Source of the DNA: Clostridium sp.
GTDB lineage: Bacteria > Bacillota > Clostridia > Clostridiales > Clostridiaceae
Direction: 5' to 3'
DNA: 54,164 nt
NCBI RefSeq assembly: GCF_021443865.1
Contig: NZ_JABUTB010000002.1
Location: 67,685 to 121,848 of the forward strand
Below, in pieces: positions 1 to 54,164 of the stretch; position 1 is the first letter of the stretch, and each line of letters opens with the position of its first letter. The translations under genes were made by a program, and so were the position numbers. The notes under the pieces were generated by a model. The model was given only the letters and a program-made list of their open reading frames with translations. It made no database searches and was not told where the DNA came from.

Positions 1-75
1 ATTTCCAGTTATATTCGTAAATCAAATTTATTATTTACACAAATTTTTAAACATTCTCAACCAATTAGGTTTCCG

Positions 76-876
76 CTATATTGTAATATTTAAAATTTCT
101 TCTTTGCTAAGTTTTGTGTATTTCATTATTTTTTCAATAGGCTCATTATCTTTAAGCATTTCTTTAGCTAGATTCAATCTTTCTTCTTCTCTACCTTCTT
201 TTCTACCTTCTTCTAACTTTTCTCTATCACGTTCTAAAAGTGTCATAAATTCCACCTCCACATTAGGATTACTCTTAACTTCAATTACTCTTCTATGAAT
301 ATTTTTAACTAAAGTACTCTTGCTTTTTTCAGCTGTTTTATCATCTGAATTCTCTACATACTCTAAAAATTCAATTAGTTCTTCACTTAAATCATTTAAT
401 ATTCCCTTTGTATTTAATATTATTTTATTTGTATCATCTTCTAATTTTATAGTATTATCTTCAACACATACAGTTTCAAATGTATATTTATGTCTTCCTG
501 CTTTAAATAAGTCAAAAGTACATATGAAAATAATATAACTTTTAGATAGCTTTTTATAATCTTCACCTTTACTGATTAAATCTAAATCAATATTTCCTTG
601 ATAATATCTTAATCTTTTGGGAAGATTTCTATTATTTCCTCTTTGCATTTCAACATTATAAACTGTATTATTTTCATCTTTAACATATATATCTAATCTA
701 ATGCCTTTACTTTCTAAAAGTAAATCTATAGTCTTTTGATTTTCAGGCATTTCTATTTTTTCAATTTCAATTTCTAAAAGCTTTTCTAAAAATTCTTTAC
801 ATATTTCTTTATCACTCATTACTTTAGCAAATAAGAAATCATCTTCTAAATTTAATTCTTTTAAAGTTTTAATCAT
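76..876 (-). CDS. Rpn family recombination-promoting nuclease / PD-(D/E)XK nuclease-type putative transposase
   Basis: N-terminal 'LEDDFLFAKVMSDKEICKEFLEKLL', 'RLDIYVKDENNTVYNVEMQ' nuclease core and 'EEGRKEGREEERLNLAKEML' tail are typical of this family. Confidence 0.85.
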   Translation of the reverse strand: MIKTLKELNLEDDFLFAKVMSDKEICKEFLEKLLEIEIEKIEMPENQKTIDLLLESKGIRLDIYVKDENNTVYNVEMQRGNNRNLPKRLRYYQGNIDLDLISKGEDYKKLSKSYIIFICTFDLFKAGRHKYTFETVCVEDNTIKLEDDTNKIILNTKGILNDLSEELIEFLEYVENSDDKTAEKSKSTLVKNIHRRVIEVKSNPNVEVEFMTLLERDREKLEEGRKEGREEERLNLAKEMLKDNEPIEKIMKYTKLSKEEILNITI

Positions 877-987
877 TACAATTTTCCTTATTTAAATTTA
901 TTTTGTCATTTACTTAAGTTCTTACCTTTATTATATAAAATTATTCAATTAATCTCAACGATAAATTAGTAGGTATAGTTTATGTAA

Positions 988-1036
988 AAACATAGTTCTA
1001 AAGAAAGTTAAATACTAACTTTAGAGCTATGTTTAT
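988..1036 (-). terminator. Rho-independent terminator downstream of the MFS gene
   Basis: Inverted repeat acatagttctaaag...ctttagagctatgt with flanking A/T tracts. Confidence 0.6.
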
Positions 1037-1064
1037 TTTGATGTTATTTTAATATATTTTCAAA

Positions 1065-2348
1065 TTACATTGATAAATCTTTATTTTGACTCATAGCAGC
1101 TTTATGATTAGTATCATCTACTCTTGTTAAGCAAAGGAATCCTATTACAAATAGTACTATTAAGCTTAAAATACCATTTCTAGTATGACCTGTTGCTTGA
1201 GTTATTATTGCCATAAGTAATGGACCCATAATAGCAGCGAACTTTCCGAAGATATTATAGAAACCAAAGAACTCATTTGCATTTTCTTTAGGTACCATCT
1301 TTCCGTAGAAGGACCTAGAAATTGCTTGGATACCACCTTGAGCAGAGCCAACTGCCATAGCTAGAATCCAGAAGTCTAAGGTAGTTTTTATAAAATATCC
1401 ATAAATACATATTATAGTATAAGTAATAATTCCGATGTAAAGTAATTTTTTACCACCAATTTTTTCAGATAACTTACCATATAACATTGTAAATGGGAAA
1501 GCTACAAATTGAGTTAATAGTAAAATTATAAGTAAGGATATCATAGAAATTCCAAGGTCAGTTCCATAGGAGGTAGCCATACCTATAATAGTATCTACAC
1601 CATCTATATAGAAGAAGTATGCTATTAAGAATAAGAATATATTTTTATGATTTTTAATAGCTTTAAGTGTAGTAAATAATCTTTTAAAGGATTTTTTTAC
1701 AGGATTCTTTTCTGGTTCAACATAGTATATTTGATTAACATTCTTTAATATTGGAATGGTAAATATCATCCACCATAGTGATGTAATTAAAAAGGTAATC
1801 TTACATGCAAGGGCAAGACTAATAGGTAAAATTTCTTTTTGAGAAAGTAAAACTACACCTATTGAAATAATAAATGGAATTGTACTTCCAATATATCCAA
1901 GAGCAAATCCATAGGATGAAACCTTATCCATTCTATCTGGAGTAGTTACATCTATTAAAAATGCATCATAGAAAATATTAGTTCCAGAGAATCCAACTAA
2001 GGCAAAGCCATAGCATATTAATAATAATATAGGATTATTTTCTGGAATAAAAGCAAGTAAAGTTGTAAATAAAACACCTATACTAAAGAAGAACTTAAAA
2101 AATCTCTTTTTATTTCCCTTATAATCAGCTATAGTACCAAGAATTGGTGCAAGTATTGATACAACCATAGTAGATAAGGAAATAGTATATCCCCAAAGAG
2201 CTGTAGAATTAGCAGAGGACATTCCACCTGCTGATGCAACAGATTTGAAATATATAGGCAATACAGTAGATGTAATAGTCATTGAATAAGCAGAGTTAGC
2301 CCAATCATAAAATGCCCAACTCTTTTCTTGTTTTGTTAAACTTTTCAT
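1065..2348 (-). CDS. MFS transporter, UMF1/Atg22-like
   Basis: 'EKSWAFYDWANSAYSMTITSTVLPIYFK' N-terminus, multiple TM segments. Confidence 0.85.
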   Translation of the reverse strand: MKSLTKQEKSWAFYDWANSAYSMTITSTVLPIYFKSVASAGGMSSANSTALWGYTISLSTMVVSILAPILGTIADYKGNKKRFFKFFFSIGVLFTTLLAFIPENNPILLLICYGFALVGFSGTNIFYDAFLIDVTTPDRMDKVSSYGFALGYIGSTIPFIISIGVVLLSQKEILPISLALACKITFLITSLWWMIFTIPILKNVNQIYYVEPEKNPVKKSFKRLFTTLKAIKNHKNIFLFLIAYFFYIDGVDTIIGMATSYGTDLGISMISLLIILLLTQFVAFPFTMLYGKLSEKIGGKKLLYIGIITYTIICIYGYFIKTTLDFWILAMAVGSAQGGIQAISRSFYGKMVPKENANEFFGFYNIFGKFAAIMGPLLMAIITQATGHTRNGILSLIVLFVIGFLCLTRVDDTNHKAAMSQNKDLSM

Positions 2349-2460
2349 ATTTTCCCCCTTTAAAGATAATATTTTAAACGTAGATTGTCCAAATTCAATT
2401 TAAAATTTTTTCTCAAGTTTAGTATTAATTTTTTTATTATTTTTGTTAAATTATATTATT

Positions 2461-2533
2461 GCAAATTACATATATTCCTTGTAAGTCCATATGGAGCTTG
2501 CAATTTAGTGGGAGAACACTATATGTAATTTGC
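2461..2533. repeat. Long intergenic hairpin with 14-bp perfect stem
   Basis: gcaaattacatata (2461-2474) and tatatgtaatttgc (2520-2533); loop contains ggagcttgc. Confidence 0.7.
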
Positions 2534-2542
2534 ATTAATTTA

Positions 2543-3844
2543 CTACTCAAAAATTCTTAGTTCTGCTTCTCCATCAGTTTTCCCAAGGTTAACTCCTAGA
2601 ATTTTAGCTAGTGTAGGACCATGATTAATAAGCTTACCACCATCAATTTTAAGTCCTTTCTTTATACCTTTTCCATAAGCCATAAAGAAGGTAGTATAGT
2701 TAGATTTTTTAGGGTGATATCCATGAGTTGCCTTAGTTCTATGAGGAACATTTCCAACTTCATCTTCCTTCACTTTTTCAATTACACTTCCTAAAGCTTC
2801 ATTAACAAAATAAAAATTATTATTACCTTCAACCATAAAACTACAATTAGGGTCAGCACCTTCATTTTCAGCTTCCTTTGAAGTTAATATAAATTCAATA
2901 GGTGAGTTTTCCTTATTTTTTAGTTCCTCTAATAATTCCTTAACTATTTCATAAGTTTTGCTATCATTTTTATCTTTTAGATAGACATAAGAAGACCCAT
3001 CGCAGCTTTTAGCTACAGCCTTATAAGATTTAATTACTCCTTTGTCATTAACATTAAGTAAGCCCTTTTCTCTAAATAAGGAGTTAAGTCTAATTAAATA
3101 ATCACCATCTAAAGCACTATGATCACCTAAAGCAACAATAGTACAATCTTCAAAGATATTTGCTTCTTTTAAAGTAGTTATTAACTCTCCCAATCTTTCG
3201 TTATGTCTTATTAATGCTTCACTAACTTCCTTGCTATTATATCCATGATAATGTCTGTTAGTATCAACATCTGTATAGTGAATCAATAACAAATTAGGTT
3301 TATATTTAGCAATAGTATATTTTGCAGATTCATGAACAAAGTTATCTAAAGCAGGTTGAGATAACCCATGTCTTAAATATCCGAAACGCTTATTTAAATC
3401 TAATTGATATTTAACACTTCCAGATAGAGCAGACATAACCAATTGGTTTTGCCAAGGTTTTGGAGCAAATATTTCTGTTAAATTATAATTTATGCTACTG
3501 CGTCCAGAAACCGGCCATAATAAAGCAGCAGTAGTTAATCCCTTTTCAGCTGCTAAATCATATATGGTAGGTGCTTTTATATATTTCCTATACCAATACC
3601 AATTTGGATTCATATCAGAAAACTTATTTAAAGTATTATTTATAATCCCATGATTTTTAGGATACATTCCTGTGCTAATTGTAGCATGGGCAGGATAAGT
3701 TAATGTTGGATAGACACTTTCAACATTTGTTATTAAGCTACCATTATCTATTAAGTATTTAAAATTATTTAGTTTCTTTAGTTTATCAATATCTTCTGAT
3801 GATACAGCATCAAATGATATGACTATCAAATATTTTGATTCCAT
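2543..3844 (-). CDS. Alkaline phosphatase-family protein / ectonucleotide pyrophosphatase-phosphodiesterase-like
   Basis: 'VISFDAVSSEDIDKL', 'YPTLTYPAHATISTGMYPKNHGI', 'ALGDHSALDGDY' and 'THGYHPKKSNYTTFFMAYGKGIKKG' metal-site motifs. Confidence 0.85.
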   Translation of the reverse strand: MESKYLIVISFDAVSSEDIDKLKKLNNFKYLIDNGSLITNVESVYPTLTYPAHATISTGMYPKNHGIINNTLNKFSDMNPNWYWYRKYIKAPTIYDLAAEKGLTTAALLWPVSGRSSINYNLTEIFAPKPWQNQLVMSALSGSVKYQLDLNKRFGYLRHGLSQPALDNFVHESAKYTIAKYKPNLLLIHYTDVDTNRHYHGYNSKEVSEALIRHNERLGELITTLKEANIFEDCTIVALGDHSALDGDYLIRLNSLFREKGLLNVNDKGVIKSYKAVAKSCDGSSYVYLKDKNDSKTYEIVKELLEELKNKENSPIEFILTSKEAENEGADPNCSFMVEGNNNFYFVNEALGSVIEKVKEDEVGNVPHRTKATHGYHPKKSNYTTFFMAYGKGIKKGLKIDGGKLINHGPTLAKILGVNLGKTDGEAELRIFE

Positions 3845-3993
3845 TTTTCCTCCAATCTTTCTATATAGTATAATTTATATATTAATTATACATTTATTTT
3901 AATAGAAATAGAATATATTGGTATAAAACATTATATTTTAATATTATAGATTTAATTATTATATAGAATCATGCTGAAAATGTGGTGATATAA

Positions 3994-4578
3994 ATGAGCA
4001 AAGATAATTGTAATCCCTATGCTGGTGGAGAAGTTCCACCCTGTAGTGAGTTTTTAGGTAATGCTAATCCAATAATTAAAGATGGAGAATTAATTTTTAA
4101 AAATAACAATAGAGTATTTTATTTTTTAAGTACAAATTCACTAATTAATAATTCTACCACAGGGTGTTTTGCCCTTGGAAGTTCAAATGTTCAAACTAAT
4201 TTACAAATTAGTTTAGAAACCTTCTTGGTAGGTTTATATATAAATGAAGTAGAGATTGGCAATATAAAACATTCAAAAGATAATACTATTCATAGTAATA
4301 AAGAAGCCAATGATTTTATTAACACTACCCTTGAAAATAATCCAGAGATAACAGTAGACTACAATCCAGAAATAATAATAGTTATATCTAACAGTAATGC
4401 TATTCTTTCCTTATATACAAATATAATAAACATATCTCCTTTAAATTATTACATCCTATTTATATTAAATAGATTAGAAAATAATCCAGGATTATTCTTT
4501 GGAAACAATTCTTATGCCACAGAAGATTCAATTAATTTTAGCTTAGCAGATTTAGCATTAAGATTTCCCTTTGAATGA
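3994..4578 (+). CDS. Hypothetical protein
   Basis: 194-aa ORF with upstream ggtgatata; no recognised domain. Confidence 0.6.
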   Translation: MSKDNCNPYAGGEVPPCSEFLGNANPIIKDGELIFKNNNRVFYFLSTNSLINNSTTGCFALGSSNVQTNLQISLETFLVGLYINEVEIGNIKHSKDNTIHSNKEANDFINTTLENNPEITVDYNPEIIIVISNSNAILSLYTNIINISPLNYYILFILNRLENNPGLFFGNNSYATEDSINFSLADLALRFPFE

Positions 4579-4636
4579 AAATAATGAGATAATAAGATTA
4601 TTAAATTATAAAGGACTATAATCTAGGGGTGAGAAT

Positions 4637-5311
4637 ATGGAGAGAATACTTATAGTAGAAGATGAAAAGCAAATTAGTAAAGTAATGAAATTATATCTAG
4701 AAAAAGAAGGCTATTCTATTGATTTAGCTAGTGATGGGAAAATAGCAGATGAATTAATAGGAAATAATATTTATGACCTTGTTATACTAGATATTATGAT
4801 GCCCTATAAGGATGGATGGTATCTTTTAAAAAAGATAAAATCCATAAATAATAGTACACAAGTTATTATTACTAGTGCTAGAGGAGAAGAAGAGGATAGA
4901 ATCTTTGGACTTGAGCTAGGTGCAGATGATTATATGGTTAAACCAATAAGTATGAGAGAGCTATTATTAAGAGTTTCATTAAGACTAAAGAATTCAAAAA
5001 AGGAAGAAATAGATGAATTTTATTTAGGGAGCTTAAAGGTAGAGAATAATAATAGAAGAGTTTTTGAAGGTAATAAAGAAATAATCTTAACTCCTAAGGA
5101 ATATGACTTAATGCTATTTTTTATTGAAAATAAAAATAGGGTGTACTCAAGGGAAGACTTAATATTAAAGGTTTGGGGATATGATTTCTATGGCGATTCA
5201 AGAACAGTTGATACTCATATTAAAAAACTTAGGGAAAAGATTACTTTCTTTAGAGATAATTTAAAAACTATATGGAGGGTAGGCTATAGCCTTACAATTG
5301 AAAATGAATAA
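4637..5311 (+). CDS. OmpR/PhoB-type response regulator
   Basis: Receiver 'ILIVEDEKQISKVMKLYLEKEGY...DLVILDIMMPYKDGW' and winged helix 'SRTVDTHIKKLREKI'. Confidence 0.93.
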   Translation: MERILIVEDEKQISKVMKLYLEKEGYSIDLASDGKIADELIGNNIYDLVILDIMMPYKDGWYLLKKIKSINNSTQVIITSARGEEEDRIFGLELGADDYMVKPISMRELLLRVSLRLKNSKKEEIDEFYLGSLKVENNNRRVFEGNKEIILTPKEYDLMLFFIENKNRVYSREDLILKVWGYDFYGDSRTVDTHIKKLREKITFFRDNLKTIWRVGYSLTIENE

Positions 5312-5606
5312 GATAGGTAAAAGAATTATTAAATACATGATTATTATTAATTTAATAGTAGCAGTTGTAGGAATCTTACTAACTTCTTTTATACTTCCTA
5401 AGGTATATATTAATAATGAGTACTCTGATTTAGAGAATGTAAGTGAGTATTTTATAGAGGCAGCAAAAAATAATACTACTATAGATTTAGGAAATATATA
5501 TGCTGTATTAATAAAAGATAATTCAGTTACTAATCTGTGGAAGAAAAGTATGGGCGGAGATGGAAGAGGTCCTATGTCACAAATGGGTAGGTTGGAGGTA
5601 GTGTAG
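5304..5606 (+). pseudogene. Truncated sensor histidine kinase, N-terminal fragment only
   Basis: Overlaps the response-regulator stop; TM helix plus start of an extracellular domain, then stops at about 100 aa with no HAMP, HisKA or HATPase. Confidence 0.7.
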
Positions 5607-5884
5607 CTACTTTTGCAGCAGAAACTAATGAAGATACCACAGTAAATGAAGTAAACACAATTACTGAAGAAAGTAATACTTATGGAAAAGAAAATTGTCC
5701 ATATTATACTGAAGAAAATAAGGGGTTAGGAAATCCAGAATGTCCATATTATGAAGAAAATCATAATGAAAATAATGAAGGTCTTGGACAAGGGAAAAGA
5801 TATGGTTATAATTCAGAAAATAAGGGGAATGGTAATTGTAACGGAACTGGACAAAGAAATATGAGAGGCAGAAGTAATAATTAA
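5591..5884 (+). pseudogene. C-terminal remnant of a small secreted protein
   Basis: Frame gives VGGSVATFAAETNEDTTV...ENCPYYTEENKGLGNPECPYYEEN...RGRSNN*; no start codon, begins inside a signal-peptide-like end. Confidence 0.65.
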
Positions 5885-5886
5885 TA

Positions 5887-5920
5887 AAAAATAGGAGCTG
5901 TTGCGACAGCTCCTATTTTT
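5887..5920. terminator. Bidirectional Rho-independent terminator
   Basis: aaaaataggagctgt-tgcg-acagctcctattttt, 15-bp stem. Confidence 0.9.
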
Positions 5921-5933
5921 AGTCATTATCTAA

Positions 5934-7685
5934 TTAAATGCTTTTTTCTAATTTAAACTTTGATACAAGATCAAGAAGTTCTTGAGATACTTCAACTTGC
6001 TTTGTAGCAGTATCCACCATCATTATGACAGTTTCAGTTGTTTCTGTTATACTATTTTTTACATTATCAACAGTACCAGATGAATTTTGTGACATAGAGG
6101 CTAATGATTGAATAGCATCGCTTAATTCAGACATAGTTGCTGAAACTTCTTCAGACATAGCAGCTATATTTTCACTCATTTCTCTTATAAATAATCCATC
6201 TTTTTCGTATTTATCACCAACATCTATAAAGTTATTAAATTCTGTCATTATTTCTGTATTAATAAAGTCTAGAAGATTTTTACTGCTATTAGTAATATCA
6301 TTAAATGCAGTTTTTACTTCACTTATTGTATTTTTAACATTTTGAACAGAAATCTTAGATTGTTCAGCAAGAACTCTAACTTCTTCAGCTACTACTGCAA
6401 AGCCTTTTCCTTGTTCCCCTGCACGAGCTGCTTCAATAGCTGCATTTAATGCTAAAAGATTTGTTTGTTCAGCAATTTCTTCAATAGAGTTTGCCATATG
6501 TACTATTTCATTAACAACATTTCCTCTATCTATAGAAGACTTTATATTCTTTTCAAAGTCTTTATAAATAGAATTTGTATTGTTAATTACATATTCAGTA
6601 TTATCTTTAATTTCTGTAGATCTTCTTTGGATCTTTTCAGCATTCATATTACCATCATTAGCTTTTTCAGAAAGAACTTCTATGCTAGAAGAAACTTCTA
6701 TTATAGATGCAGCTAACTCTTCTGTTATTGCACTAGTTTCTTGAATAGTAGAATTAATATCTTGTGTAGCTTCGTTAATTTGATCAAATTGAACAGTAAT
6801 TTCTTCTATTCCCATAGCAAAATTTTCACTAGATGAATTAACATTCCTAGTAGTATTTGTAACAGTATTTATTATATTTTTTAAATTTTCTTGAGCTATA
6901 TTTAAGGCAGTTGAAATTTCTCCAAACTCATCCTTATATTTAATTTCTATATTTTCAGATAAATCATATTGAGATAATCTATCAGATAAACCTAATACTT
7001 TTTTTAAGGACTTAGATATTCTAGAGGTTATTACAGCTGCGGAAACTAAGGTTGCAAATAATGCAAGTATTAGAACTATAGCAGATACTCTCACAGAATA
7101 ATTATAAATTTTACTATTTGTATTAAGAGAATCTTCTGCCCAAGTGTTATTTAATTCAACTAAACGAGTTAATTTAATAGTAAGATCATTTCTTAAATTA
7201 TCAAGTTCTTGAACATGAGTTGCTGCGTGTTCATACTTATTTTCTTCTACTAAATCTATGATTTCATTAGAAACTTCAACATTACTTTTTATACCTTTAA
7301 TTATTTCATCAAATCTTTGTCTATCTTCATCAGATTTTATAGTCTTATTATATAATTCGATAAGTTGTTCATTACGAGTATTATTGTAAGTAATATTTTG
7401 AATTGTTGTTTTTCTTTCAATGTTATTTGGAGTGTTAAGTAATAGTTTACTACTAAGATAGTTAAATGTAGAATTTTCACTTAATTCATTTATGTATGAA
7501 ATTCCAAGAGTGTTGTTCAGATAAAGACTTTCACTTGCTGTATTAACTTTATAAATACTAAAAAATCCTATCCCCCAAATACATAGTAATAAAACAATTA
7601 ATAAAGTAAAAGTAATAATAAGCTTAGACGAAATTTTGTTTATCCATTTGAGTTTATTCTTCTTGTTTTTTAGTTTTTTCCTCAT
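5934..7685 (-). CDS. Methyl-accepting chemotaxis protein
   Basis: Two TM helices, HAMP, and the MCP signalling hairpin '[41 protein letters not shown]'. Confidence 0.95.
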
Positions 7686-7720
7686 ATCAATCTCCTTATA
7701 TGTTATTAATTAAATAAAAA

Positions 7721-7775
7721 AAGATAACCACTTTAATTATCGATAAAAAATAAGGATAATTAAGTGGTTATCTTA
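7721..7775 (-). terminator. Terminator for the two upstream small genes
   Basis: aagataaccactttaattatc...gataattaagtggttatctt, near-perfect stem with one bulge. Confidence 0.7.
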
Positions 7776-7790
7776 AATTATTACTAAATA

Positions 7791-7955
7791 CTAATAAAAT
7801 TGATTGGTTTTGCTTACTCTATCTATGTGCTCCCTATCAAAATTATTATCAAGGGAAGCAGATGAATTATTTGATTTTAATGGAGTAGCAACATTTTTGC
7901 CTTTCATAGGAATTGTCCCATCTGTTCTTTTCTTTTTATTATTAGATTTAGACAT
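7791..7955 (-). CDS. Small hypothetical protein, 54 aa, absent from the ORF track
   Basis: MSKSNNKKKRTDGTIPMKGKNVATPLKSNNSSASLDNNFDREHIDRVSKTNQFY with aggagg RBS (ATTAGGAGGAATGTAATATG on the minus strand). Confidence 0.7.
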   Translation of the reverse strand: MSKSNNKKKRTDGTIPMKGKNVATPLKSNNSSASLDNNFDREHIDRVSKTNQFY

Positions 7956-7978
7956 ATTACATTCCTCCTAATAATTTA

Positions 7979-8194
7979 CTAAATATCATCATTTAGAGTT
8001 GCATCAAACTGTTCTGTGTAATCAAATTCTGCATTTGAAATATTATTTATAACTATTGGATCTTCAACAGTACTTGGTAATATTGAAGAAGGACCTTCTA
8101 TTTTACCATGACTTATTAAAGCATGTTCTTCTGGAGCATAGCCTGTTCTATCTTCTGGTAAATAAGCATTTTTATTGTTTTTAATTTTTGACAT
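7979..8194 (-). CDS. Small hypothetical protein
   Basis: 71-aa ORF with aaggagga RBS; shares an MSKxxNNK start with its downstream neighbour. Confidence 0.65.
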   Translation of the reverse strand: MSKIKNNKNAYLPEDRTGYAPEEHALISHGKIEGPSSILPSTVEDPIVINNISNAEFDYTEQFDATLNDDI

Positions 8195-8396
8195 ATAAAC
8201 TCCTCCTTATATAGATATTATTTGAAGGAAAAGATTTTTAATTCCTAGTATTATCTTCTAATATTGTATTAGGAAAATAAAATTTATAAGTGTAACTAAA
8301 TAAATTATGATAAAATAATCTAGAGTAAAAGAGTTATTGTAGTTAAAGTGAGAAAATAACTTAAAATATATATTTTTAATTAAAAGGAGGAGAATT

Positions 8397-9335
8397 ATGT
8401 ATCCAATTAAATTCGAAAATTTATATTACGATAAAATTTGGGGCGGAAGAGATTTTGAAAACTTTAGAGATAATCTTCCAGAAGGTGAAATAGGAGAAAG
8501 TTGGGATATAGCTTGTCATCCAAATGGAACTGGAACAGTTGAAAATGGTGAATTTAAAGGAATTAAATTTGATGAGTTAATAAATAGATTTGGACATGCT
8601 TTAGTTGGTAATAAAATAACATTAGAAAAATTTCCTTTACTTATTAAATTAATAAATTCAAAAGAAAAATTATCAGTACAAGTTCATCCAGGTGATGAAT
8701 ATGCAGCAAAATATGAAGGTGATTATGGTAAAACTGAGGCTTGGTATGTTATGGATGCAAAACCAGGTGCATCTTTAATAGTAGGAACAAAAAATTGCAC
8801 TAAGGAAGAATTTGAAGCAGCAATAAAGAATAATAAAGTTGAAGAATATTTAAATAAAATTGAAGTTAAAAAAGGAGATTGCTTCTTAATTAATAGTGGT
8901 TTAGTACATGCTATTTGCGAAGGGGTTATTATAGCAGAAATCCAACAAAATAGTGATGTAACTTATAGAGTTTATGATTATGGAAGACCAAGAGAAATTC
9001 ATGTTGATAAAGCTCTTGATGTTATTAATTTTGATCTTCAATGTGAAAATTTAAGTGAGAATGAAGAAGTTAAGAATGAAGGATATTCACAAAGTATTCT
9101 TTGTAAAAATCAATATTTTGGAATAGAAAAAATATCAATAGATAGTGAATACCTTGATAAAAGTAATGAAGATAACTTTGATATGTATACTTGTGTTGAA
9201 GGTGAAGGAACAATTGAAGGTAAAGGCTTCTTAGAAAATATAAAGATGGGTGATAGCTTCTTAATTCCAGCAACCTTAGGAGATTATAAAATCAAAGGAA
9301 ATATTAAAGTATTAAAGAGTTATCCAGTAGTTTAA
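8397..9335 (+). CDS. manA: Mannose-6-phosphate isomerase, class I
   Basis: 'YYDKIWGGRDFENF', 'PLLIKLINSKEKLSVQVHPGDEYA', 'GKTEAWYVMDA'; RBS aaaggaggag. Confidence 0.93.
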   Translation: MYPIKFENLYYDKIWGGRDFENFRDNLPEGEIGESWDIACHPNGTGTVENGEFKGIKFDELINRFGHALVGNKITLEKFPLLIKLINSKEKLSVQVHPGDEYAAKYEGDYGKTEAWYVMDAKPGASLIVGTKNCTKEEFEAAIKNNKVEEYLNKIEVKKGDCFLINSGLVHAICEGVIIAEIQQNSDVTYRVYDYGRPREIHVDKALDVINFDLQCENLSENEEVKNEGYSQSILCKNQYFGIEKISIDSEYLDKSNEDNFDMYTCVEGEGTIEGKGFLENIKMGDSFLIPATLGDYKIKGNIKVLKSYPVV

Positions 9336-9368
9336 TATTAAAAACTTACAAAGTTAAATTGAAAAATT

Positions 9369-9390
9369 AAAACTCCGAAAGGAGTTTTTT
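9369..9390 (+). terminator. Rho-independent terminator
   Basis: aaaactcc-gaaa-ggagtttttt. Confidence 0.85.
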
Positions 9391-9489
9391 CTTTGATTTT
9401 ACACTCTTTAAAGTTATAGCTTTTTCGTTGTAGATATATAATTTGTAATATATAATATATTTAATTAATGAAAGATAAGGGGATTTTAA

Positions 9490-10200
9490 ATGACTAAATA
9501 TGAGGAAATAGCTGCTTCCATAAAAAACAAAATAGCAAGCGGGGAATATAAAGCTAATGATCAATTGCCTTTTGAAAAGAATATGTGTGAAAAATTTAAT
9601 GCTAGTAAGATGACTGTAAAAAAAGCATTAGATTTATTAGTTACTGAAGGATTAATAGTAAAAAGAAGAGGATCAGGTACCTTCGTAAAGGATATATCAC
9701 AGAATGAAATAGATAATTTGTCCATTAAAAATCAATTTGCAGGATTCACAGCCACTATGGTTGGACATAATGTAGAAACTAAAATATTAGATTTTAAAAT
9801 TATAAATGCAGAGGATAAGGTTGCAGAGAATCTAAAGATTGAAAAGGATGATTTTGTTTGTTTAATACACAGAGTTAGATATGTAGATGGGAAAGCAATT
9901 GTTATAGAAAAAACATATATGCCATTATATCTTTTCCCTTCAATAAAGAGAGTAGATGTTGAAGGCTCAATTTATAGTTATATAGAAGATAAATTAAAGT
10001 ATAAGATACAAAGCTGTCATTCCACAGTTAGAGCACAAAAATCAGAGGATCTAGATAAGGAATATTTGAAATTGCAAAGTGATGAACCTGTGCTTGAAAT
10101 AGAAAGAATTGGGTATTTAGATAATGGAAAAGTATTTGAATATTCATTTTCAAGACATAGATATGATACATATGAATTTAAAGCTATAATTATTAAATAA
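9490..10200 (+). CDS. GntR/HutC-family transcriptional regulator
   Basis: 'YEEIAASIKNKIASGEYKANDQLPFEKNMCEKFNASKMTVKKALDLLVTEGLIVKRRGSGTFV' wHTH plus UTRA domain. Confidence 0.93.
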   Translation: MTKYEEIAASIKNKIASGEYKANDQLPFEKNMCEKFNASKMTVKKALDLLVTEGLIVKRRGSGTFVKDISQNEIDNLSIKNQFAGFTATMVGHNVETKILDFKIINAEDKVAENLKIEKDDFVCLIHRVRYVDGKAIVIEKTYMPLYLFPSIKRVDVEGSIYSYIEDKLKYKIQSCHSTVRAQKSEDLDKEYLKLQSDEPVLEIERIGYLDNGKVFEYSFSRHRYDTYEFKAIIIK

Positions 10201-10318
10201 TTATAGCTTTTTTTAAAATAAATCTGAATTTAAATATATATATTAATATAAAAAGTATAGATATATTCTCAATATATAGATATAATTTACTTATAATATT
10301 TTGAGGAGGAGAAGTAAT

Positions 10319-11719
10319 ATGGCAAATAAATATGTTTTTCCTGAAGGCTTCTGGTGGGGATCAGCAACTTCAGGACCACAAAGTGAAGGTAATTTTAATA
10401 AGATAAATAAAAATCTTTTCGACTATTGGTATGAAATAGAACCAGAGGCTTTCTTTGATAGGGTAGGACCAGATGTTGCCTCCAATTTTTATAACTCCTA
10501 TAAAGAAGATATAGCTATGATTAAGGAAATTGGCTTAAATAGCTTAAGAACTTCTATTCAATGGACTCGTCTTATTAAAAATTTTGAGACTGGAGAAGTT
10601 CATGAGGATGGAGTAAAGTTTTATAATAATGTTATTGATGAAATTATAAAAAATGGAATGATTCCTGTAATGAATTTACACCATTTTGATTTACCAATAG
10701 AATTATATGAAAAATATGGTGGATGGGAATCAAAATATGTTGTTGACTTATTTGTAAAATTTGCAAAGGTAGCCTTTGAGTTATTTGCAGATAGGGTTAA
10801 ACATTGGACAACCTTTAATGAACCAATTGTAGTAGTTGAAGGAGAATATCTATATAGATTCCATTATCCTAAAATAGTAAATGGTAAAAAGGCAATGCAA
10901 GTTTTATATAACTTAAATTTAGCTTCTGCTAAGGTAATTAAGGAATATAAAGATGGCGGATATGGAAAAGATAATGGACAAATTGGTATAGTATTAAATT
11001 TAACTCCTGCATATCCAAGAGATGCTAAAAATGAAAAGGATTTAGAAGCTTCTAAAATAGCTGATAACTTCTTTAACAATTCATTTTTAGATCCAGCTGT
11101 AAAAGGAGAGTTTCCAGAGAAGATTGTAAAGCTTTTAAAATCTGAAAATGTGCTTTGGGAATGCACAAATGAAGAATTAGATATTATAAGAAACTATACT
11201 GTAGACTTTTTAGGTGTAAATTATTATCAACCAAGAAGAGTAAAGGCAAAGGAAACAGAATTCAATAATTCTAATGGATGGATGCCAGATAAATACTTTG
11301 ATAATTATGAAATGCCAGGAAGAAGAATGAATATTTATAGGGGATGGGAGATATATCCTGAAGCTATTTATGATATTGGAATTAATATAAGAGACAATTA
11401 TAACAACATACCATGGTATATTTCTGAAAATGGTATGGGAGTAGAAGGAGAAGAGAGATTTATAAATTCTGAAGGATATATTGAAGATGATTATAGAATA
11501 GACTTTTTAAAAGAACATTTAAGTTATCTTCATAAAGCTATTGAAGAAGGTTCTAATTGCTTCGGATATCATTCATGGACTCCTATAGATTGTTGGTCTT
11601 GGACTAATGCTTATAAAAATAGGTATGGATATATTGCTGTAGATTTAAATACCCAAAAGAAAACTATAAAAAAATCAGGGAAATGGATAAAAGAAGTGTC
11701 TAAAAATAATGGATTTTAA
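10319..11719 (+). CDS. Glycoside hydrolase family 1, probably 6-phospho-beta-glycosidase type
   Basis: 'FPEGFWWGSATSGPQSEG', 'TFNEP', 'YISENGMG'. ORF-track start at 10301 lies in the RBS; ATG at 10319 follows gaggaggag. Confidence 0.92.
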   Translation: MANKYVFPEGFWWGSATSGPQSEGNFNKINKNLFDYWYEIEPEAFFDRVGPDVASNFYNSYKEDIAMIKEIGLNSLRTSIQWTRLIKNFETGEVHEDGVKFYNNVIDEIIKNGMIPVMNLHHFDLPIELYEKYGGWESKYVVDLFVKFAKVAFELFADRVKHWTTFNEPIVVVEGEYLYRFHYPKIVNGKKAMQVLYNLNLASAKVIKEYKDGGYGKDNGQIGIVLNLTPAYPRDAKNEKDLEASKIADNFFNNSFLDPAVKGEFPEKIVKLLKSENVLWECTNEELDIIRNYTVDFLGVNYYQPRRVKAKETEFNNSNGWMPDKYFDNYEMPGRRMNIYRGWEIYPEAIYDIGINIRDNYNNIPWYISENGMGVEGEERFINSEGYIEDDYRIDFLKEHLSYLHKAIEEGSNCFGYHSWTPIDCWSWTNAYKNRYGYIAVDLNTQKKTIKKSGKWIKEVSKNNGF

Positions 11720-11761
11720 ATAGACTGTATTAAGTCTAAATATTTTATATAAGGGAGATAA

Positions 11762-12676
11762 ATGATGAAGAGCTATATTGTATTTGATATTGGTGGAAGC
11801 AGTGTAAAATATGCTATTATGACAGAAGAAGGAGAATTTATAAAAAAGGGAAGCTATAAATCAATAAGAAAGGATTTTGATGGTTTTAAGTCTTCTATGA
11901 TTTCAGAAATAGAAAAGGCTAAGGAAGAGTATAATATAGCAGGAGTAGCTATTAGTGCTCCAGGAGGAGTAGATAGCGATACTGGATTAATAGGTGGAGC
12001 AAGTGCTTTACCTTGTATTCATGGACCAAACTTTAAGAAGTTATTTGGAGCAGATTTAGGACTAACTTTAGAAATAGAAAATGATGCAAACTGTGCAGCT
12101 TTAGGTGAAGTCTGGAGAGGTAGTGCAAAGGATAATAATGATGTACTTTTTGTAGTTTGTGGAACTGGAATAGGTGGAGCTGTAATTAAAGATAAGAAAA
12201 TTCATAAAGGAAACAATCTTCATGGTGGAGAGTTTGGATATTTCATTTTAGAAGCTGATAAAAATGGGGAAGATTCAAACTTTAAAACATGGAGTCAAGT
12301 AGGTGCAACTGGAGCATTAGCGAGAAATGTTGCTAACCTAAAGGGGATTTCAGAGGATGAGATAGATGGAAGAAAGATATTTGAATTAGCTGAATCAGGA
12401 GATGCAGATTGTATTAAGGCTATTGATGATTTCTATTTCAATAATGCAATGGGAATATTTAATTTACAATACACTTATGATCCAGAAAAAATAGTAATTG
12501 GTGGAGCAATTAGTAGTAGAGAAGATTTTATAGATAGAATAAATGAAAAGCTAGATATTATAATGAATAAAATTAGCGATGCTAAGATAAGACCAGTAAT
12601 AGAAAAATGTAAATTTGAAAATGATGCAAATCTTATGGGTGCATTATTCCATTACTTACAAAGAAACAGTATATAG
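11762..12676 (+). CDS. ROK-family sugar kinase
   Basis: 'VFDIGGSSVKYAIM', 'IENDANCAALGEVWRGSA', 'VVCGTGIGGAVI'. Confidence 0.93.
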   Translation: MMKSYIVFDIGGSSVKYAIMTEEGEFIKKGSYKSIRKDFDGFKSSMISEIEKAKEEYNIAGVAISAPGGVDSDTGLIGGASALPCIHGPNFKKLFGADLGLTLEIENDANCAALGEVWRGSAKDNNDVLFVVCGTGIGGAVIKDKKIHKGNNLHGGEFGYFILEADKNGEDSNFKTWSQVGATGALARNVANLKGISEDEIDGRKIFELAESGDADCIKAIDDFYFNNAMGIFNLQYTYDPEKIVIGGAISSREDFIDRINEKLDIIMNKISDAKIRPVIEKCKFENDANLMGALFHYLQRNSI

Positions 12677-12693
12677 AAATTCATAATTAATGT

Positions 12694-12723
12694 AAAAAGG
12701 GGCTGTTGCGACAGCTCCTTTTG
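12694..12723 (+). terminator. Rho-independent terminator of the GGAGCTGT-TGCG-ACAGCTCC type
   Basis: aaaaggggctgt-tgcg-acagctcctttt. Confidence 0.85.
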
Positions 12724-12845
12724 TTTATTTTATATAATTTACCTAGATTTAGTTAATGAAATATGAAATAAGTACACTATAAAAGGATATTTATACATAT
12801 TATAATAATTTTAGTAAAAGCTATAAAATAAGGAGGAAGGCAGAA

Positions 12846-14297
12846 ATGAGAAAAATAAAAAAGATGGTTGCCCTTGCAACATTCGGAGTGATGGCAATTT
12901 CAACTATACTAACAGGATGCGGTGATTCCGCAAAAGCTTCTGGCTCAAATGATGGCAGTCCAACTACTTTAACTTGGTATACCATTGGAGAAGAACCAAA
13001 GGATTTAGACAAGGTATTAGCTGAAACAAATAAATATTTAGAAGAAAAAATAAATGCTAATATAAACATGAAGTTTATAGGCTTTGGTGATTATAATCAA
13101 AAAATATCTGTAGTAATTAATTCAGGTGAAGATTATGATTTAGCCTTTACATCATCATGGGGTGGAGATTATTTAGGAAATTCAAGAAAGGGAGCTTTCT
13201 TAGAATTAGATGAATATTTAAATTCTGATTCGGGAAAGGAATTAAAAGATGCTATTGACCCAAGATTTTGGGAAGGAGCAACTATAGATGGTAAAATTTA
13301 TGGCGCACCAAATCAAAAAGAGTTAGGAACAGCGCCTATGTGGGTATTCACTAAAGAATATGTTGATAAATATAATATACCATATGAAGATATACATAGT
13401 TTAGAAGATTTAGAACCATGGTTAAAGGTTATTAAGGAAAATGAACCTGATGTAGTTCCTTTATATATTACAAAAGGTTTCTCTTATGCAGTATTCTTTG
13501 ATTTAATAGTAGATCCAGTTGGTATAGAATCAGATGATACATCTTTAACTATAAAGAATATGTATGAAACACAAGAAATGAAAGATAGATTAAAAACTTT
13601 AAGAAAGTATTATGAGGCTGGATACATAAATGCAGATTCTGCAACTGCTCAAGATGATACAGCAGTTAAAAGATTTGTAACAAAAGCAGATGGACAACCA
13701 TATGCTGATAAGATTTGGTCAAAATCATTAAATTATCCTGTTGTATCAAGTCCTATAGTACAAACATTAATTACAAATGCATCTACAACAGGATCCTTAG
13801 TTGCAATATCAAGTAATTCAAAAAATAAAGATAAGGCTTTTGAATTCTTATCATTATTGAATACAGATGAAACTTTAAGAAACATGATAAACTATGGTGT
13901 AGAAGGCCTTCATTATGAAAAGGTTGGAGAAGATCATATAAAGCTTATTAATCCAGAGCAAAAGAACTATGATGTACCATATTTTTCATTAGGAAATTTA
14001 TTTATAACTTATAAATTAGAAGGTGAGCCAGATACTAAATGGGATGAATTTAAAGAATTCAACGATAATTCAATAATGTCACCAGCACTAGGATTTAAAT
14101 TTGATTCTTCAAGTGTTACTAATGAAATTGCTGCAATAAATAATGTTATGGAAGAATTTAAATCAGCTATTTACAGTGGATCAGTTGATGTAGATGAATA
14201 CTTAGGAAAGCTAAATGCTAAGTTAAAAGAACAAGGAATTGATAGAGTTATAGAGGAAATGCAGAAACAAATAGATGAATGGAAAGAAACTAAGTAA
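12846..14297 (+). CDS. ABC transporter extracellular solute-binding lipoprotein, sugar type
   Basis: Signal plus lipobox 'ISTILTGCGDS'; family-1 solute-binding-protein body. Confidence 0.92.
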   Translation: MRKIKKMVALATFGVMAISTILTGCGDSAKASGSNDGSPTTLTWYTIGEEPKDLDKVLAETNKYLEEKINANINMKFIGFGDYNQKISVVINSGEDYDLAFTSSWGGDYLGNSRKGAFLELDEYLNSDSGKELKDAIDPRFWEGATIDGKIYGAPNQKELGTAPMWVFTKEYVDKYNIPYEDIHSLEDLEPWLKVIKENEPDVVPLYITKGFSYAVFFDLIVDPVGIESDDTSLTIKNMYETQEMKDRLKTLRKYYEAGYINADSATAQDDTAVKRFVTKADGQPYADKIWSKSLNYPVVSSPIVQTLITNASTTGSLVAISSNSKNKDKAFEFLSLLNTDETLRNMINYGVEGLHYEKVGEDHIKLINPEQKNYDVPYFSLGNLFITYKLEGEPDTKWDEFKEFNDNSIMSPALGFKFDSSSVTNEIAAINNVMEEFKSAIYSGSVDVDEYLGKLNAKLKEQGIDRVIEEMQKQIDEWKETK

Positions 14298-14367
14298 TTT
14301 AAACAATTTAAGTAATTGAAAAAATAAATGGAGCTATCATATAAAAGAAGCTCCATTTATTTTTAAG

Positions 14368-14832
14368 TTATTCTATTATTTTTTTATAGATAAAATATGC
14401 AAATAATGAATTAGACCAAGCAAACCAATCCCTTGTATATTCATTAGGATTATTGCAGTTAAAACCTTCATGCATATAATATTTATCTCCATGAACATTA
14501 ATTAAAGTTTTAATTAAGTTATATATTTCTAACATGTTATTAGAGGTTAACCCTTGAATTGAAAGAGCTATATGCCATATATATTCTTCAGGAGTATGGG
14601 GACTACCTATTCCAGAGGCATAAGTACCTTCATAATAATAAGGATTATTTTTACTTAAAATAAATTTACGAGTATTTTGATAAATCTCATCATCTATTGA
14701 CCTATATCCTATATAGGGTATTGATAAAAGACTAGGAACATTAGCATCATCCATTAAATTATAGTTACCTAACCCATCAGTTTCATAAGCATAAATTTTA
14801 CCGAAATCCTTATGGTAAATATATTATGTACT
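14368..14832 (-). pseudogene. GH125 exo-alpha-1,6-mannosidase, C-terminal remnant
   Basis: Minus-strand frame reads YIYHKDFGKIYAYETDGLGNYNLMDDANVPSLLSIPYIGYRS...EGTYASGIGSPHTPEEYIWHIALSIQGLTS...EYTRDWFAWSNSLFAYFIY; N-terminal part missing, in-frame TAA just upstream. Confidence 0.8.
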
Positions 14833-14840
14833 TATTAATC

Positions 14841-15527
14841 CTAAATGTTTTGTTCCTTTGATATACTATCTAGTTCTAGTAATAATGACTTATTTACAAA
14901 TAGTAACAAAAAAGATAGTAGGCTAGAGATAAATAGTATTACTGTACCTGGAGCTACTTCAAATATAATAAGAGTAAAAATAAATAATAATAAATTAGTT
15001 ATAGTTAATATTGGTCTGGTAAAGCTTAAAATAAATGCTGTTCTTAAAGTATCAATTGTTTTCATTTTAAATCTACTAATGAGTATAGAGATATAAGGTG
15101 TAACAATAGCTAAAACAATAAGAATAGTAGAAAATAAGCAAGTTAATATTATATTATGTTTAATTAAAGTGAAAAATCGTATATTAATATAAAGTATATT
15201 TATTAGTGAAAGTTCAATGAACCAAATTAGAAATGACTGTTTAAAATTAAGTTTAATTCCCTTTATAAAATCTTTAATAATTTCTAAATCTTTATTTGTA
15301 ATTATTTTATTCATACAATAAAGCAATGCAGTAAATGTTGGCATGGTGGGAAGTAAACATATTAAGAATAAAGGGAAATATTCAAAGATATTACTTATGC
15401 CTACAAATGTAAAGAAGAGTATCAAAGGAATGTTAAAGGCCATAAAAAATAAATTTAATAAGAAAAACCAGAATACATAATTAAATGCCTCAAAAATTTT
15501 TTCGAAATTAAATAAATTATTGAACAT
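14841..15527 (-). CDS. YesL/DUF624-family membrane protein
   Basis: About 6 TM protein with YesL-like N-terminus, adjacent to YesM/YesN-like pair. Confidence 0.75.
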   Translation of the reverse strand: MFNNLFNFEKIFEAFNYVFWFFLLNLFFMAFNIPLILFFTFVGISNIFEYFPLFLICLLPTMPTFTALLYCMNKIITNKDLEIIKDFIKGIKLNFKQSFLIWFIELSLINILYINIRFFTLIKHNIILTCLFSTILIVLAIVTPYISILISRFKMKTIDTLRTAFILSFTRPILTITNLLLFIFTLIIFEVAPGTVILFISSLLSFLLLFVNKSLLLELDSISKEQNI

Positions 15528-15605
15528 AAAAATCCCTCCTTAAATTTTTACTTGTAATAAGTAGTATAATTTAAGGTGTATATAAATTCAATTTTTAGGG
15601 CGAAA

Positions 15606-15666
15606 TTAGCAGTTTTAACTAGAAAAAATACAATAAAAATAGAATTTAGCAACTTTTAGCAACTTT
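15606..15666. promoter_or_regulatory. Phased direct repeats TTAGCA(A/G)(C/T)TT in the divergent promoter region
   Basis: Copies starting at 15606, 15646 and 15656 (40 and 10 bp apart). Confidence 0.45.
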
Positions 15667-15724
15667 AAATAAAAAATTTAATATGATTAAATATATATAT
15701 AAGATATACTGAAAGGGTAGAAAT

Positions 15725-17455
15725 ATGGAGATAAGAAAGTCAACGGTATATAAAAGATTATTTACAGTTAATATATTAGTTACTATTTTTTTAATAACAG
15801 CACTTGATTTCTATTTTGTAAATACCTTTGTAAAGAACAATAAAGAAATGAAATCCTATATTAATGAAAAAATCCTTTTTGATATTAATGATGAAATAAA
15901 TAGGATAAATAATTCTAGTGAAATAATTATAAAAAATATGCATAGCGATTTAAGGGTTGAAGAAGATATTCTTAGATTTATGGAAAGAGATACTATTTCT
16001 TATCTAACAGATAAATTGGACAGGCTAGCTGAAAGTTCAAGTAATTACTATAATGGTACCGAAAGATTTATAAGTAACTCCTTTAATTTAAATTATAATT
16101 TAGAGGAAATTTCATTAGTAAGTTACAGTAGAATGGAAGAAAGTTCTTTTAATAGGGAAAATCAAATTAAAGTAGTAAATATCAATAAGGATAATATACC
16201 AACAGAAGAAAGTGATAAAAATATTTTAGCAGGAAAGAATAAACTAAAATTTATAAAAGAAGTGAGAGATCCAATTGACTTAGAAAGCAAGGGGTTAATA
16301 ATCCTCACATACAACTTAAATACCGTAAAAGATATAGTGAAAAAATATGATGATAAGCATCAAGTGATGATTTTAGATAGTGACGGATATATTATATACC
16401 AATCTTATGATGAATATAATTATGAAAAATACCAATATTATGATGAAATATTAAATAGCTATGGTGAAGTAAATTTAGATAAGAAATACTATATAAATAA
16501 AATTATGAATCCTTCAAAAATAATTTCTGTATCTAAGATGGAAAAGAGAGAGGTCAATAAAATATCTCCAGTATTAATTAAGTCTATAGTTTTTGTAGAT
16601 ATTTTACTTCTAATTATTTCTTTATCTATTCTATATATTAAATTAAAATTATTAAGTGATAGAACAGATAATATTCTAATTGCTATGGAAAAAGTAAAGA
16701 ATGGTAATTTAGATGTAGAAATTCCAATTACATCTGATAATGATGAGATTAATTATATTTCTGAGAATTTTAATATAATGTGTAAGGATTTAAATAAACA
16801 TATTAAAAAAATATATTTAGCAGAAATTGAACAAAAAAAAGCAGAGATGGTGGCATTGCAGAATCAAATTAATCCTCATTTCTTGTACAATACTCTGGAG
16901 TCAATAAGAATGAAAGCCATTTGCAATGGTGATAAAGACGTTGGGAAAATGCTATACAATCTTTCTTCTTTATTTAGAAAGCAAGTTAAGGATAGTTATA
17001 TAATAACTTTAAAGGATGAATTGGACTATTGTATAAAGTATATAGAAATATTTCAATTTAGATATTATGATAATTTTAATTATGAAATAAACTGTCCAAA
17101 GGAGCTTGAAAAATATAAAATTGTGAAATTTTCAATACAGCCATTAATTGAGAATTACTTTGTACATGGAATTAAATTTGAAGAGGATGATAATCTATTA
17201 AAGATAGATGTAAGTAAAGTAGGAAATGATATTTTAATAAAAATAATAGATAATGGACGAGGTATATCTGAGGAAAAATTAGAAACGATAAATGAAAAAT
17301 TAATTAATAATATACAGGAAAGTGATTCAATAGGAATAGTTAATGTAAATAAAAGAATTGTTAATGAATATGGGGAAGGCTATGGGCTGAATATATTAAG
17401 GAATGAAGAGTGTGGAGTAACTACAATATTAAAAATTTTATGTAAAGAGGTGTAA
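15725..17455 (+). CDS. Sensor histidine kinase, YesM-like
   Basis: HAMP and His_kinase signature 'QNQINPHFLYNTLESIR'; HATPase 'IIDNGRGIS'. Confidence 0.94.
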   Translation: MEIRKSTVYKRLFTVNILVTIFLITALDFYFVNTFVKNNKEMKSYINEKILFDINDEINRINNSSEIIIKNMHSDLRVEEDILRFMERDTISYLTDKLDRLAESSSNYYNGTERFISNSFNLNYNLEEISLVSYSRMEESSFNRENQIKVVNINKDNIPTEESDKNILAGKNKLKFIKEVRDPIDLESKGLIILTYNLNTVKDIVKKYDDKHQVMILDSDGYIIYQSYDEYNYEKYQYYDEILNSYGEVNLDKKYYINKIMNPSKIISVSKMEKREVNKISPVLIKSIVFVDILLLIISLSILYIKLKLLSDRTDNILIAMEKVKNGNLDVEIPITSDNDEINYISENFNIMCKDLNKHIKKIYLAEIEQKKAEMVALQNQINPHFLYNTLESIRMKAICNGDKDVGKMLYNLSSLFRKQVKDSYIITLKDELDYCIKYIEIFQFRYYDNFNYEINCPKELEKYKIVKFSIQPLIENYFVHGIKFEEDDNLLKIDVSKVGNDILIKIIDNGRGISEEKLETINEKLINNIQESDSIGIVNVNKRIVNEYGEGYGLNILRNEECGVTTILKILCKEV

Positions 17456-17457
17456 TT

Positions 17458-18978
17458 ATGTATGATGTAATGTTAGTTGATGACGAGAAATTAATTACTC
17501 AAGGACTGATGAATATTATTGATTGGGAAAACCTCGGATTAAAAGTAAGAGAAGTAGCACATAATGGAGAAGAAGCCTTAAATAAATTTAAAAATAGAGC
17601 TGTAGATATAATAGTAACAGATATTAATATGCCCAAATTAACAGGACTAGAGTTAATTAATGAAATAAAAAAAATAAATTCTAATACCAGATTCACAATT
17701 CTTTCAGGATATGATGAATTCAATTATGCAAAAGAGGCAATAAGGTATGGGGTTGAAAGTTATATATTAAAGCCTATAGATGAAGAAGAACTTCAAGAAG
17801 CTATGAGTAGAATTGTTAAAGGTTTAGATTTGAAAAAGAAGGAAAAAAACATATTATTAGATAAGAATAAAAAAACAATTCAATATCTAGAGGGAATGCT
17901 AGATGAGAATTTTATATATAATATGGAAGAGCCTATTTCAATAGATATATACAACAAGATATATACAGTTGCAAATATAAAAATACTAAGAAGAGAAAAT
18001 GAAGATAATAAAATATACATTGAAGATATAATCGAAAGAAATACAAATGATAAATTCGAGATGCTTTATAAATATGATGATCAAGTTATATTAGTGAACT
18101 CTTGGAATGAAGATATGTCTAGAAAAGATATTATTAATTATTATGAAAATATTAAGCAGGCACTTATTGAAGAGTCTAATAATGACATCTTTATAGGTGT
18201 AGGAGATACTGCTTTTGATATAAAAGATATAAGAAAAAGTTATAAAGTAGCTAGTGAATTTAAAAAGTATATATTAACAGAAGGAGTTAATACATGCATA
18301 TATAAAGAGAAGATTAGAGATATAAAAGAAAATAATAAGAGTTTTAAAGATGAAATAGATTACATAAATAAGTTGATTATAGAGAAAGATAAGAAGTCTT
18401 TAAAGAAGTATATATCCGAAATAATAGGTAATAAGAATTTAACACCTAAAAATATTTACGATTTTTCAATAAGAGTAATAATATTAATTGATCAGATATC
18501 AGATGAATTTAATATTGAAAAAAAGTATGGAGAAGATAGCTTAAGCAATACAATAATAGAATTATGTAATGAAAGCACTAGAAAAAGTGTTAAAGCCTTT
18601 ATATTTAGGGAAGTAGAAGACATTATTGAAGCAATGAGTGATGATACAGTGAAATATAGCCCTGTAGTTCAACAAATAGTACATATAGTCAATGAAAAAT
18701 ATTATGAAGAGTTAAGTTTAAAAACTCTAGCATATCAATATAATGTAAATAGTTCATATTTAGGACAAATATTTTCAAAGGAAATAGGATGTTCATTTTC
18801 AGAATATTTGAATAAAGCAAAAAATATTAAGGCAAAGGAATTAATACTTAATACAAATATGAGGATAAATGACATAGCTAAAGAAGTAGGATATATTGAT
18901 ACTAGTTATTTCTATAGAAAATTTAAAAAATATTATGGAGTTTGCCCATCAACATTAAGAGAAATGAAGAATTACTAA
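17458..18978 (+). CDS. Response regulator with AraC-type output domain, YesN-like
   Basis: 'VMLVDDEKLITQGLMNII' receiver; C-terminal 'YNVNSSYLGQIFSKEIGCSFSEYLN...VGYIDTSYFYRKFKKYYGVCPS'. Confidence 0.94.
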   Translation: MYDVMLVDDEKLITQGLMNIIDWENLGLKVREVAHNGEEALNKFKNRAVDIIVTDINMPKLTGLELINEIKKINSNTRFTILSGYDEFNYAKEAIRYGVESYILKPIDEEELQEAMSRIVKGLDLKKKEKNILLDKNKKTIQYLEGMLDENFIYNMEEPISIDIYNKIYTVANIKILRRENEDNKIYIEDIIERNTNDKFEMLYKYDDQVILVNSWNEDMSRKDIINYYENIKQALIEESNNDIFIGVGDTAFDIKDIRKSYKVASEFKKYILTEGVNTCIYKEKIRDIKENNKSFKDEIDYINKLIIEKDKKSLKKYISEIIGNKNLTPKNIYDFSIRVIILIDQISDEFNIEKKYGEDSLSNTIIELCNESTRKSVKAFIFREVEDIIEAMSDDTVKYSPVVQQIVHIVNEKYYEELSLKTLAYQYNVNSSYLGQIFSKEIGCSFSEYLNKAKNIKAKELILNTNMRINDIAKEVGYIDTSYFYRKFKKYYGVCPSTLREMKNY

Positions 18979-18980
18979 TA

Positions 18981-19009
18981 AAAGAAGTTGTCTTAGGACA
19001 GCTTCTTTC
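18981..19009 (+). terminator. Rho-independent terminator
   Basis: aaagaagttgtc-ttag-gacagcttctttctt. Confidence 0.8.
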
Positions 19010-19131
19010 TTGTTATATTATAAAACTTTAATTTCTTCACTAAATCTAAAGTATTTCAACTTTATGGAAAATATCAATTATGATATATTTTAATAAACAC
19101 AAGAAAGGTTACATAAAAAGGAGGTTAAGAA

Positions 19132-20091
19132 ATGGCTAAATTTAAGGAATTAGATAAAAAGAAGAGAAAATCAAAATTCAAAAAGTTAAAGGATAATAGA
19201 GAATTTTTACTATTAACACTACCTGGAACACTTTGGTTTCTGATTTTTGCATATTTACCAATGATAGGTATAGTAATTGCTTTTAAAAATTGGAGAATTA
19301 ATGGTGGATTTATAGAAAGCTTAATAAGAAGCAAATGGGTAGGACTTAGTAATTTTAGATTTTTATTCAATAGTAGTGATGCATGGCTAATCACAAGAAA
19401 TACAGTCTTATATAATTTGATTTTTATAGTTTTAGGTATTGTAGTTCCAGTTATATTAGCTATTTTACTTAATGAACTATTAAATAAAAGGTTAGCTAAA
19501 TTTTATCAAAGTTCTATGTTCTTACCTTATTTTTTATCATGGGTTGTTGTAAGCTATTGCTTATTTGTATTCTTAAGTCCTGAAAAAGGATATTTTAACG
19601 GAATTCTGACAACTTTAGGAAAAAATAAAGTTTCTTGGTACACTGAACCTAAGTATTGGACTATAATAATAATATTTATGAGCCAATGGAAGTCAGTAGG
19701 TTATGGAACAGTTGTATATTTAGCCTCTATATGCGGAATAGATAAGGGTTACTATGAAGCAGCAATGATTGATGGAGCTACTAAGTGGCAACAAATAAGA
19801 TATATTACTATTCCTTCATTGAAGCCTGTTTTAGTAATAATGTTTATAACAGCAGTAGGGGGAATGTTTAGAGCAGATTTTGGATTATTCTATCAACTTC
19901 CAAAAAATTCGGGAGCCTTATATTCAGTAACTAATGTTATAGATACTTATGTTTATAGAGGATTAATGAACTTAGGTGATATAGGAATGAGTTCAGCGGC
20001 AGCACTATATCAATCCTTTGTAGGACTTGTTTTAATATTAGTTACTAATGGAATTGTTAGAAAAGTAGATAATGAAAATGCATTTTTCTAA
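19132..20091 (+). CDS. Sugar ABC transporter permease, LplB-like
   Basis: 'FLLLTLPGTLWFLIFAYLPMIGIVIAFKNW', permease loop 'YYEAAMIDGATKWQQIRYITIPSLKP'. Confidence 0.93.
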   Translation: MAKFKELDKKKRKSKFKKLKDNREFLLLTLPGTLWFLIFAYLPMIGIVIAFKNWRINGGFIESLIRSKWVGLSNFRFLFNSSDAWLITRNTVLYNLIFIVLGIVVPVILAILLNELLNKRLAKFYQSSMFLPYFLSWVVVSYCLFVFLSPEKGYFNGILTTLGKNKVSWYTEPKYWTIIIIFMSQWKSVGYGTVVYLASICGIDKGYYEAAMIDGATKWQQIRYITIPSLKPVLVIMFITAVGGMFRADFGLFYQLPKNSGALYSVTNVIDTYVYRGLMNLGDIGMSSAAALYQSFVGLVLILVTNGIVRKVDNENAFF

Positions 20092-20111
20092 AAGTAAAGG
20101 TGGTGTAGAGT

Positions 20112-21119
20112 ATGGAAGGAAAAATTAATAATATTTCTTATAATACTAAGAATATTAAAAATATAGAAGCAGCAGAGGAAGTAGAAGAAGTAGAAAAATT
20201 AAAAGAGGTAGAAGAGCTACCAAACAAATTTAATAGAATATCAAAACCAACAAATACAATTTTAAATATAATGTTTTTATTACTTGCAGCATTATGTATA
20301 GTACCATTTTTATTTGTTTTAATGGTTTCCTTCACTAGTGAGGCGGCTTTACAAGTAAATGGATATAGATTTTGGCCAGAAGAATGGAGCTTAGAAGCTT
20401 ATAAATATATATTTAAATCTGGAAGTAATATAATTAGAGCCTATGGGATAACTATTGTAGTAACTGTTGTTGGAACAATATTAGGATTAGTTATAATGAC
20501 AACCTTTGCTTATGCATTATCAAGAAAGGATTTTGCATATAGAAAATTCTTTACTAAGCTAATCTTTATTCCAATGTTATTCTCTGGTGGTATGGTTTCA
20601 TCATATTTAGTAGTAACAAGATTTTTAGGCCTTAAAAATAATATATTGGCACTTATATTACCCATTTGTGTCAGTTCATTTCACATTATAATTTTAAGAA
20701 CTTTCTTTAAGACTTCAGTACCTGATGCAATTGTAGAATCTGCAAAAATAGATGGAGCTTCAGAATTTCTATTATTTATTAAAGTAATACTACCAATATC
20801 CCTACCAGGAATAGCAACTATAGCATTGTTTTTAACCTTAGGTTTTTGGAATGATTGGTTTAATGCAATGCTTTATATAGATAACAATACTTTAATACCA
20901 ATACAATACTTACTTATAAGATTAGAAACCTCAATGGAATTCTTAATAAACAATTCTAATACCATGGGGTTATCTGCTACTGAAGCAGTATCTCAAATGC
21001 CAAAGGAAACAGTAAAAATGGCAATAGTAGTTATAACTACTGTACCTATTATTTTTGCTTATCCATTTTTCCAAAAGTATTTTGTAAGTGGATTAACAAT
21101 TGGAGCAGTAAAAGAATAG
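20112..21119 (+). CDS. Carbohydrate ABC transporter permease, YtcP/LplC-like
   Basis: Permease loop 'DAIVESAKIDGASEFLLFIKVILPISLPGIAT'. Confidence 0.92.
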   Translation: MEGKINNISYNTKNIKNIEAAEEVEEVEKLKEVEELPNKFNRISKPTNTILNIMFLLLAALCIVPFLFVLMVSFTSEAALQVNGYRFWPEEWSLEAYKYIFKSGSNIIRAYGITIVVTVVGTILGLVIMTTFAYALSRKDFAYRKFFTKLIFIPMLFSGGMVSSYLVVTRFLGLKNNILALILPICVSSFHIIILRTFFKTSVPDAIVESAKIDGASEFLLFIKVILPISLPGIATIALFLTLGFWNDWFNAMLYIDNNTLIPIQYLLIRLETSMEFLINNSNTMGLSATEAVSQMPKETVKMAIVVITTVPIIFAYPFFQKYFVSGLTIGAVKE

Positions 21120-21204
21120 TTTTTATAAATTGCCTAGGTATAAAATTAATAGAGTAGTAATAAAGGGTATAAATTAAAATATTAATATTTTAAGGAGAAG
21201 ATTT

Positions 21205-24200
21205 ATGTTTTATTTATTAGAAAGAATTGAAAAGATCTGCAATGAAATAGCTAAAAATATACATAGAAATGAGATATCTCTTGATATTTATAAATATATT
21301 GATGGAAATTACAATAATATTAATTTAATTAAGGGTTTAAAAGAAGAGGATTGGAGAGAGTTTAGAAGTGGAGACTTATGGGGAGGAAGAGACTGCCATG
21401 GGTGGTTTAAATGCTCTATAGAAGTTCCAGAAAATCTTCATGGAAAGGTAATAGCCTTAAACTTTCATACTTTTGATGAAGGATGGGATGCAACGAATCC
21501 TCAATTTATGTTATATGTTAATGAAAAAGAAGTACAAGGTCTAGACATAAATCATAGAGAAGTAATTTTAACTCATAATGCTGTTGCTGGAACAAGATAT
21601 GAAATAGATTTACAGGCATATTCAGGGATGCTTTCTAATAAGAAAGCCACATTATATGGGAAGTTAGTAGAACTAGATTTGAATTCTAGAGAGCTATACT
21701 GGAATTTAAAAGTTCCTTTAGATGTATGTAAAGAGTTAGATAGTGAAGACAAAAATAGAATTGATATGATAACTCTTTTAAATGAAGCTATAAATTTAGT
21801 AGATTTAAGGAGACCAAAATCAAAGGAATATGATGAAAGTGTTAATGTAGCAAATAACTTTCTAAAAGATAAGTTTTATGGAGAATTATGTGGTGAAGAA
21901 AATGTAGTTGCAACTTGTGTAGGACATACCCACATAGACGTAGCATGGCTTTGGACTGTGGCACAGACAAGAGAAAAAGTAGCTAGAAGTTTTGCAACTG
22001 TATTAAAGCTAATGGAAGAGTATCCAGAGTATATATTTATGTCATCTCAACCACAGCTTTATAAGATGCTAAAGGAAGATTATCCTCAATTATATGAAAG
22101 AGTAAAGGAAAAAATTGGGGAAGGTGTTTGGGAACCAGAAGGCTCTATGTGGCTTGAAGCAGATTGTAATGTTACATCAGGAGAGTCATTAGTAAGACAA
22201 ATACTTCATGGTAAAAGATTTTTCAAAGAAGAGTTTAATGTTGATAATAAGATATTATGGCTTCCAGATGTATTTGGATATTCAGCAGCATTGCCTCAGT
22301 TGCTTAAGAAATCAGATATAGATTATTTTATGACAACTAAAATAGCTTGGAATCAATTTAATAAAATTCCAAATGACACATTTATGTGGAAAGGGATAGA
22401 TGGAAGTGAGGTATTAACACATTTTATAACAACAACAACTCCTAAACAAGATAGAGCTTCTCACTTCACAACATATAATGGTCATATTCAGCCAGATGCA
22501 ATAATGGGAGCATGGAGAAGATACCAAAATAAGAATATAAATAATGATGTATTAGTTTCCTTTGGATGGGGAGATGGTGGTGGTGGTGCTACTATCGAAA
22601 TGCTTGAGAATGCTAGAAGATTATCTAAAGGAATACCAGGAGCACCAAAAGTAAAAATGGGTAAATCACTTGATTATTTCAAGAGATTAGAGAAAAAAGT
22701 ATTAGGAAATAAAACTTTGAAAAAGTGGGTAGGAGAATTATATCTTGAATACCATAGAGGGACCTACACTTCAATGGCAAGAAATAAAAGAGATAATAGG
22801 AAATGTGAAAATCTATATATAGCAGCAGAAAAACTTAGCTCCATTTCCTTATTATTAGGTAATGAATATCCTCAAAGTAATATAAATAATTCATGGGAGA
22901 AAATATTATTAAATCAATTCCATGATATTATTCCTGGCTCATCTATTAAAGAAGTTTATGATGTTACAGATGTTGAGTATAAGGAATTGTTAGAAAATGT
23001 GGATAATCTTATTGAAAACAGTATAGATGATATACTTTCTAATATAAATATTAAGGAAAGAAGCCTAGTCGTATTTAATACTTTAGGATTTAATAGAAGT
23101 GATATTGCAACCTTTGAAATACCAATGGATATAAAAAATCCAGTAATTATTGATGAGAATAACTTTGAAATTCAATGTCAAAAAATAGAGGGAAATAAGG
23201 CTATATTTTTTGCTGAGAATATTCCATCCAATGGATATAAAACCTTTAGGGTTATAGAAGCAACAAAATCTAACTATGAATTAGTTAAGATTTCTAAGGA
23301 AGAAGTAGAAAATAGATTTTTCAAGGTTAAATTTGATAGTAAGGGACAGATTATCTCATTTATAAATAAGGAAGAAAATAGAGAGATATTAAAAGAAGGA
23401 GCAATAGGTAATGAGCTTCAAGCTTTTGAAGATAAACCTATGAGTTTTGATAATTGGGATATAGATATATATTATAAAGAAAAAATGTGGAGAATAGATG
23501 ATGTTCAAAGCATTGAAGTTATTGAAGAAGGTCCTGTAAGAAGTACACTAAAGGTTGAGAGATGCTTCTTAGATTCAAGAGTAATTCAAAAAATTCATGT
23601 GTATAAAGAGGTAGAGAGAATAGATTTTGAAACTTATATAGATTGGAAGGAAAAAGATATCTTAGTTAAGGCAGCCTTCCCAATAGATATAAATGCCAAG
23701 GATGCTACTTATGAAATTCAATATGGAAATGTAACTAGACCAACTCATAATAATACATCTTGGGATGTTGCAGCCTTTGAAGTATGTGGTCATAAGTGGG
23801 CAGACTTATCAGAAGGAGGCTTTGGGGTTTCATTATTAAATGATTGTAAATATGGTCATGATATAAAGGACGGAAATATGAGATTAACACTATTAAAATC
23901 AACATCTGATCCAAATCCAGATGCAGATAAGGAAGAGCATTTCTTCACTTATTCAATATATACTCATACTGGAACATGGAAGGAAGCTAAAACTGTTAAT
24001 GAAGGCTATGAGTTAAATACACCTTTATTTACAAAAATTACAGAAGCTAAAGAAGGGTCATTAGAAGGAGAATTAAGTTTAGCTAGTGTAAATAAAGATA
24101 ATGTAATGATTGAGGTTATAAAAAAGGCGGAAGATAGTGATGATTTAATAATCAGACTATATGAATTCCATAATAGGAAATCAAATGTTGATTTAACTTT

Positions 24201-24342
24201 CTTTAGAGATATAGAGAAGGCTGTAGAGTGTAATTTATTAGAAAGAGATATAGAAGATGTAAATGTAGATGTAAATGGAAATACTATGAGCTTTACAATT
24301 AAGCCTTTTGAAATAAAAACCTTTAAAGTTAAGCTTAGGTAA
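21205..24342 (+). CDS. Alpha-mannosidase, GH38
   Basis: 'GHTHIDVAWLWTVAQTREKVARSFATVLKLMEEYPEYIFMSSQPQLY', 'LWLPDVFGYSAALPQLLKKSDIDYFMTTKIAWNQFNKIPNDTFMWKGIDGSEVLTHF'. Confidence 0.96.
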   Translation: MFYLLERIEKICNEIAKNIHRNEISLDIYKYIDGNYNNINLIKGLKEEDWREFRSGDLWGGRDCHGWFKCSIEVPENLHGKVIALNFHTFDEGWDATNPQFMLYVNEKEVQGLDINHREVILTHNAVAGTRYEIDLQAYSGMLSNKKATLYGKLVELDLNSRELYWNLKVPLDVCKELDSEDKNRIDMITLLNEAINLVDLRRPKSKEYDESVNVANNFLKDKFYGELCGEENVVATCVGHTHIDVAWLWTVAQTREKVARSFATVLKLMEEYPEYIFMSSQPQLYKMLKEDYPQLYERVKEKIGEGVWEPEGSMWLEADCNVTSGESLVRQILHGKRFFKEEFNVDNKILWLPDVFGYSAALPQLLKKSDIDYFMTTKIAWNQFNKIPNDTFMWKGIDGSEVLTHFITTTTPKQDRASHFTTYNGHIQPDAIMGAWRRYQNKNINNDVLVSFGWGDGGGGATIEMLENARRLSKGIPGAPKVKMGKSLDYFKRLEKKVLGNKTLKKWVGELYLEYHRGTYTSMARNKRDNRKCENLYIAAEKLSSISLLLGNEYPQSNINNSWEKILLNQFHDIIPGSSIKEVYDVTDVEYKELLENVDNLIENSIDDILSNINIKERSLVVFNTLGFNRSDIATFEIPMDIKNPVIIDENNFEIQCQKIEGNKAIFFAENIPSNGYKTFRVIEATKSNYELVKISKEEVENRFFKVKFDSKGQIISFINKEENREILKEGAIGNELQAFEDKPMSFDNWDIDIYYKEKMWRIDDVQSIEVIEEGPVRSTLKVERCFLDSRVIQKIHVYKEVERIDFETYIDWKEKDILVKAAFPIDINAKDATYEIQYGNVTRPTHNNTSWDVAAFEVCGHKWADLSEGGFGVSLLNDCKYGHDIKDGNMRLTLLKSTSDPNPDADKEEHFFTYSIYTHTGTWKEAKTVNEGYELNTPLFTKITEAKEGSLEGELSLASVNKDNVMIEVIKKAEDSDDLIIRLYEFHNRKSNVDLTFFRDIEKAVECNLLERDIEDVNVDVNGNTMSFTIKPFEIKTFKVKLR

Positions 24343-24473
24343 TTAAAGTTATAAGGTAATAATATATCAAGATTTTTATAAATTAAGATATTTTATTACC
24401 TTTAATATTAAATAAGTCTTATAAAAATCAAGAGAAAATATATAAGTATTTTAATTAAGTGGGAGGAGTATAA

Positions 24474-26351
24474 ATGAATATAATTCCAGTACCTAGAAGT
24501 ATAAAATATCTTGAAGAAAGTTTTAAGTTAAAAAGAGAAACTAATATAATTTTAGATTACAACTGTTCCTTTGAGGATTTAGATTCTGCAATATTATTGC
24601 AAAAGGAAATAAATAAGGATTTTGGACTTAAAATAAATATAACTAAGGCTTCTAATTACAATATTAATAATATGTTTATATTATTAAAGAAAATTCCATC
24701 AATGGAAGAGGAAGAGTATAAACTAATAATAAAAGAAGATAGGATTGAAATAAATGCTTCTAGTGATAAAGGCTTATTTTATGGAATTCAGACATTAATA
24801 CAAATAATAAGAGAATATGGATATAGCTTGCCAGCAGTAATAATTGAGGATAAGCCTTACTTTAAGCATAGAGGCTTTTATCATGATATTACTAGGGGAA
24901 AGGTGCCTAAGCTTGAGACACTAATGAAGTTAGTAGATAAGGCAGCATTTTATAAGATAAATGAACTTCAATTATATATTGAACATACCTTTGCATTTAA
25001 AGGAATGAGCGAAGTTTGGATGGATAAAGACCCATTAACTTCAGAGGAAATACTTTTATTAGATAACTATTGTAGAAAAAAACATGTGGAGCTTATACCA
25101 TCAATAGCAACCTTTGGACACTTATATGAAGTTTTAAAAACTCAATCCTTTAAAAGATTATGCGAATTAGATTTACCAGAAAAAGAAGAAACTAAGTTTT
25201 CTTTTATAGATAGAATGGCTCATCATACGCTAAATGTTAGTGATGAAGGTAGCATAAAATTAGTTAGAGGAATGTTAGAAGAATTTATACCACTATTTTC
25301 ATCTAATAAATTTAATATATGTTGTGATGAAACCTTTGATTTAGGCAAGGGAAAAAGTAGTAAAGAGGCTGAAGAATTAGGAGTCGGAAAGCTTTATGTT
25401 GATTTTCTCAATAAAGTTATTTCTATTGTAAAAAAATATCATAAAGAAGTAATGTTTTGGGGAGATGTAATATTAGGGCATCCAGATTTAATAGACACTA
25501 TAGACAAAGATGCAATTTGCCTAAATTGGAATTATTGGTATGGTGCTGAAGAGAAGGATACAAAAGCAATTTATGAAAGTGGTAGAAAACAATATGTATG
25601 TCCTGGGGTAGCAGGATGGAACCATTTAATGAATTTAATGGATAATGCTTTTGAGAATATATATAGAATGGTTTCCTATGGAGTAAAATATAATGCCATA
25701 GGAGTGTTAAATACCAATTGGGGAGACTTTGGAAATATTAATTTATTACCTAGCTCTATTCCAGCTATGATATATGGTGCTGCATTATCTTGGAATCCAG
25801 AAATAGAAAAAGATTTTAATAAAATGTATAAGGATATATCTGTTATAGAGTTTGAAGATAGTAGTGGAACTTTAGTTAAATTATTAGCAGATTTAGGAAA
25901 GTGTCAGCATTTTAACTGGGAAGACCTTGTAGTATGGAAGGAAAAATTTAATACTGATGAACCTATAAAAGAGCAATTAATAAATAAAATGAAAAAAGCA
26001 AATCTTAGTGAAATACATGATTTGAAAGAGAAGGTATATAAAATAATAGAAAGATTCCAATATCTATCTTATGGAATCAAAGATATAGAAGCAAAGGAGA
26101 TAATTCAAGAATTTATAATTGCATCTAGAGGAATATCATTGATAAATGAAATAATGGTGGTAATAATAAATTGTGAATTATATAAGGATAATTCTAATTT
26201 AGAAAATACTAAGTATAAAGAATTAGCTAAAGCCTTTGAAGAGTGGTTCTATGATTATTCAAGTATATGGAGAAAAACTAATAAGGAAAGTGAATTATAT
26301 AGAATAAAAGATGTAATTAAATACACTTGTAGCTATTTAAGGTATATATAA
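24474..26351 (+). CDS. GH20-like beta-N-acetylhexosaminidase
   Basis: GH20b-like N-domain 'YKLIIKEDRIEINASSDKGLFYGIQTLIQII', 'HRGFYHDITRG', acidic pair in 'FNICCDETFDLGKG'. Confidence 0.82.
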   Translation: MNIIPVPRSIKYLEESFKLKRETNIILDYNCSFEDLDSAILLQKEINKDFGLKINITKASNYNINNMFILLKKIPSMEEEEYKLIIKEDRIEINASSDKGLFYGIQTLIQIIREYGYSLPAVIIEDKPYFKHRGFYHDITRGKVPKLETLMKLVDKAAFYKINELQLYIEHTFAFKGMSEVWMDKDPLTSEEILLLDNYCRKKHVELIPSIATFGHLYEVLKTQSFKRLCELDLPEKEETKFSFIDRMAHHTLNVSDEGSIKLVRGMLEEFIPLFSSNKFNICCDETFDLGKGKSSKEAEELGVGKLYVDFLNKVISIVKKYHKEVMFWGDVILGHPDLIDTIDKDAICLNWNYWYGAEEKDTKAIYESGRKQYVCPGVAGWNHLMNLMDNAFENIYRMVSYGVKYNAIGVLNTNWGDFGNINLLPSSIPAMIYGAALSWNPEIEKDFNKMYKDISVIEFEDSSGTLVKLLADLGKCQHFNWEDLVVWKEKFNTDEPIKEQLINKMKKANLSEIHDLKEKVYKIIERFQYLSYGIKDIEAKEIIQEFIIASRGISLINEIMVVIINCELYKDNSNLENTKYKELAKAFEEWFYDYSSIWRKTNKESELYRIKDVIKYTCSYLRYI

Positions 26352-26498
26352 AATAGACAATAAATATATATGTATTTATAATTATATATAAGGAGTTTTA
26401 TTATAAAAGAAATTAGCTCCATTAATATAAGAAGAATATTCAGAAAAGTGAAAAAATAAATTATCTACAGATAATAATATTGTTGGGAGGAAAGAATT

Positions 26499-27491
26499 AT
26501 GGGAAATATTAAAGAAGATAGATACGATAAGATGAAGTATATAAAGTGTGGTAATAGTGGATTATACCTACCAAGGGTTGCCCTAGGTTTATGGCATAAC
26601 TTTGGGTCAGTAGATCCAATTAAAAATCAACAGGATATAATTTTTGAAGCCTTTAATAATGGTATAACTCATTTTGATTTAGCTAATAATTATGGTCCTA
26701 TTCCTGGAGCTGCTGAAGAAAACTTTGGAAGAATATTAAATAAACACTTAAAGTCTTACAGAGATGAAATGGTTATCTCCACTAAAGCTGGATATGAAAT
26801 GTGGGCTGGACCTTATGGAAATGGTGGCTCAAGAAAGTATTTAATGTCAAGCATAGATCAAAGCTTAAAAAGAATGAATTTAGATTATGTAGATATTTTT
26901 TATCATCATAGACCAGATTCAGACACTCCATTAGAAGAAACTATGGGAGCTTTAACAGATATAGTTAAGCAAGGAAAAGCCTTATATATAGGTTTATCAA
27001 ATTATCATCCAAAGGAATTAAAGGAAGCTTCAAGAATATTAAAGGAAAATGGAACACCATGTTTAATTCATCAATTTAGTTATAGTATGTTTAACAGATG
27101 GAGTGAATCAGAAGGATTACATGATGTCCATAAAGAAGAAGGTATTGGTTCAATAGCCTTTTCACCACTAGCACAAGGACTTCTTACTAATAAATATCTT
27201 CATGGAATTCCAGAAGATTCAAGAGCTAAGAAAGTAACTAGTAGATTCCTACATGAAAAGGATATAACAGAAGAAAAATTAAATAAAATAAGAAAATTAA
27301 ATGAATTAGCAGAGGGAAGAGGACAAACTCTAGCAGAAATGTCACTAGCTTGGGTTATAAGAAAAGATATTGTTAATACTGTATTAATTGGAGCAAGTAA
27401 GCCAGAACAAGTATTAGACAATGTAAAAATAATTGAAAATTTAAGTTTTTCAGAGGAAGAGTTAAATAAAATAGATGAAATCTTAAAATAG
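26499..27491 (+). CDS. Aldo/keto reductase, YghZ-like
   Basis: 'GLWHNFG', 'HFDLANNYGPIPGAAEENFGRIL', 'DYVDIFYHHRPDSDTPLEETMGAL'. Confidence 0.9.
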   Translation: MGNIKEDRYDKMKYIKCGNSGLYLPRVALGLWHNFGSVDPIKNQQDIIFEAFNNGITHFDLANNYGPIPGAAEENFGRILNKHLKSYRDEMVISTKAGYEMWAGPYGNGGSRKYLMSSIDQSLKRMNLDYVDIFYHHRPDSDTPLEETMGALTDIVKQGKALYIGLSNYHPKELKEASRILKENGTPCLIHQFSYSMFNRWSESEGLHDVHKEEGIGSIAFSPLAQGLLTNKYLHGIPEDSRAKKVTSRFLHEKDITEEKLNKIRKLNELAEGRGQTLAEMSLAWVIRKDIVNTVLIGASKPEQVLDNVKIIENLSFSEEELNKIDEILK

Positions 27492-27503
27492 AGGTAAGAG
27501 ATA

Positions 27504-28496
27504 ATGATATTATCTAGAAATGAAATAAAATATTCAGGAAGATTTGACTTTTCTAATTCTCATAAGGTTGAATTTGGATGGGCTAAGACTTCATTAACTA
27601 TAAATTTTATAGGAAATAGAGTTTATGCAGATATTGAATCAGATGGAGAAGATTATTTTTTAGTAGTTTTAGATGGAGAAGTATATAATCATTCCTTTCC
27701 TGTTACAGAAAGAAAGCTATATAAGTTAGTAGAAGATATAGAATATGGGGAACATACTTTAGAATTAGTTAAGAGAACAGAAGCCTTTGTAGGAACTGCA
27801 AGCTTTTATGGCTTTGAAATCTTTCATGGGAAAATACTAGAGCCACCTAAGGAAAAGCCTTTAAAGATAGAGATTTTTGGTGATTCTATAAGCTGTGGTT
27901 ATGGAAATGAATCAGAAAATGAATTTGGAGATTTTTATTCTAAGGATGAAAATAGCTATTCCTCCTATGGAGCTATAGCAGCTAGAGAGTTAAATGCAGA
28001 ATTAACATTAACTACTTGGTCAGGACTTGGGCTAGTAAGAAATTATGATGATTCCCCAATGCCACTTCCAGAGAGAATAGAGTGGATAACTAATAAAGAT
28101 GCAAATAAGAAGTGGGACTTCTCTAATTATGTTCCTGATATTGTAATAATTAATTTAGGAACTAACGATTTTAATGAACATCCACCAAGCAAAGAAGACT
28201 TTGTAGATGGTTATAAAAGATTAATAGACAGAATTAAAAATTACTATGAATCAGTAAAGATAATATGTGCTATAGGTCCTGTTATGGAGGGGAAAGCCTT
28301 AGATGATATAAGAGATTATGTTAAGAATAATGTAGTGGAATACTACAATTCCATAGGAAATAAGGATATATTTTTCCTAGAGCATAGTCATCAAAAAGAG
28401 GAAAATGGATATGGACAAGCATATCATCCAAGCCAAATAACTCACAATATTATGGCAGATGAATTAGTGGATAAGCTTAAAGAAATTTTACAATAA
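27504..28496 (+). CDS. SGNH/GDSL hydrolase with N-terminal CE2-like domain
   Basis: 'IEIFGDSISCGYGNES' nucleophile block, 'INLGTNDFNEHPP', C-terminal 'AYHPSQITH' (D/HxxH). Confidence 0.85.
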   Translation: MILSRNEIKYSGRFDFSNSHKVEFGWAKTSLTINFIGNRVYADIESDGEDYFLVVLDGEVYNHSFPVTERKLYKLVEDIEYGEHTLELVKRTEAFVGTASFYGFEIFHGKILEPPKEKPLKIEIFGDSISCGYGNESENEFGDFYSKDENSYSSYGAIAARELNAELTLTTWSGLGLVRNYDDSPMPLPERIEWITNKDANKKWDFSNYVPDIVIINLGTNDFNEHPPSKEDFVDGYKRLIDRIKNYYESVKIICAIGPVMEGKALDDIRDYVKNNVVEYYNSIGNKDIFFLEHSHQKEENGYGQAYHPSQITHNIMADELVDKLKEILQ

Positions 28497-28629
28497 GATT
28501 ATGCACAATTCATTAAATAATCAGAGTAAATGAATTATTAACAATAATTAAACAACCTTGACTAAAGAAAATAATCTTTGTAAAATAAATTTGTTCATCG
28601 GAGGGTGTAATAATTTTTTAGAATTATGC

Positions 28630-28677
28630 GCTGGATAAGATGGTAAGCAATGGCTTACTAACTTATCCAGCTTTTTT
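28630..28677 (+). terminator. Two-tier hairpin terminator between SGNH hydrolase and MATE genes
   Basis: gctggataag-atg-gtaagc-aatg-gcttac-taa-cttatccagc followed by tttttt. Confidence 0.9.
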
Positions 28678-28759
28678 GATTTAGGGGTAAATTACAATTA
28701 AATCATATTTAAAAATTATACATCAGATAGACTAAAATAAGCTTAGGAGGACATTAGAT

Positions 28760-30133
28760 TTGAGTAATTTAACACAGGGTAAAATTAGCACAACATTATT
28801 AAAATTTGCAATGCCACTTCTATTTGCAAGTTTATTACAAGCATTATATGGGGCAGCAGACTTATTTGTGGTAGGACAGTTTTCAGATTCATCAGCAGTT
28901 TCAGCAGTTGCTATTGGAAGCCAAGTAATGCAAACTATAACTGGTATAATTTTAGGGATTTCAATGGGAGCTACAGTATTAATTGGAAAGTGTGTAGGAG
29001 AGAAAAATAATGAAGGTGTATCAAAGGCAATTGGATCATTAAGCATTTTATTTATAATATTTGCTTTAATATTAACACCAATAATGCTATTAGCTACTGA
29101 TTCAGCCATTTCTGTAATGCATACACCTATTGAAGCTGTAGAGTATACAAGACAATATATAATAATTTGCTCTTTAGGTATTCCATTTATTATAGGATAT
29201 AACGCAGTTAGTGCAATATTTAGAGGAATAGGAGATTCAAGAACTCCAGTATACTTTGTATTAATAGCATGTGTGATAAATATAGCTGTAGATATTATTT
29301 TAGTTGGTGTATTTAATTTTGGAGCTGTAGGAGCTGCGATAGCTACAATTTCTGCACAAGCTATAAGTTTTATAATAGCTATAATTTATATGTGGAAGAA
29401 AGGATTTTCCTTTGAAATTAAAAGAAAGCATTTTAAGTTAGATAGAGAATCCTGTAAATATATATTAATTGTTGGATTCCCATTAGCCTTACAGGATGCA
29501 TTAGTAAATATATCATTTTTAATTATAACTTCTGTAATAAATACTATGGGGGTAATAGCATCAGCATCAGTTGGAGTAGTAGAAAAGCTTATTATATTTG
29601 CAATGTTGCCACCAACAGCTTTTGCATCAGCAGTTTCTGCAATGGCAGCACAAAATATTGGAGCAGGAAAAACTAAAAGAGCAAGGAAGGTTCTGTATTA
29701 TGGAATAATATATTCATTAATATTTGGAATTATTGCTGCAGTTTATTCTCAAATAAGTCCAGAAAAATTAACAGCTATTTTTTCAAAGGATTCAGAAGTT
29801 ATTAAAGTAGCTAGCCAATACTTAATGTCTTTTTCTATTGATTGTATTATGGTTAGTTTTGTATTTTGTATGAATGGATATTTTAGTGGACAAGGAAAAT
29901 CAACAATTTCACTTGCTCATAGTCTAGTTGCAACCTTTATGTTTAGGATTCCATTAACATATATAATAAGTAAAATAGAAGGGGTTACCCTTTATGAAAT
30001 TGGTTTTGCAGCACCTATTTCAACATTTGTTTCAATAATAATATGTTTTGGATATTTAGCTTGGGAAAGTAGAAAGAATAAAATTAATGAAGATAGAGAT
30101 AAAATAGAAGAATCAATATCTATTTGCTCATAA
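28760..30133 (+). CDS. MATE-family efflux transporter (TTG start)
   Basis: 'TLLKFAMPLLFASLLQALYGAADLFVVGQF' and repeated MATE fold; RBS aggagg. Confidence 0.92.
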   Translation: MSNLTQGKISTTLLKFAMPLLFASLLQALYGAADLFVVGQFSDSSAVSAVAIGSQVMQTITGIILGISMGATVLIGKCVGEKNNEGVSKAIGSLSILFIIFALILTPIMLLATDSAISVMHTPIEAVEYTRQYIIICSLGIPFIIGYNAVSAIFRGIGDSRTPVYFVLIACVINIAVDIILVGVFNFGAVGAAIATISAQAISFIIAIIYMWKKGFSFEIKRKHFKLDRESCKYILIVGFPLALQDALVNISFLIITSVINTMGVIASASVGVVEKLIIFAMLPPTAFASAVSAMAAQNIGAGKTKRARKVLYYGIIYSLIFGIIAAVYSQISPEKLTAIFSKDSEVIKVASQYLMSFSIDCIMVSFVFCMNGYFSGQGKSTISLAHSLVATFMFRIPLTYIISKIEGVTLYEIGFAAPISTFVSIIICFGYLAWESRKNKINEDRDKIEESISICS

Positions 30134-30206
30134 ATTTTAAATAAGAATATAGAAGTGTAGAAATAGCTCAGGCTATATGAAGTTTAATCAATAATTATTT
30201 AATTTT

Positions 30207-30231
30207 CAAAAACTCCGAAGGGAGTTTTTTT
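30207..30231 (+). terminator. Rho-independent terminator
   Basis: aaaactcc-gaag-ggagttttttt. Confidence 0.85.
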
Positions 30232-30664
30232 CTTTTATTTCTTGGATTTATTTAATTTTAATATTAATAGTTTTTTTGGAGAAGATATATAATTTTTTTA
30301 TATTTGTGGAATTATATTCCAAATAAATATATAATAAAAATTATACTAAGTCTATTATTGTATATATTATATTTTTGGTTGTAACATATCTAATTTATCA
30401 TTTTCCTTAGAGTTATTTTTAATATTTATATGTTTTTATATTGGAAAACGTAGAGCTAGTTGAAGTTACAATACATTAGTAAAGAACAATTTTATAATAC
30501 TACTTATTAATTGTTTTAAAAAAAGTTATAAAAGATGGAGTTGGGCCTAAATTAAAAACAATATTTAAAGAAAGTTTTGAATAACGTTAATGCCTTATGT
30601 TCTTATATAACGAACTAAAGTCCAAGGTTTTAAATTCTTGGACTTTTAATAAATACACTTTAAT

Positions 30665-30990
30665 CAATACATAATTGACAATACATAATGCATAATTGTG
30701 GAAATAACTCAGACAAGCTGAGTTATAAAATTTAAAATTCCTTAATTATTTCATTCTTTCATGCCAATTTTGCTTCAGCAAAGAGGCTCTTCATTTTTTC
30801 ATTTTGATTTTGCGTCAGCAAAAGAGAAACTTCATTTTTTCATTCCTTCTTCATTCTTTCATTTTTCTAAATTCCGAAGGAATTTACACCTTAATTATGC
30901 ATTGTGCATTATGCATTATTCATTATTCTAAGTTCCGACCTTTGAGGAATTTACACCTTAATTCTACATTCTTAATTTTTCATTTTACAT
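30665..30990 (-). repeat. Intergenic hairpin-array element, copy A
   Basis: Shares atgcataattaaggtgtaaattcc, ctctttgctgaagcaaattggcatgaaagaatgaaat, tttgctgacgcaaaatc and tcagcttgtctga modules with 49911-50200, in the opposite orientation. Confidence 0.75.
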
Positions 30991-31847
30991 TACCGTAGGT
31001 TAACCCTTGTTTTATTTGGTGAAACTCCATAATACTTTTTATAAAGCTTACTAAAATAATAAGGATCATCGTATCCCACCATCTTGGCTATAGTTTTTAT
31101 TGAAAGCTTTGTATTTTCTAATAACTCCTTTGATTTGGCAAGCCTTATTTGTATTAAATAATTAATAGGTGAATCACCCATTATCTCTTTAAATATCTTA
31201 GATATATAAACAGGACTTAAATACATATTTTTTGAAAGTGTATATAAGGATATATCTTTTACATAATTCTCATTTAAATATTTAGTTATTCCTTCAACTA
31301 ACTCTTTTTTCTCACGAGATTTAAAAGAAACTTCATGGGAATCAGAATTAGGAGATTCTTCATTTATCTCCCTATGTAAGAGGATTAATAATTTCATTAC
31401 TAGAGCTTTTAGAATAAAGGGAGAACTATTATTATAATCCTTTTGTTCATCAGATATTTCTAAGCAAGTTTTTAAAATATCATCCTTGTATTTAACTAAG
31501 GTTAAAACATTTTTATCTCCAACATCAATATAGTCCTTTTTAGAGTTACTATATAAGTTTAAATTAGTTACTCCAATATGAAGCTCATTACATCTGGTAT
31601 TAGAATGAAAAAGCTCTCTATGATAAACTCCTGGATTAGATATTAAAACTTGTCCCTTTCTCAAGGTATATTTTTCACCTTCAATTAAATAATCTACTGA
31701 ACCAGAAGTTATAAAGGAAAGTTCAACAAAATCATTATGGCAGTGATAATTAGTTTCTGGAGTAGGGATTTCAGGGGAACAAGATCCATCAATTACAAAA
31801 AGAATTTGAGGATTATAATTGTCTATGCTTGTATATATTTTGCTCAT
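30990..31847 (-). CDS. AraC-family regulator with cupin sensor domain
   Basis: 'NYHCHNDFVELSFITSGSVDYLIEGEKYTLRKGQVLISNPGVYHRE'; HTH 'YLSPVYISKIFKEIMGDSPINYLIQIRLAKSKELL'. Confidence 0.93.
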   Translation of the reverse strand: MSKIYTSIDNYNPQILFVIDGSCSPEIPTPETNYHCHNDFVELSFITSGSVDYLIEGEKYTLRKGQVLISNPGVYHRELFHSNTRCNELHIGVTNLNLYSNSKKDYIDVGDKNVLTLVKYKDDILKTCLEISDEQKDYNNSSPFILKALVMKLLILLHREINEESPNSDSHEVSFKSREKKELVEGITKYLNENYVKDISLYTLSKNMYLSPVYISKIFKEIMGDSPINYLIQIRLAKSKELLENTKLSIKTIAKMVGYDDPYYFSKLYKKYYGVSPNKTRVNLR

Positions 31848-31874
31848 ATCAATACCCCCTAATAAAATGTTACT

Positions 31875-31902
31875 TTTAAATGTATAATAATATACATTTA
31901 AA
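31875..31902. promoter_or_regulatory. 12-bp perfect inverted repeat upstream of the AraC gene
   Basis: TTTAAATGTATA-ataa-TATACATTTAAA. Confidence 0.55.
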
Positions 31903-32054
31903 GTTTAATATAATACATTTTTATTTTCAATAACTTAGCTATAATCTTACATAGAAATAATTTATATAGGAGAAATATATTATTTAAATTTTTAAAAGAT
32001 ATTTAACTATTAAAATTAAAAATTATAAATAAACAATATAAAGGAGGCTAGATT

Positions 32055-33797
32055 ATGGATAGCATAAAATGGATATTTAGCTATTTAAAAAAGCACAAAT
32101 TTAACTATTTCTTTGCGTTGTTCTTAGTATTAATGACTTCAGCAATTAATATGATAAATCCATTTATTACAGGTAGAATTATTGATAGAGTTTTTGGAAA
32201 TGGTGAAACATCATTACTTATTCCTCTTGTTTCGATAATGATATCTATTGTAGCCATTAAAGGTATTATAACCTTTAGCTATCAAATGCTTTTAGAACAC
32301 ATTTCACAAGATGTTCTATTTAAAATAAGAACAGATTTATATGATAAACTCTTAAACTTAGATGTTAATTTCTATAGTAGAGTAAAAACTGGAGACATTA
32401 TGGCAAGAATGACAGGAGATACTGATGCCATAAGACATTTTATTGCTTGGGTTGTTTATAATATTTTATCAGCTGTAACAACCTTTAGTTTTGCTATTAT
32501 TGCAATGATGTATGTAAACTGGATTTTAACTCTATTTATGCTTTTAATTGCACCAATGATTGGATTCTTAACTTTTAAAATGAGTAAGGAAATTTCACCA
32601 ACCTTTTATAATATAAGAGAAGCTTATTCAAAATTAAATTCAGTGGTTCAAGAAAATATAAGTGGTAATAGAGTAGTAAGAGCCTTTGGAAGAGAGGATT
32701 TTGAAGTTAATAAATTTACTAGAGAAAATGAGAATTATAAAAATAGAAATCTTGATACTATAAATGTTACTAAAAAATATATTCCTAAGCTTGAATTCTT
32801 ATCTAACAGCCTTTCTGTAATTATGATTTTAGTAGGTGGAATTTTAGTTGCATTAGGAAAGATGACTTTTGGAGAACTTATTATTTTTAGTAGCTTATTA
32901 TGGGCATTAAATAACCCAATGAGAATGAGTGGATATTTAATTAATGATGCTCAAAGATTTATAGCATCTTCAGCTAAAATTATGGAGTTAATAAATACAG
33001 AAAGTATCATTATAAATAAGAATAATGTTTATAATGTTAACAAGTTTGAAGGTAATATAGAATTTAAAAATGTAAGTTTAACATTAGAAGGTAGAAAGGT
33101 AATAAATAATATTTCCTTTAAGGTGGAAGCTGGACAAACAGTTGGCTTAGTTGGACATACAGGTTCAGGTAAATCTCTTATAATTAATTTGCTTTCAAGA
33201 TTTTATGATGCCACAGAAGGTGATATTTATATTGATGGAATTAATATAAAGGATATAGATTTAGATATTTTAAGAGGAAATATTGCAACAGCTATGCAAG
33301 ATATATTCCTATTTTCAGATACCATTAAAGATAATATAGCCTTCGGTAATCCAAAGGCAAGTTTCCCTGAAGTAGAAGAAGTTTCTAAAAGGGCACAGGC
33401 GCATGATTTTATAAAAGGTCTTGATGAAGGTTATGAAACTATAGTAGGGGAAAGAGGAGTAGGACTATCAGGAGGACAAAAGCAAAGAGTGTCATTAGCA
33501 AGAGCAATGATGAAAAATGCCACAATATTTGTCCTAGATGATGTAACTTCTGCTGTTGATATGGAAACAGAAAAGAAAATACAACATGAGTTAAAGAACA
33601 TGAAAGAAAAGAAAACTACATTTATAATTGCCCATAGAATTTCTTCATTAAAGCAAGCAGATTTAATTTTAGTATTAGATAATGGAGAAATAGTAGAAAG
33701 AGGAACTCATAATGAGTTAGTACAAAAGGGTGGATACTATTCAAATATATTTTATACTCAATATGGCAATATAGATACAAGGATTGGAGGGGTATAA
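32055..33797 (+). CDS. ABC exporter, TM-ATPase fusion subunit 1
   Basis: ABC_membrane domain, Walker A 'GHTGSGKS', signature 'LSGGQKQRVSLARAMM'. Confidence 0.94.
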   Translation: MDSIKWIFSYLKKHKFNYFFALFLVLMTSAINMINPFITGRIIDRVFGNGETSLLIPLVSIMISIVAIKGIITFSYQMLLEHISQDVLFKIRTDLYDKLLNLDVNFYSRVKTGDIMARMTGDTDAIRHFIAWVVYNILSAVTTFSFAIIAMMYVNWILTLFMLLIAPMIGFLTFKMSKEISPTFYNIREAYSKLNSVVQENISGNRVVRAFGREDFEVNKFTRENENYKNRNLDTINVTKKYIPKLEFLSNSLSVIMILVGGILVALGKMTFGELIIFSSLLWALNNPMRMSGYLINDAQRFIASSAKIMELINTESIIINKNNVYNVNKFEGNIEFKNVSLTLEGRKVINNISFKVEAGQTVGLVGHTGSGKSLIINLLSRFYDATEGDIYIDGINIKDIDLDILRGNIATAMQDIFLFSDTIKDNIAFGNPKASFPEVEEVSKRAQAHDFIKGLDEGYETIVGERGVGLSGGQKQRVSLARAMMKNATIFVLDDVTSAVDMETEKKIQHELKNMKEKKTTFIIAHRISSLKQADLILVLDNGEIVERGTHNELVQKGGYYSNIFYTQYGNIDTRIGGV

Positions 33798-35567
33798 ATG
33801 GCTAGAAATAAATATGATGTAGATGAAGAATTAGAAGCAGGCTTTAATTTAGACTATTTAAAAAGATTACTAAAATATATGAAACCCTATAAAACTAAAA
33901 TAACAGCTTCAGTTATTTTAATGTTAATTTCAAGTTCACTTGCCTTATTAGGACCAGTAATAATTAAATTAGCATTAGATAACTTTATACCAAATAAGGA
34001 TATTAAGAATTTAGCTTTAATATCAGTTTTATATATAATGATATTTATAGCTATAGCAATAATTATGAAGCATAGAATGCAGACCATGGGAAATGTGGGA
34101 CAAAATATATTGGTAGATATGAGATATGATTTATTTAAAAATCTACAATATGTACCTTTTAATTATTATGATTCAAGACCTCATGGAAAGATATTAGTAA
34201 GGGTAGTTAACTATATTAACTCACTTAGTGATATATTATCTAATGGTTTTGTAAATTTAATTGCAGATATGGTTACCTTAGTATTGGCAATAGTCTTTAT
34301 GTCATTCCTAAGTATTAGGCTAACCTTAGTTACTTTAATAGGTATTCCTATACTTATGATAGTAATGATGTCTATAAAAAATGCACAAAGAAGGGCTTTC
34401 CAAAGATTAAGTGCAAAGCAATCAAACCTAAATGCGTATATTCATGAAAGCATAAGTGGTGTAAGAGTAACACAATCTTTCTCAAGAAAAAGGGAAAGTA
34501 TGGAGACTTTCAAGGAACTTTGCTTTGAAAATAGTGATTCCTGGATGAAGGCAGTTAGATTTAATTTTCTAATTTGGCCAAGTATTGATATTATTTCAGT
34601 AGCATCAATATCTTTAATTTATATCTTTGGAATCTTAATATTTAGAGATTCAGTTTCCTTAGGATTAATAGCAGCCTTTATTTCATATGTATGGATATTC
34701 TGGGCTCCAATAATGAACATAGGAAACTTCTATAATACCTTAATTAATGCAATGGCTTACTTAGAAAGAATATTTGAAGCTATGGATGAAAAACCAGAGT
34801 ATGATGCAAGTGATGCTATAGAGATTAAAGATATTAATGGTAAGGTAGAATTTAAAAATGTGTATTTTGAATACGAAGAAGATATGCCTATTTTAGAAAA
34901 TATAAATATGACAGTTAAAGCTGGGGAAAAAATAGCTTTAGTTGGACCTACAGGGGCAGGAAAAACTACAATAGTTAATTTACTTTCAAGATTTTATAGA
35001 ATAAAGTCTGGAGAAATTCTAGTTGATGGAATAGATATAAATGATGTAACACTAAAATCTTTAAGAAAAGAAATAGGAGTTATGCTTCAAGATCCATTTG
35101 TTTTCTCTGGAACTATAATGGACAACATAAGATATGGTAGGTTAGATGCCACTGATGAAGAAGTAATAGAAGCTGCTAAAATAGTAAGAGCAGATGACTT
35201 TATAAAGGACTTTAATAATGGGTATTACACTGAATTAAATGAGCAAGGAACTGGATTATCAGTTGGACAAAAGCAACTTATATCCTTTGCTAGAGTGTTA
35301 CTATCAAATCCTAAAATACTAATTTTAGATGAAGCAACAGCAAGTATAGATACAGAAACAGAGGCTTTATTACAAAAGGGAATAGAAGAATTATTAAAGG
35401 GAAGAACATCCTTTGTAATAGCCCATAGACTGTCAACTATAATTAATTCAGATAAAATAATGTTTATAGGAAATAAGAAAATCTTAGAAGAAGGTACTCA
35501 TCAAGAGCTGCTTAAAAAAGAAGGCCTATACTATAATTTATATAAATCACAATACCTAGAGATTTAA
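33798..35567 (+). CDS. ABC exporter, TM-ATPase fusion subunit 2
   Basis: Walker A 'GPTGAGKT', altered signature 'LSVGQKQLISFARVLL'; starts one base after the stop of subunit 1. Confidence 0.94.
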   Translation: MARNKYDVDEELEAGFNLDYLKRLLKYMKPYKTKITASVILMLISSSLALLGPVIIKLALDNFIPNKDIKNLALISVLYIMIFIAIAIIMKHRMQTMGNVGQNILVDMRYDLFKNLQYVPFNYYDSRPHGKILVRVVNYINSLSDILSNGFVNLIADMVTLVLAIVFMSFLSIRLTLVTLIGIPILMIVMMSIKNAQRRAFQRLSAKQSNLNAYIHESISGVRVTQSFSRKRESMETFKELCFENSDSWMKAVRFNFLIWPSIDIISVASISLIYIFGILIFRDSVSLGLIAAFISYVWIFWAPIMNIGNFYNTLINAMAYLERIFEAMDEKPEYDASDAIEIKDINGKVEFKNVYFEYEEDMPILENINMTVKAGEKIALVGPTGAGKTTIVNLLSRFYRIKSGEILVDGIDINDVTLKSLRKEIGVMLQDPFVFSGTIMDNIRYGRLDATDEEVIEAAKIVRADDFIKDFNNGYYTELNEQGTGLSVGQKQLISFARVLLSNPKILILDEATASIDTETEALLQKGIEELLKGRTSFVIAHRLSTIINSDKIMFIGNKKILEEGTHQELLKKEGLYYNLYKSQYLEI

Positions 35568-35678
35568 TCCCCAGGGGAACATAAAAAGGATTATATGCAA
35601 TAAAATGTAAAATACTTATTTTAAGTTAAAATGAAGTATGATACAATATATAAAAGAGTTGAAGGGGGAATGTAAGTT

Positions 35679-35699
35679 ATGACACCAGCTAATTGCTAA
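35679..35699 (+). CDS. Candidate leader peptide MTPANC
   Basis: atgacaccagctaattgctaa after gaaggggg, in the leader of the ABC-F gene. Confidence 0.5.
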   Translation: MTPANC

Positions 35700-35980
35700 T
35701 ATAAATTAATTTTTAATTTTATATTTATTTTATAATGAGTAAAAATTTACCTAGTTAATAGGTTTTATTGTTATGCTCTTTATAGAAGAAAGCATTTAGA
35801 AGGTAACTTACATTACTAAATACAAGTATTATAGTTTTTATATATTTCAAATAGGTATTCTTTAATTATAGTATTATAATTTATCATAAGATTTTTTATT
35901 GTTATTTCTTATAGTTTATATTACATATAATTAGTTAGAGTATTGCTATTGTAGAGACTATGTTAACATTGTTATTTTAG

Positions 35981-36016
35981 ACTGTAGGGAGATTAAATCT
36001 TCTTACAGTTTTTTTG
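35981..36016 (+). terminator. Attenuator-like terminator upstream of the ABC-F gene
   Basis: actgtagggagatt...aatcttcttacagt followed by ttttttg. Confidence 0.85.
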
Positions 36017-36076
36017 TTTTAAATATTTATGCTTTTTTCTTTAGAGCCTTAATATAGAGAGAAAGAAGGCGTGTTT

Positions 36077-38023
36077 ATGTTTGAATTATCATTAATTAAT
36101 GTGAAAAAATATATGGAAGCAACTCTTGTTCTTAAGAATATTAATTTTCAAATTTATTCTGGAGAAAAGGTTGGTATTGTTGGAGTTAATGGTAGTGGTA
36201 AAAGTACTATCCTAAAGTTAATTGCAGGAATATTGCCAATGGATTATTGTGTTGGATATCCAGGGGCTACTAGTCCTGGCTATGATGAAGGCTTTATTAA
36301 TATGCCTAGTGGGGCTACCTCAGCATATTTAGAGCAAATTCCACAGTATGAAGATGGCATTAAGGTTATTGATGTGTTAAAAATGGCCTTTAATGAAGTT
36401 TATAAAATAGAAGAACAAATGCATGAATTAGAAGAGGAAATGAAGCTTTTAAAAGAGGAAGAACTAGAAAGAACCTTAAAAAGATATAGTAATTTACTTC
36501 AAAGCTATGAAGTTATGGGTGGATACAATACAGAAGAGAAACTAGCAAGAATATGCACTGGGTTAAAGTTTACAGAAGGCTTTTTAGATAAGGACTTTAA
36601 TTTGTTAAGTGGTGGTGAAAAAACTACCGTTATTTTAGGGAAAATATTAATGGATAATCCAGATATTTTATTATTAGATGAACCTACAAATCATTTAGAT
36701 ATGGATTCTATTGAATGGCTTGAAGGATATCTTAAGAGATATGAGGGGATTGTAATTATAGTTTCTCATGATAGATATTTCTTAGATAATGTAGTAAGTA
36801 AAATTATAGAAATAGAAGATATGGAAAGTAAAACCTATAAGGGAAACTACTCAAGCTATGTTAAGCAAAAGGAAGAAAAGCTTATTGAAGAAATGCATAA
36901 TTATAAAGAGCAGCAAAAAGAAATAAAGAGTATGGAAAACACTATAAAAGAACTTAGAGATTGGGCAATAAGAGCAGATAATAGTAAGTTCTTTAAAAGA
37001 GCCGCTAGTATGGAGAAAAGACTTGAAAAAATGAAAAATAGTGACGAGGTACAGAAGCCAAAGCTTGAAAATAAGACTATGAAGCTAAATTTTAAAAGTA
37101 GTGAAAGATCAGGAAATGAAACTATAAAAGCAGAGGGCTTATGTAAAAGCTATAATGATAAAACTATTTTTAATGAAGCTGCTTTATTAGTTAACTTTAA
37201 AGAAAGAGTTGTTTTAATTGGGCCTAATGGTAGTGGAAAGACAACCTTCTTAAGAGTGTTACTAGGAGAAGAGGCAGCAGATAAAGGCATAGTAGAGCTA
37301 GGTGCCAATGTAAGGTTAGGATATTTACCGCAGGTCATTACTTTTAATAATGAGGATGATACTGTACTTCAAGACTTTAGAGATAACATTTCTATATTAG
37401 AAGGCCAGGCAAGGCAGTATTTATCTAAGTTTATGTTCTTTGGTAATAGTGTATTTAAAAAAGTTAAAGCCTTATCTGGAGGAGAAAGAATAAGATTAAA
37501 GCTTTCTATGTTGTTATATGAAGATATAAATTTATTAATATTGGATGAGCCAACTAATCATCTTGATATTGATTCAATAGAAACCTTTGAAGAAGCTTTA
37601 GAGGAGTTTAAGGGTACTATTTTCTTTATATCCCATGATAGGTATTTTATTAATAAAATTAGTGAAAGAGTTATTGCTATTGAGGATTATAAATTTAAAA
37701 GTTATCTTGGAAACTATGATTACTATAAGGAAATGCAAGATAAATTAAAGCTAGAAAAAGAGAGTAATATTATTGAGAAGCCTAAAGAAATAAAAAAACA
37801 AAAAAAGAAAAAAGAAGTAGATGAAGTAAAAAAGAAAGAAAATGAAATAAAAAGACTAGAAGGAAGAATTAAAAGTCTTGAAGAGGAAATTAGACATATT
37901 GAAGAAACTATGGCAGATCAAACAATGAATTATGAAGAATTAAATAAGCTGTTTTTTAAAAAGGAAGAATTGAGCTTAGAGTTAGAAAATGTAATGGAGG
38001 AGTGGATGAAAATCAGCATGTAA
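36077..38023 (+). CDS. ABC-F ribosomal-protection-type ATPase, CplR/VmlR-like
   Basis: Tandem ABC domains ('GVNGSGKST', 'GPNGSGKTT'), ABC-F linker, no TM, C-terminal coiled coil; subgroup from overall sequence resemblance only. Confidence 0.85.
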   Translation: MFELSLINVKKYMEATLVLKNINFQIYSGEKVGIVGVNGSGKSTILKLIAGILPMDYCVGYPGATSPGYDEGFINMPSGATSAYLEQIPQYEDGIKVIDVLKMAFNEVYKIEEQMHELEEEMKLLKEEELERTLKRYSNLLQSYEVMGGYNTEEKLARICTGLKFTEGFLDKDFNLLSGGEKTTVILGKILMDNPDILLLDEPTNHLDMDSIEWLEGYLKRYEGIVIIVSHDRYFLDNVVSKIIEIEDMESKTYKGNYSSYVKQKEEKLIEEMHNYKEQQKEIKSMENTIKELRDWAIRADNSKFFKRAASMEKRLEKMKNSDEVQKPKLENKTMKLNFKSSERSGNETIKAEGLCKSYNDKTIFNEAALLVNFKERVVLIGPNGSGKTTFLRVLLGEEAADKGIVELGANVRLGYLPQVITFNNEDDTVLQDFRDNISILEGQARQYLSKFMFFGNSVFKKVKALSGGERIRLKLSMLLYEDINLLILDEPTNHLDIDSIETFEEALEEFKGTIFFISHDRYFINKISERVIAIEDYKFKSYLGNYDYYKEMQDKLKLEKESNIIEKPKEIKKQKKKKEVDEVKKKENEIKRLEGRIKSLEEEIRHIEETMADQTMNYEELNKLFFKKEELSLELENVMEEWMKISM

Positions 38024-38107
38024 TTTTTATAAATATTCAGTTAAGTGAATTTTTTAATTATAAAAGATGATACTAATAACTGAGTATTTATAAAAAGGAG
38101 GATTTTT

Positions 38108-39292
38108 ATGGACTCTCTTTCTAAGAAGTTTTCAAAATATCTTCTTGTTTCTTCACTAGGAGGTAATATTATTGGAAGTGTTTTTGTAATATTTCTAAGT
38201 TTTATAAAGGGATTTGATGCTAGGGAAATTAGTTTTATTATAGGAACAACGCCATTAATAGTACTTCCTTTATTTTTAATCTGGGGAAGTATACTAGATA
38301 AATATAAAGATGTAATTAAGATTAGTAAGTTTATTAACTTGTCCAATGTAGCTACTATGATTATATTAACTTTAATAAATAATTTTCTTTTATTTTTTAT
38401 AGTTAATTTAGTAAGAAGTATTTTACTACAGCCTGGAGGAACGCTAAATGATAAGTATTTATTAAATATATCAAAATATAATGAAGGTTCTTATGGGAAA
38501 ATTAGAGTAATGTTAACTATAGGATTTGGCCTTGCAGGGATAATCGCACCAATAACAATAAAGCTTGGAGGCATTTATTTAGCCATAATAGTAGGAATTA
38601 TTTTAATAATACTTAGCAATTTTTTACTTAATAAACTTTCAGAAGATGAAGAAGACCTTATAGAAGAAACAGAAAGAAGCAAAAAAGATAAAAAAGGACT
38701 TTTTAAATCTATATTGGAGTTAGTGAAAAATAAAAAGTACTTAAAGTATTTAATAATAATCTCAATTATTTGGGGTACCCAAAATTCTGCTGCGTGGTAT
38801 GGAATTCAAATAATATTAATAGACTTAAAGATATCAGATGCAATTATAAGTCTTATTCCTTTTTTGATGGTTATATTTGAAGTTGTTATCCTATTAACAT
38901 ATGAGAAAATTAAATTCTTTGAAAGAACAGATATAGCCCTATTAATATCTCTTATAGTTCTTACCTTTAGATGGGCAATAATGATTTTTACAAATTCCTA
39001 TATAATAATCTTGATTATAACCATGCTTCATGGAATAGTAACAGGAATAGTATTGCAAATACAAAATAAAATAGTTGGTGACATTGTATCTCCAGAACAG
39101 CAAGTTATAGCATTTATATTAATGAACTCACTTTCTGCCACTATTTTGCCAAGTATTTTAAACCTAACAACAGGTGAATTATATAGTAATTATGGAATAA
39201 AAGTCTTTGGTTTAGTTTATTTAATTTTATCTATTATAGCTTTAGGATTATTAAGTACTAAAATTTTAAAAAGAAAAAGTGCAAAAAAATGA
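38108..39292 (+). CDS. MFS transporter
   Basis: About 12 hydrophobic helices, MFS-like N-terminal half. Confidence 0.75.
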   Translation: MDSLSKKFSKYLLVSSLGGNIIGSVFVIFLSFIKGFDAREISFIIGTTPLIVLPLFLIWGSILDKYKDVIKISKFINLSNVATMIILTLINNFLLFFIVNLVRSILLQPGGTLNDKYLLNISKYNEGSYGKIRVMLTIGFGLAGIIAPITIKLGGIYLAIIVGIILIILSNFLLNKLSEDEEDLIEETERSKKDKKGLFKSILELVKNKKYLKYLIIISIIWGTQNSAAWYGIQIILIDLKISDAIISLIPFLMVIFEVVILLTYEKIKFFERTDIALLISLIVLTFRWAIMIFTNSYIIILIITMLHGIVTGIVLQIQNKIVGDIVSPEQQVIAFILMNSLSATILPSILNLTTGELYSNYGIKVFGLVYLILSIIALGLLSTKILKRKSAKK

Positions 39293-39301
39293 AACTTTTT
39301 A

Positions 39302-39330
39302 TTGACATATAGGAAATGTATAGTTAAAAT
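39302..39330 (+). promoter_or_regulatory. Sigma-A promoter of the met leader
   Basis: TTGACA, 17-bp spacer, TAAAAT. Confidence 0.75.
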
Positions 39331-39350
39331 ACTATTAATAATTAAATAGA

Positions 39351-39389
39351 TTTATCATGAAAGACGGAGGGACTGGCCCAAGGAAGTCG
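39351..39389 (+). ncRNA. SAM-I (S-box) riboswitch, 5' half
   Basis: tttatcatgaaagacggagggactggcccaaggaagtc matches the S-box P1/P2 signature (TTATCAAGAGAGGTGGAGGGACTGGCCCTATGAAGCC). Confidence 0.75.
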
Positions 39390-39680
39390 AAGTGCTACGC
39401 ACACTACAATGCATAATTAAGTTTTAAATTTTTTCAGAATTTATTTTTATTATAAAATGAAGAAATGAAGAAATGAAAGAATGAAGTAATTAATTTTAAA
39501 TAATTTTTAAAATTATGATACCGAAATTATTGCAATGAGTATGCAAAGTTAGATGTGCCAAATGCATAATGTATAAGTAAGATAAAACTACTGAAAGTAG
39601 TTTTAAGAAGCATTAATTTAAGTATTTCAGAATGAAATACTACCATAATTCTTCATTTTACATTTTACATTCTTCATTTG
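39390..39680 (+). repeat. Hairpin-array-like insertion between the riboswitch halves, copy C
   Basis: Begins near caatgcataattaag, ends ttcattttacattttacattcttcattt; hairpins aaaactac/gtagtttt and agtatttc/gaaatact. Confidence 0.6.
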
Positions 39681-39728
39681 TACGATAGTACTATTTCCTG
39701 CAGTGACTACTGCGTCTGAAAGATTAGA
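39681..39728 (+). ncRNA. SAM-I riboswitch, 3' half
   Basis: gatagtactatttcctgcagtgactactgcgtctgaaagatta matches S-box P4/P1' (GGTGCTAATTCCTGCAG...TCTGAAAGATGA). Confidence 0.65.
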
Positions 39729-39748
39729 ACTGAATAAGTGTTTACTAC

Positions 39749-39786
39749 ACTGCTTTCTTATTTTTTAGGAAAGCAGTTTTTTTATT
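39749..39786 (+). terminator. Riboswitch expression-platform terminator
   Basis: actgctttc-ttatttttta-ggaaagcagt followed by tttttt. Confidence 0.8.
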
Positions 39787-39856
39787 TTACAGGAATTTAT
39801 AAAAATATTACCCTAGGTATAATTTTTTATAAATTCCTTTCCTTTAGTGCTCAATG

Positions 39857-39919
39857 AGCTAGATGTTATATTCTAGCGACTTGGAGCTTGCGACGGAGCG
39901 AAGAATATAACATCTAGCT
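39857..39919. repeat. 18-bp perfect-stem hairpin just upstream of metN
   Basis: agctagatgttatattct and agaatataacatctagct around agcgacttggagcttgcgacggagcga; followed by ttattttttat. Confidence 0.85.
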
Positions 39920-39958
39920 TATTTTTTATAATTTTTTATAGTTAAAGGAGGGAAAATT

Positions 39959-41017
39959 ATGATCTTATTAAAAAATCTAAACAAAACTTATAGTACTAAA
40001 GCTGGGGAAGTTGAAGCTTTAAAGGATGTAACACTTAATATTAAAGAAGGTGAGATTTATGGAATTATTGGTTTTAGTGGGGCAGGAAAATCCACCTTAG
40101 TAAGATGCATTAATTTCTTAGAAAAGCCAACTAGTGGTGAAGTAATTGTAGATGGAAAGGAACTTAGCACTTTATCTAATAAGGAGCTTAGGACTGAAAG
40201 AAAGAAGATAGGAATGATATTTCAACATTTCAATCTTATGAAATCTAGAACTGTCTTTGAGAATATAGCTTATCCACTTAAGGGAAAGGGATACTCAAAG
40301 GAAGAGATAAATAAAAAGGTAAATGATTTATTAAAATTAGTTGAGCTAGAAGATAAAGCAAAGGTATATCCATCAGAGCTAAGTGGGGGACAAAAGCAAA
40401 GAGTGGGAATAGCAAGGGCTTTAGCAAATGATCCAAAGGTTTTACTTTGTGATGAAGCAACTAGTGCCTTAGATCCTCAAACTACAAAATCCATATTAAG
40501 ACTTCTAAAAGAGGTAAATAAAAAGTTTGGAATAACAATAGTAATAATAACTCACGAAATGCAAGTGGTGAAAGAAATATGTACAAGAGCTGCTGTAATG
40601 GAAAATGGACGAGTTGTTGAAGAAGGGAATATATTTAAAATATTCTCAGAGCCAAAGGAAAATATAACAAAGAACTTTATAGATAGCACTTCATTATTAA
40701 CTAATATTTATGACTTAATTAAAGAAGAATCTTCAGTGGTAGATATAAAGGAAAATGAGAAAATATTAAAACTTAAATATTTAGAAAATAGTACAAGTGA
40801 GCCAATAATTTCAATAGTATCTAGAGAATTCAATGTGGATACAAGCATTATATTTGGGAATATAGAAATAATTCAAGAACAGCCACTTGGAGGGCTTATA
40901 GTAATTATTAGAGGTGAGGAAGCTCAAGTTAATAAGGTTATAGCGTATCTTAAAGAAAATAAAGTAGAAGTGGAGGTAATTAAGGATGGCAGAATTAGTA
41001 CAAAAATTATTGCCTAA
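39959..41017 (+). CDS. metN: Methionine ABC transporter ATP-binding protein
   Basis: 'NKTYSTKAGEVEALKDVTLNIKEGEIYGIIGFSGAGKSTLVRCIN' and C-terminal NIL domain. Confidence 0.94.
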   Translation: MILLKNLNKTYSTKAGEVEALKDVTLNIKEGEIYGIIGFSGAGKSTLVRCINFLEKPTSGEVIVDGKELSTLSNKELRTERKKIGMIFQHFNLMKSRTVFENIAYPLKGKGYSKEEINKKVNDLLKLVELEDKAKVYPSELSGGQKQRVGIARALANDPKVLLCDEATSALDPQTTKSILRLLKEVNKKFGITIVIITHEMQVVKEICTRAAVMENGRVVEEGNIFKIFSEPKENITKNFIDSTSLLTNIYDLIKEESSVVDIKENEKILKLKYLENSTSEPIISIVSREFNVDTSIIFGNIEIIQEQPLGGLIVIIRGEEAQVNKVIAYLKENKVEVEVIKDGRISTKIIA

Positions 41018-41666
41018 TGCAATAACAAAGCTACCAGAAATTTATAATGCTACTTTGGACACTTTACTTATGATTTTAGTGGCAGGTGGTATCTCCTTCT
41101 TTATAGGAATTCTATTAGGAGTAGTTTTAGTTGTAACTAAGAAAGGAAATATACTAGAAAATAAAGCTATATATTATGTTCTAGAAAAAATAATAAATAT
41201 TACAAGATCAATTCCATTTATTATTTTACTAGCAGCAGCAATTCCACTAACAAGATTAATAGTAGGAACTGCCATTGGAACAAAGGGCTCCTTTGTGCCA
41301 CTAGTATTAGGAACTATTCCCTTCTTTGCAAGGCAAATAGAAAGTGCTTTATCAGAGGTTGATAAGGGAATAATAGAAGCAGCAGAAGCCATGGGGTCAT
41401 CACCTTTTGAAATAATTTTTAGAGTTTATTTAAAAGAAAGTATACCTAATATAGTAAGGGCAACCACTATAACCTTTGTAAGTTTAGTAGGACTAACAGC
41501 TATGGCAGGATCAGTAGGGGGCGGGGGCCTTGGTGATTTAGCTATAAGATATGGATATCAAAGATATCAAGTAGATATTACCTTTGTAACTGTAATAATA
41601 CTACTTATTTTTGTAAATATAATTCAAGGGGCAGGAAATATAATAATTAAAAAAACAACACATTAA
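40986..41666 (+). CDS. metI: Methionine ABC transporter permease
   Basis: 'LDTLLMILVAGGISFFIGILLG', 'ITRSIPFIILLAAAIPLTRLIVGTAIG'; overlaps metN. Confidence 0.94.
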   Translation: MAELVQKLLPNAITKLPEIYNATLDTLLMILVAGGISFFIGILLGVVLVVTKKGNILENKAIYYVLEKIINITRSIPFIILLAAAIPLTRLIVGTAIGTKGSFVPLVLGTIPFFARQIESALSEVDKGIIEAAEAMGSSPFEIIFRVYLKESIPNIVRATTITFVSLVGLTAMAGSVGGGGLGDLAIRYGYQRYQVDITFVTVIILLIFVNIIQGAGNIIIKKTTH

Positions 41667-41700
41667 GCAATAAGCAATAAATGAAAAGGAGAGTTTAAAT

Positions 41701-42531
41701 ATGAAAACAAAGAAATTATTAAATCTTATATTATCAGGAGTATTAATTTTATCATTAGCAGGCTGTGGGGTAGCAGAAGCTAAGGAATCTAAAGAGGAAA
41801 ACAAGGTTATTAAAATTGGATTAGTTGGGGAAAATACAGACCAATGGGAACCTGTAATAAAGAAACTTGGGGAAGAAGGTATAAAATTAGAACTTGTAAC
41901 TTTTTCAGATTATAGTCAGCCTAATCAAGCTTTAGCAGATAAAGAAATAGATTTGAATTCCTTCCAGCACTATGCTTTCTTAAATAAGGACATTGAAGAT
42001 AGAGGCTTTGATTTATCAGTTATAGGGGAAACAATAATTGCTCCTCTTGGAGTTTATTCAAATAAAATAAAATCCTTAGATGAATTAAAGGATGGGGATT
42101 CTATTGCAATACCTAGTGATGCAACTAATGGAGGAAGATCTCTTAAAGTGTTAGAAACAGCAGGAGTTATAAAGGTAAATGAAGCAGCAGGATATACACC
42201 AACTTTAAGTGATATTACTGAAAATCCTAAAAATATAAAATTTGTAGAAGTGGAAGCTGCACAAACACCAAGATTATTAGATGATGTAGCTGCTGCATTT
42301 ATAAATGGTGGACACGCTGTTGATGCAGGATTCTATCCAAGTTCAGATGCTATATATTTAGAAAAAACTAGTGAAGGTAGTGACAATCCATATATTAATA
42401 TAATTGTTGCAAGAACAGAAGATAAGGATAATGAAACTTATAAAAAAGTTGTAGATGCATATAGAACTGAGGAAGTAGCAAATGTAATAAAAGAACAATA
42501 TAAGGGTGCTTATTTACCAACTTGGAAATAG
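41701..42531 (+). CDS. metQ: Methionine-binding lipoprotein
   Basis: Lipobox 'LSLAGCGV'; NLPA-family 'DLNSFQHYAFLNKDIEDRGFDLSVIGETIIAPLGVYSNKIKS'. Confidence 0.95.
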   Translation: MKTKKLLNLILSGVLILSLAGCGVAEAKESKEENKVIKIGLVGENTDQWEPVIKKLGEEGIKLELVTFSDYSQPNQALADKEIDLNSFQHYAFLNKDIEDRGFDLSVIGETIIAPLGVYSNKIKSLDELKDGDSIAIPSDATNGGRSLKVLETAGVIKVNEAAGYTPTLSDITENPKNIKFVEVEAAQTPRLLDDVAAAFINGGHAVDAGFYPSSDAIYLEKTSEGSDNPYINIIVARTEDKDNETYKKVVDAYRTEEVANVIKEQYKGAYLPTWK

Positions 42532-42549
42532 CAAAAGGAGGGGCAACTA

Positions 42550-43719
42550 ATGAGTATAAAGGATTATGTATTAAAGGAAAAAGATTATATTATTTCTCTA
42601 AGAAGAGAATTTCATAAATATCCAGAGGTTAGTTTAAAGGAATATAAAACAGCAAAAAAAATTGAAGAGGAATTAGATAAATTAAATATTCCTCATAAGA
42701 GAGTTGGGGAAACAGGGGTTTTAGGAATAATAAAAGGTAATACTGAAACAAATAAAGTAATAGCTTTAAGAGCAGATATTGATGCTCTTAAAGTTCCAGA
42801 TGATAAAGATGTAGAATATAAATCACAAAATGAAGGATATCATCATGCTTGTGGTCATGATGCTCATACATCTAGTCTTTTAGGAGCAGCAAAGATATTA
42901 AAGGAAAGAGAATCAGAATTAAAGGGAGAAGTAAGATTATTTTTCCAACAAGCAGAAGAAATTGGACAAGGTGCAAAGATATTTATTCAAGAAGGGGCAT
43001 TAGATGGAGTGGAAGTAATACTTGGGGCACATGTATCCTCTCATTTAGATGTTGGACAAGTATCAGTAACAAGTGGACCTATAGCTGCTTCTTGTGATTA
43101 TTTTAAAATAATAGTTAAAGGAAAAGGAGGCCATGTATCTGTACCACATTTATCAGTAGATGCCTTATATATTGCAAGTCAAATTGTATTAAATCTACAA
43201 TCAATAGTAAGTAGACAAACAGATCCTGTTGATACAGTAGTTGTGGGGGTAGGTGTAATTAGTGGGGGAACAATTTATAATGCAGTAGCTGAAGAGGTTG
43301 TACTAAAGGGAACTACAAGAACCTTCTCCTTTGAAACAAGGGAAAAGACTAATAAAAATGTAGAGAAAATAGCAAAATCCATTGGAGAAATATATGGAGC
43401 AGAAGTGTCAGTAGAATTTAAAGATTATGCATCACCACTTATAAATGATGAAAAAGTTAGTAAAGAAGTAGCAGGTATAGCTAACACTATTGTGGGTGAA
43501 GAAAATGTAATAACTAACGCTCCAAAGAGATTAGGAGCAGATGACTTTGCAGAATTCCTAATAGAAGTACCAGGCACATATATTCATGTAGGAACTAGGA
43601 ATTCATGTAACTCAAATACTGCTGCAGAGCATCATAATCATTTATTTGATGTAGATGAAGAAGGACTTCTTGTAACAACAAATATAGAAGTAGATTATGT
43701 ACTAAGTAAGCTACTGTAA
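42550..43719 (+). CDS. M20-family amidohydrolase
   Basis: 'LRREFHKYPEVSLKEYKTAKKIEEEL', 'YHHACGHDAHTSSLLGAA', 'RLGADDFAEFL'. Confidence 0.94.
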   Translation: MSIKDYVLKEKDYIISLRREFHKYPEVSLKEYKTAKKIEEELDKLNIPHKRVGETGVLGIIKGNTETNKVIALRADIDALKVPDDKDVEYKSQNEGYHHACGHDAHTSSLLGAAKILKERESELKGEVRLFFQQAEEIGQGAKIFIQEGALDGVEVILGAHVSSHLDVGQVSVTSGPIAASCDYFKIIVKGKGGHVSVPHLSVDALYIASQIVLNLQSIVSRQTDPVDTVVVGVGVISGGTIYNAVAEEVVLKGTTRTFSFETREKTNKNVEKIAKSIGEIYGAEVSVEFKDYASPLINDEKVSKEVAGIANTIVGEENVITNAPKRLGADDFAEFLIEVPGTYIHVGTRNSCNSNTAAEHHNHLFDVDEEGLLVTTNIEVDYVLSKLL

Positions 43720-43723
43720 AAAA

Positions 43724-43762
43724 TTGGTCCCCTGGGGAAATTCTATTTCCCCAGGGGACCAA
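43724..43762. terminator. GC-rich bidirectional hairpin terminator
   Basis: ttggtcccctggggaaa-ttcta-tttccccaggggaccaa, 17-bp perfect stem. Confidence 0.85.
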
Positions 43763-43890
43763 AAACTGGAAAAAAGCTGCCACACAATACCTTACAAATA
43801 CTTTGTGACAGCAGCATATCATCCCTAGTGGGGGAGATGTGCCATTATATAATGAAGTTACACTTAGTATGTGTAATTATAATTTATTTA

Positions 43891-45117
43891 TTAATTAATA
43901 ATTCTCTTTGCAGATGTTATATTGCTTAAATTTATTGGTTGTATTCTTACATAATCTCCTGTGTTAGGGGCATGAAGTATATAACCTCCATCAATATAGA
44001 AAGCCACATGAGTAGCTGGGCTTCCCCAAAATACTAAGTCACCTGTTCTAAGCTCAGATAAACTTACATCTGTTCCAAAGTTTTGTTGGTCTTGAGATAC
44101 TCTTGGAAGATAATATCCAAATTGTTTATAGCAATATTGGACTAATCCAGAGCAATCAAATCCATTAGGAGTTGTACCACCCCAAACATATGGAACACCT
44201 TGGAATTGACTAGCATAAGCCACAATTTCAGAAGCAGAATAGCTACTTATTGGATAGTTTGTACTTTCATTTTCTTCATAGCTACCTCTATTTGGTTCAA
44301 TAGAATTACTTTTCGAACTGTCTTGAGAAGATTCTTGTCTTTTAGATTCTTCCTCTGCTTGTATTCTAGCTTCCTCTTGTCTTTGTTTTTCAAGTTCAGC
44401 TTGAACTCTTTGCTCTTCTAATTCAGCAGTTATACTTGAAACAGCTGCTTTTTCACTTTCTATTTTTTCAGATAAATTAGCTTGAATTATATTTAATTCA
44501 CTTAATTTTTCTTGTTGTTCATTCTGCATAGATGTCATATCATCAACAATAGATTTTGCTTCATTATTAGCTGCCTCTAATTCCATTTTCTTTACTTCTA
44601 AGGCTTCTTCTTCATTTATTAAATCTTTTTTTAGTTTATCTAATTCTTCTATATTCTTTTTGCTAGAATTAACTAAAGCAGAGTAGTTATAAAAATTATA
44701 GGCTGCATCAAATACATTATCAGATTTAAAAATAACATCAACATAAGATAATTCCCCGAATTTGTACATGCTACGTACAAATACATTCTTATTAGCTTCT
44801 CTTTTTGCTATTTCTTCAGTGTATTGATCAATTTTTAGTTTACTTTCATGTATAGAGTTATTAATTACACTTATTTCTTCTTCAAGGGCAGCTTGTCTAT
44901 ACATTGCAGCTTCTATTTTGCTATCTAATTCTTGAATAGAGAGTCTTAATTCTTCTGATTGAGCTTCATAGGTACTTAATTTATAAGTATCTTCTTTTAT
45001 ACTTTCATTGTATTCCTGTAGCTGTTGCTGAAGTGGGTCTGCAATAGCTATTTTATCTTGAGTAGAAATTAATAAAATAATTATTAAGACTAAGGATAGT
45101 CTTGATTTATATTTCAT
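43891..45117 (-). CDS. NlpC/P60 (C40) cell-wall hydrolase with N-terminal coiled coil
   Basis: Signal peptide, PcsB-like coiled coil, 'GVPYVWGGTTPNGFDCSGLVQYCYKQFGYYLPRVSQDQ...GDLVFWGSPATHVAFYI'. Confidence 0.95.
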   Translation of the reverse strand: MKYKSRLSLVLIIILLISTQDKIAIADPLQQQLQEYNESIKEDTYKLSTYEAQSEELRLSIQELDSKIEAAMYRQAALEEEISVINNSIHESKLKIDQYTEEIAKREANKNVFVRSMYKFGELSYVDVIFKSDNVFDAAYNFYNYSALVNSSKKNIEELDKLKKDLINEEEALEVKKMELEAANNEAKSIVDDMTSMQNEQQEKLSELNIIQANLSEKIESEKAAVSSITAELEEQRVQAELEKQRQEEARIQAEEESKRQESSQDSSKSNSIEPNRGSYEENESTNYPISSYSASEIVAYASQFQGVPYVWGGTTPNGFDCSGLVQYCYKQFGYYLPRVSQDQQNFGTDVSLSELRTGDLVFWGSPATHVAFYIDGGYILHAPNTGDYVRIQPINLSNITSAKRIIN

Positions 45118-45178
45118 TTTTTCACCCCTCTTTATTATCTAAAGCAGATAAATTCTAAAAATTTATTAAATAAATAGA

Positions 45179-45205
45179 CAAAGGCAGTCCTTTAGACTGC
45201 CTTTG
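45179..45205. terminator. Rho-independent hairpin
   Basis: caaaggcagtc-cttta-gactgcctttg. Confidence 0.8.
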
Positions 45206-45422
45206 CTTATATAGAATCATAATAATTAATTTCTTTAGTCTTTACTAACATAGCTTCAACTCTGGTAGATGATTCAATATTAGCAGTTCTAATATAAATT
45301 TATTTTTTTAATGAAATAATAAGAAAATATAACTTGTAAAATTAATATAATTATTGTTAATAATTTGTATACTTATAGTCTACCACTTATTGAAAAATAA
45401 TACAAGAATAAGGATGTTTAAT

Positions 45423-46448
45423 TTAAATATGGTAATAGTCATTTTCTATTATTTTTAGTTTTTCTATATCTTTATAAAGATCCATATATTCTAAATGTTC
45501 CTTTGAACCATTTATTAGGTTTATCTTAGTAGGACCAATAAATAAATATAGACCTTCAGTTTTAATAACATTAAGAGTAAGGTTATCAAAAATAGCTCCT
45601 AATCCTCTTATTGAAAACAATAAAGTAGTATCATGACTTTGCTTTCCATCTACAAGGTAATAAACATTTATTCTATCAGGCTTTTCTTCAATTCCAAACT
45701 TATCTTCCCAGTTACTTGGAAAGTTTATTGAAATTCCTATATCTTCATTTTCATAAAGATAAGTATCATCATTTTGCTTAATTAAATCATTATTAGGTAT
45801 TAAAGGATACCTTGTAAAATTATATTTTCCAATGAAAAAGCTAGAAATAAAGGATAATAAAATAGTAAATATAAAAATAGCATATAACTTTTTATTTCTA
45901 TTCTTTAACCTTTTAAATTCATCTTTTACAATAAGAGAATTATTTTCATTAATAAGTAATGCTAGAAATTCTTCTAAGGAAATAGGCAAAGCAGTTTTTG
46001 GGATAAAGGGAGACACCTTTGAATTTTTAACAGATAAGATTAATCCATGTTTTAAAAGAATAATATTATCAATTTCACTTAATTTAATTTTCATAGAACT
46101 AAATTCATTTTCTCTTATTAAATAACCATCTTCTATAGTAAAGTAAAAGGTACTTTCAATATCACAAAATAATTTAGTGTTTTTTATTGCTCTCTTTCTT
46201 CTTAATTTAATTATTAGTAAAAATAATAAAAGAAGAAGGGCAGAAAATACAATAATAAACGGGATTAAATAAGGAAGATATCTATAATCTTCAGATAATA
46301 TATAAGTAATTAAGGAAAATGCAAGTATTAAATAAGGAGCTAAAATGGTCTTTAGGTATAGAGTAATAACTGGAGAGGTTGTATTTAAATACCTAAAATA
46401 CTCTCTGAAGCTAATTCTATAATCACTTGGCTTATATTCAAATTCCAT
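45423..46448 (-). CDS. YcxB-like membrane protein with extra C-terminal TM and extracytoplasmic domain
   Basis: N-terminal two-TM/YcxB-like core, third TM, then 'YENEDIGISINFPSNWEDKFGIEEKPDRINVYYLV'. Confidence 0.55.
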   Translation of the reverse strand: MEFEYKPSDYRISFREYFRYLNTTSPVITLYLKTILAPYLILAFSLITYILSEDYRYLPYLIPFIIVFSALLLLLFLLIIKLRRKRAIKNTKLFCDIESTFYFTIEDGYLIRENEFSSMKIKLSEIDNIILLKHGLILSVKNSKVSPFIPKTALPISLEEFLALLINENNSLIVKDEFKRLKNRNKKLYAIFIFTILLSFISSFFIGKYNFTRYPLIPNNDLIKQNDDTYLYENEDIGISINFPSNWEDKFGIEEKPDRINVYYLVDGKQSHDTTLLFSIRGLGAIFDNLTLNVIKTEGLYLFIGPTKINLINGSKEHLEYMDLYKDIEKLKIIENDYYHI

Positions 46449-46951
46449 TATTTAATCCTCCTTACCTTAATATATTTTTCAATATCATTAATTAATTCTT
46501 CTGCATCAACATCAAAGAATTTTAAATAAAATAAGTTTCCAGGTAGTCCAATAAGCTTATAATGCAATCTTAAACTATCATTATCTACAATAACATTACT
46601 TACTGCTTTCCAGTTAATATGTTTTGATACATCAGCACTTTCAAAATAAATTCCTTCTTCAGCAAAGGAGATATTTACTTCGTCATTAGGCACAGAAGTT
46701 AATAACTTTTTACATTCATTTCTGTAAGATACAAGGAATATAAAGAATTCTAATAATAAAGTTAAGGTAATTATAGATGAGAGGATTTCCATTTGTAACT
46801 CTAAAGCTTTTAATACTATGATTGATAATAAAAACAAACCAATATTAACTATAAAAACAAGAGTTAAACTACCCTTTAAGAGAGTTTTCTTAATATATCT
46901 TTTATAAGTAATTTCAAAATCAGCATTATTAGTTAATTTATAATAATACAT
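46448..46951 (-). CDS. YcxB-like protein
   Basis: Two TM helices then 'ISFAEEGIYFESADVSKHINWKAVSNVIVDNDSLRLHY'; start overlaps the neighbour's region, likely one operon. Confidence 0.6.
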   Translation of the reverse strand: MYYYKLTNNADFEITYKRYIKKTLLKGSLTLVFIVNIGLFLLSIIVLKALELQMEILSSIITLTLLLEFFIFLVSYRNECKKLLTSVPNDEVNISFAEEGIYFESADVSKHINWKAVSNVIVDNDSLRLHYKLIGLPGNLFYLKFFDVDAEELINDIEKYIKVRRIK

Positions 46952-47173
46952 TTAGTTTCTCCTTTATAATTTTATTTCCTTTATTATACAGGAAAGTAGG
47001 GGGAATATAAACAATTTAAGTAAATGTAAATTATTGCACCCCAGGGGACCAAATATTTACATAATTATATTTATGGATTAAAATGGATTTAATATATACT
47101 TTTTATGGAAAATATTTTGATAATTCAGTAAAAGTATTAAAGAAAAGAATTAGAAAAATAGGGGAGAATTAAT

Positions 47174-48145
47174 ATGAGCAATAATAATTTGAAAAGTACT
47201 GAGGGCTATTTTTCTACAAAGAAACTAATATATATTTTAATTACAAATATATATTTTTTAATAGCAATATCACCTTTTTTAATATACTGCCTAGCTTTAG
47301 GAAATGACATATCTATTTACATTGTAGCCATTTTAGCAGTTATAGTAGGACCAGCTATATCAACAGTATTTTCAGTACTAGGTAGAGTTATTAAGGGAAA
47401 AGAAACTAATGCTCCTCAGGATTTTTTATACTTCTATAAATTAAACTTCCTACAAGGAATACTTGCAGGAGCAATAATAAGTGCAATATTATTAGTTGCT
47501 TACTTAGATATGGGATACTTCCTTAAAATGGGAGTAAATAAAATTTTATACTTATTTATTGTAATTAAAGGATTCATATTGGCAGTTAGCCTTTATGTTT
47601 TTCCAATTATAGCTAGAATTAGTGCTAAAACCTTAGATGTTTTTAAACTAGCTATAGAATATACAATAAAAAAGTTTTATTTATCATTAACAATGATAAC
47701 AATAGTGATAGCATTTTTATTTGCAGTAAAACTATTAAAAATATCATTGATTTCATTATTATTTGGACCAGTTGTTATAGCATATATAATATTATTATTA
47801 GAGAAAAACATACTAATAGATGCAGAGGAAATCCTAAAGGATAAATATAAGGAAATACTAAAAAATGAAGAAATTAAGAAATTAGAAAATAGACAATTTA
47901 ATGAAGATGAATATGTACAAGAGATGGTTAATATAGAATTAATAGATAATGAATATTTAGAAAATGAATATTTAGAAAATGAATATTTTGAGGATGAGTA
48001 TTTGGAGAATGAATATTTTGAGGATGAGTATTTGGAAAATGAATATTTTGAGGATGAGTGCTTTGAAGAGGAATTAATTGAAGATGAAGATTTTGCAAAT
48101 AAAGAAATAAAAATAGAAGATGAATATTTAAAAAAAAATAAATAG
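47174..48145 (+). CDS. YesL/DUF624-like membrane protein with acidic/aromatic repeat tail
   Basis: 'GPAISTVFSVLGRVIKGKETNAPQDFLYFYKLNFLQG' resembles YesL; tail (NEYLENEYFEDEYLE)n. Confidence 0.65.
   Translation: MSNNNLKSTEGYFSTKKLIYILITNIYFLIAISPFLIYCLALGNDISIYIVAILAVIVGPAISTVFSVLGRVIKGKETNAPQDFLYFYKLNFLQGILAGAIISAILLVAYLDMGYFLKMGVNKILYLFIVIKGFILAVSLYVFPIIARISAKTLDVFKLAIEYTIKKFYLSLTMITIVIAFLFAVKLLKISLISLLFGPVVIAYIILLLEKNILIDAEEILKDKYKEILKNEEIKKLENRQFNEDEYVQEMVNIELIDNEYLENEYLENEYFEDEYLENEYFEDEYLENEYFEDECFEEELIEDEDFANKEIKIEDEYLKKNK
47948..48060 (+). repeat. In-frame tandem repeat, about 30-bp unit
   Basis: gaatattttgaggatgagtatttgga(g/a)aat repeated, preceded by gaatatttagaaaat units. Confidence 0.9.
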
Positions 48146-48193
48146 AATGTATAATTTATATATAAGGAAAAATATGGTTAAGAAGGTGAAGTA

Positions 48194-48940
48194 ATGAAAA
48201 TTACAAAAATTCTATTTCTTTTTATATTAAGTTTATTATTAATTGGATGTAATAAAAATACTAAGAGTATTATAGAAAAGGATACTAATACTAAAAAAGT
48301 AAGTGAAAATAATAGTGATACCAATAAAAATATAGAAAAAAATACTGATATGAAAAATACTATAGTTAAAAAAAATGAAGTTAATATTGAGGATAACTCT
48401 AAGAATATTATTGATTTAGAATTAAGAAATAGTACTATTGCAAAGGTTTATTCAGAAGCAATTAACTCAGTTAAAGACTTCTCAGAAAAAAACTCCTTAG
48501 AATTAATATTCGAAGAACCAATAGAACATAGAATTAGTAGAATGGCTCACTTTGGTAACACATCAATCTTATTACAAGATTTACAAGCATTAGGAGCAGA
48601 AACCGTAAGCTATTTTACTGATGAAGATATACTAAATGTAGAGTTGAGTATTGTAGAAGATGATAACACTTATTCACATATAGCTTATAAAGCATCAATT
48701 GCAAATATAAATAAAGACTTTAATTTTATGGAATCAAAGCTAAATGAATTTAGAAGTATGTTAGTAGATAAGAATGAATTGAATTTTGATAATATAAATA
48801 AATATATTGAAGATATGCTTAATAATAACTTAGAAGGAGATGCCTTATTTTTTAATAAGATAGATGATGATAGATATGAGAGTATTAGGATTAAAAATAA
48901 TAATTGTTATTATAAATTAATATATAATCCAAAGCTTTAA
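48194..48940 (+). CDS. Hypothetical lipoprotein
   Basis: Signal peptide and lipobox 'LLLIGCNKN'; Asn/Lys-rich linker. Confidence 0.7.
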   Translation: MKITKILFLFILSLLLIGCNKNTKSIIEKDTNTKKVSENNSDTNKNIEKNTDMKNTIVKKNEVNIEDNSKNIIDLELRNSTIAKVYSEAINSVKDFSEKNSLELIFEEPIEHRISRMAHFGNTSILLQDLQALGAETVSYFTDEDILNVELSIVEDDNTYSHIAYKASIANINKDFNFMESKLNEFRSMLVDKNELNFDNINKYIEDMLNNNLEGDALFFNKIDDDRYESIRIKNNNCYYKLIYNPKL

Positions 48941-49103
48941 ATCAGTGAATAACATATATTTACTTGAAAATTCCAGATTTAATAAAAGAAATAATATAAT
49001 ATTTAAGACTTTAAATTACCACTGAATGGTATTTTAAGGTCTTTTAATTTTCCATATGTATTATATAATAGTAATAAGTAGAATTAAAGCAAAGGAGAAA
49101 AAC

Positions 49104-49907
49104 ATGAATAATAAGGGAATAGTATTTTTTGATGTAGACGGAACCCTAATAGATTGGACAAAAAAGATATACGATCCAACTGAAAGAACAAAGCTAGCTA
49201 TAGAAAAGCTAAGAGAAAATGGCTACTTAACAGTATTAGCAACAGGGAGGCCAATGAATTCAGTTCATAAAGGATTATTAGATTTGGGCTTAAATGGATA
49301 TGTTGCTTCAAATGGTGCTTATTTAGAAATAAATAATAAAGTATTATTTAATGAAACTTTAAACAATGATGAACTTAAAGAATTATTAGATTTCCTAGAA
49401 GAGAACAATGTAGTTTATATGCTTGAAGGACAAGAATACAACTATGTTTTAGATATTGGAAATGAAAAGCTATCAAGCTTTCTAGAAGCAGCTAATTTAG
49501 ATAAAAACAATTTTAGAGAAGATTGGGACAAAGATACTGTTAAAGTTAACAAGATTATAGCTATAGCCTATGACGGAAATTCCTTCAATTTAGTTTTCGA
49601 AAAATTCAAAGAAAAAGATTATGCTTTTATGTCAAACCAAAGCAATGGTGGCGTTTTCGAAATATACAAAGCTAAATATACAAAAGGATATGGAATTGAA
49701 CAGTTATTAAATTTATTAGACATAAGTAAAGATAAAGCCTATGCCTTTGGAGATGGTGAAAATGACATAGAGATGTTCCAAGTAGTAAAATACGGAATAG
49801 CAATGGGAGATTACCATGAAAGATTAAAAAAATATGCCTATGATTTAACAGAAAATGTAGAAAATGAAGGAATAGAAAAAGGACTGAAAAGATTAGGACT
49901 AATATAA
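49104..49907 (+). CDS. HAD-superfamily Cof-type phosphatase
   Basis: 'IVFFDVDGTLIDW', 'YAFGDGENDIEMFQVVKYGIAMGD'; ATG at 49104 follows aaaggagaaa, ORF-track start is upstream of the RBS. Confidence 0.93.
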   Translation: MNNKGIVFFDVDGTLIDWTKKIYDPTERTKLAIEKLRENGYLTVLATGRPMNSVHKGLLDLGLNGYVASNGAYLEINNKVLFNETLNNDELKELLDFLEENNVVYMLEGQEYNYVLDIGNEKLSSFLEAANLDKNNFREDWDKDTVKVNKIIAIAYDGNSFNLVFEKFKEKDYAFMSNQSNGGVFEIYKAKYTKGYGIEQLLNLLDISKDKAYAFGDGENDIEMFQVVKYGIAMGDYHERLKKYAYDLTENVENEGIEKGLKRLGLI

Positions 49908-49910
49908 ATA

Positions 49911-50200
49911 AATGAATAATGCAAAATGGGTAATGCACAAAGATTAATGCATAATGCGTAATGCACAATGCATAATTAAGGTGTAAATTCCTCCAAGGTC
50001 GGAATTTAGAAATAATGAAAAGCCTCTTTGCTGAAGCAAATTGGCATGAAAGAATGAAATAATGAAGATTCTCTTTTGCTGACGCAAAATCGAAATGAAA
50101 AAATACAGGAATAAATTCCTTTGGAATTTATAAAATTTCATAATTCAGCTTGTCTGAATTATTTCAACAATTATCAATTATGCATTACGCATTATTAATT
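49911..50200 (+). repeat. Intergenic hairpin-array element, copy B
   Basis: Ends aataatgc...taatgc / gcattacgcattatt form an inverted repeat; internal hairpins listed in findings. Confidence 0.75.
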
Positions 50201-50230
50201 GCTGCCTTAGGCAGCCGAAAGGGGTTAGAG

Positions 50231-51136
50231 ATGAGAGTTGCAATAATTGGACTAGGTGCCATAGCGCAAAAGGTTTATTTACCACTGTTATCTTCTATGG
50301 AGGATATTGAGCTTTTGATATCAACTAGGAACAAAAAAGTCTTAGAAGAGGTATCTAATAAATATAAAATAGATAGAGCGTATAATCTATTAGATAATTT
50401 GTTAAAAGAAGATTTTGATGCTGCCATAATTTCCACTCATGCTGATGGTCATTATGAAATAACTAAAAAGTTATTGAATAAGGGTGTTAATGTATATATA
50501 GACAAGCCATTAACATACAATCTTAAGACAAGTACAGAAATAGCAGAGCTTGCAAAGAAAAATAATTTAATTGCTATGGTAGGTTTTAATAGAAGATTTT
50601 GTCCAAAGGTTAGGGAGCTTAAAAATAAGGGCAAGGCTGATATTATTATTATGGAGAAAAATAGAGAGTATCCACCAGGTGATATTAGAAAATTTGTTGT
50701 AGAAGATTTTATACATGTTGTTGATACATTAAGATTTTTAATGGATGAAGAAGTTAAGAGGATGGATATTAATTTTTCTAAGGAAAATAATAATCTAAAA
50801 AATGTAGTTGTTACATTTAAAGGAGATAAAACAACAGCTATAGGAGTAATGAATAGAACTGCTGGTATAACAGAAGAAAATATAGAGTACATGGTAAAAG
50901 GCTGTAAATATGTAGTGGAAGACTTAGTAGATTCATTTAAAATTAGTAACAAGGGACGAGTGAAGACAACTTATGGTGGTTGGGAAAATACTCTTTATAA
51001 GAGAGGTTTTGTAGATTTAATTGATCATTTCCTAACTTCAGTAAAAGAAGGAAAAGAGACAAATCCATCTATTGAAGATTCAATAATAACTCATAAATTA
51101 TGTGAGTATATTGTAAATCAAATAAATAATAATTAA
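50231..51136 (+). CDS. Gfo/Idh/MocA-family oxidoreductase
   Basis: 'MRVAIIGLGAIAQKVYLPLL', 'GVNVYIDKPLTYNLKTSTEIAELAKKNNLIAMVGFNRRF'; start after gaaaggggttagag. Confidence 0.9.
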   Translation: MRVAIIGLGAIAQKVYLPLLSSMEDIELLISTRNKKVLEEVSNKYKIDRAYNLLDNLLKEDFDAAIISTHADGHYEITKKLLNKGVNVYIDKPLTYNLKTSTEIAELAKKNNLIAMVGFNRRFCPKVRELKNKGKADIIIMEKNREYPPGDIRKFVVEDFIHVVDTLRFLMDEEVKRMDINFSKENNNLKNVVVTFKGDKTTAIGVMNRTAGITEENIEYMVKGCKYVVEDLVDSFKISNKGRVKTTYGGWENTLYKRGFVDLIDHFLTSVKEGKETNPSIEDSIITHKLCEYIVNQINNN

Positions 51137-51283
51137 TTTAGTTAGCTAACTAGAGATATTCTTTAGTTAGCTTTTTTTATAAAAACCTTGGTAAAGCTAC
51201 AGATGATGGTGATTTAAGTATAATTTACCTAAAATAGATAATATTAAGTATTTACAATAAATATTAGAAATGTTCATAAAATT

Positions 51284-51320
51284 TTGACTAACTGACAACT
51301 TTAATATATAATAAAGTTGT
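51284..51320 (+). promoter_or_regulatory. Promoter and overlapping palindrome for the osmolyte transporter
   Basis: TTGACT (51284-51289), 17 bp, TATAAT (51307-51312); ACAACTTTA-atatataa-TAAAGTTGT at 51295-51320. Confidence 0.75.
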
Positions 51321-51363
51321 TTACAAATAAAGGAGAATTTGTGTATTTCAAAGGAGGTTTAAA

Positions 51364-52491
51364 ATGATAGAGTTTAAAAATGTAAAGAAAAGTTATAAGA
51401 ATAGTGTAATCCTTGAGGACTTTAATCTTAAAATTGATGAAGGAAATTTAGTGGTTTTAATAGGTTCTAGTGGTTGTGGTAAAACAACATTATTAAAAAT
51501 GATAAACAGATTAATAGAAACCACATCGGGAGAAATTTTAATAGATGGTAAGAATATTAAAGATATGGATCCAATTAAATTAAGAAGAAGCATAGGTTAT
51601 GTTATTCAACAAACAGGACTATTTCCTCATATGACAGTAAAAGAAAATATAGAAATAATTCCTAAGCTAATGGGTAAATCAGAAGAGGAAATAGATAAGA
51701 AAACATTGGAATTATTAAATATGGTTGGATTAGAACCAGAAAAATATAGTGATAGATATCCAGCAGAACTAAGTGGAGGACAGCAACAAAGAATTGGAGT
51801 TGCAAGAGCCTTTGCAGCAGATGCAGAAATAATATTAATGGACGAGCCTTTTAGTGCTTTAGATCCAATAACAAGAGCAGAACTTCAAGAGGAATTATTT
51901 AATATTCAAAAGGAATATAAAAAGACTATAGTATTTGTTACTCACGACATGGATGAGGCATTAAACTTAGCAGATAAAATTTGTATATTGAAAGATGGTA
52001 AGATTCTTCAATATGATACACCAGAAAATATATTAAAAAATCCATCTGGTGAATATGTTGAAGAATTTGTTGGTAAGAATAAGATTTGGACTAAGCCTGA
52101 AATGATAAAGGCAACAGATGTTATGATTACAAGACCAATTACTGTTAATCCAAAGAGAAACCTTCTTCAAGCAGCTCAAATTATGAGAGAAAGTAAGGTT
52201 GATAGCTTGCTTGTTATAAATAGAGAAGGACTATTATTAGGATATGTAACATTAGAAAATATTCAAAGAGTAGTAGATAAAAATATTTTTGTAGAAGAAA
52301 TTATGAGTAAAAATCCTTTATGTATTAATGGAGATATTGCACTACCGGAATTATTAGAAGTATTTAATAACTTAAAGAGAGGATATTTACCAGTATGTAA
52401 TGGCCAAGGAAAATTACTAGGGCTTGTTACAAGAAGTAGTTTAATTTCAGTTTTAAGTAGTCAATATATAGAGGTAGGGGGAGATAATTAA
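51364..52491 (+). CDS. opuCA: Glycine betaine/carnitine/choline ABC transporter ATP-binding protein with CBS domains, OpuCA-like
   Basis: 'GSSGCGKTTLLKMINRLIE', 'ELSGGQQQRIGVARAFAADAEIILMDEPFSALDPI', two CBS motifs. Confidence 0.9.
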   Translation: MIEFKNVKKSYKNSVILEDFNLKIDEGNLVVLIGSSGCGKTTLLKMINRLIETTSGEILIDGKNIKDMDPIKLRRSIGYVIQQTGLFPHMTVKENIEIIPKLMGKSEEEIDKKTLELLNMVGLEPEKYSDRYPAELSGGQQQRIGVARAFAADAEIILMDEPFSALDPITRAELQEELFNIQKEYKKTIVFVTHDMDEALNLADKICILKDGKILQYDTPENILKNPSGEYVEEFVGKNKIWTKPEMIKATDVMITRPITVNPKRNLLQAAQIMRESKVDSLLVINREGLLLGYVTLENIQRVVDKNIFVEEIMSKNPLCINGDIALPELLEVFNNLKRGYLPVCNGQGKLLGLVTRSSLISVLSSQYIEVGGDN

Positions 52492-54080
52492 TGGATAAAT
52501 TCTTTGAACAATTAGCAGTGAGAAAAACAGAGATATTATCACTTTTAATAGATCACTTACAACTAACATTAGTTGCAGTTTTAATTGCAGTAGTAATAGG
52601 TGTTCCCTTAGGTATTTTAATAACTAAAAATAAGAGAGTTGCTAGTGTAGTTATTGGCTTTGCTAATCTAGTGCAAGCCATTCCTAGTTTAGCTATACTA
52701 GGATTTTTAATTCCTATTATAGGTATAGGCTCAACACCTGCTATTACAATGGTAGTTTTATATTCAATGCTACCACTTATTAAAAACACATATACTGGAA
52801 TAACAAATATTAATCCAGATATGTTAGAGGCAGCTAAGGGATTAGGGATGACTAATAGTCAAACCCTAAGATTAATAAAAATTCCTCTAGCTATGCCAGT
52901 AATTATGACAGGTATAAGAATATCATCAGTAACAGCTGTTGGACTTATGACAATAGCAGCCTTTGTAGGAGCTGGTGGACTTGGATACTTAGTATTCTCT
53001 GGTATTCAAACAGTAGATAATAATCTAATTTTATTTGGAGCTATTCCAGCAGCAGTATTAGCATTATTTATTGACTGGATAACAGGAAAAATAGAAAATG
53101 TAACTATGCCTAATGGTATAAAGAGAGCTGATGGAACTATGAAGATTAAGAGAATGAATAAAATTTCTAAGAAGAAAAAGAAATTTTACACTGGTATAGC
53201 ATCTTTATTAGTTATAGGGGTTTTAGCTTTAATTATAGTACCTAAGGTGATTTCAGGAAATAATAAGAAGATAACAGTTGGTTCAATGAACTTTTCAGAA
53301 CAGTTAATTTTAGGTAATATGATTTCACAATTAATCCAAGAAAAAACTGATTATGAGGTAGATGAACAATTAAACTTAGGGGGTAGCCAAGTTACCTTTA
53401 GTGCAATTAAATCTAGATCAATAGATTTATATGTTGAATATCTAGGAACAGCTTATGTAACTATGTTAAATATTGATGAACCAAATTCAAATACAGAAGA
53501 AGTTTACAATATAGTAAAAGAAAGATTTGGTGAAGAATACGGAATAACAGTTTTAAATCCTTTAGGTTTTAATAATACCTATGCTATGGCTGTAACAAAA
53601 GAAACAGCAGAAAAATATAATTTAAAGACTATTTCAGATTTAGCTAAAGTTTCAGACCAATTAACTCTTGGCCCAACAATTCAGTTCCCAAATAGAGAAG
53701 ATGGACTAATTGGTTTAGAAAAAGCTTATAATATGAAATTTAATGCTGTTAAGCCTATGGAAACTGGATTAAGGTATACAGCTCTTATGAGTGGAGAAAG
53801 TGATGTTACTGATGCCTTTACTACAGATGGACTTATAAAGAAATTTGATTTAGTAGTTTTAGAAGATGATAAAAACTTTTTCCCACCATATGATGCAGTT
53901 ACAATGGTTAAAAAAGAAGCTTTAGAAGAATATCCAGAGCTTGAGGAAGTTATAGGATTATTAGACGGAGTAATAACAGAAGATAAAATGATAAAAATGA
54001 ATTATGAAGTAGATGAAAATAAAAGAAGTCCAAAAGAAGTGGCTATAGAATTTTTAAAATCAGAAGGACTAATAGATTAA
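52491..54080 (+). CDS. Fused osmolyte ABC transporter permease / substrate-binding protein, OpuF-type
   Basis: Permease 'LVQAIPSLAILGFLIPIIGIGSTPAITMVVLYSMLPLIKNTYTGI' followed by OpuAC-like 'KITVGSMNFSEQLILGNMISQLIQEKTDYEVDEQLNLGGSQVTFSAIKS'. Confidence 0.93.
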   Translation: MDKFFEQLAVRKTEILSLLIDHLQLTLVAVLIAVVIGVPLGILITKNKRVASVVIGFANLVQAIPSLAILGFLIPIIGIGSTPAITMVVLYSMLPLIKNTYTGITNINPDMLEAAKGLGMTNSQTLRLIKIPLAMPVIMTGIRISSVTAVGLMTIAAFVGAGGLGYLVFSGIQTVDNNLILFGAIPAAVLALFIDWITGKIENVTMPNGIKRADGTMKIKRMNKISKKKKKFYTGIASLLVIGVLALIIVPKVISGNNKKITVGSMNFSEQLILGNMISQLIQEKTDYEVDEQLNLGGSQVTFSAIKSRSIDLYVEYLGTAYVTMLNIDEPNSNTEEVYNIVKERFGEEYGITVLNPLGFNNTYAMAVTKETAEKYNLKTISDLAKVSDQLTLGPTIQFPNREDGLIGLEKAYNMKFNAVKPMETGLRYTALMSGESDVTDAFTTDGLIKKFDLVVLEDDKNFFPPYDAVTMVKKEALEEYPELEEVIGLLDGVITEDKMIKMNYEVDENKRSPKEVAIEFLKSEGLID

Positions 54081-54100
54081 TAGTAATTGTATTATAAATT

Positions 54101-54124
54101 ATGGAGCTGTGGCAACAGCTCCTA
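54101..54124 (+). terminator. Rho-independent terminator of the GGAGCTGT...ACAGCTCC type
   Basis: ggagctgt-ggca-acagctcc. Confidence 0.75.
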
Positions 54125-54164
54125 AATTAAAAATGTAGAATTATTCATTTTACATTGTGCGACA

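Follow-up and report, generated by a model that had tools for sequence, protein, structure and literature searches.

MITEs and the pneumococcal BOX and RUP elements are small, intergenic, hairpin-forming, modular and non-coding, and they occur in high copy number; the cyanobacterial STRRs are intergenic tandem arrays with a period of 7 nt. Intergenic heptamer repeats, in cyanobacteria as in other groups, have lacked an explanation. The TAACTGA heptamers of Beggiatoaceae, Cyanobacteria and Bacteroidetes are direct repeats and possibly translational regulatory sites, and the searched part of that text makes no link between them and S23/IVP, IVSs or paired inverted arrays (PMC4679880). Another puzzle concerns 23S rRNA. 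The 23S rRNA IVS of Coxiella encodes S23p, closely preceded by three tandem GACAGAT heptamers, and RNase III excises this IVS, cutting at the start of the first heptamer repeat; the function and origin of the 23S IVS and of the S23/IVP protein are stated to "remain unclear", as they have for decades (PMC4990558). Proteins of PF05635 are similar to Avd, a protein of diversity-generating retroelements (PMC10053308).

We analysed a stretch of 54,164 nt from a Clostridium sp. genome (the window), in which two copies, A and B, of an intergenic hairpin array lie on opposite strands; below, handles beginning with G, C and L denote genomes, contigs and loci. The elements to which these copies belong are small, intergenic, hairpin-forming, modular, mostly non-coding and multicopy, like MITEs, BOX and RUP, and their intergenic tandem unit is exactly 7 nt, as in STRRs and TAACTGA-type repeats. 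Like the TAACTGA repeats (PMC4679880), the arrays often adjoin start codons. The coding form described below has the same protein family as the 23S rRNA IVSs with an S23/IVP ORF (Coxiella, Leptospira; PMC4990558), and the elements share with them inverted terminal repeats that form a stem and a scattered distribution; tandem heptamers likewise stand beside the ORF in Coxiella, the one published case on which membership of the 23S IVSs rests. They differ in lying in gaps of protein operons, none of them inside a 23S rRNA gene, and in that most copies are non-coding with interchangeable hairpins; RNase III processing is published for Coxiella, whereas here we infer it. Avd has a four-helix-bundle fold homologous to the coding-form protein; the reverse transcriptase and the template and variable repeats of diversity-generating retroelements were not noted at the loci read here.

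We consider it probable, though well short of certain, that copies A and B represent, in non-coding form, a family of small IVS-like elements that are apparently mobile and that carry S23/IVP in their coding form. What was computed is that period-7, mutually inverted arrays enclose either swappable hairpins or an S23/IVP gene, that occupancy of the sites varies between related Clostridium, and that the two arms change sequence in concert. The mirrored 7-letter arrays around hairpins and around IVP genes suggest one widespread, hitherto unrecognised element family. No paper joining inverted heptamer arrays to IVP genes was found in the openly licensed literature.

Copies A and B and their parts

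The features of the two copies, and of a third region of the window, are as follows.

30666-30698, reverse strand: copy A, right array (sequence, inverted-repeat match)
30704-30726, reverse strand: copy A, S hairpin, AACTCAG/CTGAGTT variant (sequence, anchored patterns)
30763-30787, reverse strand: copy A, Hb hairpin (sequence, anchored patterns)
30803-30828, reverse strand: copy A, Ha hairpin (sequence, anchored patterns)
30868-30886, reverse strand: copy A, P hairpin TAAATTCC-ttc-GGAATTTA (sequence, anchored patterns)
30893-30929, reverse strand: copy A, inner left heptamer array (sequence, inverted-repeat match)
30929-30953, reverse strand: copy A, outer P9 hairpin TAAATTCC-tcaaaggtc-GGAACTTA, with one mismatch (sequence, anchored patterns)
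30958-30994, reverse strand: copy A, outer left array in a second dialect, AATGTAAAATGAAAAATTAAGAATGTAGAATT (sequence, oriented reading of regions)
39406-39690, forward strand: degenerate relatives of copies A and B, with arrays and hairpins (C92:107040-107420, search with the copy A query)
49911-49942, forward strand: copy B, outer left heptamer array (sequence, period-7 test)
49945-49981, forward strand: copy B, inner left heptamer array, AATGCAT AATGCGT AATGCAC AATGCAT AATTAAGG (sequence, inversion to 50169-50200, period-7 test)
49984-50008, forward strand: copy B, P9 hairpin TAAATTCC-tccaaggtc-GGAATTTA (sequence, anchored hairpin patterns, fold)
50022-50045, forward strand: copy B, Hb hairpin GCC..TTTGC-tgaa-GCAAA..GGC (sequence, anchored patterns, fold)
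50069-50094, forward strand: copy B, Ha hairpin TTC..TTTTGC-tgac-GCAAAA..GAA (sequence, anchored patterns, fold)
50111-50131, forward strand: copy B, P hairpin ATAAATTCC-ttt-GGAATTTAT, AAATTCC-ttt-GGAATTT (sequence, anchored patterns, fold)
50140-50162, forward strand: copy B, S hairpin ATAATTCAG-cttgt-CTGAATTAT, AATTCAG-cttgt-CTGAATT (sequence, anchored patterns, fold)
50169-50201, forward strand: copy B, right array, inverted to the left array (inverted-repeat match, basal stem in folds)

The preliminary description of copies A and B had named the hairpins, their order and the ends, and all of these were found in place in both sequences. Read in element orientation, Ha precedes Hb in copy A and Hb precedes Ha in copy B, as had been reported, and the S stem carries the paired change between AATTCAG/CTGAATT in copy B and AACTCAG/CTGAGTT in copy A. 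The ends had been described as a single inverted octamer of MITE type; they are inverted, but the period-7 test identifies them as tandem heptamers. The decisive feature, namely the period-7 arrays that form the ends, was missed in that description, as was the link to S23/IVP. Blocks that match in opposite orientation cover most of both copies (69 nt at 81%, 67 nt at 82%, 57 nt at 93% and 52 nt at 94%), and each is compound, with a second, outer left array, to which copy A adds a second P9 hairpin.

The outer left array of copy B begins 3 nt past the stop codon (49905-49907) of an upstream HAD-hydrolase gene. Copy B itself is non-coding, and its ends are inverted across 32 nt with 84% complementarity. 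Compared with dinucleotide shuffles, it folds with z of -4.0 and -5.5 on the two strands, none of 200 shuffles being as good, and copy A with z of -2.7; in the folds of copy B on both strands, the two arrays pair as a basal stem around closed hairpins. A known RNA family was considered for these copies and dropped, since none of the 4227 Rfam families reaches its gathering threshold in the window.

Some other features were seen in the window. Directly before the degenerate copies, at about 39356-39405 (C92:107040-107090), a GGAGGGACTGGCCCAAGGAAGTC-like stretch is reminiscent of a decayed SAM riboswitch and falls below the Rfam gathering score. A 15-nt tandem repeat at 47930-48094, within the ORF at 47174-48145, encodes NEYLENEYFEDE-type amino-acid repeats (8 overlapping registers, 72-88%). 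A terminator-like palindrome, GGAGCTGTTGCGACAGCTCC, occurs in three copies that are 72-88% alike (5889-5920, 12694-12725 and 54098-54129), and a hairpin "ggggctgt" near C66:98550 resembles it.

The family in the genome and its paired stem changes

Searched against its own genome, copy B gave at least 112 matches on many contigs, with E values down to 1e-48, and copy A at least 72; merged, these form at least 46 regions on many contigs, the counts being lower bounds, since 40 candidates were scored per search and the assembly is 88.9% complete. Neither copy is thus a chance pattern. The first account had taken the copies for members of a MITE-like, non-coding, modular family, and this is supported: further copies exist beyond A and B, the modules are shuffled, the ends are inverted and the element is present or absent at orthologous gaps. 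In its oriented form, the element has a left array of 2-5 heptamers of AATGCAT type, such as the inner left array of copy B. A P hairpin follows, then Ha, Hb or both, in whichever order, then another P hairpin, the S hairpin and an inverted right array. The P hairpin takes the form TAAATTCC-n9-GGAATTTA or AAAACTCC-n3-GGAGTTTT, the spacers between hairpins are purine-rich (AATGAAAGAATGAA), and short forms without the middle modules also occur (e.g., C98:13340, C101:10740 and C55:49230). A period of 7 was detected in 25 of the 46 element regions and in none of 160 control stretches; other lags stayed at background in the element regions, except for lag 8 in two of them.

The exact S hairpin was found in only four contigs in a scan of named genomes, from Clostridium sartagoforme (two strains), C. 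nigeriense and C. tertium. An origin of the hairpin element from plasmids or phages was dropped, as searches of both gave no DNA match and the S-hairpin pattern was not found in any viral contig.

The elements mostly begin within about 40 nt of the stop codon of a co-directional upstream gene. Among copies for which both neighbours could be called, the upstream gene is co-directional in 26 of 33, and 18 copies between two co-directional genes lie in the element sense vs 5 in the reverse sense. Many copies are found in biosynthetic operons (ilv, leu, arg, pur), where a ribosome-binding site follows them directly. This position between stop codon and ribosome-binding site, the orientation bias, the covariation of the hairpins and the recurrence at the ilvN-cimA, leuC-leuD, argB-argD and purE gaps would all suit a transcribed intercistronic hairpin array with a regulatory or mRNA-processing role, selected in biosynthetic operons and now immobile. 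We regard such an array as unlikely: most Clostridium genomes leave these gaps empty, the contents differ wholly between species (hairpins, an IVP gene or arrays only), and the neighbouring genes are of many kinds. On our preferred reading of an IVS-like family, the element would be transcribed within the host operon and its two arms would pair into a long basal stem cut by RNase III, by analogy with the IVS of Coxiella 23S rRNA. An element that inserts after a stop codon and before the following ribosome-binding site may then be tolerated, since RNase III can cut the arm stem.

Paired changes were scored in P and S hairpins counted with fixed-anchor patterns; a looser stem scan gave many spurious hairpins. 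Across 55 P hairpins, stem position 0 is T-A in 29, A-T in 17 and G-C in 4, position 4 is T-A in 27 and C-G in 26, and position 7 is C-G in 45, T-A in 6 and A-T in 1. The position that differs between copies A and B is T-A in 18 of the 28 S hairpins and C-G in 9, with one mismatch; of the closing pairs, 27 are G-C and 1 is C-G. Base pairs thus switch with few mismatches at three P-stem positions and two S-stem positions, and the paired change between A and B, which recurs in this manner across the family, is one among many.

Selection for structure had been proposed in the preliminary description and is only partly supported. Compensatory changes are indeed frequent, but an excess of G-U wobbles, the sign of an RNA strand, was not found in the scored P stems (2 G-T departures vs 5 A-C), which leaves selection at the RNA level unsupported by this test. 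Because G-T departures are not above A-C, RNA-level selection is not separable from DNA-level correction of palindromes, and the missing wobble asymmetry also speaks against a regulatory array. Mismatches without strand preference and matched changes in palindromes, together with arrays that vary in number and sequence, would be expected if arrays and palindromes grew in situ at AT-rich gaps by slippage and template switching, as replication errors and without mobility. We consider this very unlikely, in view of similar multi-module copies at unlinked loci and of the recurrence of the same P, Ha, Hb and S modules. In a mobile family, the inner hairpins would instead be exchanged through recombination and kept palindromic.

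A different repeated palindromic motif, GCCGAACTTACACCTATTAGCGAAGGTGAATAGGTGTTACCT, was seen upstream of purE in two Clostridium genomes (L140, about 350-480, and C166:7620-7943, reverse strand).

Occupied sites, empty sites and the two arms

About 20 Clostridium genomes have a leuC-leuD gap of 7-15 nt, and G026 has one of 24 nt; the gap measures 64-292 nt and holds array or hairpin sequence in G000, G066, G016, G003, G015 and G007, the gaps of G015 and G007 being measured from a stop inside the insertion. At argC-argJ, an antisense IVP element is present in G000, G007, G063 and G016, and an arrays-only element of 103 nt in G015, and the gap is 31-34 nt in G066 and G019. When G063 and G066 are compared at this site, the flanks are 92-97% identical and the gaps are 597 and 39 nt, about 560 nt apart, sharing the outer 13 nt on each side. 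The ilvD-ilvB gap holds a non-coding copy in the window's genome, and in G062 and G031 an IVP element with different heptamers. The site of copy B is about 40 nt long in G019, is filled with unrelated AT-rich sequence in G003 and G007, and carries arrays of another dialect in G015. Empty sites, which the preliminary description had proposed to look for, therefore exist at leuC-leuD and argC-argJ, and copies are not always syntenic: their sites are partly common and partly empty among Clostridium relatives. Since some sites are common to several species, many copies should be old; no new insertion was seen among the compared Clostridium sites.

The arms were compared at argC-argJ. A left arm scores 35-45 against its own right arm and 10-31 against the right arms of other genomes, and each of the five genomes has a heptamer sequence of its own. 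Own-arm scores exceed all cross-locus ones despite the differing heptamers, so the complementarity of the arms is kept while their sequence turns over.

This behaviour bears on a MITE origin, in which the element would descend from a DNA transposon, lack autonomy and depend for its movement on a transposase recognising its terminal repeats, with S23/IVP as a mere passenger. The elements are small, intergenic and present in many copies, end in inverted repeats and are polymorphic for presence/absence, all of which agrees with such an origin. A transposase, however, normally needs fixed terminal sequences, whereas the ends here, unlike those of MITEs, BOX and RUP, are fast-changing heptamer arrays that differ between copies and species with the arms still matched. 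No target-site duplication was visible by eye in the comparisons of filled and empty sites at leuC-leuD or argC-argJ, an observation that would count against a MITE, and likewise against a mobile IVS-like family, and would agree with growth by slippage. The recurring coding partner is also of another kind, the gene found between arrays across phyla at the loci read being S23/IVP, with no transposase found. We therefore hold a MITE origin to be improbable.

At leuC-leuD of G000 (L213), the left array overlaps the end of leuC, and the leuC frame now stops within the array.

S23/IVP genes between inverted arrays

The sole gene of PF05635 (23S_rRNA_IVP) detected in the genome (C127:3591-3896) sits inside an element copy (C127:3320-4110), which encloses its reading frame in antisense. 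The protein matches PF05635 (E 1e-24) and TIGR02436, "four helix bundle protein" (4e-29), and 2rld is a solved relative. Genes of this type are present in 31 of 69 Clostridium genomes, and inverted repeats, scored as positive at z of at least 4 vs dinucleotide shuffles, flank them in 20 of 24 Clostridium cases vs 0 of 62 other genes of the window's genome.

The association extends beyond the genus. Over 61 IVP loci from Clostridium, other Bacillota and plasmids of Cyanobacteria, Bacteroidota, Spirochaetota and Chloroflexota, inverted arrays flank the gene at 51, vs 2 of 61 at the matched far ends of the same loci, which served as control (Fisher p 2.5e-21); clear arrays are absent at 10. Lag 7 alone stands out (36 near vs 8 far, threshold 0.785), with units such as (AACTAGT)n at L171, (AATTCGT)n at L209, (GAGGTCG)n at L201 and (AAGTCGC)n at L206. 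The GAN motif is missing from the distant IVP members in other phyla. The gene often lies within an operon, as between cas2 and cas1 of Anabaena and drmD and pglX of Planktothrix, both on cyanobacterial plasmids, and between hsdS and hsdR on a Monoglobus plasmid; the protein matches 34 plasmid records and 2 phage records. Growth by slippage leaves this association with one protein family across phyla unexplained.

If copies A and B belong to an IVS-like family, the non-coding copies would be passengers of IVP elements. The S23/IVP protein, a pentameric toroid and Avd homologue, might act on the arrays, as DNA or as RNA, and might help to spread the coding copies and, in trans, the non-coding ones. 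At least one genome, G003, has hairpin copies and no detectable IVP gene; IVP is thus not needed to keep copies, and hairpin copies can persist without the gene.

More tentatively, it is possible, though on balance we would not expect it, that S23/IVP genes and intergenic heptamer repeats across phyla form one unrecognised mobile class, with the arrays as its ends, IVP as its own protein, hairpin copies as passengers and the 23S IVSs as its representatives in rRNA genes. Were this true, the 23S rRNA IVSs would be members of a heptamer-ended class that landed in rRNA genes, and the arms, rewritten together yet complementary, would imply spread by copying of RNA or of palindromes, unlike classical transposition. 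IVP genes between inverted heptamer arrays in several phyla, and hairpin copies with the same ends, link the IVS/IVP puzzle with that of the heptamer repeats, and this link makes both testable.

At one further locus (L142, G080:C30:25476 and 26214), an IVP gene with its arrays occurs twice, the near copies lying about 740 nt from each other; the corresponding locus of the close relative G019 (L143) holds a single IVP copy, and recombination between arrays may account for the difference.
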